This document shows, piece by piece, positions 1-64,000 of a DNA stretch of 64,000 bases; the stretch's first letter is position 1; each line of letters opens with the position of its first letter. Source of the stretch: Nibricoccus aquaticus (GTDB taxonomy: Bacteria > Verrucomicrobiota > Verrucomicrobiia > Opitutales > Opitutaceae); the NCBI RefSeq assembly GCF_002310495.1, contig NZ_CP023344.1:4357501-4421500 (forward strand), read 5' to 3'. The notes under the pieces are model-generated. The model ran no database searches and had not been told where the DNA came from. It saw only the letters and a list, made by a program, of their open reading frames with translations. A program made the translations under genes and the position numbers.

Positions 1-190
1 ATTCGAGCGCGAGCCGGGCCTGGCCTTCGGCGAGGTAGGCAGCCTCCTGGCCGCGAGTGTCGTATTTGCCCTCGGCTTTGCTTTCTTCGCTGGTCGCCTC
101 TTCACGAGCCATGAGCGCGGCGCGGGTGAGCGTGTCGAGTTCGGCAGTGAGTTTGGCGACGATGGCCTGGCGGAGAAGCGACTTGTCCAT
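1..190 (-). CDS. GreA/GreB-like protein, N-terminal part (truncated by window edge)
   Basis: Reading the minus strand from an ATG at 190 gives 63 codons of open frame that run off the left edge. The visible part begins MDKSLLRQAIVAKL and contains a Thr-Ser-Glu-Glu-Ser-Lys-Ala-Glu-Gly-Lys-Tyr-Asp-Thr-Arg-Gly stretch followed by EAAYLAEGQ. This resembles the helical N-terminus of small GreA/GreB-like proteins that carry an E(N/S)KAExKYDTRGxEAxYLA signature; this is recalled from the family, not searched. Such proteins have a coiled-coil N-terminus and a GreA C-terminal fold and may act on RNA polymerase. The C-terminal half is outside the window, so the assignment is tentative. The response regulator upstream on the same strand stops 41 bp before this start. 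Confidence 0.5.
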   Translation of the reverse strand, partial: MDKSLLRQAIVAKLTAELDTLTRAALMAREEATSEESKAEGKYDTRGQEAAYLAEGQARLALE

Positions 191-231
191 CGCGCCAGCG
201 AAAAGTCTGCGGGGGAAATTATCCAGCAAAC

Positions 232-642
232 TCAGGCGTTCTGGACCTTGCCCGCGTCCATGGCCGCATCGGGTCGCAGGTTGAGCAGACGGGCGACGCG
301 TTGGACGAGTTCTTTCGGGCTGAAGGGCTTCGTCAGGTAATCGAGCGCGCCGAGTTCGAGGCCGAGGTGCCGGGCGTCGTGCGTGGCCCAGGCGGTGAGG
401 ATCACGATGGGAATGGTGGCCGTGGCTGGCTGTCGGCGGAGGATTTCGCAGACGCCGAAGCCGTCGATGTCGGGCAGCATGAGATCGAGCACGATCAAGT
501 CGGGTTTGCGATGTTGTACGGAGTCGAGCGCCTCGCGGCCGCTGGCTGCGGTGTTTACCTCATAGCCGGATTTGGTGAGATGGAAGGCGACGAGCTCGGT
601 CACGTCCCGCTCGTCATCAACGCATAGAATGGTCAATGGCAC
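232..642 (-). CDS. Single-domain response regulator (CheY-like receiver)
   Basis: This is a stand-alone receiver domain of 136 residues with no output domain. The acidic pocket is Asp9/Asp10, the phospho-acceptor is Asp53 (VLDLMLPDIDG), the switch Thr is Thr83 (VILTAW) and the conserved Lys is Lys105 (YLTKPF), so all catalytic positions are present. The start chosen is a GTG at 642. The open frame extends upstream to 804, but those residues are basic and low-complexity and do not belong to the fold. An AAGG lies about 10 bases before the GTG. The next upstream gene is the divergent ParA-like gene, and no histidine kinase is adjacent. It probably transmits a signal by protein contact, as CheY or DivK do, but its partner cannot be told from the sequence. 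Confidence 0.85.
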   Translation of the reverse strand: MPLTILCVDDERDVTELVAFHLTKSGYEVNTAASGREALDSVQHRKPDLIVLDLMLPDIDGFGVCEILRRQPATATIPIVILTAWATHDARHLGLELGALDYLTKPFSPKELVQRVARLLNLRPDAAMDAGKVQNA

Positions 643-762
643 GCCGCAGTCTGGCCCTTGCTCGCGGCGTTGTGGTGACGGGCGCGTGACGAGTGGGTGA
701 AATCCCCGGAAAGAGCACCGCAAACTGCACAAAGTCCTCGCAAACAGAGTGCTGAAAAAACC

Positions 763-791
763 GTGAAAAGAGTACACGCGTCTTTTATACT
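763..791 (+). promoter_or_regulatory. Possible sigma-70-type promoter for the parA-like operon
   Basis: GTGAAA (763-768) and TATACT (786-791) are separated by 17 bases, in the 221-bp space between the divergent response regulator and the ParA-like gene. The -10 is good and the -35 poor. The ATPase start lies about 70 bases downstream. Identified by eye only. Confidence 0.3.
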
Positions 792-863
792 CGCGACGCC
801 GCACCGATTGACCAATTCAACTCTCTAGCGCACTGCGCGTTAAAACTTCTCCCCGCACCTCGG

Positions 864-1748
864 ATGGCTCGAAAAATCAGTTTCATCAATTACAAGGGCG
901 GCGTCGGCAAGACGTCGCTCATCGTCAACGTTGCCTCATGCCTCGCGAAGGCCGGGAAGCGCGTGCTGCTTTTCGATTTCGACACGCAGTCGAACGCGAG
1001 CATCTGGCTGCTGCGCCTGGAGCGTTGGAACAAGATTAACAACTCGAGCGAGGGCGCGGTGTATTCGATTTTCGAACCCGGGACGGTGCGCGTGAAGGAC
1101 TTGATCATAAAAGACGTGGTCGAGGATAAGAACGGCGACAAACTCCTCCCTGGCCTGGATCTGGTTCCGACGACGTTTAACCTCGTGGATCTCGAAGCGG
1201 AGTTCCAGGGCAAGCCCGGCTGCCCGCCGTACCTGATGTTCCAACAGCAGCTGGCCGAGGTCGAAGATAACTACGACTTCATCCTGTTCGACTGCCCGCC
1301 GAACATCCTGCGCGCGTCGCAATGCGGGGTGTTTTGCTCCAACGAAATCTACGTGCCGGCAAATCCTGACGCGCTCAGCCTTATCGGCTTCACGCTGCTC
1401 GTGGAAAAGCTCGTGAAGTTCCACCGCCTATCCGCCAGTTTCCGCACCGCCGAGATGGGCGCGCCCGCGCTGGTGAACGGCATCATCTTCAACTCGATCA
1501 AGGCCAACGTGGACATCGAGGTGCCCAAGATGCGGATGCAGCTTCGCATGAATCAATTTCGCACCGTCAAACGCGTCGCGCAGAACGCCAAGATTTTCAA
1601 CACGCAGATCCGCGACGCGATGGTCGTGCGTCGCGCCGTTACCCTCGGCCTGCCGGTGATTCTGGTGGGGCAGGAGGCTGAGCAAGAAGACAACGTCGCG
1701 CAGGACTACCGCGATGCTGTGACCGAGTTGATGAATCATTCCAGTTAA
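864..1748 (+). CDS. ParA/MinD-type partitioning or positioning ATPase
   Basis: This 294-residue protein is a deviant-Walker ATPase. The Walker A loop is KGGVGKTS (residues 11-18, with the signature Lys11), Walker A' is DFDTQSN (Asp38/Asp40) and Walker B is FILFDCPPN (Asp143). Such ATPases dimerise with ATP, bind DNA or membrane non-specifically, and place chromosomes, plasmids or protein clusters. No parB gene or parS-like repeat is adjacent. Instead two unrecognised genes follow after 28 and about 30 bp, one a long coiled coil, so this is more likely an orphan ParA serving protein positioning than a chromosomal parAB pair. Length is normal for the family. No Shine-Dalgarno sequence is evident before the ATG. 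Confidence 0.85.
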   Translation: MARKISFINYKGGVGKTSLIVNVASCLAKAGKRVLLFDFDTQSNASIWLLRLERWNKINNSSEGAVYSIFEPGTVRVKDLIIKDVVEDKNGDKLLPGLDLVPTTFNLVDLEAEFQGKPGCPPYLMFQQQLAEVEDNYDFILFDCPPNILRASQCGVFCSNEIYVPANPDALSLIGFTLLVEKLVKFHRLSASFRTAEMGAPALVNGIIFNSIKANVDIEVPKMRMQLRMNQFRTVKRVAQNAKIFNTQIRDAMVVRRAVTLGLPVILVGQEAEQEDNVAQDYRDAVTELMNHSS

Positions 1749-1776
1749 GCCAGATTTCCGCTTCATCGCTTTTCCC

Positions 1777-2826
1777 ATGCCGCCAAATTCAGACATCACG
1801 CCATCTTCCGGGGGCACACCGCCCGGCACTGGCAAGTTCAGTCCTCGCGAGTGGGACGTCGTGCGCACGGCGTTTCATACGTCGATCATGATCGACACCA
1901 CGCTCGCGGGCCTGGCTGAAAATCTCAACGTCGCCGCCTGGCCCATCAAGGGCGAGGACGAGACGCCGGCGAAGTACATCGACCTCACTTATCGCGAGCT
2001 GTGCGCCATGCCTGGTCTCGCGGGCAAGACTGAGCGTATCGATCTTCTCATCACGATTCTCCAGGAGACGCTGGCATTCGACGAGCCCTTTGGCGACATG
2101 GTGACGAACGACGCGCTCGTGGATGAGCGCGACAATCCGATCCTGAAAAACCTGAACAAGCTCGGCATCCCCGAGGAGTTTCCGATCTCGCTGATCGCGC
2201 TCACGCCGGAGACCCGCGAATTCTGCAACCTGGAAGGCATCACCACGCTGAAGGCTTTCGCCGTTTTCGCCCAAGGCATCTCGCACAACGTCATCCTCGG
2301 CGGCGATTTTCGCGCGTTACTCAACTCACTTTCTCACATCGACGAGCAGACGCTGTCACAGTTCTTCCCCTTCCGTCCGGGCGAGAAAGGACTGCATCTG
2401 CTCGAAGGCATCGCCCTGGCCGTTCGCGCGTTCCCCGATGCGATTGAGGCTTCTCTGGCCCAACGTTACGGCGCCATCCTCGGCACCGAAGACGCTGAAA
2501 AAGCCGAGTCAGCGCAGCAATCCGACGCGGACGCCGCCGAAGAGATCCTGCGCCAGCACACCGCGTCCTACATCGAGTATTTCCAGGCCGATCACGCCAA
2601 GCTCCAGGAGCAGGTGAACACCGGAGTCCCCGTCGCGCGCCTGGCGATCGTGCTCAAAGATCCGCTGGTCGAATCGATCGTGACCGGCCTGCTCAAACCT
2701 TACCTTGTACCGTTGGAGCAACATTCGCATCCGACCACCACGATCACGCCCACCGTCCAGACCGCAGAGCCTGCGGGTTCCAAAGGTGGGTTCTTCTCTA
2801 AATTTGGACGGCTATTTAAGAAGTAG
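1777..2826 (+). CDS. Hypothetical protein, likely partner of the ParA-like ATPase
   Basis: I do not recognise this 349-residue protein. It starts with a short Pro/Ser/Gly-rich stretch, followed by a mainly helical body with a DEPFGDMVTNDALVDE region, and a central part speaking of hydrophobic helices. An Ala/Glu/Asp-rich linker (around residues 240-270) precedes another helical part, and the tail is Gly/Lys-rich and basic (GGFFSKFGRLFKK). The amphipathic basic end could bind membrane or nucleic acid (inference). It has no signal peptide or clear transmembrane segment, so it is probably cytoplasmic. It lies 28 bp after the ParA-like gene and 29-32 bp before a coiled-coil gene in the same direction, which suggests one operon. 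Confidence 0.7.
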   Translation: MPPNSDITPSSGGTPPGTGKFSPREWDVVRTAFHTSIMIDTTLAGLAENLNVAAWPIKGEDETPAKYIDLTYRELCAMPGLAGKTERIDLLITILQETLAFDEPFGDMVTNDALVDERDNPILKNLNKLGIPEEFPISLIALTPETREFCNLEGITTLKAFAVFAQGISHNVILGGDFRALLNSLSHIDEQTLSQFFPFRPGEKGLHLLEGIALAVRAFPDAIEASLAQRYGAILGTEDAEKAESAQQSDADAAEEILRQHTASYIEYFQADHAKLQEQVNTGVPVARLAIVLKDPLVESIVTGLLKPYLVPLEQHSHPTTTITPTVQTAEPAGSKGGFFSKFGRLFKK

Positions 2827-2858
2827 CCACCAACTGCCGATAACTAGCAATTGCAGTG

Positions 2859-3566
2859 ATGTCCGCCGAACCCCAGCCCGTAGTCATCAAATTCCCGCCA
2901 CGGCCGAAAACGGAAAATCCGTTGGTGCTGCCGAGGCGGCGGCTGCGTTCTCCCTTTGAAATATCCGAGGCGACGGCCGAGACGCAAAAGACGATTGATG
3001 CGATCCGTTCGGCCACCCGGAATCCTTGGGGCGAGGCGCTGAACGTCGATCAGCAGAAGATGGCCGAGCTCGAAAAATCGCTCCGCCAGCTCACGCAGAA
3101 ACTCGAAGAGCGTGAACGCAGCCTGCAAGACCTCGAAGTGCGTCTCATCGAGCGCGAGCGCGAAATCGCCGAGATGGAGAACCTCCTGCAAGCCCGCGCA
3201 TCTTTGCTCGAAGCCGCCAAAAACAAGAGCGCAGCCAGCAGTGATAACCGCCAGCTTTCACACGAAGAACAGGCCGCGCTCCAAAAACTCAAAGCGGAGA
3301 TCGAGCGTCAGGAAAAGATGCTCCAGGAGCAGCGCGAAGGCATGAAAGAGCGCGAAGCCTTTCTGGACGACAGCGAAACCAAGCTTTTCGAAAAAGTGCA
3401 GCAACAGCAGGAAACCGAAACTGAGCTTGAGCAGCGCGAAGATGAGCTCAACCAGCGCGAGCGCCGTCTGCGCGAACGTGAAGCGGCTTTCGATCCCCAG
3501 CTGGCGGCAAAACTGGCGGCGGAAAAAGCGGCTGCCAGCAAGCCGCGTGGCGAATTCGCGGAGTAA
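2859..3566 (+). CDS. Long coiled-coil protein
   Basis: This protein has 235 residues from the ATG at 2859 (a GTG immediately before it is also possible). The first ~55 residues are Pro/Arg-rich and probably disordered. From about residue 65 to 225 it is almost continuous Glu/Lys/Arg/Gln heptad-like coiled coil, with repeats such as LEERERSLQDLEVRLIERE and a later LREREAAF segment. There is no signal peptide or transmembrane segment. Third gene of the ParA-like operon; coiled-coil partners are common among ParA-guided positioning systems, but a direct interaction here is inference. It could also be a scaffold unrelated to the ATPase. Confidence 0.75.
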   Translation: MSAEPQPVVIKFPPRPKTENPLVLPRRRLRSPFEISEATAETQKTIDAIRSATRNPWGEALNVDQQKMAELEKSLRQLTQKLEERERSLQDLEVRLIEREREIAEMENLLQARASLLEAAKNKSAASSDNRQLSHEEQAALQKLKAEIERQEKMLQEQREGMKEREAFLDDSETKLFEKVQQQQETETELEQREDELNQRERRLREREAAFDPQLAAKLAAEKAAASKPRGEFAE

Positions 3567-3574
3567 GCTGGCGA

Positions 3575-3686
3575 TCACCGCCCATGCGGTGACGCGCGCT
3601 GTGCCCTTCTAATTCGGTGCCCAGACCGACCTCGCGCGACCTCGCTGAGAAGCCCCCTGATCTGTCTGCGTGATTGACGAATCACG
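3575..3686. other. Two short perfect hairpins upstream of the pagL-like gene
   Basis: A 7-bp stem with a CCAT loop lies at 3575-3592 (TCACCGC/GCGGTGA), just after the coiled-coil gene. A second 7-bp stem with a GACG loop lies at 3669-3686 (CGTGATT/AATCACG), 30 bases before the pagL-like ATG. Neither is followed by a T-run, so they are not classical terminators. The second could be an operator or a 5' UTR hairpin. Confidence 0.3.
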
Positions 3687-3715
3687 TTACGCTGGCAGTC
3701 CAAGCCGACTCGTCC

Positions 3716-4231
3716 ATGTCGTCGTTCAAGTCTTTGGCGCTCGTCGTCACGTTCCTCCTCTCGCGCCTGCCGCTTGTTCATGCTTCTGCTTCGGCGGAGG
3801 CTCCCGCGTCCATTGCGGATGATCGGCTTGTTTTCCACGGCGGCGTTTCTGGGCTTTTCGACAGCGAGAAACCTCCGGCAATCGCGCTCGAATACCGCTG
3901 GAGCGCATCCAAGGCAGGCCTGCAACCGTGGCTGGGCGCGGGGTGGGCGACCGATGGCGCGATTTTCGCCGGTGGCGGGCTCTTGCATACGTGGCGGGTG
4001 GCTTCGCGCTGGGAATTGGTCACTGGATTCGGCCCTGTTTACTACGACCGGCACGAAGGACTCGATCTGGGCAGCCAGCTGGAATTCTACTCGTTCGCAG
4101 AGGCGGGCTGGGAAATTTCTCCCGGGCGGAGGCTGCTGCTACGTTTTGCGCACATCTCCAACGCGAGCATGTCGGAGATCAACCCCGGCACTGAATTACT
4201 CACCCTAGGTTTCAGCCTGCGACTGCCCTGA
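3716..4231 (+). CDS. PagL-like lipid A 3-O-deacylase (acyloxyacyl hydrolase family)
   Basis: From the ATG at 3716 the protein has 171 residues. A signal peptide covers roughly residues 1-26, followed by alternating beta strands typical of a small outer-membrane barrel. The catalytic signature is intact: His146, Ser148 and Glu160 in AHISNASMSEINPGTE. This keeps the spacing (His, +2 Ser, +14 Glu) known for Pseudomonas PagL. PagL removes the 3-O-linked acyl chain from lipid A in the outer membrane and so tunes envelope immunogenicity and permeability. An upstream in-frame TTG at 3674 is unlikely because it would precede the signal peptide with charged residues. It stands alone between the ParA operon and an outer-membrane-like protein. 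Confidence 0.8.
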   Translation: MSSFKSLALVVTFLLSRLPLVHASASAEAPASIADDRLVFHGGVSGLFDSEKPPAIALEYRWSASKAGLQPWLGAGWATDGAIFAGGGLLHTWRVASRWELVTGFGPVYYDRHEGLDLGSQLEFYSFAEAGWEISPGRRLLLRFAHISNASMSEINPGTELLTLGFSLRLP

Positions 4232-4308
4232 ATCGCGGGACCGGAACTTCTCACAACATTTGCTCGCAACTTTTTTATTAAGTAGGCGTCCTTGAAAGGC
4301 TCGTTTCC

Positions 4309-5682
4309 ATGAAATCCCTCCTCCCCCGTGTAGCACTGACCAGCCTGGCTCTTGGCGTTTGCGCCTCTGGATATGCCCAGGACCCCGTTCCCATCGAATT
4401 TTACCGCCCGCTGAAGAACAGTGTTTCCATCGGAGTGCGACGGATCGGAGGCGATGCGAAGGTGAAGTTCTCCGGGATCGGCCGTATCCCTTCGGTTTCC
4501 AACCCCGATCTGCTTAGCACCACCAACTCGCGTAGCTACGATAACGGGATCGTATATGCCGACGGACCGAGCGCCTACGAAATCAACAATACCGATACCA
4601 ACAACGACGGCGTCTTGGATGCTTATCGGAGTGTAACCACCGTGCCGGCCACGGATAGTAGCGACTTGGAAACAGTCACGACTTTCTCCCGTCTCGATAT
4701 TGCGGGTGGCCGCTACAGGCAGATGCAGAATGTCACCGTGCGGAATGTTAAGACCAACACACTAGTTTCATCCACCGACACTATTCTCGCTGAGTACTTG
4801 AACTACAGCGACGGCGCGACGCGCTACTGGGCCTACAACCAGCCGGGCCAGACCAACTCCACTAACGGCACGGTCGATATGAGCATCTATTCGGTCGCTC
4901 CCTCTGGATCGGTGGCCGAGGCGGAAAGCGACGGCAGCGCCGGCGTCGAGCTGCAATTCGCGCACGTCATCAAGCGCTACAAACGCTTCGAGTGGGGCAT
5001 CAATTTCTCCGCAGGCGCCTCCGAGATTAACGCCAAAACCCGCAAGCGCATCGGTGCGAATCTGGTCACGACGACCGATCGTTACACTCTGCGGACGGGA
5101 AGCTCGTTCGAGAATTATGCCTACTTTGATTCCACGGTTCATAATGACACGGTGACCGTCGATAGAGGGACTGTGGACGCCTCCGGAAATCCGATCACGT
5201 ACGACTATTTCGCCGAGAAAAACCATCTCCTCAGGCGGGATAACGCCCAGCGCATCCTAGACGGCGCTATCACCCCGAATGGAGCCAACGTCGATGGCTA
5301 CTGGCAGATCAAGGGTGCTTACTACATGCTCCGCCTCGGCCCGATCGTGCGCGTGCCGATCGCGAAAAAGTGGACCGTGTCGGCCAGCGCCGGTGGCGCG
5401 CTCGCCTTCGTCGGCAGCCGGTTTCTCGTGGATGAGTATATCGAGCTCCCCGACGTCATCGGAACCATCCGCTTTCAAGGCGAAGGCGAAGAAAAGGCGA
5501 TGGTGGGCGGCTACTACGCCGACGTTAACATTGAGCGCTGGCTGACCGTGCGCACTGGTTTTTTCGCAGGCTACAGCGTCGAGAAGATGGGCAACTACAC
5601 GCATGAATTCGCCGGTCGCAAAGCCGATGTCGATCTCGGGACCAGCGGCGGTTTCCGCCTCGGCATCATCACGCGCTTCTGA
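4309..5682 (+). CDS. Predicted outer-membrane beta-barrel / surface protein
   Basis: This 457-residue protein starts with a clear signal peptide (MKSLLPRVALTSLALGVCASGYAQ, likely cleaved after Ala-Gln). The rest is rich in Thr, Ser, Asn, Tyr and alternating hydrophobic residues. C-terminal strands such as TVRTGFFAGYSVEKM end in GGFRLGIITRF, a terminal aromatic as found in outer-membrane barrels. A Thr/Asn/Asp stretch (NTDTNNDGVLDAYRS) resembles a calcium-binding type loop. I cannot assign a family. A terminator-like hairpin lies about 30 bp after the stop, so it is probably transcribed by itself or as the end of a unit with the pagL-like gene. Confidence 0.7.
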   Translation: MKSLLPRVALTSLALGVCASGYAQDPVPIEFYRPLKNSVSIGVRRIGGDAKVKFSGIGRIPSVSNPDLLSTTNSRSYDNGIVYADGPSAYEINNTDTNNDGVLDAYRSVTTVPATDSSDLETVTTFSRLDIAGGRYRQMQNVTVRNVKTNTLVSSTDTILAEYLNYSDGATRYWAYNQPGQTNSTNGTVDMSIYSVAPSGSVAEAESDGSAGVELQFAHVIKRYKRFEWGINFSAGASEINAKTRKRIGANLVTTTDRYTLRTGSSFENYAYFDSTVHNDTVTVDRGTVDASGNPITYDYFAEKNHLLRRDNAQRILDGAITPNGANVDGYWQIKGAYYMLRLGPIVRVPIAKKWTVSASAGGALAFVGSRFLVDEYIELPDVIGTIRFQGEGEEKAMVGGYYADVNIERWLTVRTGFFAGYSVEKMGNYTHEFAGRKADVDLGTSGGFRLGIITRF

Positions 5683-5714
5683 TCGTCGATCACCCCGCAG
5701 ATTTCTGCCGCATT

Positions 5715-5749
5715 AAAGTGCCGCCGCGACGCAAGTCTGGCGGCTTTTG
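5715..5749 (+). terminator. Rho-independent terminator after the beta-barrel gene
   Basis: GCCGCC (5720-5725) pairs with GGCGGC (5739-5744), flanked by AAAGT on the left and followed by TTTT. It sits 38 bp after the stop at 5682. Confidence 0.55.
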
Positions 5750-5765
5750 TGTCGATAGAGAGGGC

Positions 5766-6065
5766 ATGCCTCATCATGGGCACAACATTCACCGTGACCG
5801 CCACGGCCGTCCTTTGCCGGCCACGTGTTCGCTGCGCCAAGCACCCGAGACCTTGCAGGCGTTTGCGCGCGCGGCGCAGGAGGTGGAGTTGTGCTTGAGC
5901 GAGGGGCGCTTGTTGAACTCCCACGAAGCGATGGCGCTCGCCGGAGGCGAAGCCCGCGAGAAGGAGACGCTTTACTCACTCGCCCGCCGGTTCGCGCAAG
6001 ACGAGGGCGTCGATCTCGTCGATCTCATCTGCGATCTGGAACGGAAATTTCCCGAGTACGTTTAA
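5766..6065 (+). CDS. Small conserved-looking hypothetical protein
   Basis: This is a 99-residue soluble protein. The start at 5766 is chosen because GAGAGG lies a few bases before the ATG, and the longer open frame begins inside a terminator hairpin. The N-terminus is His/Arg-rich; the rest is helical (ETLQAFARAAQEVELCLSEG and EKETLYSLARRFAQDEGVD). It ends with an acidic amphipathic helix, DLVDLICDLERKFPEYV. The strongly helical, well-biased C-terminus suggests a real gene. I do not recognise a family. It converges on ispH, with only 2 bp between the stops. Confidence 0.55.
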   Translation: MPHHGHNIHRDRHGRPLPATCSLRQAPETLQAFARAAQEVELCLSEGRLLNSHEAMALAGGEAREKETLYSLARRFAQDEGVDLVDLICDLERKFPEYV

Positions 6066-6067
6066 CG

Positions 6068-7840
6068 TCAGCGGCTTGCTGCGGCGCTTTCCACATCCGC
6101 CAGTACCGCATCGACTGAACGCAGCGACGTCGCCGGGAACAGGCTGTTGATGCGCGTGATCACCTGCTGGATGATCCCATCCGGGCAAGACGCTCCACCG
6201 GTGAGTAACACTCGAAACGGCCGCCCGCTTTCCCCAACCGGAAGTGGGTGGATTTCTACCATATCGTGGCCGTGTCCACCCACCGGGCCTTTGGCGGGAA
6301 ACACATAATGCTCCACCGCGTCGCGCGACTGGATGTTGGCCTCGCTCTGGATGAAAAACGCGCGCTTCCCGAGACGTTGCTCGCACAAGCGATAGAGCTG
6401 GTAGGTGTTCGAGGAGTTCTTCCCGCCTATGACGAACGCCGCATCGAGCGGCTCGGCGAGCGCACGGCTGAGCGCGTCCTGATTCACCTGGGTCGCGTAG
6501 CACAACGTGTCTCGTTTGCCTCCGCCACCGACGCGAGCAGTTGCCTCGGTGTCGCCATAAAGCGCCGAAAAAACTTCGCGCAAGTGGTCGATGATTTCCA
6601 GCGTCTCATTCATGAGCAGCGTCGTCTGGTTCACGATCGCGATGCGCGCGAAATCACGGTCCACGTCGAAGCCCGGCGTATGTTTGCCGGCGAATTCGCT
6701 GTAGAACTTCGCGCGCTCCGCCGGATCGCGACTCGTGATGAGCTCACCCAGGCGGCGCGTTTCCTCCAGATTGCGCACGATGACGGCGTGCGCGTGGCGT
6801 CGGGCATTGGAGAAAGTCGCCTTGGTTTCCTCGTGCTCGTGTTTGCCGTGGATGACGACGGTGTAGCCTTCCTGGCCGAGCGCGCGCGCGGCCTTCCAGA
6901 CTTTCTCCACGAGCATGCAGGTGGCGTCGTACTGATAAACCGGCACGCCTTTGCGCACGAGCCGGCGCTTGTCGTCATCGGTCGCGCCAAACGCCGGGAT
7001 GATCACAATGTCCTCGGAGGTCAGCGTGTCCCACAGCGTGACTTCACCGGGCTCGCCGCGTGCGACACCACCGGAGGCCAGATGCGGTTTACCTTTGTCG
7101 GTCTGCAAATAACGCAGACCGCGACGAAGCAGATCCTCGTTCACGAACGGATTGTGAATGAGTTCGCTGAGCATGAAGACGCGGCGCGTGGGATTTTCGG
7201 CGAGCGTTTCGTAGGCGCGCTCGATGGCGTTCTTCACACCGAGGCAGAAACCGAAATGACTCGGCAGCAGGTATTGCACGGCGCCGAAATCGAGCGCGAC
7301 GGGAGCGGCGGCGGTGCGTTCGTGGGTGCGCGCGAGAGCCTTGATGGCGGCGCAGAGCTTCGACTGGTAGAGCGTGCGGGCCGCGTCATCGAGCTGGTAA
7401 ATGCCGCGATTGCGGGATTTCTCGGTGCGGAATTTGTAGATGAAATCGTTTTCCCCGAGATGCAGATACGGGATCTCGATGAGGTACGGATCGATCCCGG
7501 CGAGAATCGCGGCGAGGGTGGGAGAGAGCGATTCCGGCGAAGCTTCGAGCTCAGCGAGGGAGCGGAATTCACAACCGCCCGCGATCACGCCGCTGCTCGC
7601 AGGCACTTGCGAAAAGAAAACGCGTACCGGAGTTCCTTCCGCTGTCGTACAAAAATATTCGGCGGACGGTGTGTGCTCGGGGAACGACCGATGCAACTCA
7701 GCGTTCACCGCGTCCAAATCTTCTCCCTGAAATGCTGATTCGTATCGTCCATCACGAGACATCACAGCGAGCTGGTTGCTGGGATTAAACGCCAGCACGG
7801 CGACACGTTCGTTCGCGACCGGGATAGATGCGGAAACCAT
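6068..7840 (-). CDS. ispH: 4-hydroxy-3-methylbut-2-enyl diphosphate reductase with N-terminal extension
   Basis: IspH reduces HMBPP to IPP and DMAPP in the last step of the MEP isoprenoid pathway. From the ATG at 7840 the protein has 590 residues. The C-terminal ~395 residues are the plant/cyanobacterial-like IspH core. The three [4Fe-4S] cysteines are Cys199 (HFGFCLGV), Cys308 (DATCMLVEKVW) and Cys552 (TGGASCPDG), and the substrate His/Glu motif is IHGKHEHEET. Bacterial IspH is normally about 310-400 residues. The first ~190 residues here (for example VAVLAFNPSNQLAVMSRDG) match no domain I know. The two parts share one uninterrupted frame, so this is a fusion or extension rather than a frameshift. 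A TTG five codons upstream is an alternative start. It is monocistronic and convergent with the small gene to the left. Confidence 0.9.
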   Translation of the reverse strand: MVSASIPVANERVAVLAFNPSNQLAVMSRDGRYESAFQGEDLDAVNAELHRSFPEHTPSAEYFCTTAEGTPVRVFFSQVPASSGVIAGGCEFRSLAELEASPESLSPTLAAILAGIDPYLIEIPYLHLGENDFIYKFRTEKSRNRGIYQLDDAARTLYQSKLCAAIKALARTHERTAAAPVALDFGAVQYLLPSHFGFCLGVKNAIERAYETLAENPTRRVFMLSELIHNPFVNEDLLRRGLRYLQTDKGKPHLASGGVARGEPGEVTLWDTLTSEDIVIIPAFGATDDDKRRLVRKGVPVYQYDATCMLVEKVWKAARALGQEGYTVVIHGKHEHEETKATFSNARRHAHAVIVRNLEETRRLGELITSRDPAERAKFYSEFAGKHTPGFDVDRDFARIAIVNQTTLLMNETLEIIDHLREVFSALYGDTEATARVGGGGKRDTLCYATQVNQDALSRALAEPLDAAFVIGGKNSSNTYQLYRLCEQRLGKRAFFIQSEANIQSRDAVEHYVFPAKGPVGGHGHDMVEIHPLPVGESGRPFRVLLTGGASCPDGIIQQVITRINSLFPATSLRSVDAVLADVESAAASR

Positions 7841-7874
7841 GGAGCGTCGAGCCAACTAGGCTGCTCCAAACGGG

Positions 7875-8966
7875 TCAAGCGACCGGCGGGAATTTGCCTG
7901 CCGTTGGTGGCATAGCGCCGCCATCGCCCGGTCGCTTCGCTGACTTCCCTTGTTTCTGCTGCTTAGTCCGCGCCAGTTCGCGCATGTCCACGGCGACGTC
8001 GTCTTTCTCGAAGATCTCGCGGCCGAGCAGCTGCTCCATCACATCCTCCATCGAAACCACGCCCGCGGTCGCGCCGAATTCATCGACCACGACCAGCATC
8101 TGCTGGTGCGTCTTCAGGAAAACCTGGAGCGCGTTGGCGACCGTCACCGTCTCCGGGATGAACTGGACCTCCTGCATGATCTTCTCGACGAGATCGAGAT
8201 CCTGGTCGTTGGCCTTGGTCTTCAACAAATCGCGGCGGCGCACGAGGCCCACGATGTCATCGAGATTTTTCCCGTACACCGGCATGCGCGCGAAGGGGAT
8301 ATTCGGAAACTCGCGGAAAATTTCCCCGACCGTCGCATTCTTTTTGAGCGCGGTGACGACGGTGCGCGGCGTCATGATTTCGCTCACGCGCACATTATCG
8401 AGCGCGAGAGCGTTGGTGATGATGTTGGATTCGCTCCGGCTGATGGTGCCCTGCTGCGCGCCGCGCTCGGCGAGCAGGATGATTTCCTCGTCGGACTTTT
8501 CCGTCGTTGTCGGTGCGGGCACAACGAATCGCACGAGCAGGTTGCACACATAGGTGACCGGGCGCAGCGCGTTGGCCATGAACGCCAGCGGGTAAACCAC
8601 GTACGGTTGCAGCCCGCGCCGGTACGCGACGGCGATGTTCTTCGGGAGAACCTCCGAGAAAATCAGCACCGTCAGCGTGAGCGAGCCGGCGATCGCACCG
8701 ATGATCGCTTCGCCGAAGAGCCGCGTCGCCAGGCTGCCCACGATCACCGAGCCGAGCGTGTTGGCGATGGTGTTGAGCGTGAGGATCGTCGAGATGGTTT
8801 CATCGAGGCTCATCTTGAGCTTCTCCAGCACGGCTCCCCGGCGTGGGCGCTGCTTCTTAAGCGCTTCGATCTCCGCCACCGTCGTGCTCAGGATGAGCGC
8901 TTCCATCAGCGAGCAAATAAACGAGACGCTGAGCGTGAGAAAAATCGCGATGATGAGCCAGAGCAT
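7875..8966 (-). CDS. CNNM/CorC-type (DUF21-CBS) membrane transporter
   Basis: This 363-residue protein has an N-terminal DUF21/CNNM membrane domain (residues ~1-165, about four hydrophobic segments including LIIAIFLTLSVSFICSLMEA and LTLTVLIFSEVLPKNIAVAY). A pair of CBS domains follows (~190-325, with MTPRTVVTAL and VVDEFGATAGVVSMEDVMEQ). The C-terminal tail is Lys/Gly-rich, and no CorC_HlyC domain is visible. Family members are linked to Mg2+/Co2+ export or resistance and are often annotated as hemolysins. It is 34 bp upstream of ispH on the same strand and divergent from gcvT (86 bp apart). Confidence 0.85.
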   Translation of the reverse strand: MLWLIIAIFLTLSVSFICSLMEALILSTTVAEIEALKKQRPRRGAVLEKLKMSLDETISTILTLNTIANTLGSVIVGSLATRLFGEAIIGAIAGSLTLTVLIFSEVLPKNIAVAYRRGLQPYVVYPLAFMANALRPVTYVCNLLVRFVVPAPTTTEKSDEEIILLAERGAQQGTISRSESNIITNALALDNVRVSEIMTPRTVVTALKKNATVGEIFREFPNIPFARMPVYGKNLDDIVGLVRRRDLLKTKANDQDLDLVEKIMQEVQFIPETVTVANALQVFLKTHQQMLVVVDEFGATAGVVSMEDVMEQLLGREIFEKDDVAVDMRELARTKQQKQGKSAKRPGDGGAMPPTAGKFPPVA

Positions 8967-9052
8967 GTCCGCAGTGTCGTGGCGGTCGCAGGCGGCGTTT
9001 ACGAATCAAAACTTCCTTGCCGCAGTCCGCCACGCGCCGCCTAGTTCCCTGC

Positions 9053-10156
9053 ATGAGTCTCCTCAAACGGACACCCCTGCACGCCTTCCATGTCGCCCAC
9101 GGCGGCCGCATCGTGGACTTTGCGGGGTGGGAGATGCCGGTGCAGTACAAGAGCATCCTCGAAGAGCACAAAGCTGTGCGCCGCACCGCCGGTCTTTTCG
9201 ACGTAAGCCACATGGGCGAGGTCGATGTGAAAGGCGCGGAGGCGTCGAAATTCCTCCAGCATCTCGTCACCAACGATGTCACGAAGCTCTACCCGGGCCG
9301 CATTCTCTACACGTCGATGTGCTACGAAAACGGCGGCGTGGTGGACGATCTTCTCGTCTACATGCGCGGGCCCGAGGATTATTTTCTCTGCATCAACGCC
9401 GGTAACATCGACAAAGACCTCGCGTGGATTCGCGAGAAAGCTGCTGCCTTCGCCGTCACCATCACCGACCGCTCGGACGACTACGCGCTCCTCGCCGTCC
9501 AGGGCCCGAAAGCCGCCGCCATCGTTCAGTCGCTCACCGGCGCGAAGCTCGATCTCATCAAGTATTATCACTTCGGCGAAGGCACCGTCGCAGGCATCCA
9601 CTGCATGATCAGCCGCACCGGCTACACCGGCGAAGACGGCTTCGAGCTTTATCACGCCGCCGCCGATGCGCCCGCGCTTGCCGAGGCACTCCTCGCCGCC
9701 GGCGCTCCGCACGGCCTCGAACTCGCCGGACTCGGCGCTCGCGACAGCCTCCGCCTCGAAGCCGGGTATCCGCTCTACGGGCACGAAATCACCGCCGAGA
9801 CTTCGCCCCTCGCCGCCGGTCTCGGCTGGACGGTGAAGCTCAACAAAGGCTCCGACTTCATCGGCCGCGCCGCGCTCGAAGCAGAGTCAAAAAGCGGCGC
9901 CGCCCGCAAAATCGTCTTCTTCAAAACCGGTGACCGCCGCATCGTCCGCGCAGGAGCCGCCGTCCTCACCGATGACGGCCGCACCGTCGGCACCGTCGTC
10001 TCCGGCACACTCTCGCCGATCCTCAACGAAGCCATCGGCTCGGCACTCGTCGAGTCGCCCGCCGCCAGCCAGCCGCTCTTCACCGACATCCGCGGCGCGA
10101 AACTCGCCTTGCAGCCCGTCAAACCTCCCTTCATCGAACTCCGGAAAACCACATGA
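9053..10156 (+). CDS. gcvT: Glycine cleavage system T protein (aminomethyltransferase)
   Basis: GcvT transfers the methylene group from the aminomethyl-lipoyl arm of H protein to tetrahydrofolate and releases ammonia. The 367-residue length is typical. Family hallmarks are [15 protein letters not shown], the folate-binding region near [23 protein letters not shown] and the C-terminal barrel [17 protein letters not shown]. The start at 9053 gives the usual [10 protein letters not shown]-terminus; the frame extends upstream to 9017 without family similarity. It overlaps gcvH by 4 bp (ATGA), so the two are translationally coupled. Confidence 0.95.
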
Positions 10157-10536
10157 GCACCGTCCCCGCTGACCTGAAATACGCGAAGTCCCACGAATGG
10201 CTGAAGCTCGAGAGCGACGGCACCGCCACCGTCGGCATCACCGACTACGCGCAAAGCAGCCTCGGTGACATCACCTTCGTTCAGCTCCCCAAAGTGGGCG
10301 CGGTTCTCAAAGCCGGTGACACCTTTGGCGTCGTCGAGTCCGTCAAAGCCGCTTCCGATCTCTATATACCCGCTAGCGGCACCGTCCTCGCTGTGAACGC
10401 CGACCTCGATTCCGCTCCCGAAACCGTCAACCGCGAGCCCTACGCCGGCGGCTGGATGCTCAAATTGAAACTCTCCGACTCCGCCGCAGCCGCCTCGCTG
10501 CACGATGCAGCCTCGTACTCGAAATTGATCGGCTGA
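10153..10536 (+). CDS. gcvH: Glycine cleavage system H protein
   Basis: The H protein is the lipoylated shuttle of the glycine cleavage complex. It has 127 residues and carries the lipoyl-attachment Lys65 in [12 protein letters not shown]. The hallmark SHEWLKLE and the later [14 protein letters not shown] are both present. A strong terminator about 80 bp downstream closes the operon, so gcvP (the decarboxylase) is not co-transcribed here and must be elsewhere in the genome. Confidence 0.96.
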
Positions 10537-10615
10537 CACGCCCGCGTGCCTGGCCCACCCGGCCTGCCTGGCGAATCCAGCCATCCACGCTCCGTTCGCC
10601 TGCGGCTTCGTGCAG

Positions 10616-10646
10616 AAAGCGGCTCCTCACCAGAGCCGCTTTTTTG
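10616..10646 (+). terminator. Strong Rho-independent terminator after gcvTH
   Basis: A perfect 10-bp stem AAAGCGGCTC/GAGCCGCTTT (10616-10625 and 10633-10642) with a 7-base loop runs into six Ts (10640-10645). It ends the gcvT-gcvH transcript. Confidence 0.85.
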
Positions 10647-10816
10647 CGCCCCCCGCGCGAGGTTTCCCGCGTGATCGCTCGCGCGAGCGCGTTGCACATC
10701 CATAGCCGCAACCGCATGAGCCCGTTTCCACCCTCCGCCGTTCCTCACGAAATCCGCCGCCCCGGTTGCTTCGCGCGCAACTCTCCCGCACTCTCTGCGT
10801 CTTTGCAGCCAACCGC

Positions 10817-11911
10817 ATGACACGTCTCCGCGCCTTTCCCTTCGTCCTTTGCGTGCTGGCCGCCGCCGCAGGCTGCTCCCGCAAAACCGAATCCGCCTCC
10901 GCCGCGCCCCAAGCCCAAAAGCAGCCCGTCGAGGTCACCTCCGTCGTGCGCCGCGATCTCGCCGAGACGCTCACCGTCGTCGGCTCCATCGCCGCCAACG
11001 AATCCGCCGCCCTCCGTGCCGAGATCGCCGGTCAGGTCCGCGAGGTTTTCTTCGATGAAGGCCAGCGTGTCACCAAGGGCCAGGTTCTTCTCAAAATCGA
11101 CGACTCCGAACTCCGCGCGCAATTCGCTCAGGCCGAGTCCCGCTTCAAACTCGCCGAGCTCAGTCTCGCGCGTAACCAGGGCCTGCTCGAAACCAAGACC
11201 GTTTCCCAAGCCGACTTCGACCGCGCCAACGCAGAGTTCTCCACAGCCACCGCAGAGCTCTCCTTGCTCCGCGTGCGCCTCGCCAAGACCGAGATCAAAG
11301 CCCCCTTCGACGGTGTTGTCGGTGGACGCTCCATCTCTCCCGGCGACTACGTGACTCCCGCCAGCGTCATCGCGCAGATCGACGATCTCAGCCGCCTCAA
11401 AATCGATTTCCAGATCCCCGAGCGTTTCATCGGGAAAATTAAACAAGGCACCTCCTTTACCCTCCGTTCGCGCACGCTCGACGCCTCCGCCCGCGTTCAA
11501 GGCGAAGTCTATTTCGTCAGCTCCGTAATCGACCGCGCCACCCGCGCCAGCGAAGTGAAAGGCCTGCTCGTCGAGCCACCCGCCGGCCTGAAGCCTGGCA
11601 TGTTCGCCAACGTCGAGATCGTCCTCGATGTCCGCAAAGACGCGCTGACCGTGCCCGAAGGTTCGATACTCGCCTCCGTGCGTGGCGCTCAACTCATCGC
11701 CGTCAAAGACTCCGGCAGCGACAAGATCGCTGAGTTCATTCCCGTCGAACTCGGCCTCCGCGCCCGCGGCTTCGTTGAAATCGTTTCCTCGAAAACACCG
11801 CTCGACGAACAGCAGTCCATCGTCGCAGCAGGCGTGGGTTCGCTCATCTTGTTTCCCGGAGCGAAGCTCGATCCCAAGCCACTGAAGGCTGAGATCAAGA
11901 AAGCGGAGTAA
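10817..11911 (+). CDS. RND efflux membrane-fusion (periplasmic adaptor) lipoprotein
   Basis: This is the periplasmic adaptor that links an RND pump to an outer-membrane channel. From the ATG at 10817 it has 364 residues. A lipoprotein signal ends in LAAAAGC with the lipid-modified Cys20. A biotinyl-lipoyl-like half motif (GQVREVFFDEGQRVTKGQVLLKI) is followed by a helical hairpin and the second lipoyl half (TEIKAPFDGVVGGRSISPGDYV). The beta-barrel and membrane-proximal domains follow. It is separated from the pump gene by 3 bp. No TolC-like outer-membrane gene follows, so an unlinked one is probably used. The substrate cannot be inferred. Confidence 0.9.
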   Translation: MTRLRAFPFVLCVLAAAAGCSRKTESASAAPQAQKQPVEVTSVVRRDLAETLTVVGSIAANESAALRAEIAGQVREVFFDEGQRVTKGQVLLKIDDSELRAQFAQAESRFKLAELSLARNQGLLETKTVSQADFDRANAEFSTATAELSLLRVRLAKTEIKAPFDGVVGGRSISPGDYVTPASVIAQIDDLSRLKIDFQIPERFIGKIKQGTSFTLRSRTLDASARVQGEVYFVSSVIDRATRASEVKGLLVEPPAGLKPGMFANVEIVLDVRKDALTVPEGSILASVRGAQLIAVKDSGSDKIAEFIPVELGLRARGFVEIVSSKTPLDEQQSIVAAGVGSLILFPGAKLDPKPLKAEIKKAE

Positions 11912-11914
11912 TCC

Positions 11915-14900
11915 ATGGTCCTCTCCGATCTCTCCATCAAGCGCCCGGTCATCTGCCTGGTCGCCTCCATCTTGATTGTGCTGCTCGGCGTGCTGTCGTT
12001 CAGCAAGCTGCCCGTCCGCGAATACCCCAACATCGATTCGCCCACCGTCTCCGTCGAAACGTCTTACCCTGGCGCTTCCGCCGAGGTCGTGGAAACGAAA
12101 GTTACCGAGCCGCTCGAAAAGGAAATCGCCTCCATCGACGGTATCCGCGTCATCAAATCCACCTCCTCCGAGGAGCGCTCGCAGATCAACATCGAGTTCA
12201 CCCTCGCCCGCGACATCGACGAAGCCGCCAACGACGTCCGCGACCGTGTCTCCCGCGCCCAAGGCCGTCTGCCCGATGAGATCGACAACGTCCAGGTCTC
12301 CAAGACCGAGGCCGACTCCAGCCCGATCATCACGCTTTCCTTCAACTCCGAGCGCCACACGCGTCTCGAAATCACCGAGATCGTCGAGCGCATCGCGCTC
12401 ACCCGACTCCAAACCATCCCCGGCGTCGGCGCCGTCAACATCCGCGGCCCGCGCTACGCGATGCGTCTCTGGGTCGATAGCGACCGTCTCGCCGCCTACA
12501 ACCTCACCGTCGGCGACATCGAGACCGCCATTCGCCAGCAAAACGTGGACATCCCCGGCGGCCGCATCGAATCCGCCACCCGCGAATTCCCCGTGCGCCT
12601 CCAGGGCAACATGGCCGAGGCGGGCGACTATGAAAACCTGGTCCTCGCCACGCGCGGCGATTACCAAGTGAAGTTCTCCGATGTCGGCCGCGTCGAGCTC
12701 GGTGCCGAAGACTATCGCGGCGAGTCTTACTACAAGGGCCGCCCCAACGTCGGCGTGCAGGTTCTCCGTCAGACCCAGTCCAATCTCCTCGACGTCGCCA
12801 ACGCCGTGAAAGCACTAATCCCGGTCATCCAGGCCGAGATGCCCGCCGGTGTGAATGTGGGCATCGGATACGACACCAGCGTCTTCGTCGATCGCTCGGT
12901 GAAAGAGGTCTACAAAACACTGTGGGAAGCGTGTCTGCTCGTGATCTTCATGATCTTCCTGTTCCTGCGCGACTGGCGGGCGACGTTCATCCCGCTGCTC
13001 GCCATTCCGGTTTCGATCATCGGCTCGTTCGCCATCATGAGCGCGCTCGGCTTCACGATGAACGTGCTCACGCTGCTCGCCCTCGTGCTGGCCGTCGGCC
13101 TCGTGGTCGATGACGCCATCGTGATGCTCGAAAACATCTACCGGCGCATCGAGGAAGGGGAGAAGCCGCTCCACGCCGCCGTGCATGGCGCCCGCGAAGT
13201 CGCCTTCGCTGTCATCGCCACCACGCTGACGCTCGCCGCCGTGTTCGTGCCCGTGGCGTTCCAGTCGGGCCAGACCGGCCGTCTCTTCTTCGAGTTCGGC
13301 ATCACGCTCGCCGTGGCCGTGCTCGTCTCGGCCTTCGTCGCGCTGACGCTCACGCCGATGCTTTGCTCGCGGATGCTGAGGAAAAACATGGTGAACGGAA
13401 AAGTTCACCACGGGTGGCTCTACGAAAAGACCGAGCCGTTCTTCGTCCGCATGAACGCGATCTTCGAGAAGATGCTGCGCTGGGCCTTCCGCGCTCCGAT
13501 GATCGTGCTCGGCGCGGCCCTCGTCTTCGCCGTCGTCGGCTTCTTCTTCTACTCGAAACTCCAGCGCGAACTCACGCCCATCGAGGACCGCGGCATCTTC
13601 ACCGCCAACTTCATCCCGCCGGTCGGCTCCACGCCCGCCTACATGAAGCAGTACTCGGTGCAGATGGAGCAGATGATCCTCGATATTCCCGAAATGGACC
13701 GGACGTTCCACCGCACGGGTGACGGTTCCCGCGCCTTCGTTTTCGCCACGCTGAAACCGTGGGAGGAACGCGACCGCAGCACGCAGCAAGTTCTCGCCGA
13801 ACTGCGCGGCAAATTCCGCCAGATCACCGGCGGCCAGTCCTTCGCTTCGCCCGTTCGTCCGCTCGGCAGCCGCCGTTCTGGTGCCGGTGCAGTCGAGATG
13901 GTTCTCCTCGGCAACGACTTCAGCCAGCTCCAGGAAATCGGTGCGAAGATGATCGAGAAAATGCGCGGCGGTTCCGTGTTTGTCCTCCCGCGCGTCGATC
14001 CTTCGCCTACCAAGCCGCAGCTCAACGTCCGCATCGACCGCGCCCGCGCCGCCGATCTCCGTGTCCCGGTTTCCGCCGTCGCCACCACGCTCGAAAGTAT
14101 GCTCGGCGGCCGCCGCGTCACCCAGTTCCAGCGCGGCAATCAGCAGTATTACGTGCTCGTGCAGGTCGAAGACACCGACCGCTCCACTCCCAACGATCTC
14201 TCCCGGCTCTACGTTAAATCCACCGACGGAAATCTCGTGCAGCTCAGCAATCTCGTGACCGCCGAAGAAGGCATCGTTCCCGAAAACTTCCCGCACTTTA
14301 ACCGCATGCGCTCCGTCACGGTTTCAGCGCAACTCGCCACCGGGAAAACCATCGGCGACGGCGTCGCCTTCCTCGAAGAAACCGTGAAGCCGCTCCTGCC
14401 CGCCGGGTACACGTACGCATGGGACGGCGAGACGCGCGAGTTCGTCGAAAGCGGCAGCGACACCTACATGCTCTTCGGCCTCGCGCTGCTTTTCACGTTC
14501 CTGATTCTCGCCGCGCAATTCGAGTCGTGGATTCACCCAATCACGATCTTCACCGGCGTCGCGCTCGCCCTCGCCGGCGGCATTCTCGTGCTTTACTGCA
14601 CGCGCTTCTTCGGAGCGCCGATGACGGATAATTTATTCTCCCGATTCGGACTCATCATGCTCATCGGCCTCGTCGCGAAGAACGGCATCCTGATCGTCGA
14701 GTTCGCCAACCAGCTCCAGATCCAAGGCAAGAACGCCTTCGACGCCGCGTTCGAATCCGCGACGCTCCGCTTCCGTCCGATCTTGATGACCTCGATTGCC
14801 ACCGTGCTCGGCGCCGTGCCGATCGCGTTCGCCAGCGGCGCCGGAGCCGAGACGCGCAATCCCCTCGGCCTCGTCATCGTCGGTGGCCTGACCATCGCGA

Positions 14901-15046
14901 CCTTCATGACGCTCTTCGTGATCCCGCTCTTCTACGTGCTCGTGGACCGCTTCGTGGTAAAAGTCACCGGCCACTCCAGCGCCCACGGCCTCAAGCGCGC
15001 CGAAGAGATCGGCAAAGAAGTCGACGAGCCTGTCCTCGCTAAGTGA
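11915..15046 (+). CDS. RND (HAE1-type) multidrug efflux inner-membrane pump
   Basis: This proton-driven exporter has 1043 residues, the full AcrB/MexB length. It begins with the usual LSIKRPVICLVASILIVLLG first transmembrane helix. It has two large periplasmic loops and 12 transmembrane segments. The proton-relay pair Asp399-Asp400 sits in TM4 (GLVVDDAIVMLENIYRR). The second half shows GLVAKNGILIVEFANQLQ. The two genes form a pump-adaptor operon (3-bp gap). Similarity to AcrB is recalled; antibiotic, metal and metabolite pumps cannot be separated by eye, although this shape is typical of HAE1 rather than heavy-metal CusA. A single REP-like sequence follows its stop. Confidence 0.93.
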   Translation: MVLSDLSIKRPVICLVASILIVLLGVLSFSKLPVREYPNIDSPTVSVETSYPGASAEVVETKVTEPLEKEIASIDGIRVIKSTSSEERSQINIEFTLARDIDEAANDVRDRVSRAQGRLPDEIDNVQVSKTEADSSPIITLSFNSERHTRLEITEIVERIALTRLQTIPGVGAVNIRGPRYAMRLWVDSDRLAAYNLTVGDIETAIRQQNVDIPGGRIESATREFPVRLQGNMAEAGDYENLVLATRGDYQVKFSDVGRVELGAEDYRGESYYKGRPNVGVQVLRQTQSNLLDVANAVKALIPVIQAEMPAGVNVGIGYDTSVFVDRSVKEVYKTLWEACLLVIFMIFLFLRDWRATFIPLLAIPVSIIGSFAIMSALGFTMNVLTLLALVLAVGLVVDDAIVMLENIYRRIEEGEKPLHAAVHGAREVAFAVIATTLTLAAVFVPVAFQSGQTGRLFFEFGITLAVAVLVSAFVALTLTPMLCSRMLRKNMVNGKVHHGWLYEKTEPFFVRMNAIFEKMLRWAFRAPMIVLGAALVFAVVGFFFYSKLQRELTPIEDRGIFTANFIPPVGSTPAYMKQYSVQMEQMILDIPEMDRTFHRTGDGSRAFVFATLKPWEERDRSTQQVLAELRGKFRQITGGQSFASPVRPLGSRRSGAGAVEMVLLGNDFSQLQEIGAKMIEKMRGGSVFVLPRVDPSPTKPQLNVRIDRARAADLRVPVSAVATTLESMLGGRRVTQFQRGNQQYYVLVQVEDTDRSTPNDLSRLYVKSTDGNLVQLSNLVTAEEGIVPENFPHFNRMRSVTVSAQLATGKTIGDGVAFLEETVKPLLPAGYTYAWDGETREFVESGSDTYMLFGLALLFTFLILAAQFESWIHPITIFTGVALALAGGILVLYCTRFFGAPMTDNLFSRFGLIMLIGLVAKNGILIVEFANQLQIQGKNAFDAAFESATLRFRPILMTSIATVLGAVPIAFASGAGAETRNPLGLVIVGGLTIATFMTLFVIPLFYVLVDRFVVKVTGHSSAHGLKRAEEIGKEVDEPVLAK

Positions 15047-15052
15047 TCGCCC

Positions 15053-15079
15053 TGTAGGAGCGGCTTTACGCCGCGATTA
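15053..15079. repeat. Single REP-like palindrome, TGTAGG head
   Basis: This begins with TGTAGG, which contains the GTAG tetranucleotide typical of REP elements. A hairpin, GCGGC-TTTAC-GCCGC, follows immediately. It lies 7 bp after the RND pump stop. It shares head and architecture with the elements at 22962 and 28102. Confidence 0.6.
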
Positions 15080-15180
15080 ACGCACCCGCCCGCGTTTCCC
15101 TCCGCACATCGCGATCCCGCGCTCAACTCCACATTCGCGCGTGCCGATGTTTCCGCTAACCGTAGCGAAAACCGTCACCC

Positions 15181-17433
15181 ATGCGCACCCGCTTTCTCGC
15201 GTCCGTCGCCTGCCTTTCACTCGTCGCTAATCCCCAGATCTCGCTCGCAGCTCCGCCCGCCGGCCCGGCTTTGGACGCAGCCGTCGAAGAACTCCTCGGC
15301 CGCATGACTCTCGCCGAAAAACTCGGCCAGATGAGCCAGGCCAGCCGTCAGCCCTACGCCGACCATCTCCGCGACACCAAAGAACTCGTCCGCCAGGGCG
15401 CGCTCGGCTCCATCCTCAACGCCACCACCCGCGACCAAGTCGAAGAATTCCAACGCATCGCCGTCGAGGAGAGCCGCCTCAAAATCCCGCTGCTCTTCGG
15501 CCTCGATGTGATCCACGGCTACCGCACGCTCTTCCCGATCCCGCTCGCGCAATCCTGTAGTTGGAATCCCGATCTCGTCCAAAAAGCCGCGCGCATCGCC
15601 GCCGTCGAAGCGACCGCCGAAGGCATCCGCTGGACCTTCGCCCCGATGCTCGATCTGACCCGCGATGCCCGCTGGGGCCGCATCGCTGAAACCGTTGGCG
15701 AAGACCCTCTGCTCGCCTCGCGCATGGGCGCCGCGATGGTCCGCGGCTTCCAAGGCGACGACCTATCCTTGCCCACGAGCATGGCCGCGTGCGGAAAACA
15801 TTTCGTCGGCTACGGCGCTGCCGAGGCCGGGCGCGACTACAACACCACGCTCATCCCCGACACCGAGCTGCGCAACGCGTACCTACCCGCCTTCAAAGCC
15901 GCCAAAGACGCCGGCGTGCTCACCTACATGAGCGCCTTCAACGACCTCAACGGCGTGCCCACTTCCGCCAACCCGCGCGTGCTCCGCAAAATCCTCCGCG
16001 ACGAATGGGCCTTCAACGGCTTCGTCGTCAGCGACTGGACCTCGGTCGATGAACTCATTCCTCACGGTTTCGCCGCCGACGGACGCCAGGCCGCACAGCG
16101 CGCCATCGCCGGTGGTGTGGACATGGAAATGGTCTCGCCGCACTACCGCACTTTTGGCGCGGATCTCATCGCGAAAAACGAACTCCCACTCGCGTTCATC
16201 GACGATTCCGTGCGCCGCATCCTGCGCGTGAAGTTTCAACTCGGCCTCTTCGACCATCCCTTCACCGCGAAAGAAACGCCCCGCACCAGCAAGAACCCGC
16301 TCTCCGCCGAACACCTCGCCGTCGCCCGCGAACTCGCCACGCAAAGCATCGTCCTCCTCAAAAACGACCGCGGCCTCCTCCCTCTTTCCTCCGCCACCAA
16401 ATCCATCGCCGTCATCGGCCCGCTCGCCGACAGTGGCGACGACATGCGCGGCTGCTGGTTCTGCGAAAGCAGCCCCGGCGACACGATCACGCCACTCGCC
16501 GCGCTCAAAGAAACCCTCGGCCCGCGCGCGCAAATTCTGCACGCGCCCGGCACGAAGCGCGACATCGACGACTCGACCGACGCCTTTGCCGCCGCCGTGA
16601 AAGCCGCGAAAAAAGCCGATGTCGTCATCCTCTGCCTCGGCGAAGGCCGCGATCTCGCTGGCGAGGCCCGCTCACGCGCCTTCCTGAATCTCCCCGGCAC
16701 ACAGGAAAAACTTTTCGACGCCATCGCAGCGACCGGAAAGCCCATCGTCCTCGTCATCTTCGCCGGCCGCCCTCTCGTGTTTCCCGCGCAGTTCGCGAAA
16801 GCGCGCGCCGTCTTCTACGCCTGGCATCCCGGCACCATGGCCGGTCCGGCGCTCGCCGATCTGCTCCTCGGAACCGCCAATCCCTCCGCCAAACTCACCG
16901 TGAGTTTCCCCCGCACCGTCGGCCAGATCCCGATCTACTATAATCACCGCAACACCGGCCGCCCGCCGCAGAAAGAAAACGTCGGCATCCCGATGGGTAC
17001 TCCGCAAGATCCGCAGGGTTATTACTCCAAGTTCATCGACGTTCACTCCACGCCCGAATTTCCCTTCGGCCACGGCCTCAGCTACACGACCTTCGCGTAT
17101 TCGGATCTCCAAGTCACCGCGCCAAGCGGCACCAACGGCACGCTCACCGTTTCCGCTGTGATCAAAAACACCGGCTCTCGCGACGGCGTGGAAATCGCCC
17201 AGCTCTACACGCGTGACCTTATCGGCCAGATCACGCGTCCCGTCCGCGAACTCAAAGGCTTCGAGCGCGTCCCGCTCAAGTCCGGCGAGTCGCGCACGAT
17301 CACCTTCAACGTCCCCGCATCCGAACTCGGTTTCTTCAACGAAGACGGCCGGTACATCGTCGAGCCCGGCAAATTCCACGTCTGGGTCGGCGGCAGTTCC
17401 ACCGCCACGCTCATCGGCGAGTTCGAGCTGTAG
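15181..17433 (+). CDS. Secreted glycoside hydrolase family 3 beta-glucosidase (BglX-like)
   Basis: This 750-residue exported enzyme releases terminal beta-D-glucosyl or xylosyl units from oligosaccharides. It has a signal peptide of about 23 residues ending in SLA-AP. The GH3 N-terminal barrel shows FAPMLDLTRDARWGRIAETV, GKHFVGYGAAEAGRDYN and the nucleophile Asp285 in GFVVSDWTSV. The C-terminal (alpha/beta)6 domain includes IVLLKNDRGLLPLS and VILCLGEGRDLAGEARSR. A fibronectin-III-like domain closes it (IAQLYTRDL...VRELKGFERVPL). Size and order match periplasmic BglX. It is transcribed alone and followed by a terminator. With the distant PL10 and GH105 genes it fits a plant-biomass lifestyle; the precise substrate is unknown. 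Confidence 0.92.
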   Translation: MRTRFLASVACLSLVANPQISLAAPPAGPALDAAVEELLGRMTLAEKLGQMSQASRQPYADHLRDTKELVRQGALGSILNATTRDQVEEFQRIAVEESRLKIPLLFGLDVIHGYRTLFPIPLAQSCSWNPDLVQKAARIAAVEATAEGIRWTFAPMLDLTRDARWGRIAETVGEDPLLASRMGAAMVRGFQGDDLSLPTSMAACGKHFVGYGAAEAGRDYNTTLIPDTELRNAYLPAFKAAKDAGVLTYMSAFNDLNGVPTSANPRVLRKILRDEWAFNGFVVSDWTSVDELIPHGFAADGRQAAQRAIAGGVDMEMVSPHYRTFGADLIAKNELPLAFIDDSVRRILRVKFQLGLFDHPFTAKETPRTSKNPLSAEHLAVARELATQSIVLLKNDRGLLPLSSATKSIAVIGPLADSGDDMRGCWFCESSPGDTITPLAALKETLGPRAQILHAPGTKRDIDDSTDAFAAAVKAAKKADVVILCLGEGRDLAGEARSRAFLNLPGTQEKLFDAIAATGKPIVLVIFAGRPLVFPAQFAKARAVFYAWHPGTMAGPALADLLLGTANPSAKLTVSFPRTVGQIPIYYNHRNTGRPPQKENVGIPMGTPQDPQGYYSKFIDVHSTPEFPFGHGLSYTTFAYSDLQVTAPSGTNGTLTVSAVIKNTGSRDGVEIAQLYTRDLIGQITRPVRELKGFERVPLKSGESRTITFNVPASELGFFNEDGRYIVEPGKFHVWVGGSSTATLIGEFEL

Positions 17434-17438
17434 TCGGA

Positions 17439-17561
17439 GTTGAATCGCAAAGAAGCAAAGACGCTAAGTTCGGAAGCAAAGAGTCGATCTGTTTTCCTAA
17501 CGCAGGACCTCCTGCTTTTTTCGCGATCGACCTTAGGGTCGTTGCATCTTTGCGATTCAAC
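17439..17561. repeat. Inverted-repeat element with 15-bp perfect ends
   Basis: GTTGAATCGCAAAGA (17439-17453) is exactly inverted at 17547-17561. The 93-base interior holds a terminator hairpin. The left arm continues with AGCAAAGACGC-like sequence of the kind found in dispersed intergenic repeats of many bacteria. It sits between the convergent GH3 and ydeP-like genes. Confidence 0.6.
17502..17521 (+). terminator. Terminator inside the inverted-repeat element
   Basis: GCAGG-ACCT-CCTGC followed by TTTTTT, 69 bp after the GH3 stop. The stem is short but perfect. Confidence 0.6.
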
Positions 17562-17571
17562 AAACCGTCGA

Positions 17572-19914
17572 CTAACCCTTGCGCGCATTCCATGCCGCGA
17601 CTCCGTCCTTCGACGCCGCGAGCGTGATTACCACGTACTTCGACGTCGGCGTGTTGCTGCCTTCAGCGACGCTATCAATCGGCACGAGCACGTTGGCCTC
17701 GGGAAAATAAGTCGCAGCGCATCCACGCGGAATGTCGTACGGCGCGACCATGAAACTCGGCGCCACCCGCGTCTCGCCACGAAAGTGACTCGTGAGATCG
17801 ACCAGTTGCCCCTGCATCAACCCGCGCGCCGCGATGTCGTCTTTGTTGAGAAACACCACGCGCCGTCCGTTGAAAACGCCGCGGTAACGATCATCGAGCC
17901 CGTAGATCGTCGTGTTGAACTGATCGTGCGTGCGGATCGTCATCATCACGAATTGCCCCGGCGCCAGCTCATGGCGCTCGACCGTGTGCGTCGTGAATAC
18001 CGCTTTGCCGGAAGGCGTGGTGAACGTGCGCGAGTCGCGCGGTCCATTCGGTAGATAAAACGGCCCGATGCGCACGCGATCATTGAAGCGCTCGAAGCCC
18101 GGGATCACGCGCTCAATGCGTTCGCGGATGCGGTCGTAATCGCCCGCCATCGCGAGCCAGTCCACCGGTGATTTTTCGCCGAGCACCGCGCTCGCCAGCC
18201 GCGCCACAAGAGCCGGTTCACTGAGCAGAAACTCCGATGCAGGCTCCAGACTTCCGCGCGAGGAATTGATGATGCCCATGCTGTCTTCGACCGTGATGAA
18301 CTGCTCGCCGCCCGCCTGCCGGTCGATCTCCGTCCGCCCGAGACACGGCAGAATCAACGCCGTGCGTCCCGTGATCAGGTGCGAGCGGTTGAGCTTCGTG
18401 GAAACGTGTGCGGTTAACGCGCAGCGGCGCAGCGCCTCGGCCGTGAACTCCGTGTCGGGCGTGGCGGAGAGGAAATTGCCGCCCATCGCGACGAGCACGC
18501 GCACGTTCCCCGCGTGCATCGCCTTGATCGAATCGACCACGTCGAGCCCATGCTCGCGCGGCGGCGAAAACCAAAACTCGCGCGCCAGCCGGTCGAGAAA
18601 CGCCGCCGAAGGCCGCTCGAAAATTCCCATCGTGCGGTCGCCTTGCACGTTGCTGTGTCCACGAACCGGGCACACGCCTGCGCCGGGCCGCCCGATATTT
18701 CCGCGCAACAGCAGGAAGTTCACGATCTCCTGAATCGTACCGACCGCCTGCTTGTGCTGCGTCAGTCCCATCGCCCAGCATACGATCACGCTCTTTGCCT
18801 GGAGCGCGATCTCTGCAGCGGAGCGGATCTGTTCGCGGGAAAGTCCGCTACTCCGGGTGATGTCGTCCCACGCCACGCGGCGCAGATGCGCGATCAACGC
18901 CTCGAATCCCGCCGTGTGTTCGCCAATGAACACATGATCGAAAACCTCGCCCGGGTGGAGTTCTTCCCGGGCGATCAGCTCTTTGATGAGTCCTTGGAAA
19001 AACGCCATGTCGCCGCCAATGCGTACGGGCAGCCACAGGTCCGCGAGCGCCGTTCCACGGCCGAGCATCACGCCGGGAATGCGCGTCAGATTCTTCAAGT
19101 CCTGCGGATTCACGAACGCGTTCGTTCCTGCTTCAGGTAGCGGATTGATGCTCACGATGCGCGCGCCGCGCCGCTTCGCCGATTGGAGCGTCGAGAGCAT
19201 GCGCGGGTGATTTGTCCCGGGATTCTGGCCCACGATGAAAATCGCGTCAGCCTTCTCGAAATCGTCGAGCGTCACCGTGCCCTTGCCGATGCCGATGGTT
19301 TCACCGAGCGCGACACCGCTCGATTCGTGGCACATATTGGAGCAATCGGGCAGGTTGTTCGTGCCAAACGCGCGCACGAAAAGCTGATAGAGAAATGCGG
19401 CCTCGTTGCTGGTGCGGCCCGACGTGTAGAAAGTCGCCGCGTCGGGCGAGGGGAGTGCGCGCAACTCCGCGGCGATCAGTCGAAACGCTTCGTCCCACGC
19501 GATCGGCGCGTAGTGCGTCGCTCCCGGACGAAGCACCATTGGCTCGGTGAGACGTCCTTGTTTTCCAAGCCAGTGATCGGATTTCGCCGCGAGTTCGGCC
19601 ACGGAATATTCGCTGAAAAATTCGCGTGTGATTTTTTGGGTCGTCGCTTCGTCGGCCACGGCTTTGACGCCGTTCTCGCAGAACTCGGCCACGTGCCGGT
19701 CAAAGTCCGGGCTCGGCCACGCGCAACTCTGGCAGTCAAAGCCATCGACCTGATTCACCTTGAGCAGCAGCTTCGCGCCGCGGACGAGGCCCATCTCGCG
19801 CGATGTGATCGCCACGCTTTTCTGGAGCGCGCGTAATCCGGCCGCAGCGTGTGGCGGTTGTTTCAGTTCAGTGCCCTGGGTCTCGATGGGCGGCTGTGCG
19901 TCGGGAAGTTTCAT
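17572..19914 (-). CDS. YdeP-type molybdopterin oxidoreductase (FdhF-like)
   Basis: This 780-residue protein starts at the ATG at 19914, which forms a 4-bp ATGA overlap with the fdhD stop. It belongs by pattern to the molybdopterin oxidoreductase alpha-subunit family typified by YdeP. An N-terminal DGFDCQSCAWPSPD is followed by CSNMCHESSGVALGETIGIG, where Cys takes the place of the metal-binding Sec/Cys. Other marks are VGQNPGTNHPRML and PVRGHSNVQGDRTMGI, and there is a C-terminal molydopterin-binding domain. Ferredoxin-type 4Fe-4S clusters as in FdhH are not seen. YdeP is linked to acid resistance in E. coli, but its reaction is not firmly known. No formate-dehydrogenase beta or gamma subunit is adjacent. 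The pair with fdhD suggests a need for cofactor sulfuration. Confidence 0.88.
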   Translation of the reverse strand: MKLPDAQPPIETQGTELKQPPHAAAGLRALQKSVAITSREMGLVRGAKLLLKVNQVDGFDCQSCAWPSPDFDRHVAEFCENGVKAVADEATTQKITREFFSEYSVAELAAKSDHWLGKQGRLTEPMVLRPGATHYAPIAWDEAFRLIAAELRALPSPDAATFYTSGRTSNEAAFLYQLFVRAFGTNNLPDCSNMCHESSGVALGETIGIGKGTVTLDDFEKADAIFIVGQNPGTNHPRMLSTLQSAKRRGARIVSINPLPEAGTNAFVNPQDLKNLTRIPGVMLGRGTALADLWLPVRIGGDMAFFQGLIKELIAREELHPGEVFDHVFIGEHTAGFEALIAHLRRVAWDDITRSSGLSREQIRSAAEIALQAKSVIVCWAMGLTQHKQAVGTIQEIVNFLLLRGNIGRPGAGVCPVRGHSNVQGDRTMGIFERPSAAFLDRLAREFWFSPPREHGLDVVDSIKAMHAGNVRVLVAMGGNFLSATPDTEFTAEALRRCALTAHVSTKLNRSHLITGRTALILPCLGRTEIDRQAGGEQFITVEDSMGIINSSRGSLEPASEFLLSEPALVARLASAVLGEKSPVDWLAMAGDYDRIRERIERVIPGFERFNDRVRIGPFYLPNGPRDSRTFTTPSGKAVFTTHTVERHELAPGQFVMMTIRTHDQFNTTIYGLDDRYRGVFNGRRVVFLNKDDIAARGLMQGQLVDLTSHFRGETRVAPSFMVAPYDIPRGCAATYFPEANVLVPIDSVAEGSNTPTSKYVVITLAASKDGVAAWNARKG

Positions 19915-20789
19915 GTGGCGGCAAAAGCGGGGGTGAGTGCGCGAAGACGCATGGTGCCCGCGTATACGTTGAAACGATTTTCGCGGACGAACCCGAGCAG
20001 TGTGGCACCCGTTTCGCGGGCGAGTTCGATGGCTAGACTCGACGGCGCACCGACCGCCGCGAGCACGGGGCAACCGGCCATGACGATTTTCTGGACGAGT
20101 TCGAAACTCGCGCGGCTGCTCACGAAGACGATGCGCTCCGAAAGTGGGATCGCGCCGGCCGGTGCGGCCAGCAGCTGTGAGCCGATGAGTTTATCCACGG
20201 CGTTGTGGCGCCCGATGTCCTCGCGAACGGCGACGAGACGGCCGTCGAACGTGAACAACGCCGCCGCGTGAAGTCCGCCGGTTTGATCGAAACCGGATTG
20301 CGCGGCGCGGAGTGTTTCTGGCAGGCGATGGATGATTGCCGGATCGAGCAGCGGCGCAGCCTCGGGCAGCGGATGACGCGTGGCAGTGCGAACGGCGTCT
20401 AGAGATGCCTTGCCGCACACGCCGCAGCTGGAGGTCGTGTAGTTGTTTCGTTCCAACGGACGCACATCGACAGCGACGTCGGGCCGAAGTCTCACAATCA
20501 CGGTCTGCGGTTTATCGGCCGGGCGGACGATTTCGGCTATATTAGCCGGATCGCGCACGATGCCCTCGGTGAAAAGGAAGCCTGCGGCCAGATCACGGTC
20601 GTGACCCGGCGTGCGCATGGTGATCGCGACGGTTTTTCGGACCTCAACACTGCCGCGCGTGTAGCCGAGCTGGATTTCGAGCGGCTCCTCGGTGGCGACG
20701 AGATCGGTTGCCGTTTCCGGTGCGTCCGTGCCGATGCGCAGGATGGAAAAGGCAGTCACTGCGTCAGCGGGTGGCAAATACGTGGGCAT
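19911..20789 (-). CDS. fdhD: Formate dehydrogenase accessory sulfurtransferase
   Basis: FdhD carries sulfur from IscS to the molybdenum cofactor of formate dehydrogenase-type enzymes. The protein has 292 residues from the ATG at 20789 (MPTYLPPADA); the open frame continues upstream but with no family similarity. The catalytic cysteine loop SSCGVCGKASL (Cys122 and Cys125) is intact. The conserved HAAALFTFDGRLVAVREDIGRHNA and SSRASFELVQK are present. It overlaps the ydeP-like gene by 4 bp, so it is translated together with it. It is divergent from plsY with a 128-bp gap. Confidence 0.95.
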   Translation of the reverse strand: MPTYLPPADAVTAFSILRIGTDAPETATDLVATEEPLEIQLGYTRGSVEVRKTVAITMRTPGHDRDLAAGFLFTEGIVRDPANIAEIVRPADKPQTVIVRLRPDVAVDVRPLERNNYTTSSCGVCGKASLDAVRTATRHPLPEAAPLLDPAIIHRLPETLRAAQSGFDQTGGLHAAALFTFDGRLVAVREDIGRHNAVDKLIGSQLLAAPAGAIPLSERIVFVSSRASFELVQKIVMAGCPVLAAVGAPSSLAIELARETGATLLGFVRENRFNVYAGTMRLRALTPAFAAT

Positions 20790-20917
20790 GAAGCGAAAAG
20801 GTTGGCCGAAATGTGCCGGGGACTTGGACTGAGTCAAAGGCTCGCGGATGGCGCTTGGGGTGGATTTCTGGCGTTGCGTTTGATGGGTGCGGACATTGAT
20901 TCGGCAGCTTTTCCGCC

Positions 20918-21604
20918 ATGCTGACGCCACTCCTCATCGCCGCCGTTGTGGGCTATTTTCTGGGCGCACTGCCGTTCGGCTGGCTCGTAGCGCGGTCACG
21001 GGGCATCAACATCTTCGAACACGGCAGCAAAAACCCGGGCGCGACGAATGTCCGCCGCGTGTGCGGCAAAGGCCCGGGTAATCTGGTTTTCTTTCTCGAT
21101 GCAGTGAAGGGCGCGGTGGCGACGGGCTGGCCAATTTGGGCGGTGGCACTTTTCCCGACGGAGGGTTCGAAATTAGCCCGGGTAGATATTGGCTCTTTCA
21201 ATCTGGTGCCCCCGTTCGCTGAGTTTCATCTCGCGGTAGCCGGCCTTGTCGCCGCCCTCATCGGCCACAGCTTTTCCTGCTTCACCAAATTCAAAGGCGG
21301 CAAAGGCGTCGCCACCGCTTCGGGCGGTTTCCTCGTGTTGATGCCGCTGCCGTTGCTCTGCGGTCTCGGTGTGTGGCTGGCGACGTTCTACACGACGCGC
21401 TACGTCTCCCTTGCGTCGATGCTCGCGGCCATCGCGTTGCCCATCGCGGCGTTTTTCTTTAAGCAGCCCAATCTCCTCATCGGGCTCGGCGGTGTGATCG
21501 CGCTCTTCGTCGTTCTTCGCCACCGCGCCAACATCACGCGCCTGCTGAATGGTACCGAGTCCAAGTTCGTCAAGAAACCCGCAGAGCAAACTCCGTCGCG
21601 CTAA
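20918..21604 (+). CDS. plsY: Glycerol-3-phosphate acyltransferase (acyl-phosphate dependent)
   Basis: PlsY transfers an acyl group from acyl-phosphate to glycerol-3-phosphate, the first step of phospholipid synthesis, in the inner membrane. It has 228 residues and about five transmembrane segments, starting MLTPLLIAAVVGYFLGALPFGW. The conserved loops are GSKNPGATNVRR, which binds the acyl donor, and KFKGGKGVAT. The tail after residue ~200 is basic and soluble. Length is slightly above the usual 190-220 residues. It lies 21 bp before hom and may be co-transcribed with it. Confidence 0.93.
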   Translation: MLTPLLIAAVVGYFLGALPFGWLVARSRGINIFEHGSKNPGATNVRRVCGKGPGNLVFFLDAVKGAVATGWPIWAVALFPTEGSKLARVDIGSFNLVPPFAEFHLAVAGLVAALIGHSFSCFTKFKGGKGVATASGGFLVLMPLPLLCGLGVWLATFYTTRYVSLASMLAAIALPIAAFFFKQPNLLIGLGGVIALFVVLRHRANITRLLNGTESKFVKKPAEQTPSR

Positions 21605-21625
21605 CGTCGCGGCCCCCTTATTTTC

Positions 21626-22951
21626 ATGAGCACACCCAAGACCATCAAGATCGGCCTTTGCGGCTTCGGCACCGTCGGACAAGGCGTCTGGCAGCACCTT
21701 GAGCGCGCACGAACCGATCTCGAAGCGCGGCTTGGCGTGAAGCTCGAACTCGCCCGCGCGGCCGTCCGCGATCTCAAGCGCGCTCGTGATGTCGCCATTC
21801 CGGCCGACAAGATCACCGGCGACGCGCTCTCCATCGCCAATGATCCGTCCCTCGCGATTGTCTGCGAACTCATCGGTGGCACCACGCTCGCACGCGAAGT
21901 CACGCTCGCAGCACTGAAGCGCGGAGCGATTGTTGTCTCGGCCAACAAGGCTCTGCTTTGCGATCACGGCGCAGAACTTTTCGAGACCGCCCGCAAACAC
22001 GGCGGCCAGTTGCTCTTCGAAGCCTCTGTTGCCGGCGGCATTCCCATCATCAAGGCCCTCCGCGAAGGCCTTGTCGCGAATCGTTTCACCCAGATCTACG
22101 GCATCCTCAACGGCACCTGTAACTACATCCTCACTCGGATGGTGCAGGAAGGCGCGCCGTACGCCACGATCCTCGCCGACGCGAAACGCCTGGGCTACGC
22201 CGAGGCGGACGAGTCGCTCGATGTCGATGGCTGGGACACCGCGCACAAAGCCTCGGTCCTCGCATTCCTCGCGCACGGCGTGTGGATCAAGACGGATAAA
22301 ATGATCGTCGAGGGCATCGCCAAGATCACCCAAGCCGATCTGAAACACGCCGCCGCGCTCGGCTACGGCATCAAGCTCCTCGCCGTCATCACGCGCGACT
22401 TCGCCGCCAATCAGCTCTTCGTCCGCGTCCATCCAACACTGATCCCCGAGGAACGTGTTCTCGCGAGCGTCAACGGCGTCTTCAACGGCGTCTCCGTGAC
22501 CGGCGACGTCGTCGGCACGACCACGTACATAGGTCGCGGCGCGGGGCGCGACGCGACCGCCAGCGCCGTGATCAGCGACATCGTCGATGCCGCAGCGATT
22601 CTCGCTACGGGCAAAGCCGTGCCGTCGATCCCCGGGTCTTCCAGTTACGCATCGAGCCAGCCACCGTCGCTCGCCCCGCTCGAAAAAATCACTGGCCGCT
22701 ACTACGTCCGCACGCTCGTCAAAGACGAGCCGGGCGTCCTCGCCCAGATCGCCACGGTCATGGCTAACCACAAGGTGAGCATCGCCAGCGTCACGCAGCC
22801 CGAAGTGGCAGAGGAGGGGACTGCCTCGTTGATTTTGACGACGCACCTCAGCAACGAGCACGCGATCCGCGAAACCCTCGCCGATCTCGCCCGCCTCCCG
22901 AGCGTCGTGGAGGCACCGTTGCTCCTGCGTATTGGCGACTTCGCGGAGTAA
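21626..22951 (+). CDS. hom: Homoserine dehydrogenase
   Basis: This enzyme reduces aspartate semialdehyde to homoserine for threonine and methionine. It has 441 residues, the monofunctional form with a C-terminal ACT domain. The NAD(P)-binding glycine motif is GFGTVGQG (residues 13-20), and catalytic-core sequences are ANKALLCDHGAEL, EASVAGGIPIIKAL, GILNGTCNYILTRM and DVDGWDTAHKASVLA. The ACT region (about 355-440; RTLVKDEPGVLAQIATVMAN) suggests threonine feedback. lysC follows in the same direction after 163 bp, with a large REP palindrome between. Confidence 0.96.
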   Translation: MSTPKTIKIGLCGFGTVGQGVWQHLERARTDLEARLGVKLELARAAVRDLKRARDVAIPADKITGDALSIANDPSLAIVCELIGGTTLAREVTLAALKRGAIVVSANKALLCDHGAELFETARKHGGQLLFEASVAGGIPIIKALREGLVANRFTQIYGILNGTCNYILTRMVQEGAPYATILADAKRLGYAEADESLDVDGWDTAHKASVLAFLAHGVWIKTDKMIVEGIAKITQADLKHAAALGYGIKLLAVITRDFAANQLFVRVHPTLIPEERVLASVNGVFNGVSVTGDVVGTTTYIGRGAGRDATASAVISDIVDAAAILATGKAVPSIPGSSSYASSQPPSLAPLEKITGRYYVRTLVKDEPGVLAQIATVMANHKVSIASVTQPEVAEEGTASLILTTHLSNEHAIRETLADLARLPSVVEAPLLLRIGDFAE

Positions 22952-22961
22952 GATTTCCCCC

Positions 22962-23027
22962 TGTAGGCCAGCGTGCTTGCACGCGCTCCGAATCTCCGCA
23001 GAGCGCGTGCAAGCACGCTGGCCTACA
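22962..23027. repeat. Double REP palindrome (27-bp perfect inverted arms)
   Basis: The 27 bases at 22962-22988 are exactly inverted at 23001-23027, with a 12-base spacer between. Each arm begins (outward) with TGTAGGCCA and holds its own hairpin GCGTGC-TT-GCACGC. Two REP units in head-to-head inverted pairing resemble a BIME. It lies in the hom-lysC gap and could stall or stabilise the transcript. Confidence 0.85.
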
Positions 23028-23114
23028 AAGAAAGGGCGTCCCTCGCCGTCCAATTCATTCCAAATTCCGCTCGCCGTACCGCGGCATCCTGTTTTTTCCT
23101 CACAGACTCTATCC

Positions 23115-24332
23115 ATGGCACGCATCGTCCAAAAATACGGCGGCACCTCAGTCGGTGACGTCGAACGCATCAAAAAGGTCGCTGAGCGCATCAAATTCAA
23201 CCGCGACGAGGGCAACGAGATCGTTGTCGTCGTTTCGGCCCGCGCCGGTGTGACCAACGAGCTCATCGCCCGCGCGAAAGCCGTCACGCCGCACCCCAGC
23301 GAGCGCGAGATGGACATGCTTCTCTCCATCGGCGAACAGGAGACGATCGCCCTCGTCGCCATGGCGTTGCACGGCCTCGGCGTTCCCGCCGTCAGCTACA
23401 CCGGCGGTCAGGCCGGCATTTTCACCGACAAAGTCCACACCCGCGCCAAGATCCAGGCGATCAACCCCGCCTCCATCGAGAAAGACCTCAAGGCAGGCAA
23501 AGTGGTCATCGTCGCCGGTTTCCAAGGCGTGAACGCCGAAGGCCAGATCACCACGCTTGGTCGCGGCGGCTCCGACCTCACCGCCATCGCGCTCGCCGCT
23601 CCGCTCAAGGCGGACAAGTGCGAGATCTACACCGACGTTGACGGCGTTTACACGGCCGATCCGCGCGTCGTGAAGACCGCGAAAAAGCTCACCGAGATTT
23701 CATACGACGAAATGCTTGAACTCGCCTCATCCGGCTCGAAGGTCATGCAAAGCCGCTCGGTCGAATTCGCCAAAAAGTTCGGAGTCGTTTTCGAGGTCCG
23801 CTCATCGTTCAACTATAACCCAGGAACCATCGTGAAAGAAGAAGTCGCCTACATGGAAAAGGTCGTCGTGCGTGGAGTCGCCGTCGATAAGGACCAAGCA
23901 AAAGTCATCGTCAGCAACATCCTGGATAAACCTGGTTCAGCCGCGAAAGTTTTCCGCGCGCTCGCCGACGCCAGCATCATCGTGGACATGATCGTCCAGA
24001 ACGTGGGCCGCAACGGCATCGCGAACCTCACCTTCACCGTTCCGCAGACCGATACGCACAAAGCCCAGAAAGCGCTCGAACCCGTTCTCGATGAAGTCGG
24101 TGGAGGTCAGCTCGCGATCCATGAAGGCATCGCAAAACTCTCTGTCGTTGGTGTCGGCATGAAGACGCACTCCGGTGTCGCCGCCACGCTCTTCCAGGCG
24201 CTTGCCGATGCGAACGTGAACATCGAGCTCATCACGACCTCCGAGATCAAAATCTCCGTCGTAATCGACCAGGCCCACGCTGAGACCGCCGCCCGCGCCG
24301 CCCACGCCGCGTTCCAGCTGGATCAGCTGTGA
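23115..24332 (+). CDS. lysC: Aspartate kinase
   Basis: Aspartate kinase catalyses the first committed step for lysine, threonine and methionine synthesis. From ATG 23115 it has 405 residues, beginning MARIVQKYGGTSVGDVERI with the family motif KYGGTS. Other hallmarks are SIGEQETIALVAMAL, TTLGRGGSDLTAIALAAPL and EIYTDVDGVYTADPRVV. Two C-terminal ACT domains (from about residue 265) provide amino-acid feedback control. The open frame upstream of 23115 is inside a REP element and is not real. A terminator follows. Confidence 0.96.
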   Translation: MARIVQKYGGTSVGDVERIKKVAERIKFNRDEGNEIVVVVSARAGVTNELIARAKAVTPHPSEREMDMLLSIGEQETIALVAMALHGLGVPAVSYTGGQAGIFTDKVHTRAKIQAINPASIEKDLKAGKVVIVAGFQGVNAEGQITTLGRGGSDLTAIALAAPLKADKCEIYTDVDGVYTADPRVVKTAKKLTEISYDEMLELASSGSKVMQSRSVEFAKKFGVVFEVRSSFNYNPGTIVKEEVAYMEKVVVRGVAVDKDQAKVIVSNILDKPGSAAKVFRALADASIIVDMIVQNVGRNGIANLTFTVPQTDTHKAQKALEPVLDEVGGGQLAIHEGIAKLSVVGVGMKTHSGVAATLFQALADANVNIELITTSEIKISVVIDQAHAETAARAAHAAFQLDQL

Positions 24333-24357
24333 GCTTCTTAAACGGCTAACGTTTCTC

Positions 24358-24400
24358 AAAAAATGCCGGACGGAGCTCACGCCCCGATCCGGCATTTTGC
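24358..24400 (+). terminator. Terminator after lysC
   Basis: AATGCCGGA-type left arm (24358-24370, with six preceding As) pairs with TCCGGCATTTT (24388-24398). The loop is 17 bases. It lies 26 bp after the stop at 24332 and shortly before thrC, so thrC is likely a separate transcript. Confidence 0.75.
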
Positions 24401-24416
24401 TTAATCACCCTTTCCT

Positions 24417-25778
24417 ATGCGTTTCATTTCTACTCGCGGACAATCTCCTGCTCTTGGTTTCAGCGACGCCGTTGCCACCGGGCTCGCGCCGGATGGCGGG
24501 TTGTTTCTGCCCGAGACTTTGCCGTCGTTTGCGAACGATCTGAAACGCTTCGAGAAACTGAGCTACCCCGAACTCTGTTTCGAATTCCTCAAGGTCTTCG
24601 CGACCGACATCCCTCAAGAAACGCTGCGCGCGATCATCGCGAAATCGTACACGACCTTCTCGCATCCCGACATCGCACCGCTGAAACAGCTCAGCGAAAA
24701 ACTGCACGTCCTCGAACTCTTCCACGGGCCGACCCTCGCGTTCAAAGACTTCGCGCTCCAGCTCCTCGGCAATCTCTACGAATACCAGTGCCGCACGCGC
24801 GGTGAGACGATCAATGTCCTCGGCGCCACCTCGGGCGACACCGGCTCCGCTGCGATCCACGGCCTGCTCGGTAAACCCGGCACCGCGATTTTCATCCTCT
24901 ATCCCGACGGCCGCACCTCGCCGCTTCAGGAGCGCCAGATGGCCTGCACCGGCGCGGCCAATGTCTTCGCCCTCGCGATCGACGGCACCTTCGACGACGC
25001 GCAGAACGCGTTGAAGGACGTCTTCGGCGATCAGGATTTCCGGAAGCAATTCCGCCTCTCCGCGGTGAACTCCATCAATCTCGCCCGTGTGCTCGCCCAG
25101 TGCGTGTACTACTTGAGCGCGTTCCTCCGTCTTCCCGCCGCGCAGCGCGAAGAGGCTGAGTTCGTCGTCCCCACGGGTAATTTTGGAAATGTTCTCGCCG
25201 GCTGGATGCTCCAGAAAATGGGTGTGCCGATCCGCGGCTTCCGCGTCGCGACCAATCAGAACGACATTCTCTACCGCCTCTTCACGACTGGCGAATACGC
25301 AGTGTCCGACGTGCGTGCGAGTCTCGCGCCATCGATGGACATCCAGGTCGCGTCGAACTTCGAGCGCTTCCTCTATTTCAACGTTGGCCGCGACGGCGCG
25401 AAAGTCCGCGAGGTCATGCAGACTTTCAAGACGACCGGTCGCTACACGTTCGCGAATTTCGACAAGGACTCCTTCGACGCCTCGCGCTGCACCGATGCCG
25501 AGATTCCTGGCATCATCAAAGATGTCTACCGGAAGTACGGCTACATCGCCGATCCGCACACCGCGTGCGGCTTCAAGGACATCAAGACGGACCGCCCGAG
25601 TGTGATTCTCTCCACGGCGAGCCCGGCGAAATTCCCCGAGACGATCATCAAAGCCATCGGCACCGAGCCGACGCACCCGAGTCTCGAAGTCCTCAAAGCC
25701 AAGCCGCTCGTGAAGCACAAGATCGTCGCCGATCCCGCCACGATCAAAGCCTTCATCCGCGAGCACGCGGTGCGCTGA
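24417..25778 (+). CDS. thrC: Threonine synthase
   Basis: This PLP enzyme converts O-phosphohomoserine to threonine. It has 453 residues with the N-terminal MRFISTRGQSPALGFSDAVATGLAPDGGL pattern of the long (yeast/E. coli-like) threonine synthases. The PLP lysine is Lys110 in GPTLAFKDFALQLLG, and the phosphate loop is GATSGDTGSAA. Other motifs are NSINLARVLAQ, PTGNFGNVLAGWML, and ADPHTACGF. It completes a hom-lysC-thrC cluster that lacks thrB (homoserine kinase). Confidence 0.96.
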   Translation: MRFISTRGQSPALGFSDAVATGLAPDGGLFLPETLPSFANDLKRFEKLSYPELCFEFLKVFATDIPQETLRAIIAKSYTTFSHPDIAPLKQLSEKLHVLELFHGPTLAFKDFALQLLGNLYEYQCRTRGETINVLGATSGDTGSAAIHGLLGKPGTAIFILYPDGRTSPLQERQMACTGAANVFALAIDGTFDDAQNALKDVFGDQDFRKQFRLSAVNSINLARVLAQCVYYLSAFLRLPAAQREEAEFVVPTGNFGNVLAGWMLQKMGVPIRGFRVATNQNDILYRLFTTGEYAVSDVRASLAPSMDIQVASNFERFLYFNVGRDGAKVREVMQTFKTTGRYTFANFDKDSFDASRCTDAEIPGIIKDVYRKYGYIADPHTACGFKDIKTDRPSVILSTASPAKFPETIIKAIGTEPTHPSLEVLKAKPLVKHKIVADPATIKAFIREHAVR

Positions 25779-26323
25779 GTTTGTTTCTTCGTAGAGCTGG
25801 ATCAGAGGTCTGGCTCTAAAATTGAAAAATAGTTTGAGGGGGATAATACTTTCGCGCGTATAAATATTACCACCGCTTGACTTATCTGAGCGCGGAAATT
25901 GTTTCCCAACGTTCCCCATGATGCTTCGCGAAAAATATCCCCGATTCCATGTTCATTGCATGGACCACGTGGTCACACCGGGTGCTCCCGGTGCCGCGAG
26001 CTGACGAGTTTCCTCCGCGCTATTGTTTCGCGAAGAGCTCGCCAGAACTGAGCGAGCACCGGGGACAAATCTGAAATCACTGATGCGCTGATTCGCGTCG
26101 TGATTTCTCCACCCACGCCTCCGCGCCACTTTGGCTGAGTGCGTGTTTTCAACAAACTCAGTCCGCGCCATCGCGTAATCCCCGAAGGGGAAGCGATGGC
26201 TTTCGTCCGCCTCGAACTCGCTCAACTCATGTCGATCCTTCACCGCTCTGCGCGCCCGTGTGGGCCGTTTTCTCCACTCGTTTCAACCCTCGCTGGCATC
26301 GGCGCTTCTTCGGAGGTGCTGTC
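25779..26323. other. Intergenic region without a supported gene
   Basis: This 545-bp stretch has an AT-rich left half and a GC-rich right half. It holds a promoter-like pair (separate entry). No frame shows convincing protein composition, no tRNA fold was seen, and inverted GGGTGCTC/GAGCACC-type matches near 25980-26070 look weak. A decayed gene or a long leader of the downstream operon is possible. Confidence 0.4.
25822..25849 (+). promoter_or_regulatory. Possible sigma-70-type promoter
   Basis: TTGAAA (25822-25827) and TAATAC (25844-25849) are 16 bases apart in an AT-rich patch about 475 bp before the aldo/keto-reductase-like gene. By-eye match only. Confidence 0.3.
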
Positions 26324-27325
26324 ATGAATCAGCGTGTACTCGGCCGCACCGGGCTGCGCGTGTCGGAGCTCTGTCTCGGTACACTCAACTTTGGCTGGAG
26401 CGTCGGCGAAAAGCAGGCTTGGGCGTTGCTCGATGCTTATCGCGCCGCTGGCGGAAACTTTATTCAGGCTTCCGCGGTCTGTGAACCGGATGACGCGATC
26501 CCTGCCGTCGCCGAGGCGAGCGAGGAGTTTGTCGGACGCTGGTGGCGCGATCGGATGATTCCGCGCGAGGAATTGTTTCTCGCGACTCGCATCGTGATCC
26601 ACAACGCCCGTCCGCACGGCGCGGGCACGCTCGAAAGCTATATCCGCCGCTGCTGCGAGTCGTCGCTGGGACGCTTCCGCACGAATCACCTCGATCTGAT
26701 CATGATCGAGTGGAGCGAAAATCTTCCGTTGATGGATGACGTTCTTTTTGTGCTCAGCCGGCTGAAGCGTGCGGGGCTCGTGCGCTATCTCGGCGCGTCG
26801 GGATTTCCGGCGTGGCGGCTAATGGAGTCGCTGCATCGTTCGGCGCAGCGCGATGTCGATCGCTTCGAGGTGTTGCAGGCAGATTTTTCGCTGCTAGCCA
26901 ATTCTCGCAGCGAACTCGAGCAGCTCCGGCTTTGTCACGATTACCGGCTCGGGTTTCTCGCGCGTTCGCCGCTCGCGGGCGGTTTGCTCGCGAGTGCTGA
27001 CTCCGGTCGCCATGGACTTTCCACCACGCGCGCGCGCCGTCTGCAGCGTCAGTTTGCAGGCGTCGATGTCGGCGGACTACGCGCCGGGCTCACCGAGATC
27101 GCGGCGCGTCATCAACTCACGCTGCCGCAGACGGCGCTCGCGTGGGTGCTGGCCGACCCGGCTGTGACCGCGCCCGTGCTCGGCGTGAGTTCGGTCGAGC
27201 ATCTGGAGCCGCTGCTGCGCGTTCCCGCCGTAGGACTCACGTCTGCAGATTTTTCCTCGCTCAACGCCGACGAAACACCGGCCGGCAGCGAACCCGTTTC
27301 CACCCTCAACCTCATCCACTCATGA
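26324..27325 (+). CDS. Aldo/keto reductase-fold protein lacking the catalytic tetrad
   Basis: This 333-residue protein has AKR-superfamily features along its length: LGRTGLRVSELCLGTLNFG, the barrel segment LLDAYRAAGGNFI, LSRLKRAGLVRYLGASGF, ARSPLAGGLLA and the C-terminal cofactor-type VLGVSSVEHLEP. Aligning by eye with typical members, the tetrad positions Asp, Tyr, Lys and His are replaced by Gln48, Cys53, Arg89 and Glu129. It should therefore not be a normal oxidoreductase, though cofactor binding may remain. GGAGGTG precedes the ATG by a few bases, supporting this start. Its stop overlaps the start of the Rnk-like gene (ATGA). Confidence 0.8.
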   Translation: MNQRVLGRTGLRVSELCLGTLNFGWSVGEKQAWALLDAYRAAGGNFIQASAVCEPDDAIPAVAEASEEFVGRWWRDRMIPREELFLATRIVIHNARPHGAGTLESYIRRCCESSLGRFRTNHLDLIMIEWSENLPLMDDVLFVLSRLKRAGLVRYLGASGFPAWRLMESLHRSAQRDVDRFEVLQADFSLLANSRSELEQLRLCHDYRLGFLARSPLAGGLLASADSGRHGLSTTRARRLQRQFAGVDVGGLRAGLTEIAARHQLTLPQTALAWVLADPAVTAPVLGVSSVEHLEPLLRVPAVGLTSADFSSLNADETPAGSEPVSTLNLIHS

Positions 27326-27729
27326 ACACAAAACCCATCCACATTTCCCAATCCGACTACACCCGCATCCAGCTCCTCCTCTCCGCACTCCGCAGCGATC
27401 AACGCTCGGCCAAGGTAATCGAGAAGCTGCGCGGCGAACTCGAGCGCGCCGTCGTGCTCCCCGAACTGCCGCCGCATATCGTCGGCGTCGGTTCGACCGC
27501 GGATGTGCGCGATCTCGAATCGGGCGACCTCGACCGCTTCACGCTCACGCTACCCGAGCAAGCCGATGCGGCCCGCGGAAAACTTTCCCTGCTCGCGCCA
27601 CTCGGCACGGCGATACTCGGTTTTTCCGAGGGCGATGAATTTGCGTGGGAGATGCCTGGCGGCGTCCGCCGTCTGCGCATCGAACGCGTAACCCAACCTG
27701 CGGAGGCCGTCGTTTCCGCGAACTCATAA
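27322..27729 (+). CDS. Rnk/GreA-C-terminal-like protein (nucleoside diphosphate kinase regulator family)
   Basis: This 135-residue protein matches the Rnk pattern: a short helical N-terminus (SQSDYTRIQLLLSALRS) and a GreA-like C-terminal fold with PLGTAILGFSEGDEFAWEMP. Rnk-family proteins bind RNA polymerase without the GreA cleavage activity and in Escherichia or Pseudomonas affect Ndk levels. It is translated by overlap with the AKR-like gene and followed 19 bp later by a cupin, so the three form one operon. What it regulates here is not known. Confidence 0.8.
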   Translation: MNTKPIHISQSDYTRIQLLLSALRSDQRSAKVIEKLRGELERAVVLPELPPHIVGVGSTADVRDLESGDLDRFTLTLPEQADAARGKLSLLAPLGTAILGFSEGDEFAWEMPGGVRRLRIERVTQPAEAVVSANS

Positions 27730-27748
27730 ACAAAAACCAAACCATCGA

Positions 27749-28093
27749 ATGATCATGAATACCGCAGCCAATCCACCCAACGACACCAAGTGGCGCATGT
27801 CCAAAAACGTCCTCAACGCCGGCGAGCTCAACGGCTCGCTCACACTGATCGGACCGGGCTCAGAGCTCGAGCCTGAGACCTCGTCCGTCGAACGCGTCAT
27901 CTACGTCGCCCAAGGCGTGATCACCGCCGCGTTCTCCGCGGCCAACCACATTTTGCAGACCGACGACACGCTCGTAGTCCCGGCCGGCCGTTCGCTTGAG
28001 ATCCGCAATAGCGGTAACGCTCCGGCGAAGGTCCTCGTGATGTCACTGCCGTCGCGACGTCGCGCGGAGACGCCGCTGGTGGTGCTGAACTGA
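27749..28093 (+). CDS. Cupin-fold protein without metal-binding histidines
   Basis: This 114-residue protein looks like a single small cupin barrel. A strand-rich middle (GSLTLIGPGSELEPETSSVERVIYV) is followed by the second motif TDDTLVVPAGRSLEIRNSGN. The usual His-X-His and later His ligands of cupin motifs 1 and 2 are absent, so metal-dependent catalysis is unlikely; a sensor or structural role fits better. A second ATG at 27755 is an alternative start. It is the third gene of the AKR-like/Rnk operon and is followed by REP-type repeats. Confidence 0.65.
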   Translation: MIMNTAANPPNDTKWRMSKNVLNAGELNGSLTLIGPGSELEPETSSVERVIYVAQGVITAAFSAANHILQTDDTLVVPAGRSLEIRNSGNAPAKVLVMSLPSRRRAETPLVVLN

Positions 28094-28101
28094 GTCTGTT
28101 G

Positions 28102-28158
28102 TGTAGGTCAGCGAGCTTGCTCGCGCTCCGAACCGTGCCTGCAAGCAGGCTGCCTACA
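28102..28158. repeat. REP-like palindrome pair with compensatory changes
   Basis: The first unit starts TGTAGGTCA and holds the hairpin GCGAGC-TT-GCTCGC (28111-28124). The second unit is inverted (CCTGC-AA-GCAGG, then CTGCCTACA ending at 28158). Compared with the element at 22962, the stem pair changes T-A to A-T while pairing is kept. Confidence 0.75.
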
Positions 28159-28171
28159 TTCATAAAGTCCG

Positions 28172-28273
28172 AGGTGGAGCGCGCCGTCCCGGCGCGCTGT
28201 TCGAGAGGAGACCGCGATTCATCGTGTGTGATCTTCGACATCGCTCAGCGTGCGCGGAGCGCCCGCTCCACCT
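28172..28273. repeat. Structured repeat with 10-bp inverted ends
   Basis: AGGTGGAGCG (28172-28181) is inverted as CGCTCCACCT (28264-28273). Inside is a perfect 9-bp hairpin, AGCGCGCCG/CGGCGCGCT (28178-28198). It is adjacent to the REP pair and looks like a non-autonomous intergenic element. Confidence 0.55.
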
Positions 28274-28396
28274 TCCGAAACTTGAGTTCGGCAATAGCGG
28301 CGACGCCGCTTGTCATGCTCAACCGAGCGTAGCCTAATTTCAGTTCATTGGAGGCGTGAATCTGCGTCGTGCCTCCAATCGATGCCTGAGGATACT

Positions 28397-28864
28397 TTAT
28401 GAGGAGTGTTCATCTCCACCTACTTTGATTCGTTGGCCGAGGCTTTCGATATGCACTACGACGAAAGAATCTGAGGAGAGCGTGTACCGGTATGTTATGG
28501 TGAAGATACCTCCGTCTGATTTGCCTATGATAAACATACGGGCCGTGCCGTTAACAGAGTCACCTTCTTTTCTTCGTTTCCAATCCTCGGGCACATTCTT
28601 GCTGAAAAAGCGGCGTTCTTCTTTGGAGATGAGAGCAAAGGATGCGTCAGTAGGACTCCCAGTTATTGCTGTGATGGCAGGATGGGAAAAAGCGATTTTG
28701 TACAAATGGGAACGCTCAAGATCACGACTTGGATCACGCCATTTCGAAAACGCCAAAAATGCCAATAAAAGTCCGGACACAAAAACCGGAACGAAAACTA
28801 TTTCCTTCCATTTAAGGCCACGCTCAGGAGCGTCCGGCATCTCGTACTTGGCTATCGTGCTCAT
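28397..28864 (-). CDS. Small membrane-anchored protein of unknown function
   Basis: This 155-residue protein has a short cytoplasmic N-terminus and one transmembrane helix near residues 22-40 (KEIVFVPVFVSGLLLAFLAF). A soluble domain of about 115 residues follows. No family is recognised. By eye the DNA is clearly more AT-rich than its neighbours, with codons such as TTT, AAA and ATA, which could mean transfer or relaxed selection. It lies 20 bp downstream of the response regulator on the same strand and may be the last gene of the two-component operon. Confidence 0.6.
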   Translation of the reverse strand: MSTIAKYEMPDAPERGLKWKEIVFVPVFVSGLLLAFLAFSKWRDPSRDLERSHLYKIAFSHPAITAITGSPTDASFALISKEERRFFSKNVPEDWKRRKEGDSVNGTARMFIIGKSDGGIFTITYRYTLSSDSFVVVHIESLGQRIKVGGDEHSS

Positions 28865-28884
28865 GAATTAGCGCGTGGGGTTGG

Positions 28885-29550
28885 TCACAGCCCGTGATCC
28901 GTTTTCTTATGCTGCACGTACAGCGCCGTCGCTTGGGAGCGGCGGTTGACGTCGAGTTTGTCGAAGATGTTCGCGAGGTAGTTTTTGACTGTCTTCTCGC
29001 TGAGGTTCATGTCGGCGCCGACTTCCTTGTTGGTTTTTCCTTCGGCGATGAGCGCGAGGACGCGTTTTTCCTGCGGGGAAAGCGAGGTGAGCACGTCGTT
29101 GCCGGGGCCGCCGGTCTTCACGAGTTTCATCACGCGTGCGGTGATTGCCGGATCGAGAATCGATTTGCCGGCGGCGACATCGAGCACGGCCTGCACGAGA
29201 CCGCGGCCGTTGATTTCCTTGAGGAGATAACCGTGTCCGCCGGAGCGGATCGCTTCATCGACGAGGTGATCGTCCACGACGGAGGTCAGGAAGAGGATCT
29301 TCGTGTCGGGGAGTTTTTGGAGGATTTTCCGGCACGCATCGAAGCCCATGCCGTCGGGCAGTCGAATATCCATCAACACGACGTCGGGATGAAACTTCAC
29401 TACAGCATCGACGCCTGCGGCGACCGAGCCCGCTTCGCCGACGATCTGGATCGCGCGTTCGGCGGCGAGGAGGGCGCGCAGGCCCATGCGGACGAGTTCG
29501 CTGTCGTCGACGAGCAGGAGTTTGAGGGCGGGCGGGCGTGAAGCACTCAT
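28885..29550 (-). CDS. NarL/LuxR-family response regulator
   Basis: This 221-residue transcription factor has a receiver domain (acidic pocket Asp15/Asp16, phospho-acceptor Asp61 in LMDIRLPDGMG, Lys111 in GYLLKE). A LuxR-type HTH follows (about 155-210, with LSPQEKRVLALIAEGKTNKE and LSEKTVKNYLANIFDKL). The typical NarL length is 210-220. It shares a 4-bp overlap (ATGA) with the sensor kinase gene, so the two form a two-component system. Target genes cannot be deduced from the sequence. Confidence 0.93.
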   Translation of the reverse strand: MSASRPPALKLLLVDDSELVRMGLRALLAAERAIQIVGEAGSVAAGVDAVVKFHPDVVLMDIRLPDGMGFDACRKILQKLPDTKILFLTSVVDDHLVDEAIRSGGHGYLLKEINGRGLVQAVLDVAAGKSILDPAITARVMKLVKTGGPGNDVLTSLSPQEKRVLALIAEGKTNKEVGADMNLSEKTVKNYLANIFDKLDVNRRSQATALYVQHKKTDHGL

Positions 29551-30836
29551 GCGGGAAGGGAGGGCGGAGCGAAGGTGAGGAGAAGACGTGTGCCCTGGCC
29601 GGGCGAACTGGAAAACTGGAGTTTGCCGCCGAGGCGTTCGGCGCGGGCGCGCATGTTGCCGAGACCGTGTCCGCCGCCGCTCGAACCGGTGACGGCGAAA
29701 CCGCGGCCGTTGTCCTGCACGAGGAGGCAGATCTCGCCACCGGCGCGGTGCAGGCGAACGGTGATCTGCGTGGCGGCGCCGTGGCGGAGCGCGTTGCTCA
29801 CGGCCTCGCGAGTGATCTGGAGGAGGTGGGCGATGGGTTCTTCGCCGAGTGTGGCGGCGGCTTCGTCGTCGATGCGCAGATCGTAAGTCGCGGCGCGGCC
29901 GGCATCGAGCGTCTGCGTGAGCGAGCGGACGGCGTCGCCGAAACTCTGCTGGCGCAGACTCTCGGGCGAGAGACCCGCGATGTAGCCGCGCACCTCGCGG
30001 ATGGTGACGTTGATGGCGGATACGCCGGCTTCGAGCTGGCGCGTGGCCTCGGCGGGATTGGTCGCGAGGAGATTTTTCGCGGCCTCGACCGTGAGGCCGG
30101 CGGCGTAGAGCGATTGTATGATGCCGTCGTGCAGATCGTGACCGAGACGGATTTTTTCCTCCAAGGCGCGGTTGAGAAGTGTCTGTTGGAAATGCGCGTC
30201 CTCCTCGGCGCGGAGACGTTCGTTGCGCTCGCGTTCGAGTTCGGTGCCCTGGCGCGCGGAGACCTGGGCGAGGTGCGTGAGGCTGCGCATGTCGGCGTGC
30301 GTCGAAGAAGCGTCGAGACTGCCGTTGTTGCGCGCGCGGACGGAAAAAACGATGGCCGCGACCAACGCGAGCGTGAGCCCGAGTGCGATGAAGAGCAGCA
30401 TCATCGCGCTCTGTTGATAGAGCGAAACAAGGTGAAGCACGGCGGGCGGCGTGAAGCGCACGGTCACGCGGGACGCGGCACGGTTTTCGGAAGCGGGGAA
30501 ATCGTGCGTGAATTCCCAGCGGCTGGATTTGCGTGAGGACACTGAAGCGGCGGCGGAAGCAGAAGCGGGCGATGGCGACGCGGGCGGCTCGGCGTTGACG
30601 GTGATCGTCGCGCCCAAGGCTGTGGAGAGTTCGCGGATTTTTTCATCCGACCATGGCGACGATCCGATGTTGGAGAGCGCGATCAGCGAGTCGAATTGGG
30701 CTTCTTTGGTGGCGATGGTTTCCGTGCGGACGCGTTCGTGGTGACTGTGCAACCACTGCTGGGCGAACGTCAGCGCTCCGAGAAAGAGGAGCAGCAGGAC
30801 GAGGGCGAGGCCGAGGAGGCGGGCGAGGCTGTTCAT
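29547..30836 (-). CDS. Sensor histidine kinase (HisKA_3 type)
   Basis: This 429-residue inner-membrane kinase has one transmembrane helix near residues 5-26 and a second at about 143-166. Between them is a periplasmic domain of about 115 residues with an Ala/Ser/Pro-rich loop. A coiled-coil linker leads to the HisKA_3 phospho-acceptor box LGHDLHDGIIQSLYAAGL. The ATPase domain has the N box (EAVSNALRHG) and G box (DNGRGFAVTGSSGGGHGLG). It pairs with the NarL-type regulator downstream. The periplasmic domain suggests sensing of an envelope or extracellular signal. Confidence 0.93.
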   Translation of the reverse strand: MNSLARLLGLALVLLLLFLGALTFAQQWLHSHHERVRTETIATKEAQFDSLIALSNIGSSPWSDEKIRELSTALGATITVNAEPPASPSPASASAAASVSSRKSSRWEFTHDFPASENRAASRVTVRFTPPAVLHLVSLYQQSAMMLLFIALGLTLALVAAIVFSVRARNNGSLDASSTHADMRSLTHLAQVSARQGTELERERNERLRAEEDAHFQQTLLNRALEEKIRLGHDLHDGIIQSLYAAGLTVEAAKNLLATNPAEATRQLEAGVSAINVTIREVRGYIAGLSPESLRQQSFGDAVRSLTQTLDAGRAATYDLRIDDEAAATLGEEPIAHLLQITREAVSNALRHGAATQITVRLHRAGGEICLLVQDNGRGFAVTGSSGGGHGLGNMRARAERLGGKLQFSSSPGQGTRLLLTFAPPSLPA

Positions 30837-30976
30837 GTATGCGCGGAAGGGGCGGCCGGATCAGGGAGTTTTGTACGACTGCGACGGCGACGGCGGCAAG
30901 CATCGCGCTCGTTTGGAGCGGCTTTCATAACATTTCGACTTTTGCCGGGAGGCAGTTTTCTTAGGCCGTTCTGTCC

Positions 30977-32515
30977 ATGAAAAACTTCTACATCACGACC
31001 GCGATCGACTATGTGAACGGTTCGCCACACCTGGGCCATGCCTACGAAAAGGTGCTGACGGACGTCATTGCCCGGTACCGGCGGATGATGGGCGACAACG
31101 TTTTCTTTCTCACCGGCGTCGACGAGCACGGCCAGAAGGTCCAGCAAAGCGCGAAGGCAAAAGGCGTGCCGCCGCAGCAGTTCTGCGACGAGGTTTCGCA
31201 GGAATTCCGCGCGATGTGCGCGAAGCTCGATATCTCGAATACCGACTTCATCCGCACCACGGAAGAGCGGCACAAGAAGGTCGTGCGCCAGTTGCTCCAG
31301 CAGCTCTTCGACAAGGGCGAGATCTACAAGGCTGAGTACAAAGGCTTTTATTCCACGCGTCAGGAGCAGTTCTTGCAGGACAAGGACCGCAATCCCGACG
31401 GCTCGTGGCCGGAGATTTTCGGTGAAGTCACCGAGATCACCGAGTCGAATTACTTCTTCAAACTGCAGCAGTACCAGAGCTGGCTCATCGAGCATCTGAA
31501 GAAGAACGAGAACTTCGTCTTCCCGCGCTACCGCCAGAAGCAGGTGTTGGAGTTTCTCGCCGAGCCGCTCAACGACCTCTGCATCTCGCGTCCGCGCGAG
31601 CGTCTGGAGTGGGGCATCACGCTGCCGTTCGACGAGAATTTCGTGACGTACGTCTGGTTCGACGCGCTGGTGAACTACTACACGGCCGTGATAGACAAGC
31701 CGGAGTTCTGGCCCGCGGATTTCCATGTGATCGGCAAAGACATCCTCGTGCCGCCGCACGCGGTTTACTGGCCGATCATGCTCAAGGCTTGCGGCATCGA
31801 GCCACCGAGGTCGCTGCTCGCGCACGGCTGGTGGTCGATCAACGGCGCCAAGATGTCCAAGAGCACGGGCAATTTCGTCGAGCCGATGGCTTTCGCCGAC
31901 CAGTACGGCGTCGATGCGCTGCGCTACTTCATGATTCGCGAAATGAGCGTCGGTCAGGACAGCGATTTTTCGCAGACGCAGTTCCTCGCGCGCTATAACG
32001 CCGAACTCGCCAACAACCTCGGCAACCTCGTCAACCGCACGCTCAACATGACGAACCGCTTCGCCGGCGGCGTCATCCCCGCGGCAGAAACGCAGGATGA
32101 AGTCGAACTGGAGTTGCAGCGTCTGTGGGACAAAACCCGCGACGAAGTCCTCGGGCTCTACGACGGCTTCCAATTCCACATCGCGCTGGAGCGGACGTTC
32201 GCGTTCGTCACTGCGACGAATGCGTACATCGAGAAACGCGCACCGTGGAAACTCGGCAAATCGACCGATGCGAAAGATCAGGCACTGCTGAAGACAACGC
32301 TCGCCACGATCGCGGAAGCGCTGCGGCTCGCGACCGCGCTGCTGCCCGCCGTGATGCCGTCGACCGCGCAGAAAATTAACGGCGTGCTCGGTTACGAGCC
32401 AGGTGCGGTTTGGAAAGATGAACTCACGTGGAGCACACGCCTCACGGGCAAGAAGGTCGCGGAGACGGCGATCCTCTTCCCGCGTCCGGAGAAGCCGGCG
32501 GCAGAGAAGAAGTGA
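30977..32515 (+). CDS. metG: Methionyl-tRNA synthetase
   Basis: MetRS charges tRNA-Met. The protein has 512 residues: the class I catalytic domain with HLGH (residues 18-21) as the HIGH motif, KMSKS at 292-296 and the anticodon-binding helices. The C-terminal tRNA-binding domain found in many 650-residue MetRS is absent. In the connective peptide the zinc-finger cysteines are missing: the region reads YKGFYSTRQEQFLQDKDRN where zinc enzymes have CxxC. It thus resembles the zinc-free MetG class. No leader RNA structure was recognised before the gene. Confidence 0.97.
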   Translation: MKNFYITTAIDYVNGSPHLGHAYEKVLTDVIARYRRMMGDNVFFLTGVDEHGQKVQQSAKAKGVPPQQFCDEVSQEFRAMCAKLDISNTDFIRTTEERHKKVVRQLLQQLFDKGEIYKAEYKGFYSTRQEQFLQDKDRNPDGSWPEIFGEVTEITESNYFFKLQQYQSWLIEHLKKNENFVFPRYRQKQVLEFLAEPLNDLCISRPRERLEWGITLPFDENFVTYVWFDALVNYYTAVIDKPEFWPADFHVIGKDILVPPHAVYWPIMLKACGIEPPRSLLAHGWWSINGAKMSKSTGNFVEPMAFADQYGVDALRYFMIREMSVGQDSDFSQTQFLARYNAELANNLGNLVNRTLNMTNRFAGGVIPAAETQDEVELELQRLWDKTRDEVLGLYDGFQFHIALERTFAFVTATNAYIEKRAPWKLGKSTDAKDQALLKTTLATIAEALRLATALLPAVMPSTAQKINGVLGYEPGAVWKDELTWSTRLTGKKVAETAILFPRPEKPAAEKK

Positions 32516-32530
32516 TCGGAAGTTTATTTG

Positions 32531-32611
32531 AACCACAGAGACACAGAGGTCGGACCAAGCCTGTCGAACGCGTGAATGGATTTTCTCTGTGTCCTCTGTG
32601 CCTCCGTGGTT
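32531..32611. repeat. Imperfect inverted repeat upstream of menF
   Basis: The 19 bases at 32531-32549 (AACCACAGAGACACAGAGG) match the inverse of 32593-32611 at 17 of 19 positions. The 43-base interior has no gene. This AACCACAGAG...CTCTGTGGTT type is common as dispersed repeats. It ends 8 bases before the menF start, so it occupies the likely ribosome-binding area. Confidence 0.65.
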
Positions 32612-32619
32612 AAATTGAA

Positions 32620-34044
32620 ATGACGATTCTGCCGCTCAACCCAGCCGAGAATTCTTCGCCCGAGGCGCTGATTGCGTTTCTCGCGCAGTGTCAGCTGGCG
32701 GCAAAGCGAGCGGGCAGGGCTCAGCTTGTGAGCATCTCACTGGAGATCGATGCGCTCGATCCGCTGGCGGTGCTTGAGTCGATCTTTGAACCGGGGGAGC
32801 GGCATTTTTATGTCGAGCGCCCAGCCGAGGGTTTCGCGGTAGCGGGAGCGGAAGCGGTGCTTTCATTTTCGGCGAGCGGCCTGGAGCGTTTCGCGGAGTG
32901 TCAGCGCTTCATCGACGAAACGCTGGCGAACACGCTCGCGGTCGGACCGCAGAGTGCAGCGTTTTCCGGTCCACATTTCTTCACGGCGTTTTCGTTCTTC
33001 GACGTGGTTGAAGCGGCAGAATCATTTGAAGCGGCAAGTGTCTTTGTGCCGCGCTGGCAGGTCGCTCTTGCGAATGGGAAGACGACGGCGGTCGCGAATC
33101 TTCTCGTTGAAGCGGACTCGCCGCTCGAAGCGCTGGCTGAGCGCGTGTGGCGAGCTCGCAAGAAATTTGGATCGTTCGATTATTCGGCGCCCGATTTTCA
33201 AGAAGCGCCGCCAGCGACTCCGACGACGATTCGCGAAGTGGGTGGCGAAGGCGCTTACGCAGAGTCCGTACGTCGAGCGGTGGAGCGGATCGAAGCGAAA
33301 GAGTTCGAGAAAATCGTGCTCGCGCGTGCGAAGGACATCACGGCGAGCCAGCCGCTGCATCCGTTGCGTGTGCTCAACGGACTGCGCCAGCGCTTCGCCG
33401 ATTGCTACGCGTTCTCCGTCGCGAACGGGCGCGGACAGAGTTTTATTGGTGCGAGTCCTGAGCGGTTGCTCCGTGTAAGCGATGGCCAGCTCCTTACGGA
33501 AGCGCTCGCGGGTTCGATTCGTCGCGGTGCGACGGCGAGCGAAGATGCCGCACTCGGCACCGCGCTGCTTCGCAGTGAGAAAGACCGCCGTGAGCATGAG
33601 TTCGTGCTGCAATCGATCACGCGTCGGCTGGAGCCGCTGGGTGTTAAACTGGATTTCCCGTCGTCACCCGCGCTGCGCCGTCTGGCGAACGTGCAACATC
33701 TCCACACATCTGTGCGCGCGGCATTGCCGGACGGCGTGCGGCTGCTCGACGCACTCGCGCGACTGCATCCGACTCCGGCGGTCGGCGGGAAGCCGCGCGC
33801 GGCGGCTGTCCCGCGTATTCGGGAGCTGGAGGCGTTTCCGCGCGGGCTGTACGCCGGTGCGCTCGGCTGGGTGGATGCGCGTGGGAACGGCGAGTTCTTT
33901 GTCGGATTGCGCTCGGCGTTGATCGATGACGCGACGGCGCGGCTCTACGCGGGCGCGGGAATTGTCGCTGGATCTTGGCCAGAAAAAGAATTCACGGAAA
34001 CTGAGCTGAAGTTCCGGGCGATGCAGGACGCGTTGCTGGGGTGA
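32620..34044 (+). CDS. menF: Isochorismate synthase (menaquinone pathway)
   Basis: MenF converts chorismate to isochorismate, the entry to menaquinone. The protein has 474 residues, normal for the family. The chorismate-binding C-terminal half shows AVERIEAKEFEKIVLARAKD, GASPERLLRVSDGQLLTEAL with AGSIRRG, LHPTPAVGGKP, and GLYAGALGWVDARGNGEF. It could also be a salicylate or siderophore isochorismate synthase (EntC-type), but no such genes are near. Neither menD nor other men genes are adjacent. Confidence 0.88.
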   Translation: MTILPLNPAENSSPEALIAFLAQCQLAAKRAGRAQLVSISLEIDALDPLAVLESIFEPGERHFYVERPAEGFAVAGAEAVLSFSASGLERFAECQRFIDETLANTLAVGPQSAAFSGPHFFTAFSFFDVVEAAESFEAASVFVPRWQVALANGKTTAVANLLVEADSPLEALAERVWRARKKFGSFDYSAPDFQEAPPATPTTIREVGGEGAYAESVRRAVERIEAKEFEKIVLARAKDITASQPLHPLRVLNGLRQRFADCYAFSVANGRGQSFIGASPERLLRVSDGQLLTEALAGSIRRGATASEDAALGTALLRSEKDRREHEFVLQSITRRLEPLGVKLDFPSSPALRRLANVQHLHTSVRAALPDGVRLLDALARLHPTPAVGGKPRAAAVPRIRELEAFPRGLYAGALGWVDARGNGEFFVGLRSALIDDATARLYAGAGIVAGSWPEKEFTETELKFRAMQDALLG

Positions 34045-34134
34045 GGCCGGGCGGATGTTTAGTGTCCGACTGTTGAAGGCAGCCGGGTTGACAGAGCACA
34101 CGGGCTGCGGTGAGTAGGCGCGTCGCTTCCCGTC

Positions 34135-34968
34135 ATGAAATCACGCTTCACCTCGTTTGTTTTCGCCGCCGCGCTTTGCGCCGCCTGCTCGCTGCCACTC
34201 ACCGCCGCTGATCTGACCTTGGCCCAGGTCAAAGCCAGTTCGGAAAACTGGCCCAATCAAATCAAGCTTACCGAGGCGCTCGACTTCGGCGCTTCGGGGA
34301 AATTCGCTGCAGGCACGTTGGTGGATTTTTATGGTTTCGAAAACGCGAACGTCCGCTTTCAGCACAAGGGACAGCTATTCCTCGTGGAGCCTGAACTCAC
34401 CGATCTGGTGACGCGGGCCAGCCGCATTGCGGATGGACAGGCGGCGAAGGAAGGCTGGCGTGGACGCACGGCGGATTATCTGACGCGAAAAGGGCAGGTC
34501 GTCACGGCGTCGGGATTCGCGCCGGTCGGTGCCGATGCGTTTCGCGACGACACGCTGCTGGTGGTTTATTATGGCAACAGCGGGTGCAGTTTTTGCGCGG
34601 CCGCGATGCCGTTCATGAAGCAGACGCTCGATCTGTTGGAGCAGCGGCAGCCGGGGCGCGTGCGGCGCGTTTATATTCCCAGTGAAGGCGACACGCCGGC
34701 CGCGCGTGCTTATGCGCGTTCGCTCGGTGCGGGCTGGATCGTCGCTCCTTACGGCGATCAGTTCATGTGGGGCGGCCTGTCAGAGCTCGTTCCGTCGGCG
34801 AAGAACTCCGTCAGCTTTCCCGCTCTGGCTTTGGTCTCACCGAAGGGGAAGTTTCTCGCAGCCGGAATGCGTGAACAATCGAAGACCGATTCAGCGGCAG
34901 CGGTCTTGAAGAAATTAGATGAAGTGCTTTCGGCACCGTCGAAGTCCGCAGCGTTGGGCGTTCGTTGA
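34135..34968 (+). CDS. Periplasmic thioredoxin-like protein with CSFC motif
   Basis: This 277-residue protein has a signal peptide of about 24 residues (MKSRFTSFVFAAALCAACSL PLTAA). An N-terminal domain of ~110 residues follows, and then a thioredoxin-fold domain with the redox pair Cys151-Ser-Phe-Cys154. It carries a cis-Pro-like VSFPALALVSPKG segment. The N-terminal part is similar to the domain found in verrucomicrobial nucleoredoxin-like proteins (recalled, not searched). It should act as a disulfide oxidoreductase in the periplasm. Its stop lies 16 bp before the next gene's start. Confidence 0.75.
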   Translation: MKSRFTSFVFAAALCAACSLPLTAADLTLAQVKASSENWPNQIKLTEALDFGASGKFAAGTLVDFYGFENANVRFQHKGQLFLVEPELTDLVTRASRIADGQAAKEGWRGRTADYLTRKGQVVTASGFAPVGADAFRDDTLLVVYYGNSGCSFCAAAMPFMKQTLDLLEQRQPGRVRRVYIPSEGDTPAARAYARSLGAGWIVAPYGDQFMWGGLSELVPSAKNSVSFPALALVSPKGKFLAAGMREQSKTDSAAAVLKKLDEVLSAPSKSAALGVR

Positions 34969-34984
34969 CGCCGCGGGTACGCAG

Positions 34985-35467
34985 ATGGCCGGACAAAAAA
35001 CGGAGACGGTTTCGCTTCGCGGAAAACTCTACCGCATCGCACTGGTGCGCTGGGTGGATGTGCCGAAGCGCGCGGTCGCTCCGCTCGCGCTCGATGCGTC
35101 GCTTAACGCCTGGTTGATCTTCAATGGGGACAAGGATCGCGTCACCTTGATGCGCGGCAAACGCGGCGCTTACCGGCTGGCGTTCAAAGTCGAGTTGCTG
35201 CGCGCGGCGGGCGTCGATGAAGGCGATGAGGTCGCGTTTGAGTTAAAGGCAGATCGTGCGTCGCGCGAACCGGAGCTTCCGGAGGAAATGCGGAAGGTTT
35301 TTCTAGCGCGGCCCTATCTTGAGGCACGCTGGCAGGTGCACAGCGTGGCGATGCGACGGCAGCTGGTGCGCTACATCGAGCAGGCGAAGAGATCGGAGAC
35401 GCGAGCGAAGCGGTGCTGGATTTTTATCGAGCGGCTGGAGGAGACGGGCAGACTGACGGCCTCTTAA
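34985..35467 (+). CDS. DUF1905/YdeI-OmdA family protein
   Basis: This 160-residue protein starts at the ATG at 34985; the open frame begins inside the previous gene. Its first ~95 residues fit DUF1905 (VSLRGKLYRIALVRWVDVPK, GVDEGDEVAFEL). The C-terminal part (YLEARWQVHSVAMRRQLVRYIEQ, then RCWIFIERLEET) fits the YdeI/OmpD-associated (OmdA) tail. YdeI-type proteins have been linked to bacteriocin and peptide protection, but the mechanism is unclear. It follows the thioredoxin-like gene in the same direction. Confidence 0.75.
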   Translation: MAGQKTETVSLRGKLYRIALVRWVDVPKRAVAPLALDASLNAWLIFNGDKDRVTLMRGKRGAYRLAFKVELLRAAGVDEGDEVAFELKADRASREPELPEEMRKVFLARPYLEARWQVHSVAMRRQLVRYIEQAKRSETRAKRCWIFIERLEETGRLTAS

Positions 35468-35494
35468 TCGCGCTTTGTTACGGCGATTTTCCCG

Positions 35495-36313
35495 ATGCAC
35501 CGATTTCTCCTTTGCGTTGTCCTGAGCGTTTTCACCGGTTCAGCCCTGACGGCGGCGCCGGATGCGGCCGTTGTCTCTGCCGAAGCGCCGGCGAAAAAAG
35601 CGGAGGCATCTGTCGAGCGGGTCGCGTTGAAACGTGGCGAAGTGGAAGTGCGGTTTCTCGCGCCGGCGAATGCGGCGCCACGTGCGATTGTGATCTTCGG
35701 ATCGGGTGACGGCGGCTGGAGTTATTGGGAGGAACGCGTCGCGCAGCATCTTGGTGGGACCTGTGCGGTGGTCGGCGTGGATTTTTCAAAATACGCGGAC
35801 AAGGACTACGATCAGGCGACGCTGGTCGCTGACTACGCGGCGCTGGTGGCCTTCGCGAAGGCGCGTGTGGTGCTGGCGAAACCGGACGACGTGCCGGTGA
35901 TTTTTGGTGGCTGGTCGATGGGAGCGGAACAGGCGGTGGCGGCGGTGGAAGTGATGCGTTCGCATCCGGTGCGGCTTGCGGGCCTTCTGCTCGTCGCGCC
36001 AGGACCGAGAGGGCGCTATGGGTTGCGGCTGAGCGATCGCGCAGGGCTGGCTCCGCGCGGCGAGGGGACGTTTGGACTCGTGGACTTCGCGGCGACCTTG
36101 AAATCCATAAAGCTCGCGCAGTTTCATGCGCGCTACGATTTGCTGGATACGCCGGGCTGGGCGGATGGATTGGGGCTGAATCTGCGACGCTTCGATCTGC
36201 CGCGCGGGTTTCACGATTTCGAGGGGGCAGGGCCGGACTTCTTGAATCTGATGGATGATGCGATGACGTGGATTGTGTCTTCCGACGCCGTTATACCGGA
36301 AGCGGTGAAATGA
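35495..36313 (+). CDS. AcvB/VirJ-family periplasmic serine hydrolase
   Basis: This 272-residue exported protein has a signal peptide of about 20 residues and one VirJ-type alpha/beta-hydrolase domain. Hallmarks are GSGDGGWS (69-76), the nucleophile elbow GWSMGA (Ser141) and His240 in LPRGFHDFEG. AcvB of Agrobacterium hydrolyses lysyl-phosphatidylglycerol, and AtvA of Rhizobium is encoded with the lysyl-PG synthase LpiA. Here the stop overlaps the start of an MprF-like gene (ATGA), reproducing that pairing. It has one VirJ domain rather than the two of AcvB. Substrate identity is inference. Confidence 0.83.
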   Translation: MHRFLLCVVLSVFTGSALTAAPDAAVVSAEAPAKKAEASVERVALKRGEVEVRFLAPANAAPRAIVIFGSGDGGWSYWEERVAQHLGGTCAVVGVDFSKYADKDYDQATLVADYAALVAFAKARVVLAKPDDVPVIFGGWSMGAEQAVAAVEVMRSHPVRLAGLLLVAPGPRGRYGLRLSDRAGLAPRGEGTFGLVDFAATLKSIKLAQFHARYDLLDTPGWADGLGLNLRRFDLPRGFHDFEGAGPDFLNLMDDAMTWIVSSDAVIPEAVK

Positions 36314-38016
36314 ACCCAGCGATGATCTTCCCGGGAGTCGAAGGCTTGTTCAAATGGCTGCGCAAACGGCCGCCGGGGGTGATCGCGGTTTCGCTTACCG
36401 CTGTCCTGGCCGGGCTGATCACGATGACGGCGGCGATTTTCCCGCAGGAGCAGTGGATGGTGGACGAACTGGAACGCTGGACGCCTTTCCACATCGCGCT
36501 CGGGAGTCAGGTACTGCTGCTGATCGTGAGCGTGATCCTGCTGAGCGTGGGCCGTGGATTGCTGCGTGGAAAACGGGTCGCCTGGCTATTCGCGACGTCG
36601 GTGCTGGCGATTTCCCCGCTGCTTTTCATCGGACAGGACTTCAACTGGACGCGTGCGCTGGCTGTGCTGGTGCCATTCGCACTACTGATCCAGCAGCGAA
36701 AATATTTTGCGGCGCGTTCGGATGCGATTTCGCTGAGGAAGGCGATGAGGCCGCTGAGTGTCCTGGCGCTGGTGGTGCTGGTGTTCGGCTATCTGGGCGT
36801 CCGGCATGTGGATTCCCAGGTGGAAGGAAACACTGGACGGCTCGGTGCCGCGCAGACGGTTCTTGAACTGGTGCTGCTACAGTCGACGGACACGCAGCGG
36901 CCGATGACGCGGCAGGCGCAGACGATGTTTTTTTCGGTAAGCCTGGCGGGTGGACTCACCGGGCTGGCGTTTCTTCTGATTGCGTTGCGGCCGGTGCTGA
37001 TGCGCACGCCGCCCGATCCGGCGGCGGTGGCGCGCGCCCGCGAAATCATCCTCGCGCACGGCGGCAACCCGCTCGACGAGTTCGCGCTGGCGGCGGACAA
37101 GCAGCTCTTTTTCCCGACGAGCAACCGCACGGTTGTCGCGTATGCGTTGTGGCGGAATTTCGCGGTGACGCTGGCCGATCCGATCGGGCCTGCCGAGGAC
37201 GTGCCGTTCGCGTTGGAGGAATTTATCCAGTTTTGCCACGAGCAGGATTGGGAGCCGGTTTTCTACCAGATCGATAGAGCGCACTTGGAGCGGTATCGGG
37301 CGCTCGGATTCACGGCATTCAAGATCGGTGAAAATGCGCGCATCCCACTGACGGGCTGGTCACTCACGGGTAGAAAATTTCAGGACATGCGCACGGCGAT
37401 CAATCGTGCGTCGCGCGAAGGCGTGACGTTTCACTGGTATCCCGGCGAAGGGACGGTCGATCACGGAATCGAAGCTCAGCTGGCGGACATCTCGGAGGAC
37501 TGGCTCAAGACGGGGAAGCGTGCGGAGATGGCGTTCGATATGGGCGCATTTTCGACCGCGGAGATCCGGTTGCGGAGTGCGGCGGTGGCGAAGCGCAAGG
37601 ATGGGCGGGTGGAGGCGTTTGTGACGTGGATTCCGTACGCGGGCGGCAAGGCGCGCTGCCTGGATCTCATGCGCAGCCGACACGATGCGATGCCCGGCAT
37701 CATGGATTTCGTGATCGTGGAATCGTTGAAGCATTTCCAGTCGCGCGGCCTCGAGGAGGCTAGTCTCGCGAGCGCCCCGCTGGCCAATGCGGACCCGGAG
37801 GCGGGCGATGCGCACACGCGGGTGGTGCGATTCCTCTACGAAAAGCTGAATAAAATTTACGGCTACAAATCGCTCTTTGCGTTCAAGGGGAAATACCAGC
37901 CGGCGTGGCGAAGCACGTTTCTCGCGTACCGTAACAAGCGGCACCTCGGCTTCATCGCTTATGCGACGGTGGCGGTACATGTGCGTGGAGGGTTGCTCAA
38001 GATGTGGCGCTCATAA
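36310..38016 (+). CDS. mprF: MprF/LpiA-like aminoacyl-phosphatidylglycerol synthase (DUF2156)
   Basis: This 568-residue protein has an N-terminal membrane part with about six hydrophobic segments (for example [16 protein letters not shown] and [16 protein letters not shown]). A C-terminal cytosolic DUF2156 domain (from about residue 225) holds the two GNAT folds that transfer an amino acid from aminoacyl-tRNA to phosphatidylglycerol. Features are [32 protein letters not shown], and [27 protein letters not shown]. It is shorter than the ~850-residue MprF with a full flippase, so it resembles the short LpiA-like form. It overlaps the acvB-like gene. Whether lysine, alanine or another residue is added cannot be read by eye. 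Confidence 0.87.
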
Positions 38017-38078
38017 CGGGGCTTGCTGGCGGACGCGCAGCGCGTTTGAAAATCGAGGCTCCTGTGCCATGCTGCGCG

Positions 38079-39107
38079 ATGGTTCCGCTCTCGGTTCTCG
38101 ATCTCTCTCCCATCACGCAAGGCAGCGATGCGACGCAGGCGCTGCGCAACTCGCTCGATCTGGCGCGGCACTCCGAACGGCTCGGCTATAAACGCTTTTG
38201 GCTCGCCGAGCATCATTCGATGCCGGGTATCGCGAGCGCCGCGACAGCGGTGGCCATCGGCTATGTTGCAGGTGGAACGAAAACCATTCGGGTAGGGTCG
38301 GGCGGCATCATGCTGCCGAATCATTCGCCGCTGGTGATCGCGGAGCAGTTCGGGACGCTGGACGCGCTTTATCCCGGGCGCATCGATCTCGGACTCGGGC
38401 GAGCGCCGGGAAGCGATCAGCGCACCGCGCGCGCTCTGCGACGCGAGCGGGCAAATACGTCGGCAGATACTTTTCCGCAGGATGTGCTGGAGCTGCAGGG
38501 CTATTTCCAACCGGCGATGTCGGGGCAGTCGGTGCGGGCAATTCCAGGCGAGGGCAGAGACGTGCCGATCTGGTTGCTGGGATCGAGCCTGTTCAGTGCG
38601 CAACTCGCGGCGGCGTTGGGGTTGCCGTATGCGTTTGCCGGGCACTTCGCGCCGGATTCGATGCTGGAGGCGCTGGCGATCTACCGGCGGGAATTCAAAC
38701 CGTCGGAGCAACTCGCGGAGTCTTATGCGATGGTTGGCGTCGGCGTGGTCGCGGCGGAAACGGATGTCGAGGCAGAGCGGCTGGCGACGTCGCTTCAGCA
38801 GCAATTCGTTTCGTTGCATCGCGGCGTGCCGGGACAACTCCAGCCGCCGGTGGACGATCTCGAATCGGTGGCGACGCCGCAGGAGGTCGCCTCGGTGCGG
38901 CACACGTTGCGCGAGGCGATCGTGGGATCTCGACTGACGGTAAAGCGCCGACTGGAAAAACTGCTCCAGCGCACCGGTGTGGATGAGATCATCGCGACCT
39001 CGCACATCTTCGATCACGCGGCGCGGTTGCGCTCGTATGAGATTCTGGCGGCAGTGCGCGATGAGCTGGCGGAGAAAACGACCGGCGTGTCGGTGGCGGC
39101 GCGGTGA
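38079..39107 (+). CDS. LLM-class flavin-dependent oxidoreductase
   Basis: This 342-residue protein has the bacterial luciferase-like monooxygenase fold. It starts [25 protein letters not shown], which matches the MsnO8/YhbW subfamily. Other hallmarks are [44 protein letters not shown], and [10 protein letters not shown]. The start at 38079 is chosen since it begins the fold. It binds FMN supplied by a reductase, but the substrate is unknown. It lies 62 bp after mprF in the same direction and could be in the same transcript. Confidence 0.88.
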
Positions 39108-39144
39108 AGCCCGGACCATCGGTGAAGCCGGTCGTCTGGCGGTG

Positions 39145-39570
39145 TCATTCGTCGTCGATCACTTCGGGCGCGGTGTTCTCGACCATCGCGTGGTGATCGA
39201 TGGTGACGCCTGCTTCGTTCAGTTCAACGCGCAAAGCGGAGGTGAATTTTTCCCCGAGATGCTCGATGTGAAACTCGACTTCGTCGAAAGAGGTTTCCAA
39301 TGCGAAGGCGATGCTGTCGGCGAGCAGGTGGATCTCTTCATCCGAGAAATGCTCCTCGATGACGGATTGATTTCCTTCGAGCGCGATCAAGGAGGCGGGG
39401 GAAGCGCCTTCTTCGTCATCGGCCGGGCGCAGGCGCACACGACCCTGGAGGCGGGCGTTGCTCACGCGTTCCGCGAAATGACGCAGCGTGGCATAGCTGA
39501 AGGCCAGGTTGGCGAGGTGCGCCTGACGGAGAAGAGACTGACGGTTTTTGAGAAGGTCCGAAAAGTTCAT
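39145..39570 (-). CDS. Acidic hypothetical protein
   Basis: This 141-residue protein starts at 39570 (MNFSDLLKNRQSLLRQAHLAN). The N-terminal half is helical. The C-terminal half is rich in Glu, Asp and His (EEHFSDEEIHLLADSIAFA and HHAMVENTAPEVIDDE). No signal peptide or transmembrane helix is seen. I do not recognise it. It converges on the LLM gene and is divergent from the GH105 gene, with 382 bp of non-coding sequence in between. Confidence 0.6.
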   Translation of the reverse strand: MNFSDLLKNRQSLLRQAHLANLAFSYATLRHFAERVSNARLQGRVRLRPADDEEGASPASLIALEGNQSVIEEHFSDEEIHLLADSIAFALETSFDEVEFHIEHLGEKFTSALRVELNEAGVTIDHHAMVENTAPEVIDDE

Positions 39571-39952
39571 GAGCTGAATCCTTTGGTTTCGGGCGGGTTG
39601 ACGGTTGCTGGGTTGGTTGACTCCTAACTCCTGGCAGACGCGGCGCATCCGGGGGAAGAAGCACAGACTCCGGCGGCGCGGCGTCATTCCGACTCTCAAC
39701 GAACGACCTCAGAGGTCTCTGACGAGTGCTGTCACTGACTACTACGGTCCAAGACAAACTCTCTTAAGCGCAGTCCTGAATTTATCCTTCGCTACTTCCA
39801 CGGACAGAGAGGAGGACTGCATGTCTGTTATTGGGTAACGAAAAAGCGGTGACGCAAGCGGCGAAGCAAAAAAACACGGACGGACGGTTCGGCACTCACG
39901 CAACGATGAGCGCGGCGCGCAGGCTTGCCCGCCTAGGAGGGCGTCGGTTTGG
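39571..39952. other. Divergent intergenic region
   Basis: This 382-bp stretch holds the upstream regions of the acidic protein (minus) and the GH105 enzyme (plus). It contains a small palindrome GACCTC-A-GAGGTC (39705-39717) that may be an operator. AGGAGG (39935-39940) lies 12 bases before the GH105 ATG. No further gene was seen. Confidence 0.4.
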
Positions 39953-41377
39953 ATGCGCGGCATGATCATTACCCCACGTTTACTCCACGGTTCGTCCCTG
40001 TGCCTCGGTCTAGGTCTGCTTGCGGCGATGCCGCTCGGCGCGCAGACGACTGACTACACGAAGCGCATCAACGGTGACAGTGCGGTGGCCGTTTATCCCG
40101 TACCGTACACCGTGCCGAAGCGCGAAGAGATCAAGGCCGTGCTTGACCGGATCAAGGGGTACACCGTGGAGACAACGACGCTGAAGGTTTTCGACAACAA
40201 GACAGGCCAGGAAATCGCCGCGCCGGATATGGCGAATCTGAATCCTAACGCGGTCGTTGATCGTCGTTACGGCAATCTGAATTTCTGGGACTATACGAAC
40301 GGCGTCGTGATGTCGGGTTTCTCGATGGTCGCGGAGGAAACGGGCGATCAATCCTACTTCGACTACAACGTGCGCTTCTACGATTTCACGTTCACGTGGA
40401 TGCCTTACTTCCGCGCGCTCGAGGAGAAGACGAAGAAGCGGAACGATTATTCGCGGATGATCCAGATGAGCGCGCTCGACCATTGCGGGTCGATCACGGC
40501 GGCCCTGATTCGCACGCAAATGAAACACCCCGATCCGCGGTACCGCGCGTGGATCGACAACGTCGCCGACTTTATCTCCAACAAACAATTTCGCTTCGAG
40601 GACGGCTCGCTCGCGCGAGAGCGTCCGCAGCCGCGCTCGGTGTGGACGGACGATTTCTACATGGGCGTTTCGTTCCTCGCGCAGATGGGAAAACTCACGG
40701 GTGACACCCAGTATTGGGACGACGGGGTGAAGCAGATCACTCAGTTGTCCAAGCATCTGTTTATTTCCGAGAAAGGCCTGTACGACCACGGCTGGAGCGA
40801 GAATACGGCGGGCTACGATCCGCGTTTCTACTGGGGCCGCGCGAATGGCTGGGCGACGATGGCGATGTGCGAACTCCTCAGCGTGCTGCCGAAGGATTTC
40901 AAAGGCCGCGATGAGGTGCTGCACCTTTATCGTCAGCACATGCGCTCGCTCATCGAACTGCAGGACGGCACCGGCCTCTGGCACAACATGCTCGATAAGA
41001 GCGAAACCTACCTGGAGACCTCGGCCTCGGCGATGTTCGTGTACGGACTGGCGAAAGGCGTGAACGAAGGCTGGCTCAGTCCGGCGTTCGGACCGGCGGC
41101 GATCACGGGCTGGAATGGCGTGGTGACGCGCGTGCTGCCGGATGGCCGGGTCGATGGCATCTGCGAAGGCACGACCTATGCGAACGACAACAGCTATTAT
41201 TTTTTCCGCGGCGCGAGCGCTAACACCAATTTCTTCGGCTCCGTGATCTACGCGGGCGCGGAGATGATGAAGCTCGTGAAAAATCCTGAGATCCAAATCG
41301 TGCCCGCGCGCCCCGACGCGGTAAACAGCGCGATTCACTTCCGGTGGACGAAGGACGCAGCGACGCCGATGCGGTGA
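39953..41377 (+). CDS. Unsaturated glucuronyl/galacturonyl hydrolase (GH105/GH88-like)
   Basis: This 474-residue exported enzyme has a signal peptide ending near LGAQTT (residue ~31). The core is an (alpha/alpha)6 barrel. Features of GH105 rhamnogalacturonyl hydrolases are the active-site region SVWTDDFYMGVSFLAQMG with Asp233/Asp234, FYWGRANGWATMAM, and LWHNMLDKSETYLETSASAMFVYGLAKGV in a late helix region. Such enzymes remove unsaturated galacturonyl residues left by pectate or rhamnogalacturonan lyases, so it would complement the PL10 pectate lyase at 57473. The AGGAGG supports the ATG at 39953. Confidence 0.87.
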   Translation: MRGMIITPRLLHGSSLCLGLGLLAAMPLGAQTTDYTKRINGDSAVAVYPVPYTVPKREEIKAVLDRIKGYTVETTTLKVFDNKTGQEIAAPDMANLNPNAVVDRRYGNLNFWDYTNGVVMSGFSMVAEETGDQSYFDYNVRFYDFTFTWMPYFRALEEKTKKRNDYSRMIQMSALDHCGSITAALIRTQMKHPDPRYRAWIDNVADFISNKQFRFEDGSLARERPQPRSVWTDDFYMGVSFLAQMGKLTGDTQYWDDGVKQITQLSKHLFISEKGLYDHGWSENTAGYDPRFYWGRANGWATMAMCELLSVLPKDFKGRDEVLHLYRQHMRSLIELQDGTGLWHNMLDKSETYLETSASAMFVYGLAKGVNEGWLSPAFGPAAITGWNGVVTRVLPDGRVDGICEGTTYANDNSYYFFRGASANTNFFGSVIYAGAEMMKLVKNPEIQIVPARPDAVNSAIHFRWTKDAATPMR

Positions 41378-41477
41378 GCGGAACGCGGAGACTGCGAGGC
41401 TGGCGTGAGATGAATTCACGCCGCTGGATATTCGGGTTTGCGCGGCGTCGGTGAATGCTGCGAACACAGTGGGCTCG

Positions 41478-42932
41478 ATGAAGCGCACCGCCGTTTTCTA
41501 TCTCCTTCTGCTCGTTGTCGCCGGACTGGGAGTGCTCGCGCTGTTGCGCGCGGGAGCGAGTCTGCCCCCGCCGTCGGCGGTTCCGGGCGCGACGGCTCAG
41601 GCGGCCAGCGTTGCGGTTAATGCGGGCGAGGTCTCGGCGGTGGAGTCGATGATCACGGGGCTTCGCGCGAATTTCGACGCACCGCTGGGGCATCTGTTTT
41701 TGCAGCTGTTGGTGATCATCGGCATCTCGCGAATCGCGGGCGCGATCTTCAGCAAGCTGGGGCAGCCGTCGGTGGTTGGGGAAATGGCGGCGGGGATTTT
41801 GCTAGGACCGTCGCTCTTCGGGTGGGTGGCACCGGAGGCGTTCGCCTTTGTGTTTCCGACCGAGTCGCTCGGGACGATCAAGCTGCTGAGCCAGATCGGT
41901 GTGTGCTTATTCATGTTCACGGTCGGCATGGAGCTGAATATCGCGCACGTGCGGAGCAAGGCGCATGCGGCGGTGGTGGTCAGTCATGCGAGCATCGTGG
42001 TGCCGTATTTTCTCGGTGTGGTGCTGGCGTATTTTTTATTCACGTCGCTGGCGGCGGGTGGGACGACGTTCACGGCGTTCGCGTTGTTCATGGGGATTTC
42101 GATGAGCATCACGGCGTTTCCGGTGCTCGCGCGCATTCTGCAGGAGCGGAAGCTAACGCAGACATTTTTGGGGAGCACGGCGATCACGTGCGCGGCGGTC
42201 GATGATGTGACGGCGTGGAGCATCCTGGCGTTTGTCGTGGCGATCGCGCGGGCAACCAGCGTGGAGGCCTCAGCGCTGAATCTGCTGCTGGTGGTCGTGT
42301 TTATCGCGGTGATGATCTGGGGCGTGAGGCCGGCGCTGCCGCGGTTCATCGGGCGGGCTCGGCTGGAGAATGAAGCGCCTTCCAAAGGAGTTATTGCCAC
42401 AGTGATCTGTGTCGTGGTGGCCGCGTCGTTCTGCACGGAGGTCATCGGCATTCACGCGCTGTTCGGCGCGTTTCTCGCGGGTGCGATCATGCCGGAGATC
42501 GGTGGGTTTCGTCACAAGCTGGCGGTGCGCGTTGAGAATTTTAGCTCGGTGCTGCTGCTGCCGCTGTTCTTTGTTTTCACGGGACTGCGGACGCAGATCG
42601 CGCTTTTGAATGACGTGACGGGCTGGTTGATTTGCCTGCTGATTATCGCGGTGGCGACGCTCGGGAAGCTAGGCGGGACGGCGGTCTCGGCGCGGTTCAC
42701 CGGAATGAGTTGGAGTGAATCGCTTCAACTCGGCGCGCTCATGAACACGCGCGGGTTGATGGAGTTGATCGCGCTGAATATCGGCTACGATCTGGGGATT
42801 CTTTCGCCGCGGATTTTTGCAATGCTCGTGGTCATGGCGTTGGCGACGACGATGCTGACCGGGCCGTTGCTGACGTTGTTCGGAGATCGGAAAAAGGTGA
42901 AGGCGCAGGCGGAGATTCCGGTGAACGTTTGA
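41478..42932 (+). CDS. CPA2-family cation/proton antiporter
   Basis: This 484-residue membrane protein has a first hydrophobic segment at the start (MKRTAVFYLLLLVVAGLGVLAL). A Pro/Ala-rich periplasmic stretch follows, and then about 12 transmembrane helices of the Na+/H+ exchanger fold. Motifs include KLGQPSVVGEMAAGILLGPS, GVCLFMFTVGMELN, SITAFPVLARILQERKL, AITCAAVDDVTAWSILAF (paired Asp of transport) and MNTRGLMELIALNIGYDLG. There is no TrkA/KTN domain. It is probably a K+ or Na+/H+ antiporter. An ATG nine codons upstream at 41451 is an alternative start. No clear ribosome-binding site is seen. Confidence 0.88.
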   Translation: MKRTAVFYLLLLVVAGLGVLALLRAGASLPPPSAVPGATAQAASVAVNAGEVSAVESMITGLRANFDAPLGHLFLQLLVIIGISRIAGAIFSKLGQPSVVGEMAAGILLGPSLFGWVAPEAFAFVFPTESLGTIKLLSQIGVCLFMFTVGMELNIAHVRSKAHAAVVVSHASIVVPYFLGVVLAYFLFTSLAAGGTTFTAFALFMGISMSITAFPVLARILQERKLTQTFLGSTAITCAAVDDVTAWSILAFVVAIARATSVEASALNLLLVVVFIAVMIWGVRPALPRFIGRARLENEAPSKGVIATVICVVVAASFCTEVIGIHALFGAFLAGAIMPEIGGFRHKLAVRVENFSSVLLLPLFFVFTGLRTQIALLNDVTGWLICLLIIAVATLGKLGGTAVSARFTGMSWSESLQLGALMNTRGLMELIALNIGYDLGILSPRIFAMLVVMALATTMLTGPLLTLFGDRKKVKAQAEIPVNV

Positions 42933-42980
42933 GCGCTAGCGGTGGCGACGAAGCGCCACCCGCGAGCGAGCGAGGAGGGC

Positions 42981-44018
42981 TCAGCGGGTGAGCGAGGTCT
43001 CGGTCAGGGTTTTCAGGAAGGCGACGAGCGCGCTTTGTTCTTCGGTGGTGAGGGCGTAGCCGTTGGCAGGCAGCGCGGCGAGTTCGGGCGCGAGTGTGGC
43101 CGAATGGCGGATACCGCCGGAGTAATGCGCGACGGCTAGCTCGAGCGTACCGAAGCGGCCGTTGTGCATGTAGGGCGCGGTGATCGCGACGTTGCGCAGA
43201 GAAGGCGTTTTGAATTTGCCAAGGTCGTCGGGGAGTTTGGTGACGTCGCTGCGGCCGTTATCGGCGAAGACGCGGTCGAGGCCGTTGTTGCGGAAGGCGA
43301 AGTCGGAGAAGAGCGGGCCCGGGTGGCACTGGAAACAGCCCGCGCCGCGGCGGCCGGAGGCGTGATCGGGGAGGGCGTGGAAGAGGTCGTGGCCGAGTTG
43401 TTCGTCGGGGGTAAAAGCGGCGTCACCGCGCAGGACGCGGTCATACTTCGATTCGTAGGCGGAGATCGAGAGCATGAATTGTTCGAGGGCGAGGCCGATG
43501 CGCTCCATCGTGATTTCGGGTGAGCTGAAGACGGTGGCGAAGCGGGCGCGGAGCGTTTCGTCTTTGTTCAGGTCGGCTTCGACGGTCGCGGGCGCGGCGT
43601 GCATCTCGATCTCGTTGGTGATGGCGGCGAGTGCCTGATCGCGGAGGCGCGGGCGGATGCCGTCCCAGCCGAAGGACGGGTGCCAGGCTTGATTGAAGAT
43701 CGGCGGTGAGCTGCGGAGTCCCTGGATGCCGTCGGCGCCGGTGCTGAAAACCTGGCCGTCGGAAAAGGCGAGGGGCTCGCGGTGACAGTTGATGCAATTC
43801 TGGCGGTGGCGGGCGGAGAGGCGTTTGTCGGCGAAGAGGAGTTTGCCGAGTTCGATGCCTTCGCGAGTGAGCGGGTTGTCGGCGGGAAGTGTTGGCGCGG
43901 GCCAGCCGGGAGGCACGGCGAGGGGAGCGGGTGTGAGTGTTGCGGTCGCGGCCAGCAGCGACAGGCCGGTGGCACCGAGCAGAGCGAGGAGGAGCGTTTT
44001 TTGAGGCGAGCGTTTCAA
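42981..44018 (-). CDS. Di-haem cytochrome c peroxidase (CcpA/MauG family)
   Basis: This 345-residue exported protein has two c-type haem motifs: CINCH (Cys74, Cys77, His78) in the first half and CFQCH in the second. A FKTPSLRNVAITAPYMHNGRFGTLELAV region follows, characteristic of cytochrome c peroxidase. It reduces H2O2 in the periplasm using cytochrome c. The N-terminus LKRSPQKTLLLALLGATGLS is a good signal peptide, so I choose the TTG at 44018. The frame continues without a strong start to a GTG at 44138, and no ATG is available in this upstream part. The gene is divergent from the acyl-chain operon. Confidence 0.85.
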   Translation of the reverse strand: MKRSPQKTLLLALLGATGLSLLAATATLTPAPLAVPPGWPAPTLPADNPLTREGIELGKLLFADKRLSARHRQNCINCHREPLAFSDGQVFSTGADGIQGLRSSPPIFNQAWHPSFGWDGIRPRLRDQALAAITNEIEMHAAPATVEADLNKDETLRARFATVFSSPEITMERIGLALEQFMLSISAYESKYDRVLRGDAAFTPDEQLGHDLFHALPDHASGRRGAGCFQCHPGPLFSDFAFRNNGLDRVFADNGRSDVTKLPDDLGKFKTPSLRNVAITAPYMHNGRFGTLELAVAHYSGGIRHSATLAPELAALPANGYALTTEEQSALVAFLKTLTETSLTR

Positions 44019-44246
44019 CGAAGGGAGTGCGGGAGGAGGTTTCGCAGTGGACAGCAAGTGACGAGATGGATGAGGGCGGACCGTCACTGCTACAGAGGAG
44101 GTTTGACGTGTGCGGAGCGCGTCCCAAATTCCGGCCACCTTGGTAACTTTTCACCCCGTTATACGCTTGTTCCGAGTTATCCCCGCCGTGCAAATCGGAT
44201 GGCGGGTCTGGGGCAGAACAAACCGTTTTCGAGATTCGTTTCATTC

Positions 44247-45002
44247 ATGAGTGATCCTGTGCGCCAGCTTCTTACCGGTCGTTGCATTGTCGTGACCGGC
44301 TCCACTCGCGGGATCGGTCGCGGGATCGCGCAGCGTTTGATCGCATCGGGCGCGCGCGTGGGGATTCACGGGCGCAATGCCGAGGCGGTGGCGAAAACGG
44401 TGGCCGAGCTCGGCGCGGAAAACGCGATCGCACTGCCTGCGGATTTCGCGGAGCCGGATGCGGCGAAGAAGCTCGTGGAGAGTTTCGTGGCGCAGGCCGG
44501 GCGGATCGACGGGCTCGTGAACAATGCGGGTGGCGGCAAGGCCGTGGCGTTTCGCGGCCTCACGCTCGATAGCTGGCGGGAGACTTTTCGTGTGAATCTG
44601 GAGTCGGCGATGCTGGCCGCGCAGTCGGCTTACGTTGTGATGAGAAAACAGAAATCGGGTGCGATCGTGAACATCGCTTCGATCTCGGCGCATGGACCGG
44701 GCGGCTGGATGGGCGCAGACTATGCGGCGTCGAAAGCGGCGATGGTGAGCATGACCAAGAGCCTCGCGCTGGAGGCGGCGCGTTTTGGGATTCGCTGCAA
44801 CGCGGTGTCGCCGGGTTTCGTCGAGACGGACATGACGGCGGCGATCAACGAGGAGACGCGGCAAGGGCTGCGCATCCCGCTCGGCCGGCTCGCACGCGCA
44901 GACGAGGTGGCGGCGGTGGTGGCGTTTCTTTTGTCGGATGAAGCCTCTTATCTCACGGGCCAGGTGCTGCACGTGGATGGCGGGCTGTGGATGAACGACT
45001 GA
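44247..45002 (+). CDS. SDR-family 3-ketoacyl-ACP reductase-like protein
   Basis: This 251-residue short-chain dehydrogenase has the NAD(P) motif TGSTRGIGRG, the NNAGGG loop and a catalytic Ser145, Tyr159, Lys163 set (NIASISAHG ... DYAASKAA). Its end, TGQVLHVDGGLWMND, is typical of FabG-like reductases. Position directly before a ketosynthase and an ACP suggests that it reduces a beta-ketoacyl-ACP. It starts at ATG 44247, with 24 bp to the next gene. It may not be the housekeeping FabG. Confidence 0.88.
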   Translation: MSDPVRQLLTGRCIVVTGSTRGIGRGIAQRLIASGARVGIHGRNAEAVAKTVAELGAENAIALPADFAEPDAAKKLVESFVAQAGRIDGLVNNAGGGKAVAFRGLTLDSWRETFRVNLESAMLAAQSAYVVMRKQKSGAIVNIASISAHGPGGWMGADYAASKAAMVSMTKSLALEAARFGIRCNAVSPGFVETDMTAAINEETRQGLRIPLGRLARADEVAAVVAFLLSDEASYLTGQVLHVDGGLWMND

Positions 45003-45026
45003 GCAAGCGATCCGGGAACTAAATAC

Positions 45027-46265
45027 ATGAGCAATCGACGACGTGTGGTGGTGACCGGTTTCGGTCTGGTGACGGCAATCGGCAACGACGAGAAGACTGT
45101 CTGGGAAAACCTGCTCGCGGGCCGCACGGGTGTGCGGAAAGTCCAGCACCACGATCTCTCGGCTAATCACGTTCACAACGGCGGCGAAGTGGACTCGGTG
45201 GCGCTTGAGGCTAGCCTGCCGCCCGGAATGCGGCGCGCGGATCGGTGTTTGAAATTTGCCTTCGAGGCGTCGCGTCAGGCGCTCGCTGCGGCGGGACGTC
45301 TGGTGTGGCCGCCGACGGAGACGCAGGAGATCGGCTCGATCTGGGGCTGCGGGGCGGGGCAGACGCAGGTGCTTCAGGATGCGCACAAATGTTTTTTTGA
45401 AAAAGGTCCAAAGGGAATGCGGCCGAGTACGATTCCCAACGGCATGGCGAACTCGCTCGCGGCGAATATCTCGATCGCGTTCCAGCTGGCGGGCACGAAC
45501 TACGTGATCGCCTCGGCCTGCACGTCGGCATCGAACGCGATGGGCGTGGCGTTCCGTATGATCAGCGAAGGCCACGCGGACGCGGTGCTGTGCGGCGGAG
45601 CGGACACGCCGTTTAACGGCTTTCACTACGCGTGCTGGAATAACCTCGGCGTGCTCTCGAAGATCGCCGAGCCGGAGCGGGCGTTGAGGCCATTCGGCGC
45701 GGATCGCGATGGGACGTTGCTGGGCGAAGGCGCGGGAGCGGTGTTGCTCGAATCGTTGGAAGGCGCGCGCAAACGCGGTGCTCGGATTCGCGGAGAGGTT
45801 GTTGGCTACGGCGAGTCGTCGGATGCGACGCACATCACCGGGCCGTCGGTCGCGGGACAGGCGAAGGCCATCCGCGCGGCTCTGGCGAGCGCCGGGCTGG
45901 AGCCGTCGGCGATCGGTTATATCAACACGCATGGCACGGGCACGGATGCGAACGACTCGACCGAGAGCGCCGCGATCCGCGAGGCGATGGGCACGGCGGC
46001 TGACACGATTCCGGTCGGGGCGATGAAATCGTACTTCGGGCACACGCTCGGCGCGTCGGGCGCGGTTGAAGGAATCGGCACGCTGCTGGCGCTGGAGCAC
46101 GGCGTGATCCCGCCGAATCTGAATCTGGAATCGCCCGATCCGGCGTGTCAGCTGGCGCTCGTCGGCGCGCAGCCCGTGCCGTTCACCTCGGAGTATGCGA
46201 TGAAAAACAGCTTCGGTTTCGGCGGTGGAAATGCTGTGCTCATCCTGCGTCGTTTTTCGGAATAA
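45027..46265 (+). CDS. FabF-like beta-ketoacyl-ACP synthase
   Basis: This 412-residue protein condenses malonyl-ACP with an acyl chain. The thiolase-fold catalytic residues are present: Cys165 in IASACTSASNAMG, His302 in INTHGTGTDAND, Lys334 and His339 in GAMKSYFGHTLGASGA. These make it an active KAS II type rather than a chain-length factor. The GVLSKIAEPERALRPFGADRDGTLLGEGAGAVLLE segment splits across family-typical residues. It is part of an operon with an ACP 33 bp downstream. The adjacent acyltransferase suggests a specialised acyl product rather than bulk fatty acids. Confidence 0.9.
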   Translation: MSNRRRVVVTGFGLVTAIGNDEKTVWENLLAGRTGVRKVQHHDLSANHVHNGGEVDSVALEASLPPGMRRADRCLKFAFEASRQALAAAGRLVWPPTETQEIGSIWGCGAGQTQVLQDAHKCFFEKGPKGMRPSTIPNGMANSLAANISIAFQLAGTNYVIASACTSASNAMGVAFRMISEGHADAVLCGGADTPFNGFHYACWNNLGVLSKIAEPERALRPFGADRDGTLLGEGAGAVLLESLEGARKRGARIRGEVVGYGESSDATHITGPSVAGQAKAIRAALASAGLEPSAIGYINTHGTGTDANDSTESAAIREAMGTAADTIPVGAMKSYFGHTLGASGAVEGIGTLLALEHGVIPPNLNLESPDPACQLALVGAQPVPFTSEYAMKNSFGFGGGNAVLILRRFSE

Positions 46266-46298
46266 GAATAACCACCCGCATCGCTTTCCCCAAAAAAT

Positions 46299-46547
46299 AT
46301 GAGTGCTGAAACAACCCAGGACCGTCTTATCCGCGTATTGAACGATTCCATGCCGCACGCGATGGACCCCAAGACGGTCACTCCGGCGACGGCGCTTAAT
46401 TCCTTCGGCGTCGATTCGCTGGTGCTGATCGATCTGATCTTCGATCTCGAACAGGAGTTCGGCGTGAAACTATCGGCCGAGGATCTCATGAACATGCGGA
46501 CGGTGGGCGATCTCACGGCGTTCATGGACGCGCGCGAAGGCAAATGA
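46299..46547 (+). CDS. Acyl carrier protein
   Basis: This 82-residue acidic protein has the phosphopantetheine site Ser40 in FGVDSLVLIDLIF, followed by DLEQEFGVKL, as in ACP. It lies between the ketosynthase and an acyltransferase and overlaps the latter by 4 bp, so it is probably the dedicated carrier of this operon. It is distinct in sequence from the usual housekeeping ACP (GADSLDTVE). Confidence 0.93.
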   Translation: MSAETTQDRLIRVLNDSMPHAMDPKTVTPATALNSFGVDSLVLIDLIFDLEQEFGVKLSAEDLMNMRTVGDLTAFMDAREGK

Positions 46548-47341
46548 ACGAGACGCAGCCAGCGAGTGAGCCGGCGTCGGTTGGCGGAACGCTGGCGGCG
46601 CAGGAGAAGAAACGCGTGCGCAAGCCGCCGGGATTGTTGAAGCGCGTGTTGATCCGCTACGTGGCGCCGGTGCTGGCGTTCACGTTGATCACATCGCTGC
46701 GGGCGAGCTGGCGGGTGCGCGAGACGGGGCGAGAGAACTTCGACCGCGCGGTCGCTTCGGGGCGCGGGACGGTCGTGGCGTTTTTGCATGGGCGGGCGTT
46801 CATGTTGCTCAACACGATTCGCGGACGGAAACGCGGGCGATGGCTCTCGATGTGTTCGAAGAGTCTCGATGGCGACGGGATGACGAAGCTGGAGCAGTGG
46901 CTGGGGTTTCGCGTGATCCGAGGCTCGTCGGGGCAGGACGGGTTGCAGGCGCTGGTGGATATGATCCGCATGATGCGCGATGAGCCAGGGATGGGGGCGT
47001 GTCTCGCGGTGGATGGATCGCGTGGGCCGCGTGGTGTCGTGCAAGGCGGGATCATCTCGCTGGCGCAACGCACGGGCGGGTTGATCATCCCGGTGACGGT
47101 ATCGCCGAGGCCGGCGTGGATTTTTCGGAAAGCATGGGACCGGACGATGATCGCGAAGCCGTTTGCGCGGATCGATCTGGTGTTTGGCGAGCCGGTGGAA
47201 GTGCCGGCGAAGTTGAAGGCGCCGGAAAGCGAAGCGCTGAGGCTTTTGGTGGAAGAGCGGTTGATCGCGCTGCAGGCGCAGGCGGATGCGATCAGCGGCT
47301 TCGGCGATACGGAGCCGGTGCGGGTGAGCGCGGTGGTTTAA
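46544..47341 (+). CDS. Lysophospholipid/Kdo2-lipid acyltransferase-like protein (DUF374)
   Basis: This 265-residue protein has one hydrophobic segment near residues 40-55 (VLIRYVAPVLAFTLIT). A DUF374-type acyltransferase domain follows: VVAFLHGRAFMLLNTIRG, LGFRVIRGSSGQDGLQALVDMI and VDGSRGPRGVVQGGIISLA, then PVTVSPRPAWIFRKAWDRTMI. DUF374 proteins belong to the lysophospholipid acyltransferase clan. Since it overlaps the ACP gene, it likely takes the acyl chain from this ACP onto a lipid or sugar acceptor. A normal HX4D motif is not seen; the His is in LHGRA. Confidence 0.8.
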   Translation: MNETQPASEPASVGGTLAAQEKKRVRKPPGLLKRVLIRYVAPVLAFTLITSLRASWRVRETGRENFDRAVASGRGTVVAFLHGRAFMLLNTIRGRKRGRWLSMCSKSLDGDGMTKLEQWLGFRVIRGSSGQDGLQALVDMIRMMRDEPGMGACLAVDGSRGPRGVVQGGIISLAQRTGGLIIPVTVSPRPAWIFRKAWDRTMIAKPFARIDLVFGEPVEVPAKLKAPESEALRLLVEERLIALQAQADAISGFGDTEPVRVSAVV

Positions 47342-47425
47342 AGCTGAGGAGCGAGCGGGCAGGCGCTGGAGCGAATGGCGTGGCGAGACTTGACGGGGAT
47401 GCGGTTTCTACGGCGCAGTGGTGCG

Positions 47426-47668
47426 ATGTCTTCGCCGACCGAACAGAATTTCCAGGACTATAAACGGGCCGAAAAAAAGGCGCTCGAACTGCTGGCCGAG
47501 ATGAAGGCGGCCACGCCCAAGAAGGTCGATATCGAGCTGGCACTGCTCGTGGCGATTTTCGAGCTTCACAAAGGCACGGTGCCCGCGGCGACGGTGGCCT
47601 CGATCATCAACGGGCACTTGAAGCAGGTGGTGCCGTTTTACGCGGGGAAGGATAAGGCTGAAAACTAA
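47426..47668 (+). CDS. Small hypothetical protein
   Basis: This 80-residue soluble helical protein starts at ATG 47426 (MSSPTEQNFQDYKRAEKKAL). Its core is DIELALLVAIFELHKGTVPA with a C-terminal INGHLKQVVPFYAGKDKA. I see no known family. A terminator follows directly. It comes 84 bp after the acyltransferase and could be the last gene of that transcript. Confidence 0.6.
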   Translation: MSSPTEQNFQDYKRAEKKALELLAEMKAATPKKVDIELALLVAIFELHKGTVPAATVASIINGHLKQVVPFYAGKDKAEN

Positions 47669-47669
47669 A

Positions 47670-47716
47670 AGGCCGGTCGGCCGCAAAGAGCGGCGCAACC
47701 GGCCTGAGAGTTTTTT
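47670..47716 (+). terminator. Terminator after the acyl-chain operon
   Basis: AGGCCGGT (47670-47677) pairs with ACCGGCCT (47698-47705), with a further GGCCG/CGGC-type inner pairing, and TTTTTT at 47711-47716. Confidence 0.65.
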
Positions 47717-47754
47717 GGCGAGACGATAGCGTCACGCCGGGAAAGGCTTTCCGC

Positions 47755-48099
47755 TTAGTTCAGTGGAGGAGCGCTCTGGTATTCGGCATCACCGAAGCCG
47801 AGGATCGGGTAGAAGACAAAACCGAGGAGCGCGAGGCCGACGCCGAAACCGGCGCCTTTGCCGAAGGCTTTGGCGACGTCGATCGAGACGAGGATAGCAA
47901 TCACGAGGCTAACGATCGGGATGAAGAAGAGGAGCAACCACCAGCCGGGTTTGCCGGCGATTTTGAGGAGGATGTAGACGTTATAGATCGGAACGATGGC
48001 GGCCCAGCCGGGGTGACCGGCTTTGACGAAGACTTTCCAGAAGCCGGCGATGACCAGAACGATGATGGCAAGATAGAGGAGACCGATGACTGCGCCCAT
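47755..48099 (-). CDS. Integral membrane protein (DUF5684-like)
   Basis: This 114-residue protein has about three or four transmembrane helices (AVIGLLYLAIIVLVIAGFWK, GWWLLLFFIPIVSLVIAILV, GVGLALLGFVFYPILGF). The signature KAGHPGWAAIVPIYNVYILLKI and the final GFGDAEY resemble the DUF5684 family often annotated as signal-peptidase-like, though no catalytic Ser/Lys is present. The function is unknown. It is transcribed alone on the minus strand. Confidence 0.7.
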   Translation of the reverse strand: MGAVIGLLYLAIIVLVIAGFWKVFVKAGHPGWAAIVPIYNVYILLKIAGKPGWWLLLFFIPIVSLVIAILVSIDVAKAFGKGAGFGVGLALLGFVFYPILGFGDAEYQSAPPLN

Positions 48100-48291
48100 G
48101 AGGTGATGAGTGTTGGATTAGGGTTTTGGTTAAGCGCGTTCGCCTGAGCGGCGAATGCGATTAACCGGGATGCACGCGGTGGCGAGGGGCGACAAGTGCA
48201 GAATGCACGTGGCGAGTTTCGTGTATCCGGCGCGACTCACGTGCGGAGGGCAATCGGGGCGGAGCGGGCGTGCAGCGCGGGTGTGTCGTGG

Positions 48292-50592
48292 CTATTTAAC
48301 GACAGAGCTGATCGCCAGGGAGTAGAAGGAGTCGCGGGTTTTGATGGCGGAGGCGCGGGCGAGGTAGTCGGGCGCGCGCGCGGGGTATTTTTGCGCGAGG
48401 GCGGCGAGGTAGAGATAGTGGAGGTCGGCGTCGTAGCAGGTGTGCGCGGCGATGCGTGGATCGGGGGCGGACGTGGAGGAATCGGACAGCCAGCCGGCCC
48501 AGGTTTTTTGATCGCTGATGCCTTTGGCGAGTTCGGCTCTGGCGGCGGCGAGCTGACGGGCAGCAGCCTCGGGTTGCTGCGACTGCATGAAGAGGATGTA
48601 GAGCACGAGGCGGCCCGAGACGCCGGCGGACTCGGGGGTTTTGTCGGCAAGCTGCGCGGCGGCGGCGAGGTCGTCCATGAGGACGGATTTCTGGAAAGCC
48701 CAGCCGCTTCCTTCGAGGGAGTTGAGAGCAAGGAGGAGCGCTTCGCGGTTTTGCTGCGCGCAGGCGAGGGCGGTTTTCAGATAGGACTCTCCGGAGTGCC
48801 GGCCGGCGGTATCCATGGGCTGGAGCTTGCCGAGCTTGTCCATGAAGCGGGTGATCTCGGCTCCGGCTTGATCGGCGCGGTCGAGTTTACCGAGGCGGTA
48901 GATGTGTTCGTAGAACGTGTCGTAGGTCGGATTTTTAGCGGCGAGCAGATCGCCGGCTTCCTGTTCGAGGGCGGCGTAGTCTTTGAGGCCGTTGAGGGCA
49001 TCGTTGCGGAGTTGTTTGAACTGGGCGCTGGAGCGGTCGAGCGCGAGTGCCTGGCGTGAGTAATCGAGGGCGCGGGCGAAATCGCCTTCGAGGATGTAAT
49101 GATAGGCGAGCGCGTTGGCGGCGTGAGCCGAGGGTTTGTCGGCTTGGGCGGCGCGTTCGAAGAGGGAGCGGCTTTCGTCGAGGTCATCGACGATGCGGCC
49201 GTAGAGGTAGAGCAGGTTGCTGTCGGCGGGTTCGCGTTCGGTGTAGGCGCGGTAGCGGGCGAGGAGGCCGGAGCCCTCGGGGGTGTTTTCGACAAGGGTC
49301 TGGTAGGCGCGGTGCCATTCGATCTGGACGGGGCGGGCGTCGAGGCGGGGTTCAGCGAGGGCGAGAAACTCCGCGCGCGGGAGAAAGTTGGCTCCGAGGT
49401 AGAGGAGATCGGCGCCTGCGTCGGGGCTGAGGAGTTTCGCGCGGAGATAGCGGTGGAGGGTGGCGGTTTGTTTTTCTTCGAGGAGCAGCTGGATGATTTT
49501 TTGCGGCTCGCGAACTGCGAACTCGGAGACGCGGGTGCGGTAGATCACCGAGCCGTCGGCCGGCGTGGAGATGGTGTCGGGGAAGATCTGAAACGGGAAG
49601 TCGATGGCCTGGTATAGGTGATGAGTGGCGCCGGAATCGAAGCGGTAGCTGACACCGACGTTGTCGGGGGGCTTAGGATACGCGTAGCCGATGCGTTCCC
49701 AGACGAGGACGGCGGACTGGTCGGGGTTGACGACCACGAGAGTGTTGTCGAAAGCGCGGCGGTACCAAGGGACGTCGATCTCGAAGGTGGTGGCGGGGAT
49801 GAATTCACCGCCGGTGGTGGGGGTGATTTTATTTTCGCCGAAGGTGAGCATGTCGGCGCGGACGCGCTGGTGCGGCTTGAGCGTGACGGGCTGGTTGTTG
49901 ATGAGGACGGAGTAGGGCTGATCGAGGCCGCTGAGGAGAAAGGCTTCCTTGGGGCGGGCGGAGATGGCGTCTTGAAGGTACGAGGCGAGGAGGAGGACAA
50001 GGATCGCGGGTACGATCATGACCGGGAGCGACTGCCAGAGGCGATGAGGCGCGCGGGGCTTCGGAGTCTTCTGGAGCTTGAGATGCGCGTCAGCGGCGGC
50101 GGCGATTTTTTCGTCGGAGGACTGGGCGACGGCTTCGAGGTAAACGGCGTCGGCCTCTTTATCGAGGCAGAGGTGGCTGTAGGTGGCGGCGAGCTGGCTG
50201 AGGATTTTGGGATTACGCGCGAAGGCGGCGCGGATCTGCGGGCCGACGCGGGTGAGGGTGGAGCGGGCGTGCAGGCCGGCGATGGCACCGAGGAGTTTGG
50301 AGGCGGCTTCCTCATCGGCGGGCGTGGCGGTGTAGGCGGCGAGTTGGGCGGGGAGCTCGGTGTTTTTGAGCTTGGTCCATTTGCGAAGCGGCATGGTGAG
50401 CGCGCGTTTGCAGTGGGGGCATTCGGAGATGACTTTCTCGGTGCCGAGGGGGATGACGGGGACGAAGTAGAGCGTGAAAAACTTCGAGGAGGTGTAGCTC
50501 TTGAAGTGCCCCTGGGTGTTGCAGGCAGGGCAGGTATCGCGGACGACGTTATGGTCGCGGCGGTTGAAGTATCCCCATCCGTAGATGATCAT
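48292..50592 (-). CDS. Zinc-ribbon/transmembrane/TPR protein of unknown function
   Basis: This 766-residue protein has an N-terminal four-cysteine zinc ribbon (Cys21, Cys24, Cys58, Cys61). A helical region of about 110 residues follows, then one transmembrane helix near 188-207 (LPVMIVPAILVLLLASYL). A beta-rich region of about 230 residues comes next, and then TPR-like helical repeats from about 445 to 600. So the ribbon is probably cytosolic and the bulk periplasmic, or the reverse. The N-terminal ribbon with YFVPVIPLGTEKV resembles a domain at the start of several membrane proteins (zinc-ribbon-15 type). I recognise no full-length family. It stands between two minus-strand genes. Confidence 0.65.
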   Translation of the reverse strand: MIIYGWGYFNRRDHNVVRDTCPACNTQGHFKSYTSSKFFTLYFVPVIPLGTEKVISECPHCKRALTMPLRKWTKLKNTELPAQLAAYTATPADEEAASKLLGAIAGLHARSTLTRVGPQIRAAFARNPKILSQLAATYSHLCLDKEADAVYLEAVAQSSDEKIAAAADAHLKLQKTPKPRAPHRLWQSLPVMIVPAILVLLLASYLQDAISARPKEAFLLSGLDQPYSVLINNQPVTLKPHQRVRADMLTFGENKITPTTGGEFIPATTFEIDVPWYRRAFDNTLVVVNPDQSAVLVWERIGYAYPKPPDNVGVSYRFDSGATHHLYQAIDFPFQIFPDTISTPADGSVIYRTRVSEFAVREPQKIIQLLLEEKQTATLHRYLRAKLLSPDAGADLLYLGANFLPRAEFLALAEPRLDARPVQIEWHRAYQTLVENTPEGSGLLARYRAYTEREPADSNLLYLYGRIVDDLDESRSLFERAAQADKPSAHAANALAYHYILEGDFARALDYSRQALALDRSSAQFKQLRNDALNGLKDYAALEQEAGDLLAAKNPTYDTFYEHIYRLGKLDRADQAGAEITRFMDKLGKLQPMDTAGRHSGESYLKTALACAQQNREALLLALNSLEGSGWAFQKSVLMDDLAAAAQLADKTPESAGVSGRLVLYILFMQSQQPEAAARQLAAARAELAKGISDQKTWAGWLSDSSTSAPDPRIAAHTCYDADLHYLYLAALAQKYPARAPDYLARASAIKTRDSFYSLAISSVVK

Positions 50593-50730
50593 GTGTGTGG
50601 GTTGAGTGCGGGGTTGGCCGGCGCGGGGTGAAGCGACCGGAAGGACGATGCGTAGGGAGAGTGCGGTGACGGATCAAGCGCGCGTTGCGCCGCTGGACTC
50701 AACGCATCGGCGGGCTTGGAGGGTGGACGC

Positions 50731-50758
50731 AAAAAAGCCCGGGAGGCCATCCCGGGCT
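50731..50758 (-). terminator. Terminator for the coiled-coil protein gene
   Basis: Read on the minus strand: AGCCCGGGA-TGGCC-TCCCGGGCT then TTTTT (perfect 9-bp stem). It lies 32 bp after the stop of the gene at 50790. Confidence 0.8.
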
Positions 50759-50789
50759 GGTGGTGACGAGGCGTGAACGCGGTGACGCG

Positions 50790-51362
50790 TTACTTTTTCG
50801 TTTTGGTGGCGGCGGCCTTGACGGCGGCGAGCTCACTTTGGGCGGCGGTGAGTTTGCTTTGCAGATCGGCCAGCTTGGTCTGCGCGTCGGTGACTTGTTT
50901 TTGGAGTTCAACCAAGGAGTCGTCCGATGCTTTTTTGGCTTTCGCCGCTTCGGTGCGGAGCTGGGCGAGCTCGGTCTGGAATTGAGCCGATTCGTTGGTG
51001 GCTTTTTCAAGCTGGTTCTTGAATGACTCGGCAGAAGTTTTCGCGGCGTCGGATTGTTTTTTGATCTCCTGAAGTTCTTTCTGTCCGTCGTTGAGCTGGG
51101 TCTGGAGGAGGACTTTTTCGTCGGCTAATTGTTTCTGGAGCTGAGCGGCTTTGGCGGACTCGTCCTCGACCTGTTTTTGCAGCGCGCTTTTTTCGGCGCG
51201 GGTTTGATCAAGCTGCAGCTGGAGTTCGGCGGACTTCGCATTCGCGGTGTTAAGTCTTCCTGGGAAAACGACCAGCATACCGACTGTCGCAATCGCGAGG
51301 ACAACAATGAGGATGGTGGCGGCGGAAGCCTGCCGTGATTTACTGGAATGTATGGCTTTCAT
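50790..51362 (-). CDS. Membrane-anchored coiled-coil protein
   Basis: This 190-residue protein has a short basic N-terminus, a transmembrane anchor near residues 15-34 (ATILIVVLAIATVGMLVVF) and a continuous coiled coil of about 150 residues. The coiled coil is rich in Lys, Gln, Glu and Ala (QLQLDQTRAEKSALQKQVED style heptads). It ends with an Ala/Lys tail. Such proteins may act as periplasmic spacers or scaffolds, but no function can be assigned. It is monocistronic with its own terminator. Confidence 0.7.
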   Translation of the reverse strand: MKAIHSSKSRQASAATILIVVLAIATVGMLVVFPGRLNTANAKSAELQLQLDQTRAEKSALQKQVEDESAKAAQLQKQLADEKVLLQTQLNDGQKELQEIKKQSDAAKTSAESFKNQLEKATNESAQFQTELAQLRTEAAKAKKASDDSLVELQKQVTDAQTKLADLQSKLTAAQSELAAVKAAATKTKK

Positions 51363-51538
51363 AGGCCTCGTTCGTACGCAGTGAGGGCGATTGGTTCACC
51401 GGAAATTCCCGAGTTCTGAGACGGGAAATTTTCTTACTGGGGATGCTCGCAGCACACCGCTTGCACGTGACGCACGTCTTCCTAAAGATGATTTCACGTG
51501 AATTCATTTTTTAAGAACCCGCGGAAGGAATGTCGGCG

Positions 51539-52204
51539 ATGAGCGAGCAACGGCCGATGGCGAAGCGTGAGGTGCAGTGCGCGGATGCGATTCCGTGGAT
51601 GCGGGAGAGGGGTGTGATCGAGGGAGCGTGCGCGGTGACGTCACTGCCGGATGTGTCGGAAGTGGGGCTGGCGCTGCCGGTGTGGCGCGCGTGGTTTCTC
51701 GATGCGGTGAGTTTAGTGATCAACGCGGTGCCGGAAGAAAGCGCGGCGGTGTTTTTCCAGTCGGATATCAAACACGACGGTGTGTGGATCGACAAAGGCG
51801 CGCTCGTGACGCGGGCGGCAGAGGATGCGGGGGCGGCGATTTTATTCCACAAGATCGTGTGCAGGCGTCCGCCGGGGATGCTGACGATGGGGCGGCCGGG
51901 GTTCACGCACTTCATCGCGGTATCGCGGAAAATGAAGTGCCCGGATGTGCTGCCGATTCCGGATGTGATCGTGGATGCGGGGCGACAGCCGTGGGTGCGG
52001 GCGATGGGTGTGCGCGCGGCGGGACATGCGGTGCGGTTCGCGAAAGAGCAGGTGGGCGCGACGCTGGTGGTCGATCCATTTTGCGGAGTCGGTACAGTGC
52101 TAGCGGCGGCGAATGCGTTGGGGCTCGATGCGCTTGGCGTGGAGAAGGCGCGGAAGCGGGCTGAGCAGGCGAGGGCGCTCGAAATTTCTGAGACGGAACT
52201 CTAG
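51539..52204 (+). CDS. Class I SAM-dependent methyltransferase with an unusual TSLPD motif
   Basis: This 221-residue protein has a motif-I-type VVDPFCGVGTVLAAANALG (residues 177-195), the SAM-binding loop typical of N6/N4-adenine or RNA methyltransferases. It is C-terminal in the sequence. The (D/N)PP(Y/F) catalytic motif would be expected upstream, but the corresponding place reads VTSLPDVSE (33-41). That order resembles the beta-class permutation. The target (DNA, RNA or protein) is unclear. The start at 51539 is preferred because GGAAGGA lies about 10 bases upstream; 51530 is also in frame. Confidence 0.65.
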   Translation: MSEQRPMAKREVQCADAIPWMRERGVIEGACAVTSLPDVSEVGLALPVWRAWFLDAVSLVINAVPEESAAVFFQSDIKHDGVWIDKGALVTRAAEDAGAAILFHKIVCRRPPGMLTMGRPGFTHFIAVSRKMKCPDVLPIPDVIVDAGRQPWVRAMGVRAAGHAVRFAKEQVGATLVVDPFCGVGTVLAAANALGLDALGVEKARKRAEQARALEISETEL

Positions 52205-52339
52205 GCGAGACTATCGGGAAACCGCTCTGCGGCGTAGTATGAGGCAGCCTGTTTTTTGAAGGAGTTTCACCTAAACAGGTGTTCAGCTTCGCGGTTGTGT
52301 GCGCTCTCGTTTTTCAAGCCACGCGGCCAGATCCATCTC

Positions 52340-54055
52340 ATGCGCGCATTTGTTTTATGCCTGTTTGTTTTAGCCCTGCTGCTGTCGCGACTGCCGGGTG
52401 CGCCGATCGGACGCATCCTGCCGAATGTCGTGTGTGCGGCCGATCCGGCGCAAAGCTACGCGCTGTACGTGCCGTCTGCGTATGTGGCGGAAAGGAAGTG
52501 GCCGGTGATTTTTTGCTTCGACCCGTCGGCGCGTGGATTGATTCCTGTGGAGCGATTGAAAGGTGCGGCGGAGAAATACGGCTACATCCTGGTCGGCTCA
52601 CTCACCTCTAAAAACGGGCCATACGCCGCCAACGCCCAAGCGGCCGGGGCGATGATGCGCGATGTGGGGGCGCATCTCTCGCTGGACCCGCAGCGCCTTT
52701 ATACGGCAGGCATGTCGGGCGGCGCGCGTGTGGCGACGAGCATCGCGATGTCGGGTGTCGCAAAGGGAGTGATCGCGTGTGGCGCGGGTTTTCCAAAGTT
52801 GGAAGAGGGGATTCCGCGGCGCGTACCATTCGTCTTTTATGGGATTGTGGGGGTGGAGGATTTCAATCTCGCGGAGTTCCGGCGTCTGGCGGGTGAACTG
52901 GAAGAGCGGGAGGCGGTGCATCACATTTCTGTGTTTGAGGGCGGGCACGTCTGGGCTCCTGAGCAGGAGCTGACTGGAGCGGTTGAGTGGCTGGAGTTGC
53001 AAGCGATGCGGGGCGGGAAAAAGCCGGTCGATGTTGTGTTCGTTCGTGCGATGCTGGAGGCGCGAGCCGACGCGTTGGGGAAACTTACCGGCGTTGAACA
53101 GTGGCGCGGGTTGCGCGCGCTGGCCGCGGACTTCGACGGAGTTGCGGAGGTTGGTGATTTCAAGAAGCGGGCCGCAGCGCTGGGTTCGTCCAAAGACGTG
53201 AAGTCTGCGTTGAAGGCGGAGAAAGATTTTTTCTTTCGCGAGCAGCGGCTGGCGGAGGAGATCGGCGAATTGGTACCACTGAGCACTGCGCGAAAGCAGC
53301 GGTTTGCGGCCAAGCTGCGCCAGCGTATGGACGTCGCGGGCAATGCGGGGGAGCGGCAGATGATCAGGCGGGCGATCGCGGGCTATTGCTCGATGGCGCG
53401 TGTGACGTATCGCGACTGGATGGATCAGCGCGAATATCGCCAGGCGGCAGCTGCCATGGAGATGTTCGTCGCACTTCAGCCGGATCATGCGCGAGGCTGG
53501 TTCGATCTGGCGCGCGCCTATGCGGCGGGGGGCGATGAAAAAGGCGCGGTCGAAGCGTTGGAGCGTTCGGCTCAGGCGGGCTTTGACGATCCTGCGCGCG
53601 TGGAAAAGGAGCTGGTGTTCAGCCGGCTTTCAGAGAATGAGCGGTTTCAGGCAGCGCTCTCAAGGATCACGTCGAACAAAAGCGAGCCGACGACCCAGCT
53701 CCCGGCGATGCGCGTGTCGGCCGTGCTCGCCAGTGTGGAATTGAGGTTGTTCTACCAAGCGAGGACCGACGGCGATTCCTCGCTGGTGGCTTTTCTCAAG
53801 GTGGTGAGCGTGCGCCGCGGATCGGCGGCGGCGCGGGCCGGAGTCACCGCCGGTATGGAGGTGATGGGCATTCAGCAGATCCGGGTGAGCGGGCTTACCG
53901 AAGGAGAATTGAACAACGCACTCGCGCAATCGGTGAGGGGCGAAATTCTTCTGACGGTGCGTGACGACGCCGGAGATTCCGAGCGGACGCTGCGCATACC
54001 CATCACGAAATCGGATGGCTCTCCGACATCCGGTACTGCCGACGCACACGAGTGA
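52340..54055 (+). CDS. Exported alpha/beta-hydrolase-TPR-PDZ fusion protein
   Basis: This 571-residue protein has a signal peptide of about 21 residues. The N-terminal ~240 residues fit a PHB-depolymerase/PET-type alpha/beta hydrolase: GMSGGARVA with Ser126, Asp174 as a candidate acid and His203 in EGGHVWAP. A helical region and TPR-like repeats follow (about 360-440; YRQAAAAMEMFVALQPDHA, GWFDLARAYAAGG). A PDZ-like domain ends the protein (about 490-555; AAARAGVTAGMEVMGIQQ). All three parts are in one frame. PDZ and TPR domains imply a scaffold for periplasmic protein or peptide binding. It could be a proteolysis-linked protein, but no protease is fused. No operon partner. Confidence 0.7.
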   Translation: MRAFVLCLFVLALLLSRLPGAPIGRILPNVVCAADPAQSYALYVPSAYVAERKWPVIFCFDPSARGLIPVERLKGAAEKYGYILVGSLTSKNGPYAANAQAAGAMMRDVGAHLSLDPQRLYTAGMSGGARVATSIAMSGVAKGVIACGAGFPKLEEGIPRRVPFVFYGIVGVEDFNLAEFRRLAGELEEREAVHHISVFEGGHVWAPEQELTGAVEWLELQAMRGGKKPVDVVFVRAMLEARADALGKLTGVEQWRGLRALAADFDGVAEVGDFKKRAAALGSSKDVKSALKAEKDFFFREQRLAEEIGELVPLSTARKQRFAAKLRQRMDVAGNAGERQMIRRAIAGYCSMARVTYRDWMDQREYRQAAAAMEMFVALQPDHARGWFDLARAYAAGGDEKGAVEALERSAQAGFDDPARVEKELVFSRLSENERFQAALSRITSNKSEPTTQLPAMRVSAVLASVELRLFYQARTDGDSSLVAFLKVVSVRRGSAAARAGVTAGMEVMGIQQIRVSGLTEGELNNALAQSVRGEILLTVRDDAGDSERTLRIPITKSDGSPTSGTADAHE

Positions 54056-54308
54056 CGAGTTTCCTAACGGAAGCCCCGTTTTCAGAGGTTCAGATTTTTT
54101 GAAGGGGTTTTGGTTGCGACGGTTTTAACCGATCAAGCCGAGCCTTGTTCTTGAGGCATCCGGATAACCACCCCTTCACGCGTATTCAGAACCCCACGTC
54201 CTCTCAAGCCGGTCGCATTGCTGTGGCCGGACAGCGGCACTCCGACGGGCGTGCCGGACCTCTTCCCCCTTTTTCTTGGCATCAAGAAAGACCGACAGAA
54301 CCCAACAC

Positions 54309-57300
54309 ATGATCACTACCCAAACCAATACCTCCACATCCGGTCGCAGCCTCATCAGTCGCTGGCTGCGCGTGTGTGCGCTGGCCGCTCTCACCGCGCT
54401 GGCACCGTTCCTCCATGCGCAAAGCGCATCCACATCCACCGGTACCGTCACGGGGACCGTCCTCGATAGCTCGACGGGCAAGTACCTCGAGGGCGCGGAA
54501 GTCTCCCTTGAGGCGCAAGGCACACAGCTACGCACCACGTCAGCACGCGGAGGCAGTTTCAGTCTTTCGGGCGTTCCTTCTGGTCCGCAGACGCTCGTCG
54601 TCGCGTACCCAGGACTCGATTCGAAATCGGAAAACGTGAACGTCGTCGCAGGCGCGTCGGTCACTGTTTCCGTCGGGCTTTCCACTGAGACAGTCATGCT
54701 TCAAGCGATGACGATCTCGACGTCGAAGGAAGGCATGGCGCAGGCGATGGCGCTGCAAAAGGTCTCCGTGCAGACGAAGCTCGTGGCGGCATCCGACCAG
54801 TTCGGCGAAGTGAGCGAGGGCAACATCGGCGAGTACCTGAAGTTTCTGCCGGGCGTGAGTGTTGACTACAACGTGAACGACGCGCGCGGCATCAGTCTGC
54901 GCGGGTTGAGCACAGCGTTCACGATTGTCGCAGTCGATGGTACGCCGATGGCCGGCACGTCGTCGATGGATGACACCCGCCGCTTCGAGTTCGAGCAGAT
55001 CGCCATGAACAACGTGGAGACGACTGAGCTGTATAAAACCGTCACGCCCGACATCTCGGCCACCTCGACCGGCGGCTTTGTGAATTTCGTCACGAAGAGC
55101 GCGTTCGATACGGAGGGCATCCAGCGCTTCAGTTACAACGTGTCGCTCTCAGTCCCGAGCACGAATTTCTCGCTCTCCAAAGAAGGCGGCGTCTGGGGCC
55201 ATAATGAAGAGTACACGATCCGGCCGAGCGTGGAGATGAACTACGCGCGCCGCATCACCTCGAAGCTGGGCTTCAACGTGAACTACCGTTTATCGGAGAA
55301 GTACGACGATTCACCACGCACGACCGTTACGTGGAACGTGCAGAACACGAGTGTGCCCCCGATTTTCGCGAGCACACCGCGCATCGGCACGCTCGCCATC
55401 CGCAGCGAGCAAAAGCTCACGCATCGCGAGGCCTTCGCCGGCAAGGTTGACTACAAGCTGACTGACGCGACCAAGCTTTCGATCTCTGGTCAGTGGAACT
55501 GGTACGACCTGAATTTCACGCAGCGCGGACCGACATTCGCGTTTGGTACCAACGCCACCGTCAACGGCCCGAACAGCTTCACGTCGGGCAGCGGCGCTGG
55601 CGTCACGGCGGGTGCAGGCACGATCACGAATGGCGTGCTCTACCGAAACAAATACGGCACGACCTATCACACCAACGGCACGCTCAGCCACGAGTTCAGC
55701 CAGTACTCGAAACTCTCGTTCACCGGCTACTATTCGCGCGCGAATGGCCAGTACCGCGACACCTCGAAGGGCTTCATCTCGTCGGCGTCCACGATGGTGC
55801 CCACGGCGACCACGTACTCGGGCTTCAATGTGTCGGGCATCGGATCGGATCTTCCGACGGTCACCTTTAATCCAGGTGCTTCGGCGACGTCTTACTCGCT
55901 TGATTCCATCCGCTCGCTGGGGAACTACAATTTCGGAGCTGCGGGCAACAATACTAACTTCCAGTCGCGTCCGTGGACCGCTCTCGACACGAAGAAGGGC
56001 GCGAACGGCACCTACTCGTATGACTTTGCGGGAGTCGATGTGCCCATCAAAATTCAGACCGGCTTCGCTTACGATGAGGTCACGCGCTACATCAGCCGTC
56101 CTGATCTGCGTGGTGTTTTCCCGGCGATCACGGGCAGCGCTCTCACCGCATTGGCTGACCCCAACTATACGAAGGACGTCGCCTATGGCTTCGGTTCTTT
56201 CCAAGTCGTCGATCCGTTCAAGGTGTACGAGGCATACAAGGACAAGCTTACCTTCGTGTCGCTCGATGACGTCCGTCAGTTCGACGAAACGAATGCGGCT
56301 GAGTACATCCGCGTCGATGCGACGATCGCGCAGGATCTTCTTTTGACCGGTGGCGTGCGCGTGGAGAACCACACCATCGATGCGAAGGCGCAGAGTCGCG
56401 CCAACGCTCGCTCGAAGCAGGCGAAGATCGATCTCGATTACACCGAGTGGTATCCCTCGCTGAGCGCGAAATACACCCCCCGGTTTAACCGCAATCTGGT
56501 TTTTCGCGGCGGCGTGAGTCGCACGGTCGGCAATCCCGACTACGCGGACGTTTTGCCAGTCATTACGTCGGAAGCGAACCCTGGCGACGCCAACGGATCG
56601 ATCAATGTGCCCGATCCGGAGTTGAAGCCCTATTTCTCGAACAACTTCGATCTCTCGGTGGATTACTACTTCAAGCACTCCGGCGTTATCAGCCTCTACG
56701 GCTACCGGAAGGACGTGAAAAACTACTTCATTTCACAGGCCATGACGCGGGCGGATATCAACGCCATCGCGGTCGATTACGGTTACAATCCGGCGGAGTT
56801 TGCGTCGGGTGCCGTCACGACCAACGGAGGCAAATCCACGCTGCAAGGGGTGGAGCTCAGCTACGCGCAGAACATGACGTTCCTGCCAAAGCCCTTCAAC
56901 GGGCTGAATATCCAGGCGAACTTCACTTACATGGATGTGACGGCGAAGGACGCGAATGCGCAGCGCCAGATCGATCTGGAGTATTCGCAGCTCCGCGCCG
57001 TGTCGCCGAAGACAGCGAACTTCATCCTCGGTTATCGTTACCGCGATTTCTCGTTCACGAGCACGACCAACTGGGTTTCGGAGAGCCTGTTTGGCGGCTT
57101 TGTCGCCAGCACGTTTTTCACGGGAACAGCGGGGACGGCGACATTGCCGGAGACACGGCTCGCCCGCTATCGTGACGAGAAGCTGACCACTGACTGGAAA
57201 TTCGAATACGCGGTGAACAAGCACATCGCGGTCTATTTCCTCCTGCGGAATATTTTCAACAGCCAGCGCGTGGATTACTACCAGGGTTACCAACCGCAGT

Positions 57301-57380
57301 ACCGCGACGTGGTGCTGGCGGACACGCGCTACGAGTTTGGTGAGCCGCACCTGACGCTCGGCGTGCGCGGACGCTTCTGA
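54309..57380 (+). CDS. TonB-dependent receptor with CarboxypepD_reg-like N-terminus
   Basis: This 1023-residue outer-membrane receptor has a signal peptide ending near LHAQSAS. A carboxypeptidase-regulatory-like domain (about 45-125; GTVTGTVLDSSTGKYLEGAEV) comes first. The plug domain follows (about 140-270, with GEYLKFLPGVSVDYNVNDARG and ISLRGLSTAFTIVAVDGTPM), and then a 22-strand barrel ending in LTLGVRGRF. It is a typical carbohydrate- or siderophore-importing receptor of Opitutaceae/Bacteroidota type, but without SusD. A pectate lyase is encoded 3' on the opposite strand, which hints at pectin oligomers as ligand. A terminator follows. The start is the ATG at 54309, with a weak ribosome-binding site. 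Confidence 0.92.
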   Translation: MITTQTNTSTSGRSLISRWLRVCALAALTALAPFLHAQSASTSTGTVTGTVLDSSTGKYLEGAEVSLEAQGTQLRTTSARGGSFSLSGVPSGPQTLVVAYPGLDSKSENVNVVAGASVTVSVGLSTETVMLQAMTISTSKEGMAQAMALQKVSVQTKLVAASDQFGEVSEGNIGEYLKFLPGVSVDYNVNDARGISLRGLSTAFTIVAVDGTPMAGTSSMDDTRRFEFEQIAMNNVETTELYKTVTPDISATSTGGFVNFVTKSAFDTEGIQRFSYNVSLSVPSTNFSLSKEGGVWGHNEEYTIRPSVEMNYARRITSKLGFNVNYRLSEKYDDSPRTTVTWNVQNTSVPPIFASTPRIGTLAIRSEQKLTHREAFAGKVDYKLTDATKLSISGQWNWYDLNFTQRGPTFAFGTNATVNGPNSFTSGSGAGVTAGAGTITNGVLYRNKYGTTYHTNGTLSHEFSQYSKLSFTGYYSRANGQYRDTSKGFISSASTMVPTATTYSGFNVSGIGSDLPTVTFNPGASATSYSLDSIRSLGNYNFGAAGNNTNFQSRPWTALDTKKGANGTYSYDFAGVDVPIKIQTGFAYDEVTRYISRPDLRGVFPAITGSALTALADPNYTKDVAYGFGSFQVVDPFKVYEAYKDKLTFVSLDDVRQFDETNAAEYIRVDATIAQDLLLTGGVRVENHTIDAKAQSRANARSKQAKIDLDYTEWYPSLSAKYTPRFNRNLVFRGGVSRTVGNPDYADVLPVITSEANPGDANGSINVPDPELKPYFSNNFDLSVDYYFKHSGVISLYGYRKDVKNYFISQAMTRADINAIAVDYGYNPAEFASGAVTTNGGKSTLQGVELSYAQNMTFLPKPFNGLNIQANFTYMDVTAKDANAQRQIDLEYSQLRAVSPKTANFILGYRYRDFSFTSTTNWVSESLFGGFVASTFFTGTAGTATLPETRLARYRDEKLTTDWKFEYAVNKHIAVYFLLRNIFNSQRVDYYQGYQPQYRDVVLADTRYEFGEPHLTLGVRGRF

Positions 57381-57404
57381 GTTTTGCAATCGTTAGTGTT
57401 GTTC

Positions 57405-57434
57405 AAAGGCCCGCCATTTCCGGCGGGCCTTTTT
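57405..57434. terminator. Bidirectional terminator between tonB receptor and pelA
   Basis: AAAGGCCCGCC-ATTTCC-GGCGGGCCTTT (11-bp stem) with T-run continuing to 57434 on the plus strand and As before it, so it can end both the convergent receptor and pectate lyase transcripts. Confidence 0.85.
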
Positions 57435-57472
57435 CGTGCCTGGGTATTCCAGAGTAGATAAGCGGAACGCGG

Positions 57473-58591
57473 TTAGTTCGTGAGGCGTGCTTTCCAGGCA
57501 GGGTAGTCTATCGAGAGCAGGTCGGCAGGCCAGGTGCCGTACCAGTCGTAGCCGGAGCGGCGTTCGCGCTGGACCTCGGCGAGGGTTTGAACGCGCTGGC
57601 CGTCGCGGTTGGCGAGGAAGGGCTGACTGGTTTCGAGGTCGTAGAAGCGGGCCCAGAGCGGTGGCGCGGCGGGATCGGGGACGGTGCGGCGATCGGTCGT
57701 GCTGGTGTGCCAGGTGTATTTCACGGGGTCGGCGTCGAAGGTTTCGAGACGGAGGCCGGAGAGTTGCACGCGGGCGAACCAGGCGGCTGCGCCTTCAACG
57801 GCGGTGATGATTTCAGGCGAGGGATTTTCGATGCTCATCAGGTAGCGGACGACGGCCACGCTTTCTCGGCTGACGAGCGCGGGGAGTTCGAAGGCGCGGG
57901 CGCCGGAGGGCTCAAGGGTGAGGTGGTGATACTGGCCGGCCCAGACGGTGGGCGCGCCGTTCTGACGTATCTGGAGGCGGAGGATGCAGGCGTCGCCGCG
58001 CGCGAAGGCTTCTGCGGCGCGCTGGCGGCGGGCCTCGTCGATGAAGTCGAAGGGCTTCTGGCCGGAAGCGATTTTGCGGAAGGTGCGGAGGAGGTCAGGG
58101 AGGACATCGTCGGCGAAGGTGAGGTAGGGACGGTAGCCATCCTGACTCGGGAAGGAGTGGGGGAAACCGCCGCTGGCGTGCTGGGCAGCGAAGGTGAAGT
58201 CGAGGCCTCGGAATGCGGCGTCTCGGTAGCGAGTGTCACCGGTGAGTCCATACGCGCCTGCGAGGTACTCGATCTGGGGCCAGGTGTTGCGGTTGTCGAA
58301 GCTGGTGTCGGTTTTGGCGCGGTCGGCGACGATCTGGGTTTTCTCTGCGTCGGAGAGAATGCGCAGCGGATCTTCGTTTTCACGCCAACCGCCGTTGGCG
58401 CGTTGATAGAAGAGGATGTTGTCGGCGATGCCGCGGACGTCGTTTTCCGAGAGACGTGGGTAGTCGGTCTTGTGATTCGCGTTTCGCCAGTGGTGGATGC
58501 AATCGGAGAAGCCGTCGAGTGGCAGCGGTGGGGCGGCTTGCGTGACCGAAACGACGGCAAAGAAAAACGCGGCGACGACGGGGAGTTTCAT
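57473..58591 (-). CDS. pelA: Pectate lyase, polysaccharide lyase family 10
   Basis: Pectate lyase cleaves polygalacturonate by beta-elimination. The protein has 372 residues with a signal peptide ending near TQAAPP. Family PL10 marks are NILFYQRANGGWRENEDP, TSFDNRNTWPQIEYLAGAYG, HASGGFPHSFPSQDGYRPYL, TFADDVLPDLLRTFRKIA, then PLWARFYDLETSQPFLANRDG and EVQRERRSGYDWYGTWP, as in PelA. The ATG at 58591 gives the signal peptide; the frame continues to a TTG at 58627. It converges on the TonB receptor. Confidence 0.93.
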   Translation of the reverse strand: MKLPVVAAFFFAVVSVTQAAPPLPLDGFSDCIHHWRNANHKTDYPRLSENDVRGIADNILFYQRANGGWRENEDPLRILSDAEKTQIVADRAKTDTSFDNRNTWPQIEYLAGAYGLTGDTRYRDAAFRGLDFTFAAQHASGGFPHSFPSQDGYRPYLTFADDVLPDLLRTFRKIASGQKPFDFIDEARRQRAAEAFARGDACILRLQIRQNGAPTVWAGQYHHLTLEPSGARAFELPALVSRESVAVVRYLMSIENPSPEIITAVEGAAAWFARVQLSGLRLETFDADPVKYTWHTSTTDRRTVPDPAAPPLWARFYDLETSQPFLANRDGQRVQTLAEVQRERRSGYDWYGTWPADLLSIDYPAWKARLTN

Positions 58592-58661
58592 CGCCGCCAG
58601 TCCGTCAGGCGTGACGGAGTGGGTCAAACATGCGGATCACTTCTCCGAGGAGGCCTAGAGA

Positions 58662-60104
58662 TCAGACCTTCTTCAGCTTCCATTTTCCCTGACGGAAAAG
58701 AATTCCGCTCCAGATCGTGAGAGCAGTGAAGGAAACGGGCACTGCGATGAAGACTCCCGTTGGTCCGAAGCCGAGCGGCACGGCAAGTATGTACGCGAGT
58801 GGTACCTGTCCGAGCCAGAAGCAGAAGAAATTGAGTCGGGTGGGCGTCCACGTATCGCCGGATCCGTTGAACGTTCCTTCAAAACACATGCCCGCTGCGA
58901 AGAGGGGAAACGCGAGGCTCATGATCCAGAGTGCGCGCACGGCGTTGGAATAAACCTCCGGGTCGGTCGTGAAGAAGCCGACGATCACGCTGGAGAACGC
59001 GACGAATAGGAGACCAACCACACCGAGAAAGATCACGTTGAACTTCGTCGCGATCCGGACCGCTTTTTCAGCGCGATCAGGTTTGTCTGCACCAAGATTC
59101 TGGCCGACGAGCGTGGCTCCGGCGTTGGCGAGTCCCCAGGCGGGCATCAAGGCGAAGATGACGACTCGGATCGCGATGGTGTAACCGGCGAGCACCGGAC
59201 TTCCGAACGTCGAAAGAATCTTAAAGAGCCCGACCCAGCTGGTCGTCGCGATAAACATTTGAGCGATGCCGTTGCCCGAGGTCTTGAGAATCGTCACGAG
59301 CATCTCGCGCTGTGGTGCAAGATCGGGAAGGTGAATGCGGATGCGGCCCGCGCGTACGGTGAGATGCCACAATTGGTAGAGCACGCCGATGCCGCGGCCG
59401 ATGTTGGTGGCGACGGCGGCGCCGGTGACACCCATTTCGGGAAACGGGCCCCAGCCGAAGATGAAGAGCGGGCCGAGGACGATGTTGAGGCCGTTGGCGA
59501 GCCAGAGCGTGCGCATCGCGATCACGGCGTCACCGGCACCGCGGAAAATCGCGTTGATCAAGAAGATCATGAACACGGTCATGTTTCCTCCGAGCATGAT
59601 GCGCGCGAAGTCTGTGCCCAGAGTCACAATACTTTCGTCGGCGCCCATCAGGCGCAGGATGTCGGGGGCGAAATAGCCAAGGACGAGGCCGATGAGCGCG
59701 GAGCAGCCTACGCCGAGGAGCAGGATTTGCCCGGCGGTCTGTGCGGCGCGTCGCGGATCTTTTTCACCGATGCGGCGGGCGACGACGGCCGTCGCGGCAA
59801 ACGAGATGCCCATCGCGACGGCGTAGATCAGTGACATGATCGACTCAGTCAGGCCGACGACGGCGATCGCCTCTCTACCGAGGCGGGATACCCAGAAGAC
59901 ATCCACAACGGCGAACAGCGATTCCATGATCATCTCGAGGACCATGGGCACCGCGAGGAGGAGGACGGAGCGGTTGAGCGAGACGGAGGTGAGATCGAAG
60001 TGCCCGCCTTTGAGGGCCTGGCCTACGCTGCGCCAGAAGCCGGCGGGTGGAGTGGCCGGTGGCGTTTCTGGCGTAGAGGGGAACGATGGTGAGGGTTCGG
60101 ACAT
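58662..60104 (-). CDS. MATE-family multidrug/metabolite exporter
   Basis: This 480-residue inner-membrane protein has two homologous halves of six helices each. Features are LNRSVLLLAVPMVLEMIMES, FAVVDVFWVSRLGREAIAVVG, AVAMGISFAATAVVARRIGE, GAALVGQNL-like GATLVGQNLGADKPDRAEK, and SLAFPLFAAGMCFEGTFNGSGD. Such proteins export cationic drugs or metabolites with Na+ or H+. The N-terminal ~30 residues are Pro-rich and cytosolic. It is 70 bp upstream of pelA on the same strand. Confidence 0.92.
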   Translation of the reverse strand: MSEPSPSFPSTPETPPATPPAGFWRSVGQALKGGHFDLTSVSLNRSVLLLAVPMVLEMIMESLFAVVDVFWVSRLGREAIAVVGLTESIMSLIYAVAMGISFAATAVVARRIGEKDPRRAAQTAGQILLLGVGCSALIGLVLGYFAPDILRLMGADESIVTLGTDFARIMLGGNMTVFMIFLINAIFRGAGDAVIAMRTLWLANGLNIVLGPLFIFGWGPFPEMGVTGAAVATNIGRGIGVLYQLWHLTVRAGRIRIHLPDLAPQREMLVTILKTSGNGIAQMFIATTSWVGLFKILSTFGSPVLAGYTIAIRVVIFALMPAWGLANAGATLVGQNLGADKPDRAEKAVRIATKFNVIFLGVVGLLFVAFSSVIVGFFTTDPEVYSNAVRALWIMSLAFPLFAAGMCFEGTFNGSGDTWTPTRLNFFCFWLGQVPLAYILAVPLGFGPTGVFIAVPVSFTALTIWSGILFRQGKWKLKKV

Positions 60105-60260
60105 GCGGGAGCGTTTTTAACGAAAGGCGGGCAGAATACGGGACGAGCGTGACAGCGTTGTGTCAGCAGGATGTGCGGAGCGCTGCTCACTTCCTCAACG
60201 AATGAAGGCGGTGAAAGCGGACAGCGCGCGGGAAGACAAACGGAGCGTACCGGGCGGGTT

Positions 60261-61562
60261 TCAAGGGGAGGAAGTGGAAACCTCCTGGAGGCGTTTTTGA
60301 AGGTGGCGGCGTTCGGCGTCGTTGCGAACCAAGGACAGGGCTTCGCCGTAGGCGACGGCGGCCTCCGGAAAGCGGCCGGTGCGGCGGAGAAGATCGGCGC
60401 GGGCGGCGGGGAGGCGGTGGTAGCCGGGGAGGTCGAGCTGATCGAGAAGCGTGAGCGCGTTTTCGAGGTGGCCGGACATGGCGATGGCGACGGCGCGGTT
60501 GAGTTCGATGATGGGTGATGGCGTGAGTTGCGCGAGCAGCGCGTAGAGCGCGGCGATTTGCGGCCAGTCGGTTTTGTCGGCGGTCGGAGCGTTTGCGTGA
60601 AGTGCGGCAATGGCGGCCTGAAGTGCGTAGGGGGCACCGCGTAGAGACTTCCCCCACGCGGTTGTCGGAGAAGGTGAGGGAGAAGTGTGGCTGAAAATGG
60701 CGTCGAGGAGGGCGGTGCCTTCGGCGATTTTGGCGCGGTCCCAGAGCGTGCGGTCTTGATCTTCGAGGAGGACGAGGTCGCCGGATGCATCGGTGCGGGC
60801 GGGGCGGCGGGCGTCGTTAAGGAGCATGAGGGCAAGGAGGGCGCGGGGCTCGCGTTCGAGCGGGAGGAGCCCGACGAGCTGGCGGGCGAGGCGGATGGCG
60901 TCGGCGCAGAGATCGGCGCGGATTATTTCGGTGCCGGAGCTGGCGGAGTAGCCTTCGTTGAAGACGAGGTAGACAACGTGAAGCGCGGCCGAGAGACGGG
61001 AGGGGAGTTCGTCGTCACCGGGAATCGAGTACGGGATGGCGGCGAGCTTGATCTTGGTTTTGGCGCGGACGAGGCGCTGGGCGAGCGTGGGAACGGGGAC
61101 GAGGAAGGCGCGGGCGATTTCCTCGGTGGTGAGGCCGCAGACGGTGTGAAGGGTGAGGGCGATTTGCGCTTCGGGTGCGATCGCGGGGTGGCAGCACGTG
61201 AAGATGAGGCGGAGCGTGTCAGCGGGCTCGGGCGCGCTTTCCTCGAGGGTAGCGAGCGTGATCATTTCCTCGTGTTTATGGGCGGCCATCGCGCGGTGAC
61301 GGATCTGGTCGATGGCTTTGTTACGCGCGGTGGCGAGGAGCCAAGCGACGGGATTGGGCGGGGGGCCTTTCTGCGGCCACTGGGCGACGGCAATGGCGAA
61401 AGCTTCCTGAAGCGCGTCTTCAGCAAGCGTGAAATCGCGAACGGCGCGGATGAGACTCGCGAGGATGCGTCCGTAGTGTTCGCGGTGAAGTTCGCCGAGG
61501 GTCACTGGCTGGTCGTCAGGGAATCGATGCGTGGGCCGAGGAAGAGGCGTCAGTCTTTGCAT
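60261..61562 (-). CDS. ECF42-like sigma factor (SigJ/DUF6596 type)
   Basis: This 433-residue protein has a sigma region 2 (YGRILASLIRAVRDFTLAEDALQEAF, RNKAIDQIRHRAM) and region 4 (GLTTEEIARAFLVPVPTLAQRLVRAKTKI). A long C-terminal extension of helical, TPR-like repeats follows from about residue 185 (SAALHVVYLVFNEGYSASSG, LDQLDLPGYHRLPAARADLLRRTG). This extension is the mark of ECF42 sigma factors. It overlaps the preceding DGPF gene by 13 bp. In this group the DGPF partner may control the sigma factor, and no anti-sigma is present. Confidence 0.88.
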   Translation of the reverse strand: MQRLTPLPRPTHRFPDDQPVTLGELHREHYGRILASLIRAVRDFTLAEDALQEAFAIAVAQWPQKGPPPNPVAWLLATARNKAIDQIRHRAMAAHKHEEMITLATLEESAPEPADTLRLIFTCCHPAIAPEAQIALTLHTVCGLTTEEIARAFLVPVPTLAQRLVRAKTKIKLAAIPYSIPGDDELPSRLSAALHVVYLVFNEGYSASSGTEIIRADLCADAIRLARQLVGLLPLEREPRALLALMLLNDARRPARTDASGDLVLLEDQDRTLWDRAKIAEGTALLDAIFSHTSPSPSPTTAWGKSLRGAPYALQAAIAALHANAPTADKTDWPQIAALYALLAQLTPSPIIELNRAVAIAMSGHLENALTLLDQLDLPGYHRLPAARADLLRRTGRFPEAAVAYGEALSLVRNDAERRHLQKRLQEVSTSSP

Positions 61563-61915
61563 TCATTGCCGACGACGTGGGGGCGCAGTTCGACGGCGGT
61601 GCCGACGCGAAGCCCCGGAAAGCGTTTGGCGATGGCGATGGCTTCGTCGAGATGGGCGCATTCGAGGATTTCGAAGCCGCCGAGGAATTCCTTCGTCTCA
61701 GCGAAAGGGCCATCGGTGATGATGGTTTTGCCATGGGCTTCGCGAAGAGTGGTCGCGGTGGAGGGCGGCTGAAGACCGGAGCAGCTGCGGCTGTGGCCGC
61801 TTTTGACGAGGGCTTCGTGCCAGGCGCCGCATTCTTGATGGACGCGGTTGCGTTCGTCGGTGGAGAGCGTGGACCAGCGTTGAGAGTCGAGGTAGATGAG
61901 CATCACGTATTGCAT
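61550..61915 (-). CDS. DGPF-domain (YCII-related) protein
   Basis: This 121-residue small protein has the YCII-related fold with TDGPFAETKEFLGGFEIL, the DGPF signature. It overlaps the sigma-factor gene by 13 bp, which reproduces the known ECF42-DGPF pairing. Its role there is not settled. The start chosen is the ATG at 61915 (MQYVMLIYLDSQRW); an in-frame GTG lies eight codons upstream at 61939. Confidence 0.9.
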   Translation of the reverse strand: MQYVMLIYLDSQRWSTLSTDERNRVHQECGAWHEALVKSGHSRSCSGLQPPSTATTLREAHGKTIITDGPFAETKEFLGGFEILECAHLDEAIAIAKRFPGLRVGTAVELRPHVVGNECKD

Positions 61916-62081
61916 GGGCTTGGGTAGTTGAGTGTTCACCTCTGAGTCGAACGAGGCGGGGCGAAATCGACAGGAGTGGCGTTTTTCTTTGCGAAGATGG
62001 GGAGTGGTTTAACGAGTCCGGAGGGGTGATGAGACTGCGTCGAGGAAACGATTGCCTGCTTTTAGAGGTCGGGCAGGATCG

Positions 62082-62432
62082 GTGCTCACGCAACCCGTGA
62101 ATACCCCTGACGATTGCCGCCGCTGTGGTGTCTGCTGCTTTTCAAGCCTCGAAAGCTATGTGAGAGTGTCGGGTGATGACTGGACGCGGCTCGGTGATGC
62201 GGCCGAGCGCGTGGCACACTTCGTAGGGAATCGCGCCTTCATGCTCATGCGTGAAGGACACTGCGCGGCGCTTGAACTAAGACATGCGGAGGATGGTGCG
62301 GCGGAATTTTTCTGCTCCATCTACGAACAACGTCCGCAAATTTGCCGCGATCTGGCGAGAGGTTCGCCGGAGTGCGGCGGCGAACGTGAGATGAAGGGCG
62401 CGGGGTTATTTCGCCTTCATGACGTCCGATAG
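62082..62432 (+). CDS. YkgJ-like CxxCxxCC cysteine-cluster protein
   Basis: This small protein of ~116 residues has the N-terminal cysteine cluster CRRCGVCC and later Cys in FCSIYEQRPQICRDLARGSPEC, as in YkgJ-family zinc/iron-binding proteins. Start choice is uncertain because no ATG occurs before the cluster: GTG 62082 (AGGA a few bases upstream) or GTG 62097 are candidates. Its 3' end overlaps the convergent pqiB-like gene by 27 bp. Confidence 0.7.
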   Translation: MLTQPVNTPDDCRRCGVCCFSSLESYVRVSGDDWTRLGDAAERVAHFVGNRAFMLMREGHCAALELRHAEDGAAEFFCSIYEQRPQICRDLARGSPECGGEREMKGAGLFRLHDVR

Positions 62433-63344
62433 ATCTTTAGGCGCGGGATTTTGGTCGGGGCCGCTTTCTTCAGGGCGAATGGAAATTTTCGGACGCCAGT
62501 TGAGCCAGTCTTTCTCGGGCTCGGTCTGGAGTTTGAAAACGGTTTCCTCTTTGGCGGCAGGTGCGAGCGGGCCGTTTTTATCGGAAGGTTCGGGTGTGGC
62601 GAAAGCGATGCCGCCGCTGACCAGCGATTCGAGGGACGTGTTTTTAAGTTCGGCGCCTAGCAGGCCGACTTTGAAGGAGAATCCGCCGGCGTTCCAGAAA
62701 CGGGAATCGGTGCGCACGAGATCGGCGTAGGCGCTTTCGACGCGGAAGCGGATCAGCACGGATGTGGCGTCGTCGGCGAGGCGGCTGGCTTCGACTTCGC
62801 CGACTTTCACCTCGCGATAAAACACGGGGGAGCCGGGATTGAGCGAACCGAGGCGGTCGCTTTGGATGAAGAAACTGCGGCCCTGTTTCGATGGCACCGG
62901 AGGCGGTGCTTTTTCGAGACCGGTGAAGTTTTCCGCCAGGTCGCCCTCGCCGGGACGGACGGCGAGTTGAACGCCCGTCAGCAGGGTGTCCAAACCGGTG
63001 ACGCCGGAGAAGCCAATCTCGGGACGCACGATCCAGAATCGTGAATCACGCCGGGCGAGAGCGGCGGCGGATTTCTGAAGCTGCACGCGCACGATGACAC
63101 CGCTGAGGTCTGGCTTCATATCTACAGATGTGACGGTGCCGACGGTGCTGCCTTTGTGTTTCAGCTGAGTCTTCCCGGCTTCGACGCCAGTACCGTCTTC
63201 AAACTCGATCGTCACCTCGGGACCGTGATCGCGGACGGCGCGGAAAATCATCCAGCCCCCGAGTAGCAAGGCGATCAGAGGCACGATCCATATTAGCGGA
63301 AGCGAGGTGGCCCGGGAGATTTTTGGGGTAGCGGAAGTGGTCAT
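62406..63344 (-). CDS. pqiB: PqiB/MlaD-type MCE-domain protein
   Basis: This 312-residue protein has an N-terminal transmembrane anchor (SLPLIWIVPLIALLLGGWMIF) and two MCE domains (about 45-135 and 155-255; VTIEFEDGTGVEAGKTQLKHKG and SLNPGSPVFYREVKVGEVEA). E. coli PqiB is about 546 residues with three MCE domains, so this is a short form. MCE proteins form hexameric rings that carry phospholipids between membranes. It overlaps the pqiA-like gene by 4 bp and so belongs to one operon. The frame upstream of 63344 is not used. Confidence 0.88.
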   Translation of the reverse strand: MTTSATPKISRATSLPLIWIVPLIALLLGGWMIFRAVRDHGPEVTIEFEDGTGVEAGKTQLKHKGSTVGTVTSVDMKPDLSGVIVRVQLQKSAAALARRDSRFWIVRPEIGFSGVTGLDTLLTGVQLAVRPGEGDLAENFTGLEKAPPPVPSKQGRSFFIQSDRLGSLNPGSPVFYREVKVGEVEASRLADDATSVLIRFRVESAYADLVRTDSRFWNAGGFSFKVGLLGAELKNTSLESLVSGGIAFATPEPSDKNGPLAPAAKEETVFKLQTEPEKDWLNWRPKISIRPEESGPDQNPAPKDLSDVMKAK

Positions 63345-63880
63345 TGCGATGGGGTCGTTGAGCTGCGATGCGGCTGGAGCCAAAGTGTGCGCGGGTCGAA
63401 TGCATGAGTGGCGAGGATCGTCAGTACCACAGCGGCGGCAAACGCAACGATACCGGCGCCGGGGCGGATTGTGCTGAGGGCGCCGAAGCGCACGGCGCTC
63501 GTGAGAAACGCCACGAGGAAAACATCGAGCATCGACCAGCGGCCGATGAAGTCGAGGACTGCATACAACCGGGTCAAACGCCTAGCGTGCGGGGAGGGAC
63601 CACGGCGTGCGGCGAGCATGAGGACGACCAGTCCTCCGAGTTTGATGAAGGGGATCAGCAGGCTGGCGGCAGCCACGATCAATGCCAGCGGCCAAAGCCC
63701 GCTTTCGAAAAGTCCCAGAATGCCCGAGTAGATCGTGTCGATCCGGGAAACGCCGCCCGTATCCGAAGTCAGGATCGGAAGCAGGTTGGCGGGAATCAGC
63801 ATGATCGCCGCAGCCAGCGTGAAAGCGAGCGAGCGGGAAAAATCCGGTTGCAGAGCTGTGCTGTTTTTCTGCGTGCTCAT
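63341..63880 (-). CDS. PqiA-like membrane protein, second half
   Basis: This 179-residue protein has about four transmembrane helices ([75 protein letters not shown]). It corresponds to one half of the ~417-residue PqiA. It overlaps the pqiB-like gene (ATGA) downstream and the partial gene upstream (ATGA), so pqiA seems split into two coupled genes. It would lie in the inner membrane and work with PqiB in lipid transport. Confidence 0.87.
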
Positions 63881-64000
63881 GCCCGCGAGCTTTCTTGTGT
63901 TTCCGACCCCAGGTGGAAATTTCGCCACGCGAGCAGGACAAGGACTGACATCGCGGCGTAGCACCAAAAGCCCGGGCCTATTTTCACATCGACCAGGCTT
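63877..64000 (-). CDS. PqiA-like membrane protein, C-terminal end (truncated by window edge)
   Basis: On the minus strand, an open frame enters from the right edge and ends at a TGA at 63877-63879. The 40 visible residues include [20 protein letters not shown] and end [10 protein letters not shown], which fits the last helix of a PqiA half. The stop overlaps the start of the next pqiA-like gene by 4 bp. The first half of the protein is outside the window. Confidence 0.8.

Follow-up and report, generated by a model that had tools for sequence, protein, structure and literature searches.

What does a protein with the aldo/keto reductase (AKR) fold do once all four residues of the catalytic tetrad are replaced, and why does its gene run directly into one for an Rnk-like protein? 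The question is raised by three genes in the window, which is the whole analysed stretch of 64,000 nucleotides from Nibricoccus aquaticus, a genome represented by a single contig of 4.73 Mb. The features concerned are as follows:

26324..27325, + strand, AKR-fold protein of 333 aa without the D-Y-K-H tetrad (Pfam, alignments, AlphaFold2 model)
27322..27325, + strand, ATGA shared by the AKR stop codon and the Rnk start codon (sequence)
27322..27729, + strand, Rnk-like protein with Rnk_N and a GreA/GreB C-terminal domain (Pfam, NCBIfam, 3bmb profile match)
27749..28093, + strand, small cupin without His at the usual metal-ligand columns (Pfam, alignment)

The coordinates, the 4-bp overlap and the 19-bp gap given in an earlier note on this DNA proved correct, and all three genes lie on the + strand. 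The AKR stop codon TGA occupies 27323–27325 and the Rnk-like ATG begins at 27322; 19 bp separate the end of the Rnk gene (27729) from the cupin start (27749), and a further cupin ATG is located at 27758. The ATGA overlap suggests that Rnk could be translationally coupled to the AKR, and the AKR, Rnk and the His-less cupin would probably be carried on one transcript with this coupling. Promoter scanning of 25700–28900 returned three sites (0.6 expected), one of which is on the + strand (25822–25850), about 470 bp upstream of the AKR with two terminator-like sites intervening; terminator-like sites in the same interval number three (3.4 expected). An Rfam scan of 25000–29000 gave no match above the gathering score. 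Downstream of the cupin lies a palindromic G+C-rich stretch (28100–28260). One 16-base piece of it occurs a single time in the window, as does another in the genome; at the level of exact matches the stretch is therefore no high-copy repeat.

The AKR matches Pfam PF00248 (6e-44, 150.7 bits, cut-off 24) and thereby has the family and fold of AKR enzymes, but lacks the Asp-Tyr-Lys-His tetrad expected of a functional one. The Rnk-like protein exceeds the Pfam cut-offs of both PF01272 (2e-17) and PF14760 (3.5e-8). The cupin fold is recognized by PF07883 (8.6e-8, 32.2 bits, cut-off 27.2).

The nearest solved relatives within the AKR superfamily are Tas (1lqa), Kv-beta2 (1zsx), DepB (8hwn) and AKRtyl (8jwn). 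The window protein shares with them the full (beta/alpha)8 fold, 23–28% identity in structural alignment, many fold motifs and Q185. Aligned with DepB, its tetrad columns read Q48 for D, C53 for Y, R89 for K and E129 for H, and alignment with AKRtyl gives the same positions. The AlphaFold2 model (pLDDT 88.1, pTM 0.87) matches Tas, Kv-beta2 and DepB with Z scores of 35.8, 35.7 and 35.4, respectively, which makes gross misalignment unlikely; on these matches together with a 67-row alignment, a misaligned tetrad is rejected. That alignment, which the earlier note had proposed as a check, shows D, Y, K and H at the tetrad columns in 32 of 32 canonical AKRs and not in the window AKR, so that the note's assignment of Gln48, Cys53, Arg89 and Glu129 to an AKR fold is upheld by both alignment and model. 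The window protein belongs to a clade in which position 48 is Q in 31 of 35 rows, position 89 is R in 30 and position 129 is E in 24; position 53 is unconstrained (14 different residues over the 35 rows, Tyr in one).

This clade of 35 proteins (SH-aLRT 100) comprises 32 members from the window's family and three from a second family within the order, in a tree obtained by a quick search without bootstrap after removal of the tetrad and 159/160 columns. Its closest neighbours are DYKH AKRs of the window's family (support 92). Nine pairs of closely related clade AKRs give dN/dS values of 0.11–0.20, which rules out pseudogene decay of the branch, although one copy (genome G194) is frame-broken. 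Judged from these sequences, the tetrad is lost on one branch of the tree, and purifying selection acts afterwards. The clade would be a single-origin example of an enzyme family from which the catalytic residues have gone while the protein was retained for another job.

Tetrads were read for 30 places made into loci in an order-wide search. Searches of the class and the phylum (335 and 387 genomes) revealed no further clade member above the threshold, the three new class matches being DYKH proteins, and a search for related loci across genome contigs gave a single weak AKR match with 28% identity in a Bacillota record. The AKR threshold of 1e-72 overlooks diverged copies, three of which turned up only via their Rnk; counts of presence are therefore too low, and little weight attaches to absence outside the order.

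Linkage was analysed in 200 genomes of the family, sampled from a larger group. With the branch profile, 55 AKR places were obtained at E <= 1e-72, which by their tetrads are 33 branch AKRs in 25 genomes and 22 DYKH proteins; Rnk genes (89 bits or more; at least 65 places in at least 48 of the 200 genomes) were joined to them by position. Among the Rnk matches listed, Rnk lies within 3.7 kb of 28 of the 33 branch AKRs and of 0 of the 22 canonical ones (Fisher p 6e-11, with phylogeny ignored, genomes not independent and many contigs short). Likewise among the matches listed, Rnk is present in 25/25 genomes possessing a clade AKR, compared with at least 48 of 200 overall. The five branch AKRs remaining have no Rnk on their own contig, and four of these adjoin HPF. 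The window's genome has two Rnk genes by profile, each beside a branch AKR; its second locus (L036) is arranged as MPE-Rnk-MscS-AKR-66-aa ORF. In the second family of the order, the AKR is beside Rnk in 3/3 genomes. Gene order differs among loci (AKR-Rnk, Rnk-AKR or divergent transcription), which indicates that the linkage has outlived rearrangement, and it is also retained in several lineages with other tetrad letters (QSCR, LDTR, EWRE).

The surroundings were compared in 31 mapped loci (L064 excluded), with module families defined on the same loci in which they were counted and named from representatives. Rnk is found in 26 of them, HPF in 11 and either of the two in 30. Calcineurin-like phosphoesterase is encoded in 11 loci, homospermidine synthase in seven, a short ORF of 58–83 aa in seven, cupin in three, and MscS-like, PAS and KefB-like proteins in two each. 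None of the module genes was found in 11 canonical AKR loci clustered identically (0/11), several of which are distant from the clade or truncated by contig ends. MPE, homospermidine synthase, KefB and cupin genes are also seen with Rnk where the AKR is lacking. Both HPFs tested score above the TIGR00741 cut-off. HPF/YfiA ribosome hibernation factors thus adjoin clade AKRs in 11/31 loci, but are absent from the window's own operon.

The window Rnk resembles E. coli Rnk (3bmb) and the related 2pn0 in combining Rnk_N with a GreA/B C-terminal domain, the 3bmb profile match covering residues 1–129. It differs in its score (94.5 versus 109 bits, below the NCBIfam PRK05753 equivalog cut-off) and in its gene neighbourhood, which is the one set out above. 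E. coli Rnk is reported to bind RNA polymerase and to compete with Gre factors and DksA (PMC4598747), and Rnk to rise in anoxic growth arrest of P. aeruginosa (PMC8632087); both papers describe the function of Rnk as unknown. Searches of open-access literature, judged by title and the start of the abstract, listed no account of an AKR-Rnk pair or of this AKR branch.

The AKR is probably a growth-arrest regulator rather than an enzyme, because the tetrad is lost, this state is kept by selection and Rnk or HPF genes are nearly always adjacent. In its full form, the reading that a single-origin, non-reductase branch acts as a regulatory TIM barrel within a growth-arrest/stress gene set has, in our estimation, an even chance of being right. 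The sequence data show tetrad loss on one branch, purifying selection since then, new preferred charged residues in the former active site and persistent Rnk/HPF linkage. Judging from the named families, Rnk would bind the secondary channel of RNA polymerase and HPF would idle ribosomes, and such a set would therefore throttle both transcription and translation; the reports on Rnk together with the HPF linkage point to growth arrest. The least certain step concerns the barrel itself, which would bind a small, probably charged, ligand in a rebuilt pocket or alternatively serve as a pocket-closed scaffold, and in either case would adjust Rnk or HPF. A bolder version, in which retired enzymes constitute a new class of growth-arrest regulators whose charged sensor pocket gates Rnk and, in sister loci, HPF, is offered tentatively and considered rather unlikely. 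If this gating were real, one sensor type would control both RNA polymerase and the ribosome; if the barrel senses something at all, a metabolite state would be linked both to RNA polymerase and to ribosome idling. The recurrent partner gene provides a concrete handle on Rnk function.

The proposal in the earlier note of a binding or sensing module, as opposed to a metabolic enzyme set, is accordingly retained in part: the tetrad-less AKR is conserved and tied to Rnk, whereas the sensing of NADPH has lost ground. The observation goes beyond chance, given the single clade, the purifying selection and the Rnk linkage, and extends beyond one operon; the lock of three genes is not general. The AKR is genetically tied to Rnk, but the cupin accompanies the pair in 3/31 loci; the genome search suggested for the three neighbours hence returned a stable association of the AKR with Rnk or HPF and a loose one of the cupin.

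The main rival is a new enzyme, in which Q48, R89, E129, D187 and R214 would form a pocket for another reaction on a stress-related metabolite, perhaps without NADP(H). Residues conserved in the clade and not so in canonical AKRs include Q48, R89 and E129 at three of the tetrad columns, as well as D187 (24/35), R208 (30/35) and R214 (28/35), among others. In the AlphaFold2 model, barrel strands 2, 3, 4, 6 and 7 carry positions 48, 89, 129, 187 and 214, respectively, with 129, 187 and 214 each at the final residue of the strand. Such placement of conserved replacements would suit an enzyme, which would likewise display preferred charged residues in the former active site; homospermidine synthase and phosphoesterase, adjoining in 7 and 11 of the 31 loci, also speak for it. 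However, the full Q-R-E/D-D-R set is present in only 17 of the 35 rows, and the linkage is kept with QSCR, LDTR and EWRE. In every one of the 35 rows, one and only one of positions 89 and 129 is Arg (89 in 30 rows, 129 in 5). This exchange amounts to three independent changes on the tree, for which the floor of a sign test is 0.25, and mutual information does not single out columns 89/129 (rank 4167 of 46352 pairs). D187/R214 reads K187/E214 in the three second-family rows. Both exchanges, R89/E129 to x/R129 and D187/R214 to K187/E214, may represent internal salt-bridge pairs, and as such would resemble catalytic groups less. A new enzyme is regarded as a minority possibility.

The cofactor columns bear on this rival and on the redox cofactor sensor of the earlier note. 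At S159, N160, Q185, Y188 and K225, which we take to be the columns contacting nicotinamide or cofactor, the window AKR has S, G, Q, F and A, that is, two of five canonical residues, with Tyr to Phe as a conservative change. Of the 32 canonical AKRs, 32 retain S159, 24 N160 and 28 K225, the corresponding numbers among the 35 clade members being 9, 10 and 4; Q185 is kept in 33/35 of the clade, and an aromatic residue at 188 in 29/35, as a new enzyme might also require. The idea of a redox cofactor sensor is weakened by these changes, though the window retains S159 and Q185, and on the sequences NADPH sensing would be the weaker part of the reading. Unlike the nearest solved AKRs, the window clade has all four catalytic residues replaced, has mostly dispensed with S159, N160 and K225, prefers new charged residues and shows the Rnk/HPF linkage.

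It is improbable that the AKR is a co-regulated bystander, which would share a stress regulon with Rnk and HPF, be functionally unconnected to Rnk and may be decaying. A mirror-tree comparison of AKR and Rnk (near-duplicate loci, second-family loci and one of the two AKRs of L048 excluded) fits a bystander in showing no co-evolution signal (r 0.14 on 20 pairs, a value reached in 889 of 5000 permutations); where a genome has two loci, the true AKR-Rnk pairing ranks 11th of 16. Moreover, of the 65 Rnk genes among the matches listed, 40 lack a branch AKR within 10 kb. These results also count against the regulatory reading, the missing signal specifically against direct AKR-Rnk pairing, as do the five branch AKRs without Rnk on their contig and the module genes seen with Rnk alone. 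Inspection of 31 of these 40 places, in 29 regions, located an AKR copy within about 1 kb in four regions: three diverged copies below the search threshold (QARD, QARD and QAKD in G171, G088 and G157) and the frame-broken one near Rnk in G194 (L064:7001–7973, QTRE in its first part), which suggests decay of one copy. Single origin, wide retention, dN/dS well below 1 and a linkage surviving changes of gene order all argue against a bystander.

Kv-beta (AKR6) subunits offer a precedent for an AKR barrel serving another machine as a regulatory subunit, and by analogy the window protein could dock on an MscS-like or KefB-like channel or transporter and couple cell state to ion flow. We consider this quite improbable. 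The fold matches Kv-beta2 (Z 35.7) and genes for such partners occur in 3/31 loci (L036, L048, L058), but 28/31 loci have none, and the window AKR scores 74.2 against 365.4 bits for the NCBIfam Kv_beta subfamily, below its cut-off. Kv-beta retains bound pyridine nucleotide and slow catalysis, according to PMC9317154, whereas the window clade has no tetrad and several of its cofactor residues are changed.

An ordinary AKR working through an unusual tetrad is highly improbable: although the fold, Q185 and aromatic 188 are conserved, S159 is retained in the window and some AKRs (5-beta-reductases) tolerate a change of His to Glu on its own, the position of the proton-donor Tyr is unconstrained, Asp and Lys are lost, most clade members differ at S159, N160 and K225, and Asp, Tyr, Lys and His are given for 99, 97, 97 and 88% of annotated AKRs in PMC5479831.

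The cupin is an occasional companion. AKR-Rnk-cupin arrangements are those of the window, G052 and G004 (the 3/31 loci), and in five further regions (L122, L128, L137, L140, L141) Rnk is followed by cupin with no AKR in the fetched stretch. Columns were compared on the His metal-ligand motif that we assume for cupins. The window cupin has no His at these columns, as the earlier note had claimed; in the alignment, the relatives L038 and L039 have them. Ligands are in place in the G052 and G004 cupins; L128 and L141, like the window, have none, L140 has one and L122 two (L137 falls outside the alignment). Cupins with incomplete His ligands recur beside Rnk.

Other neighbours may be noted. In three genomes of one genus (L118, L119, L120), a KefB-like antiporter directly adjoins Rnk, with no AKR in the fetched stretch. 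The 58–83 aa ORF ('MQGWAR...'), near AKRs in 7/31 loci (for example L036:6436–6636), gave no Pfam or NCBIfam family match in a scan of one representative. The phosphoesterases L046:4921–5613 and L047:4899–5591 (G162 and G132) are without several letters of what we take to be the metal-site motif, and many other copies keep them, yet dN/dS between the two is 0.19. They hint at what could be a second case of enzymes losing catalysis in the cluster.
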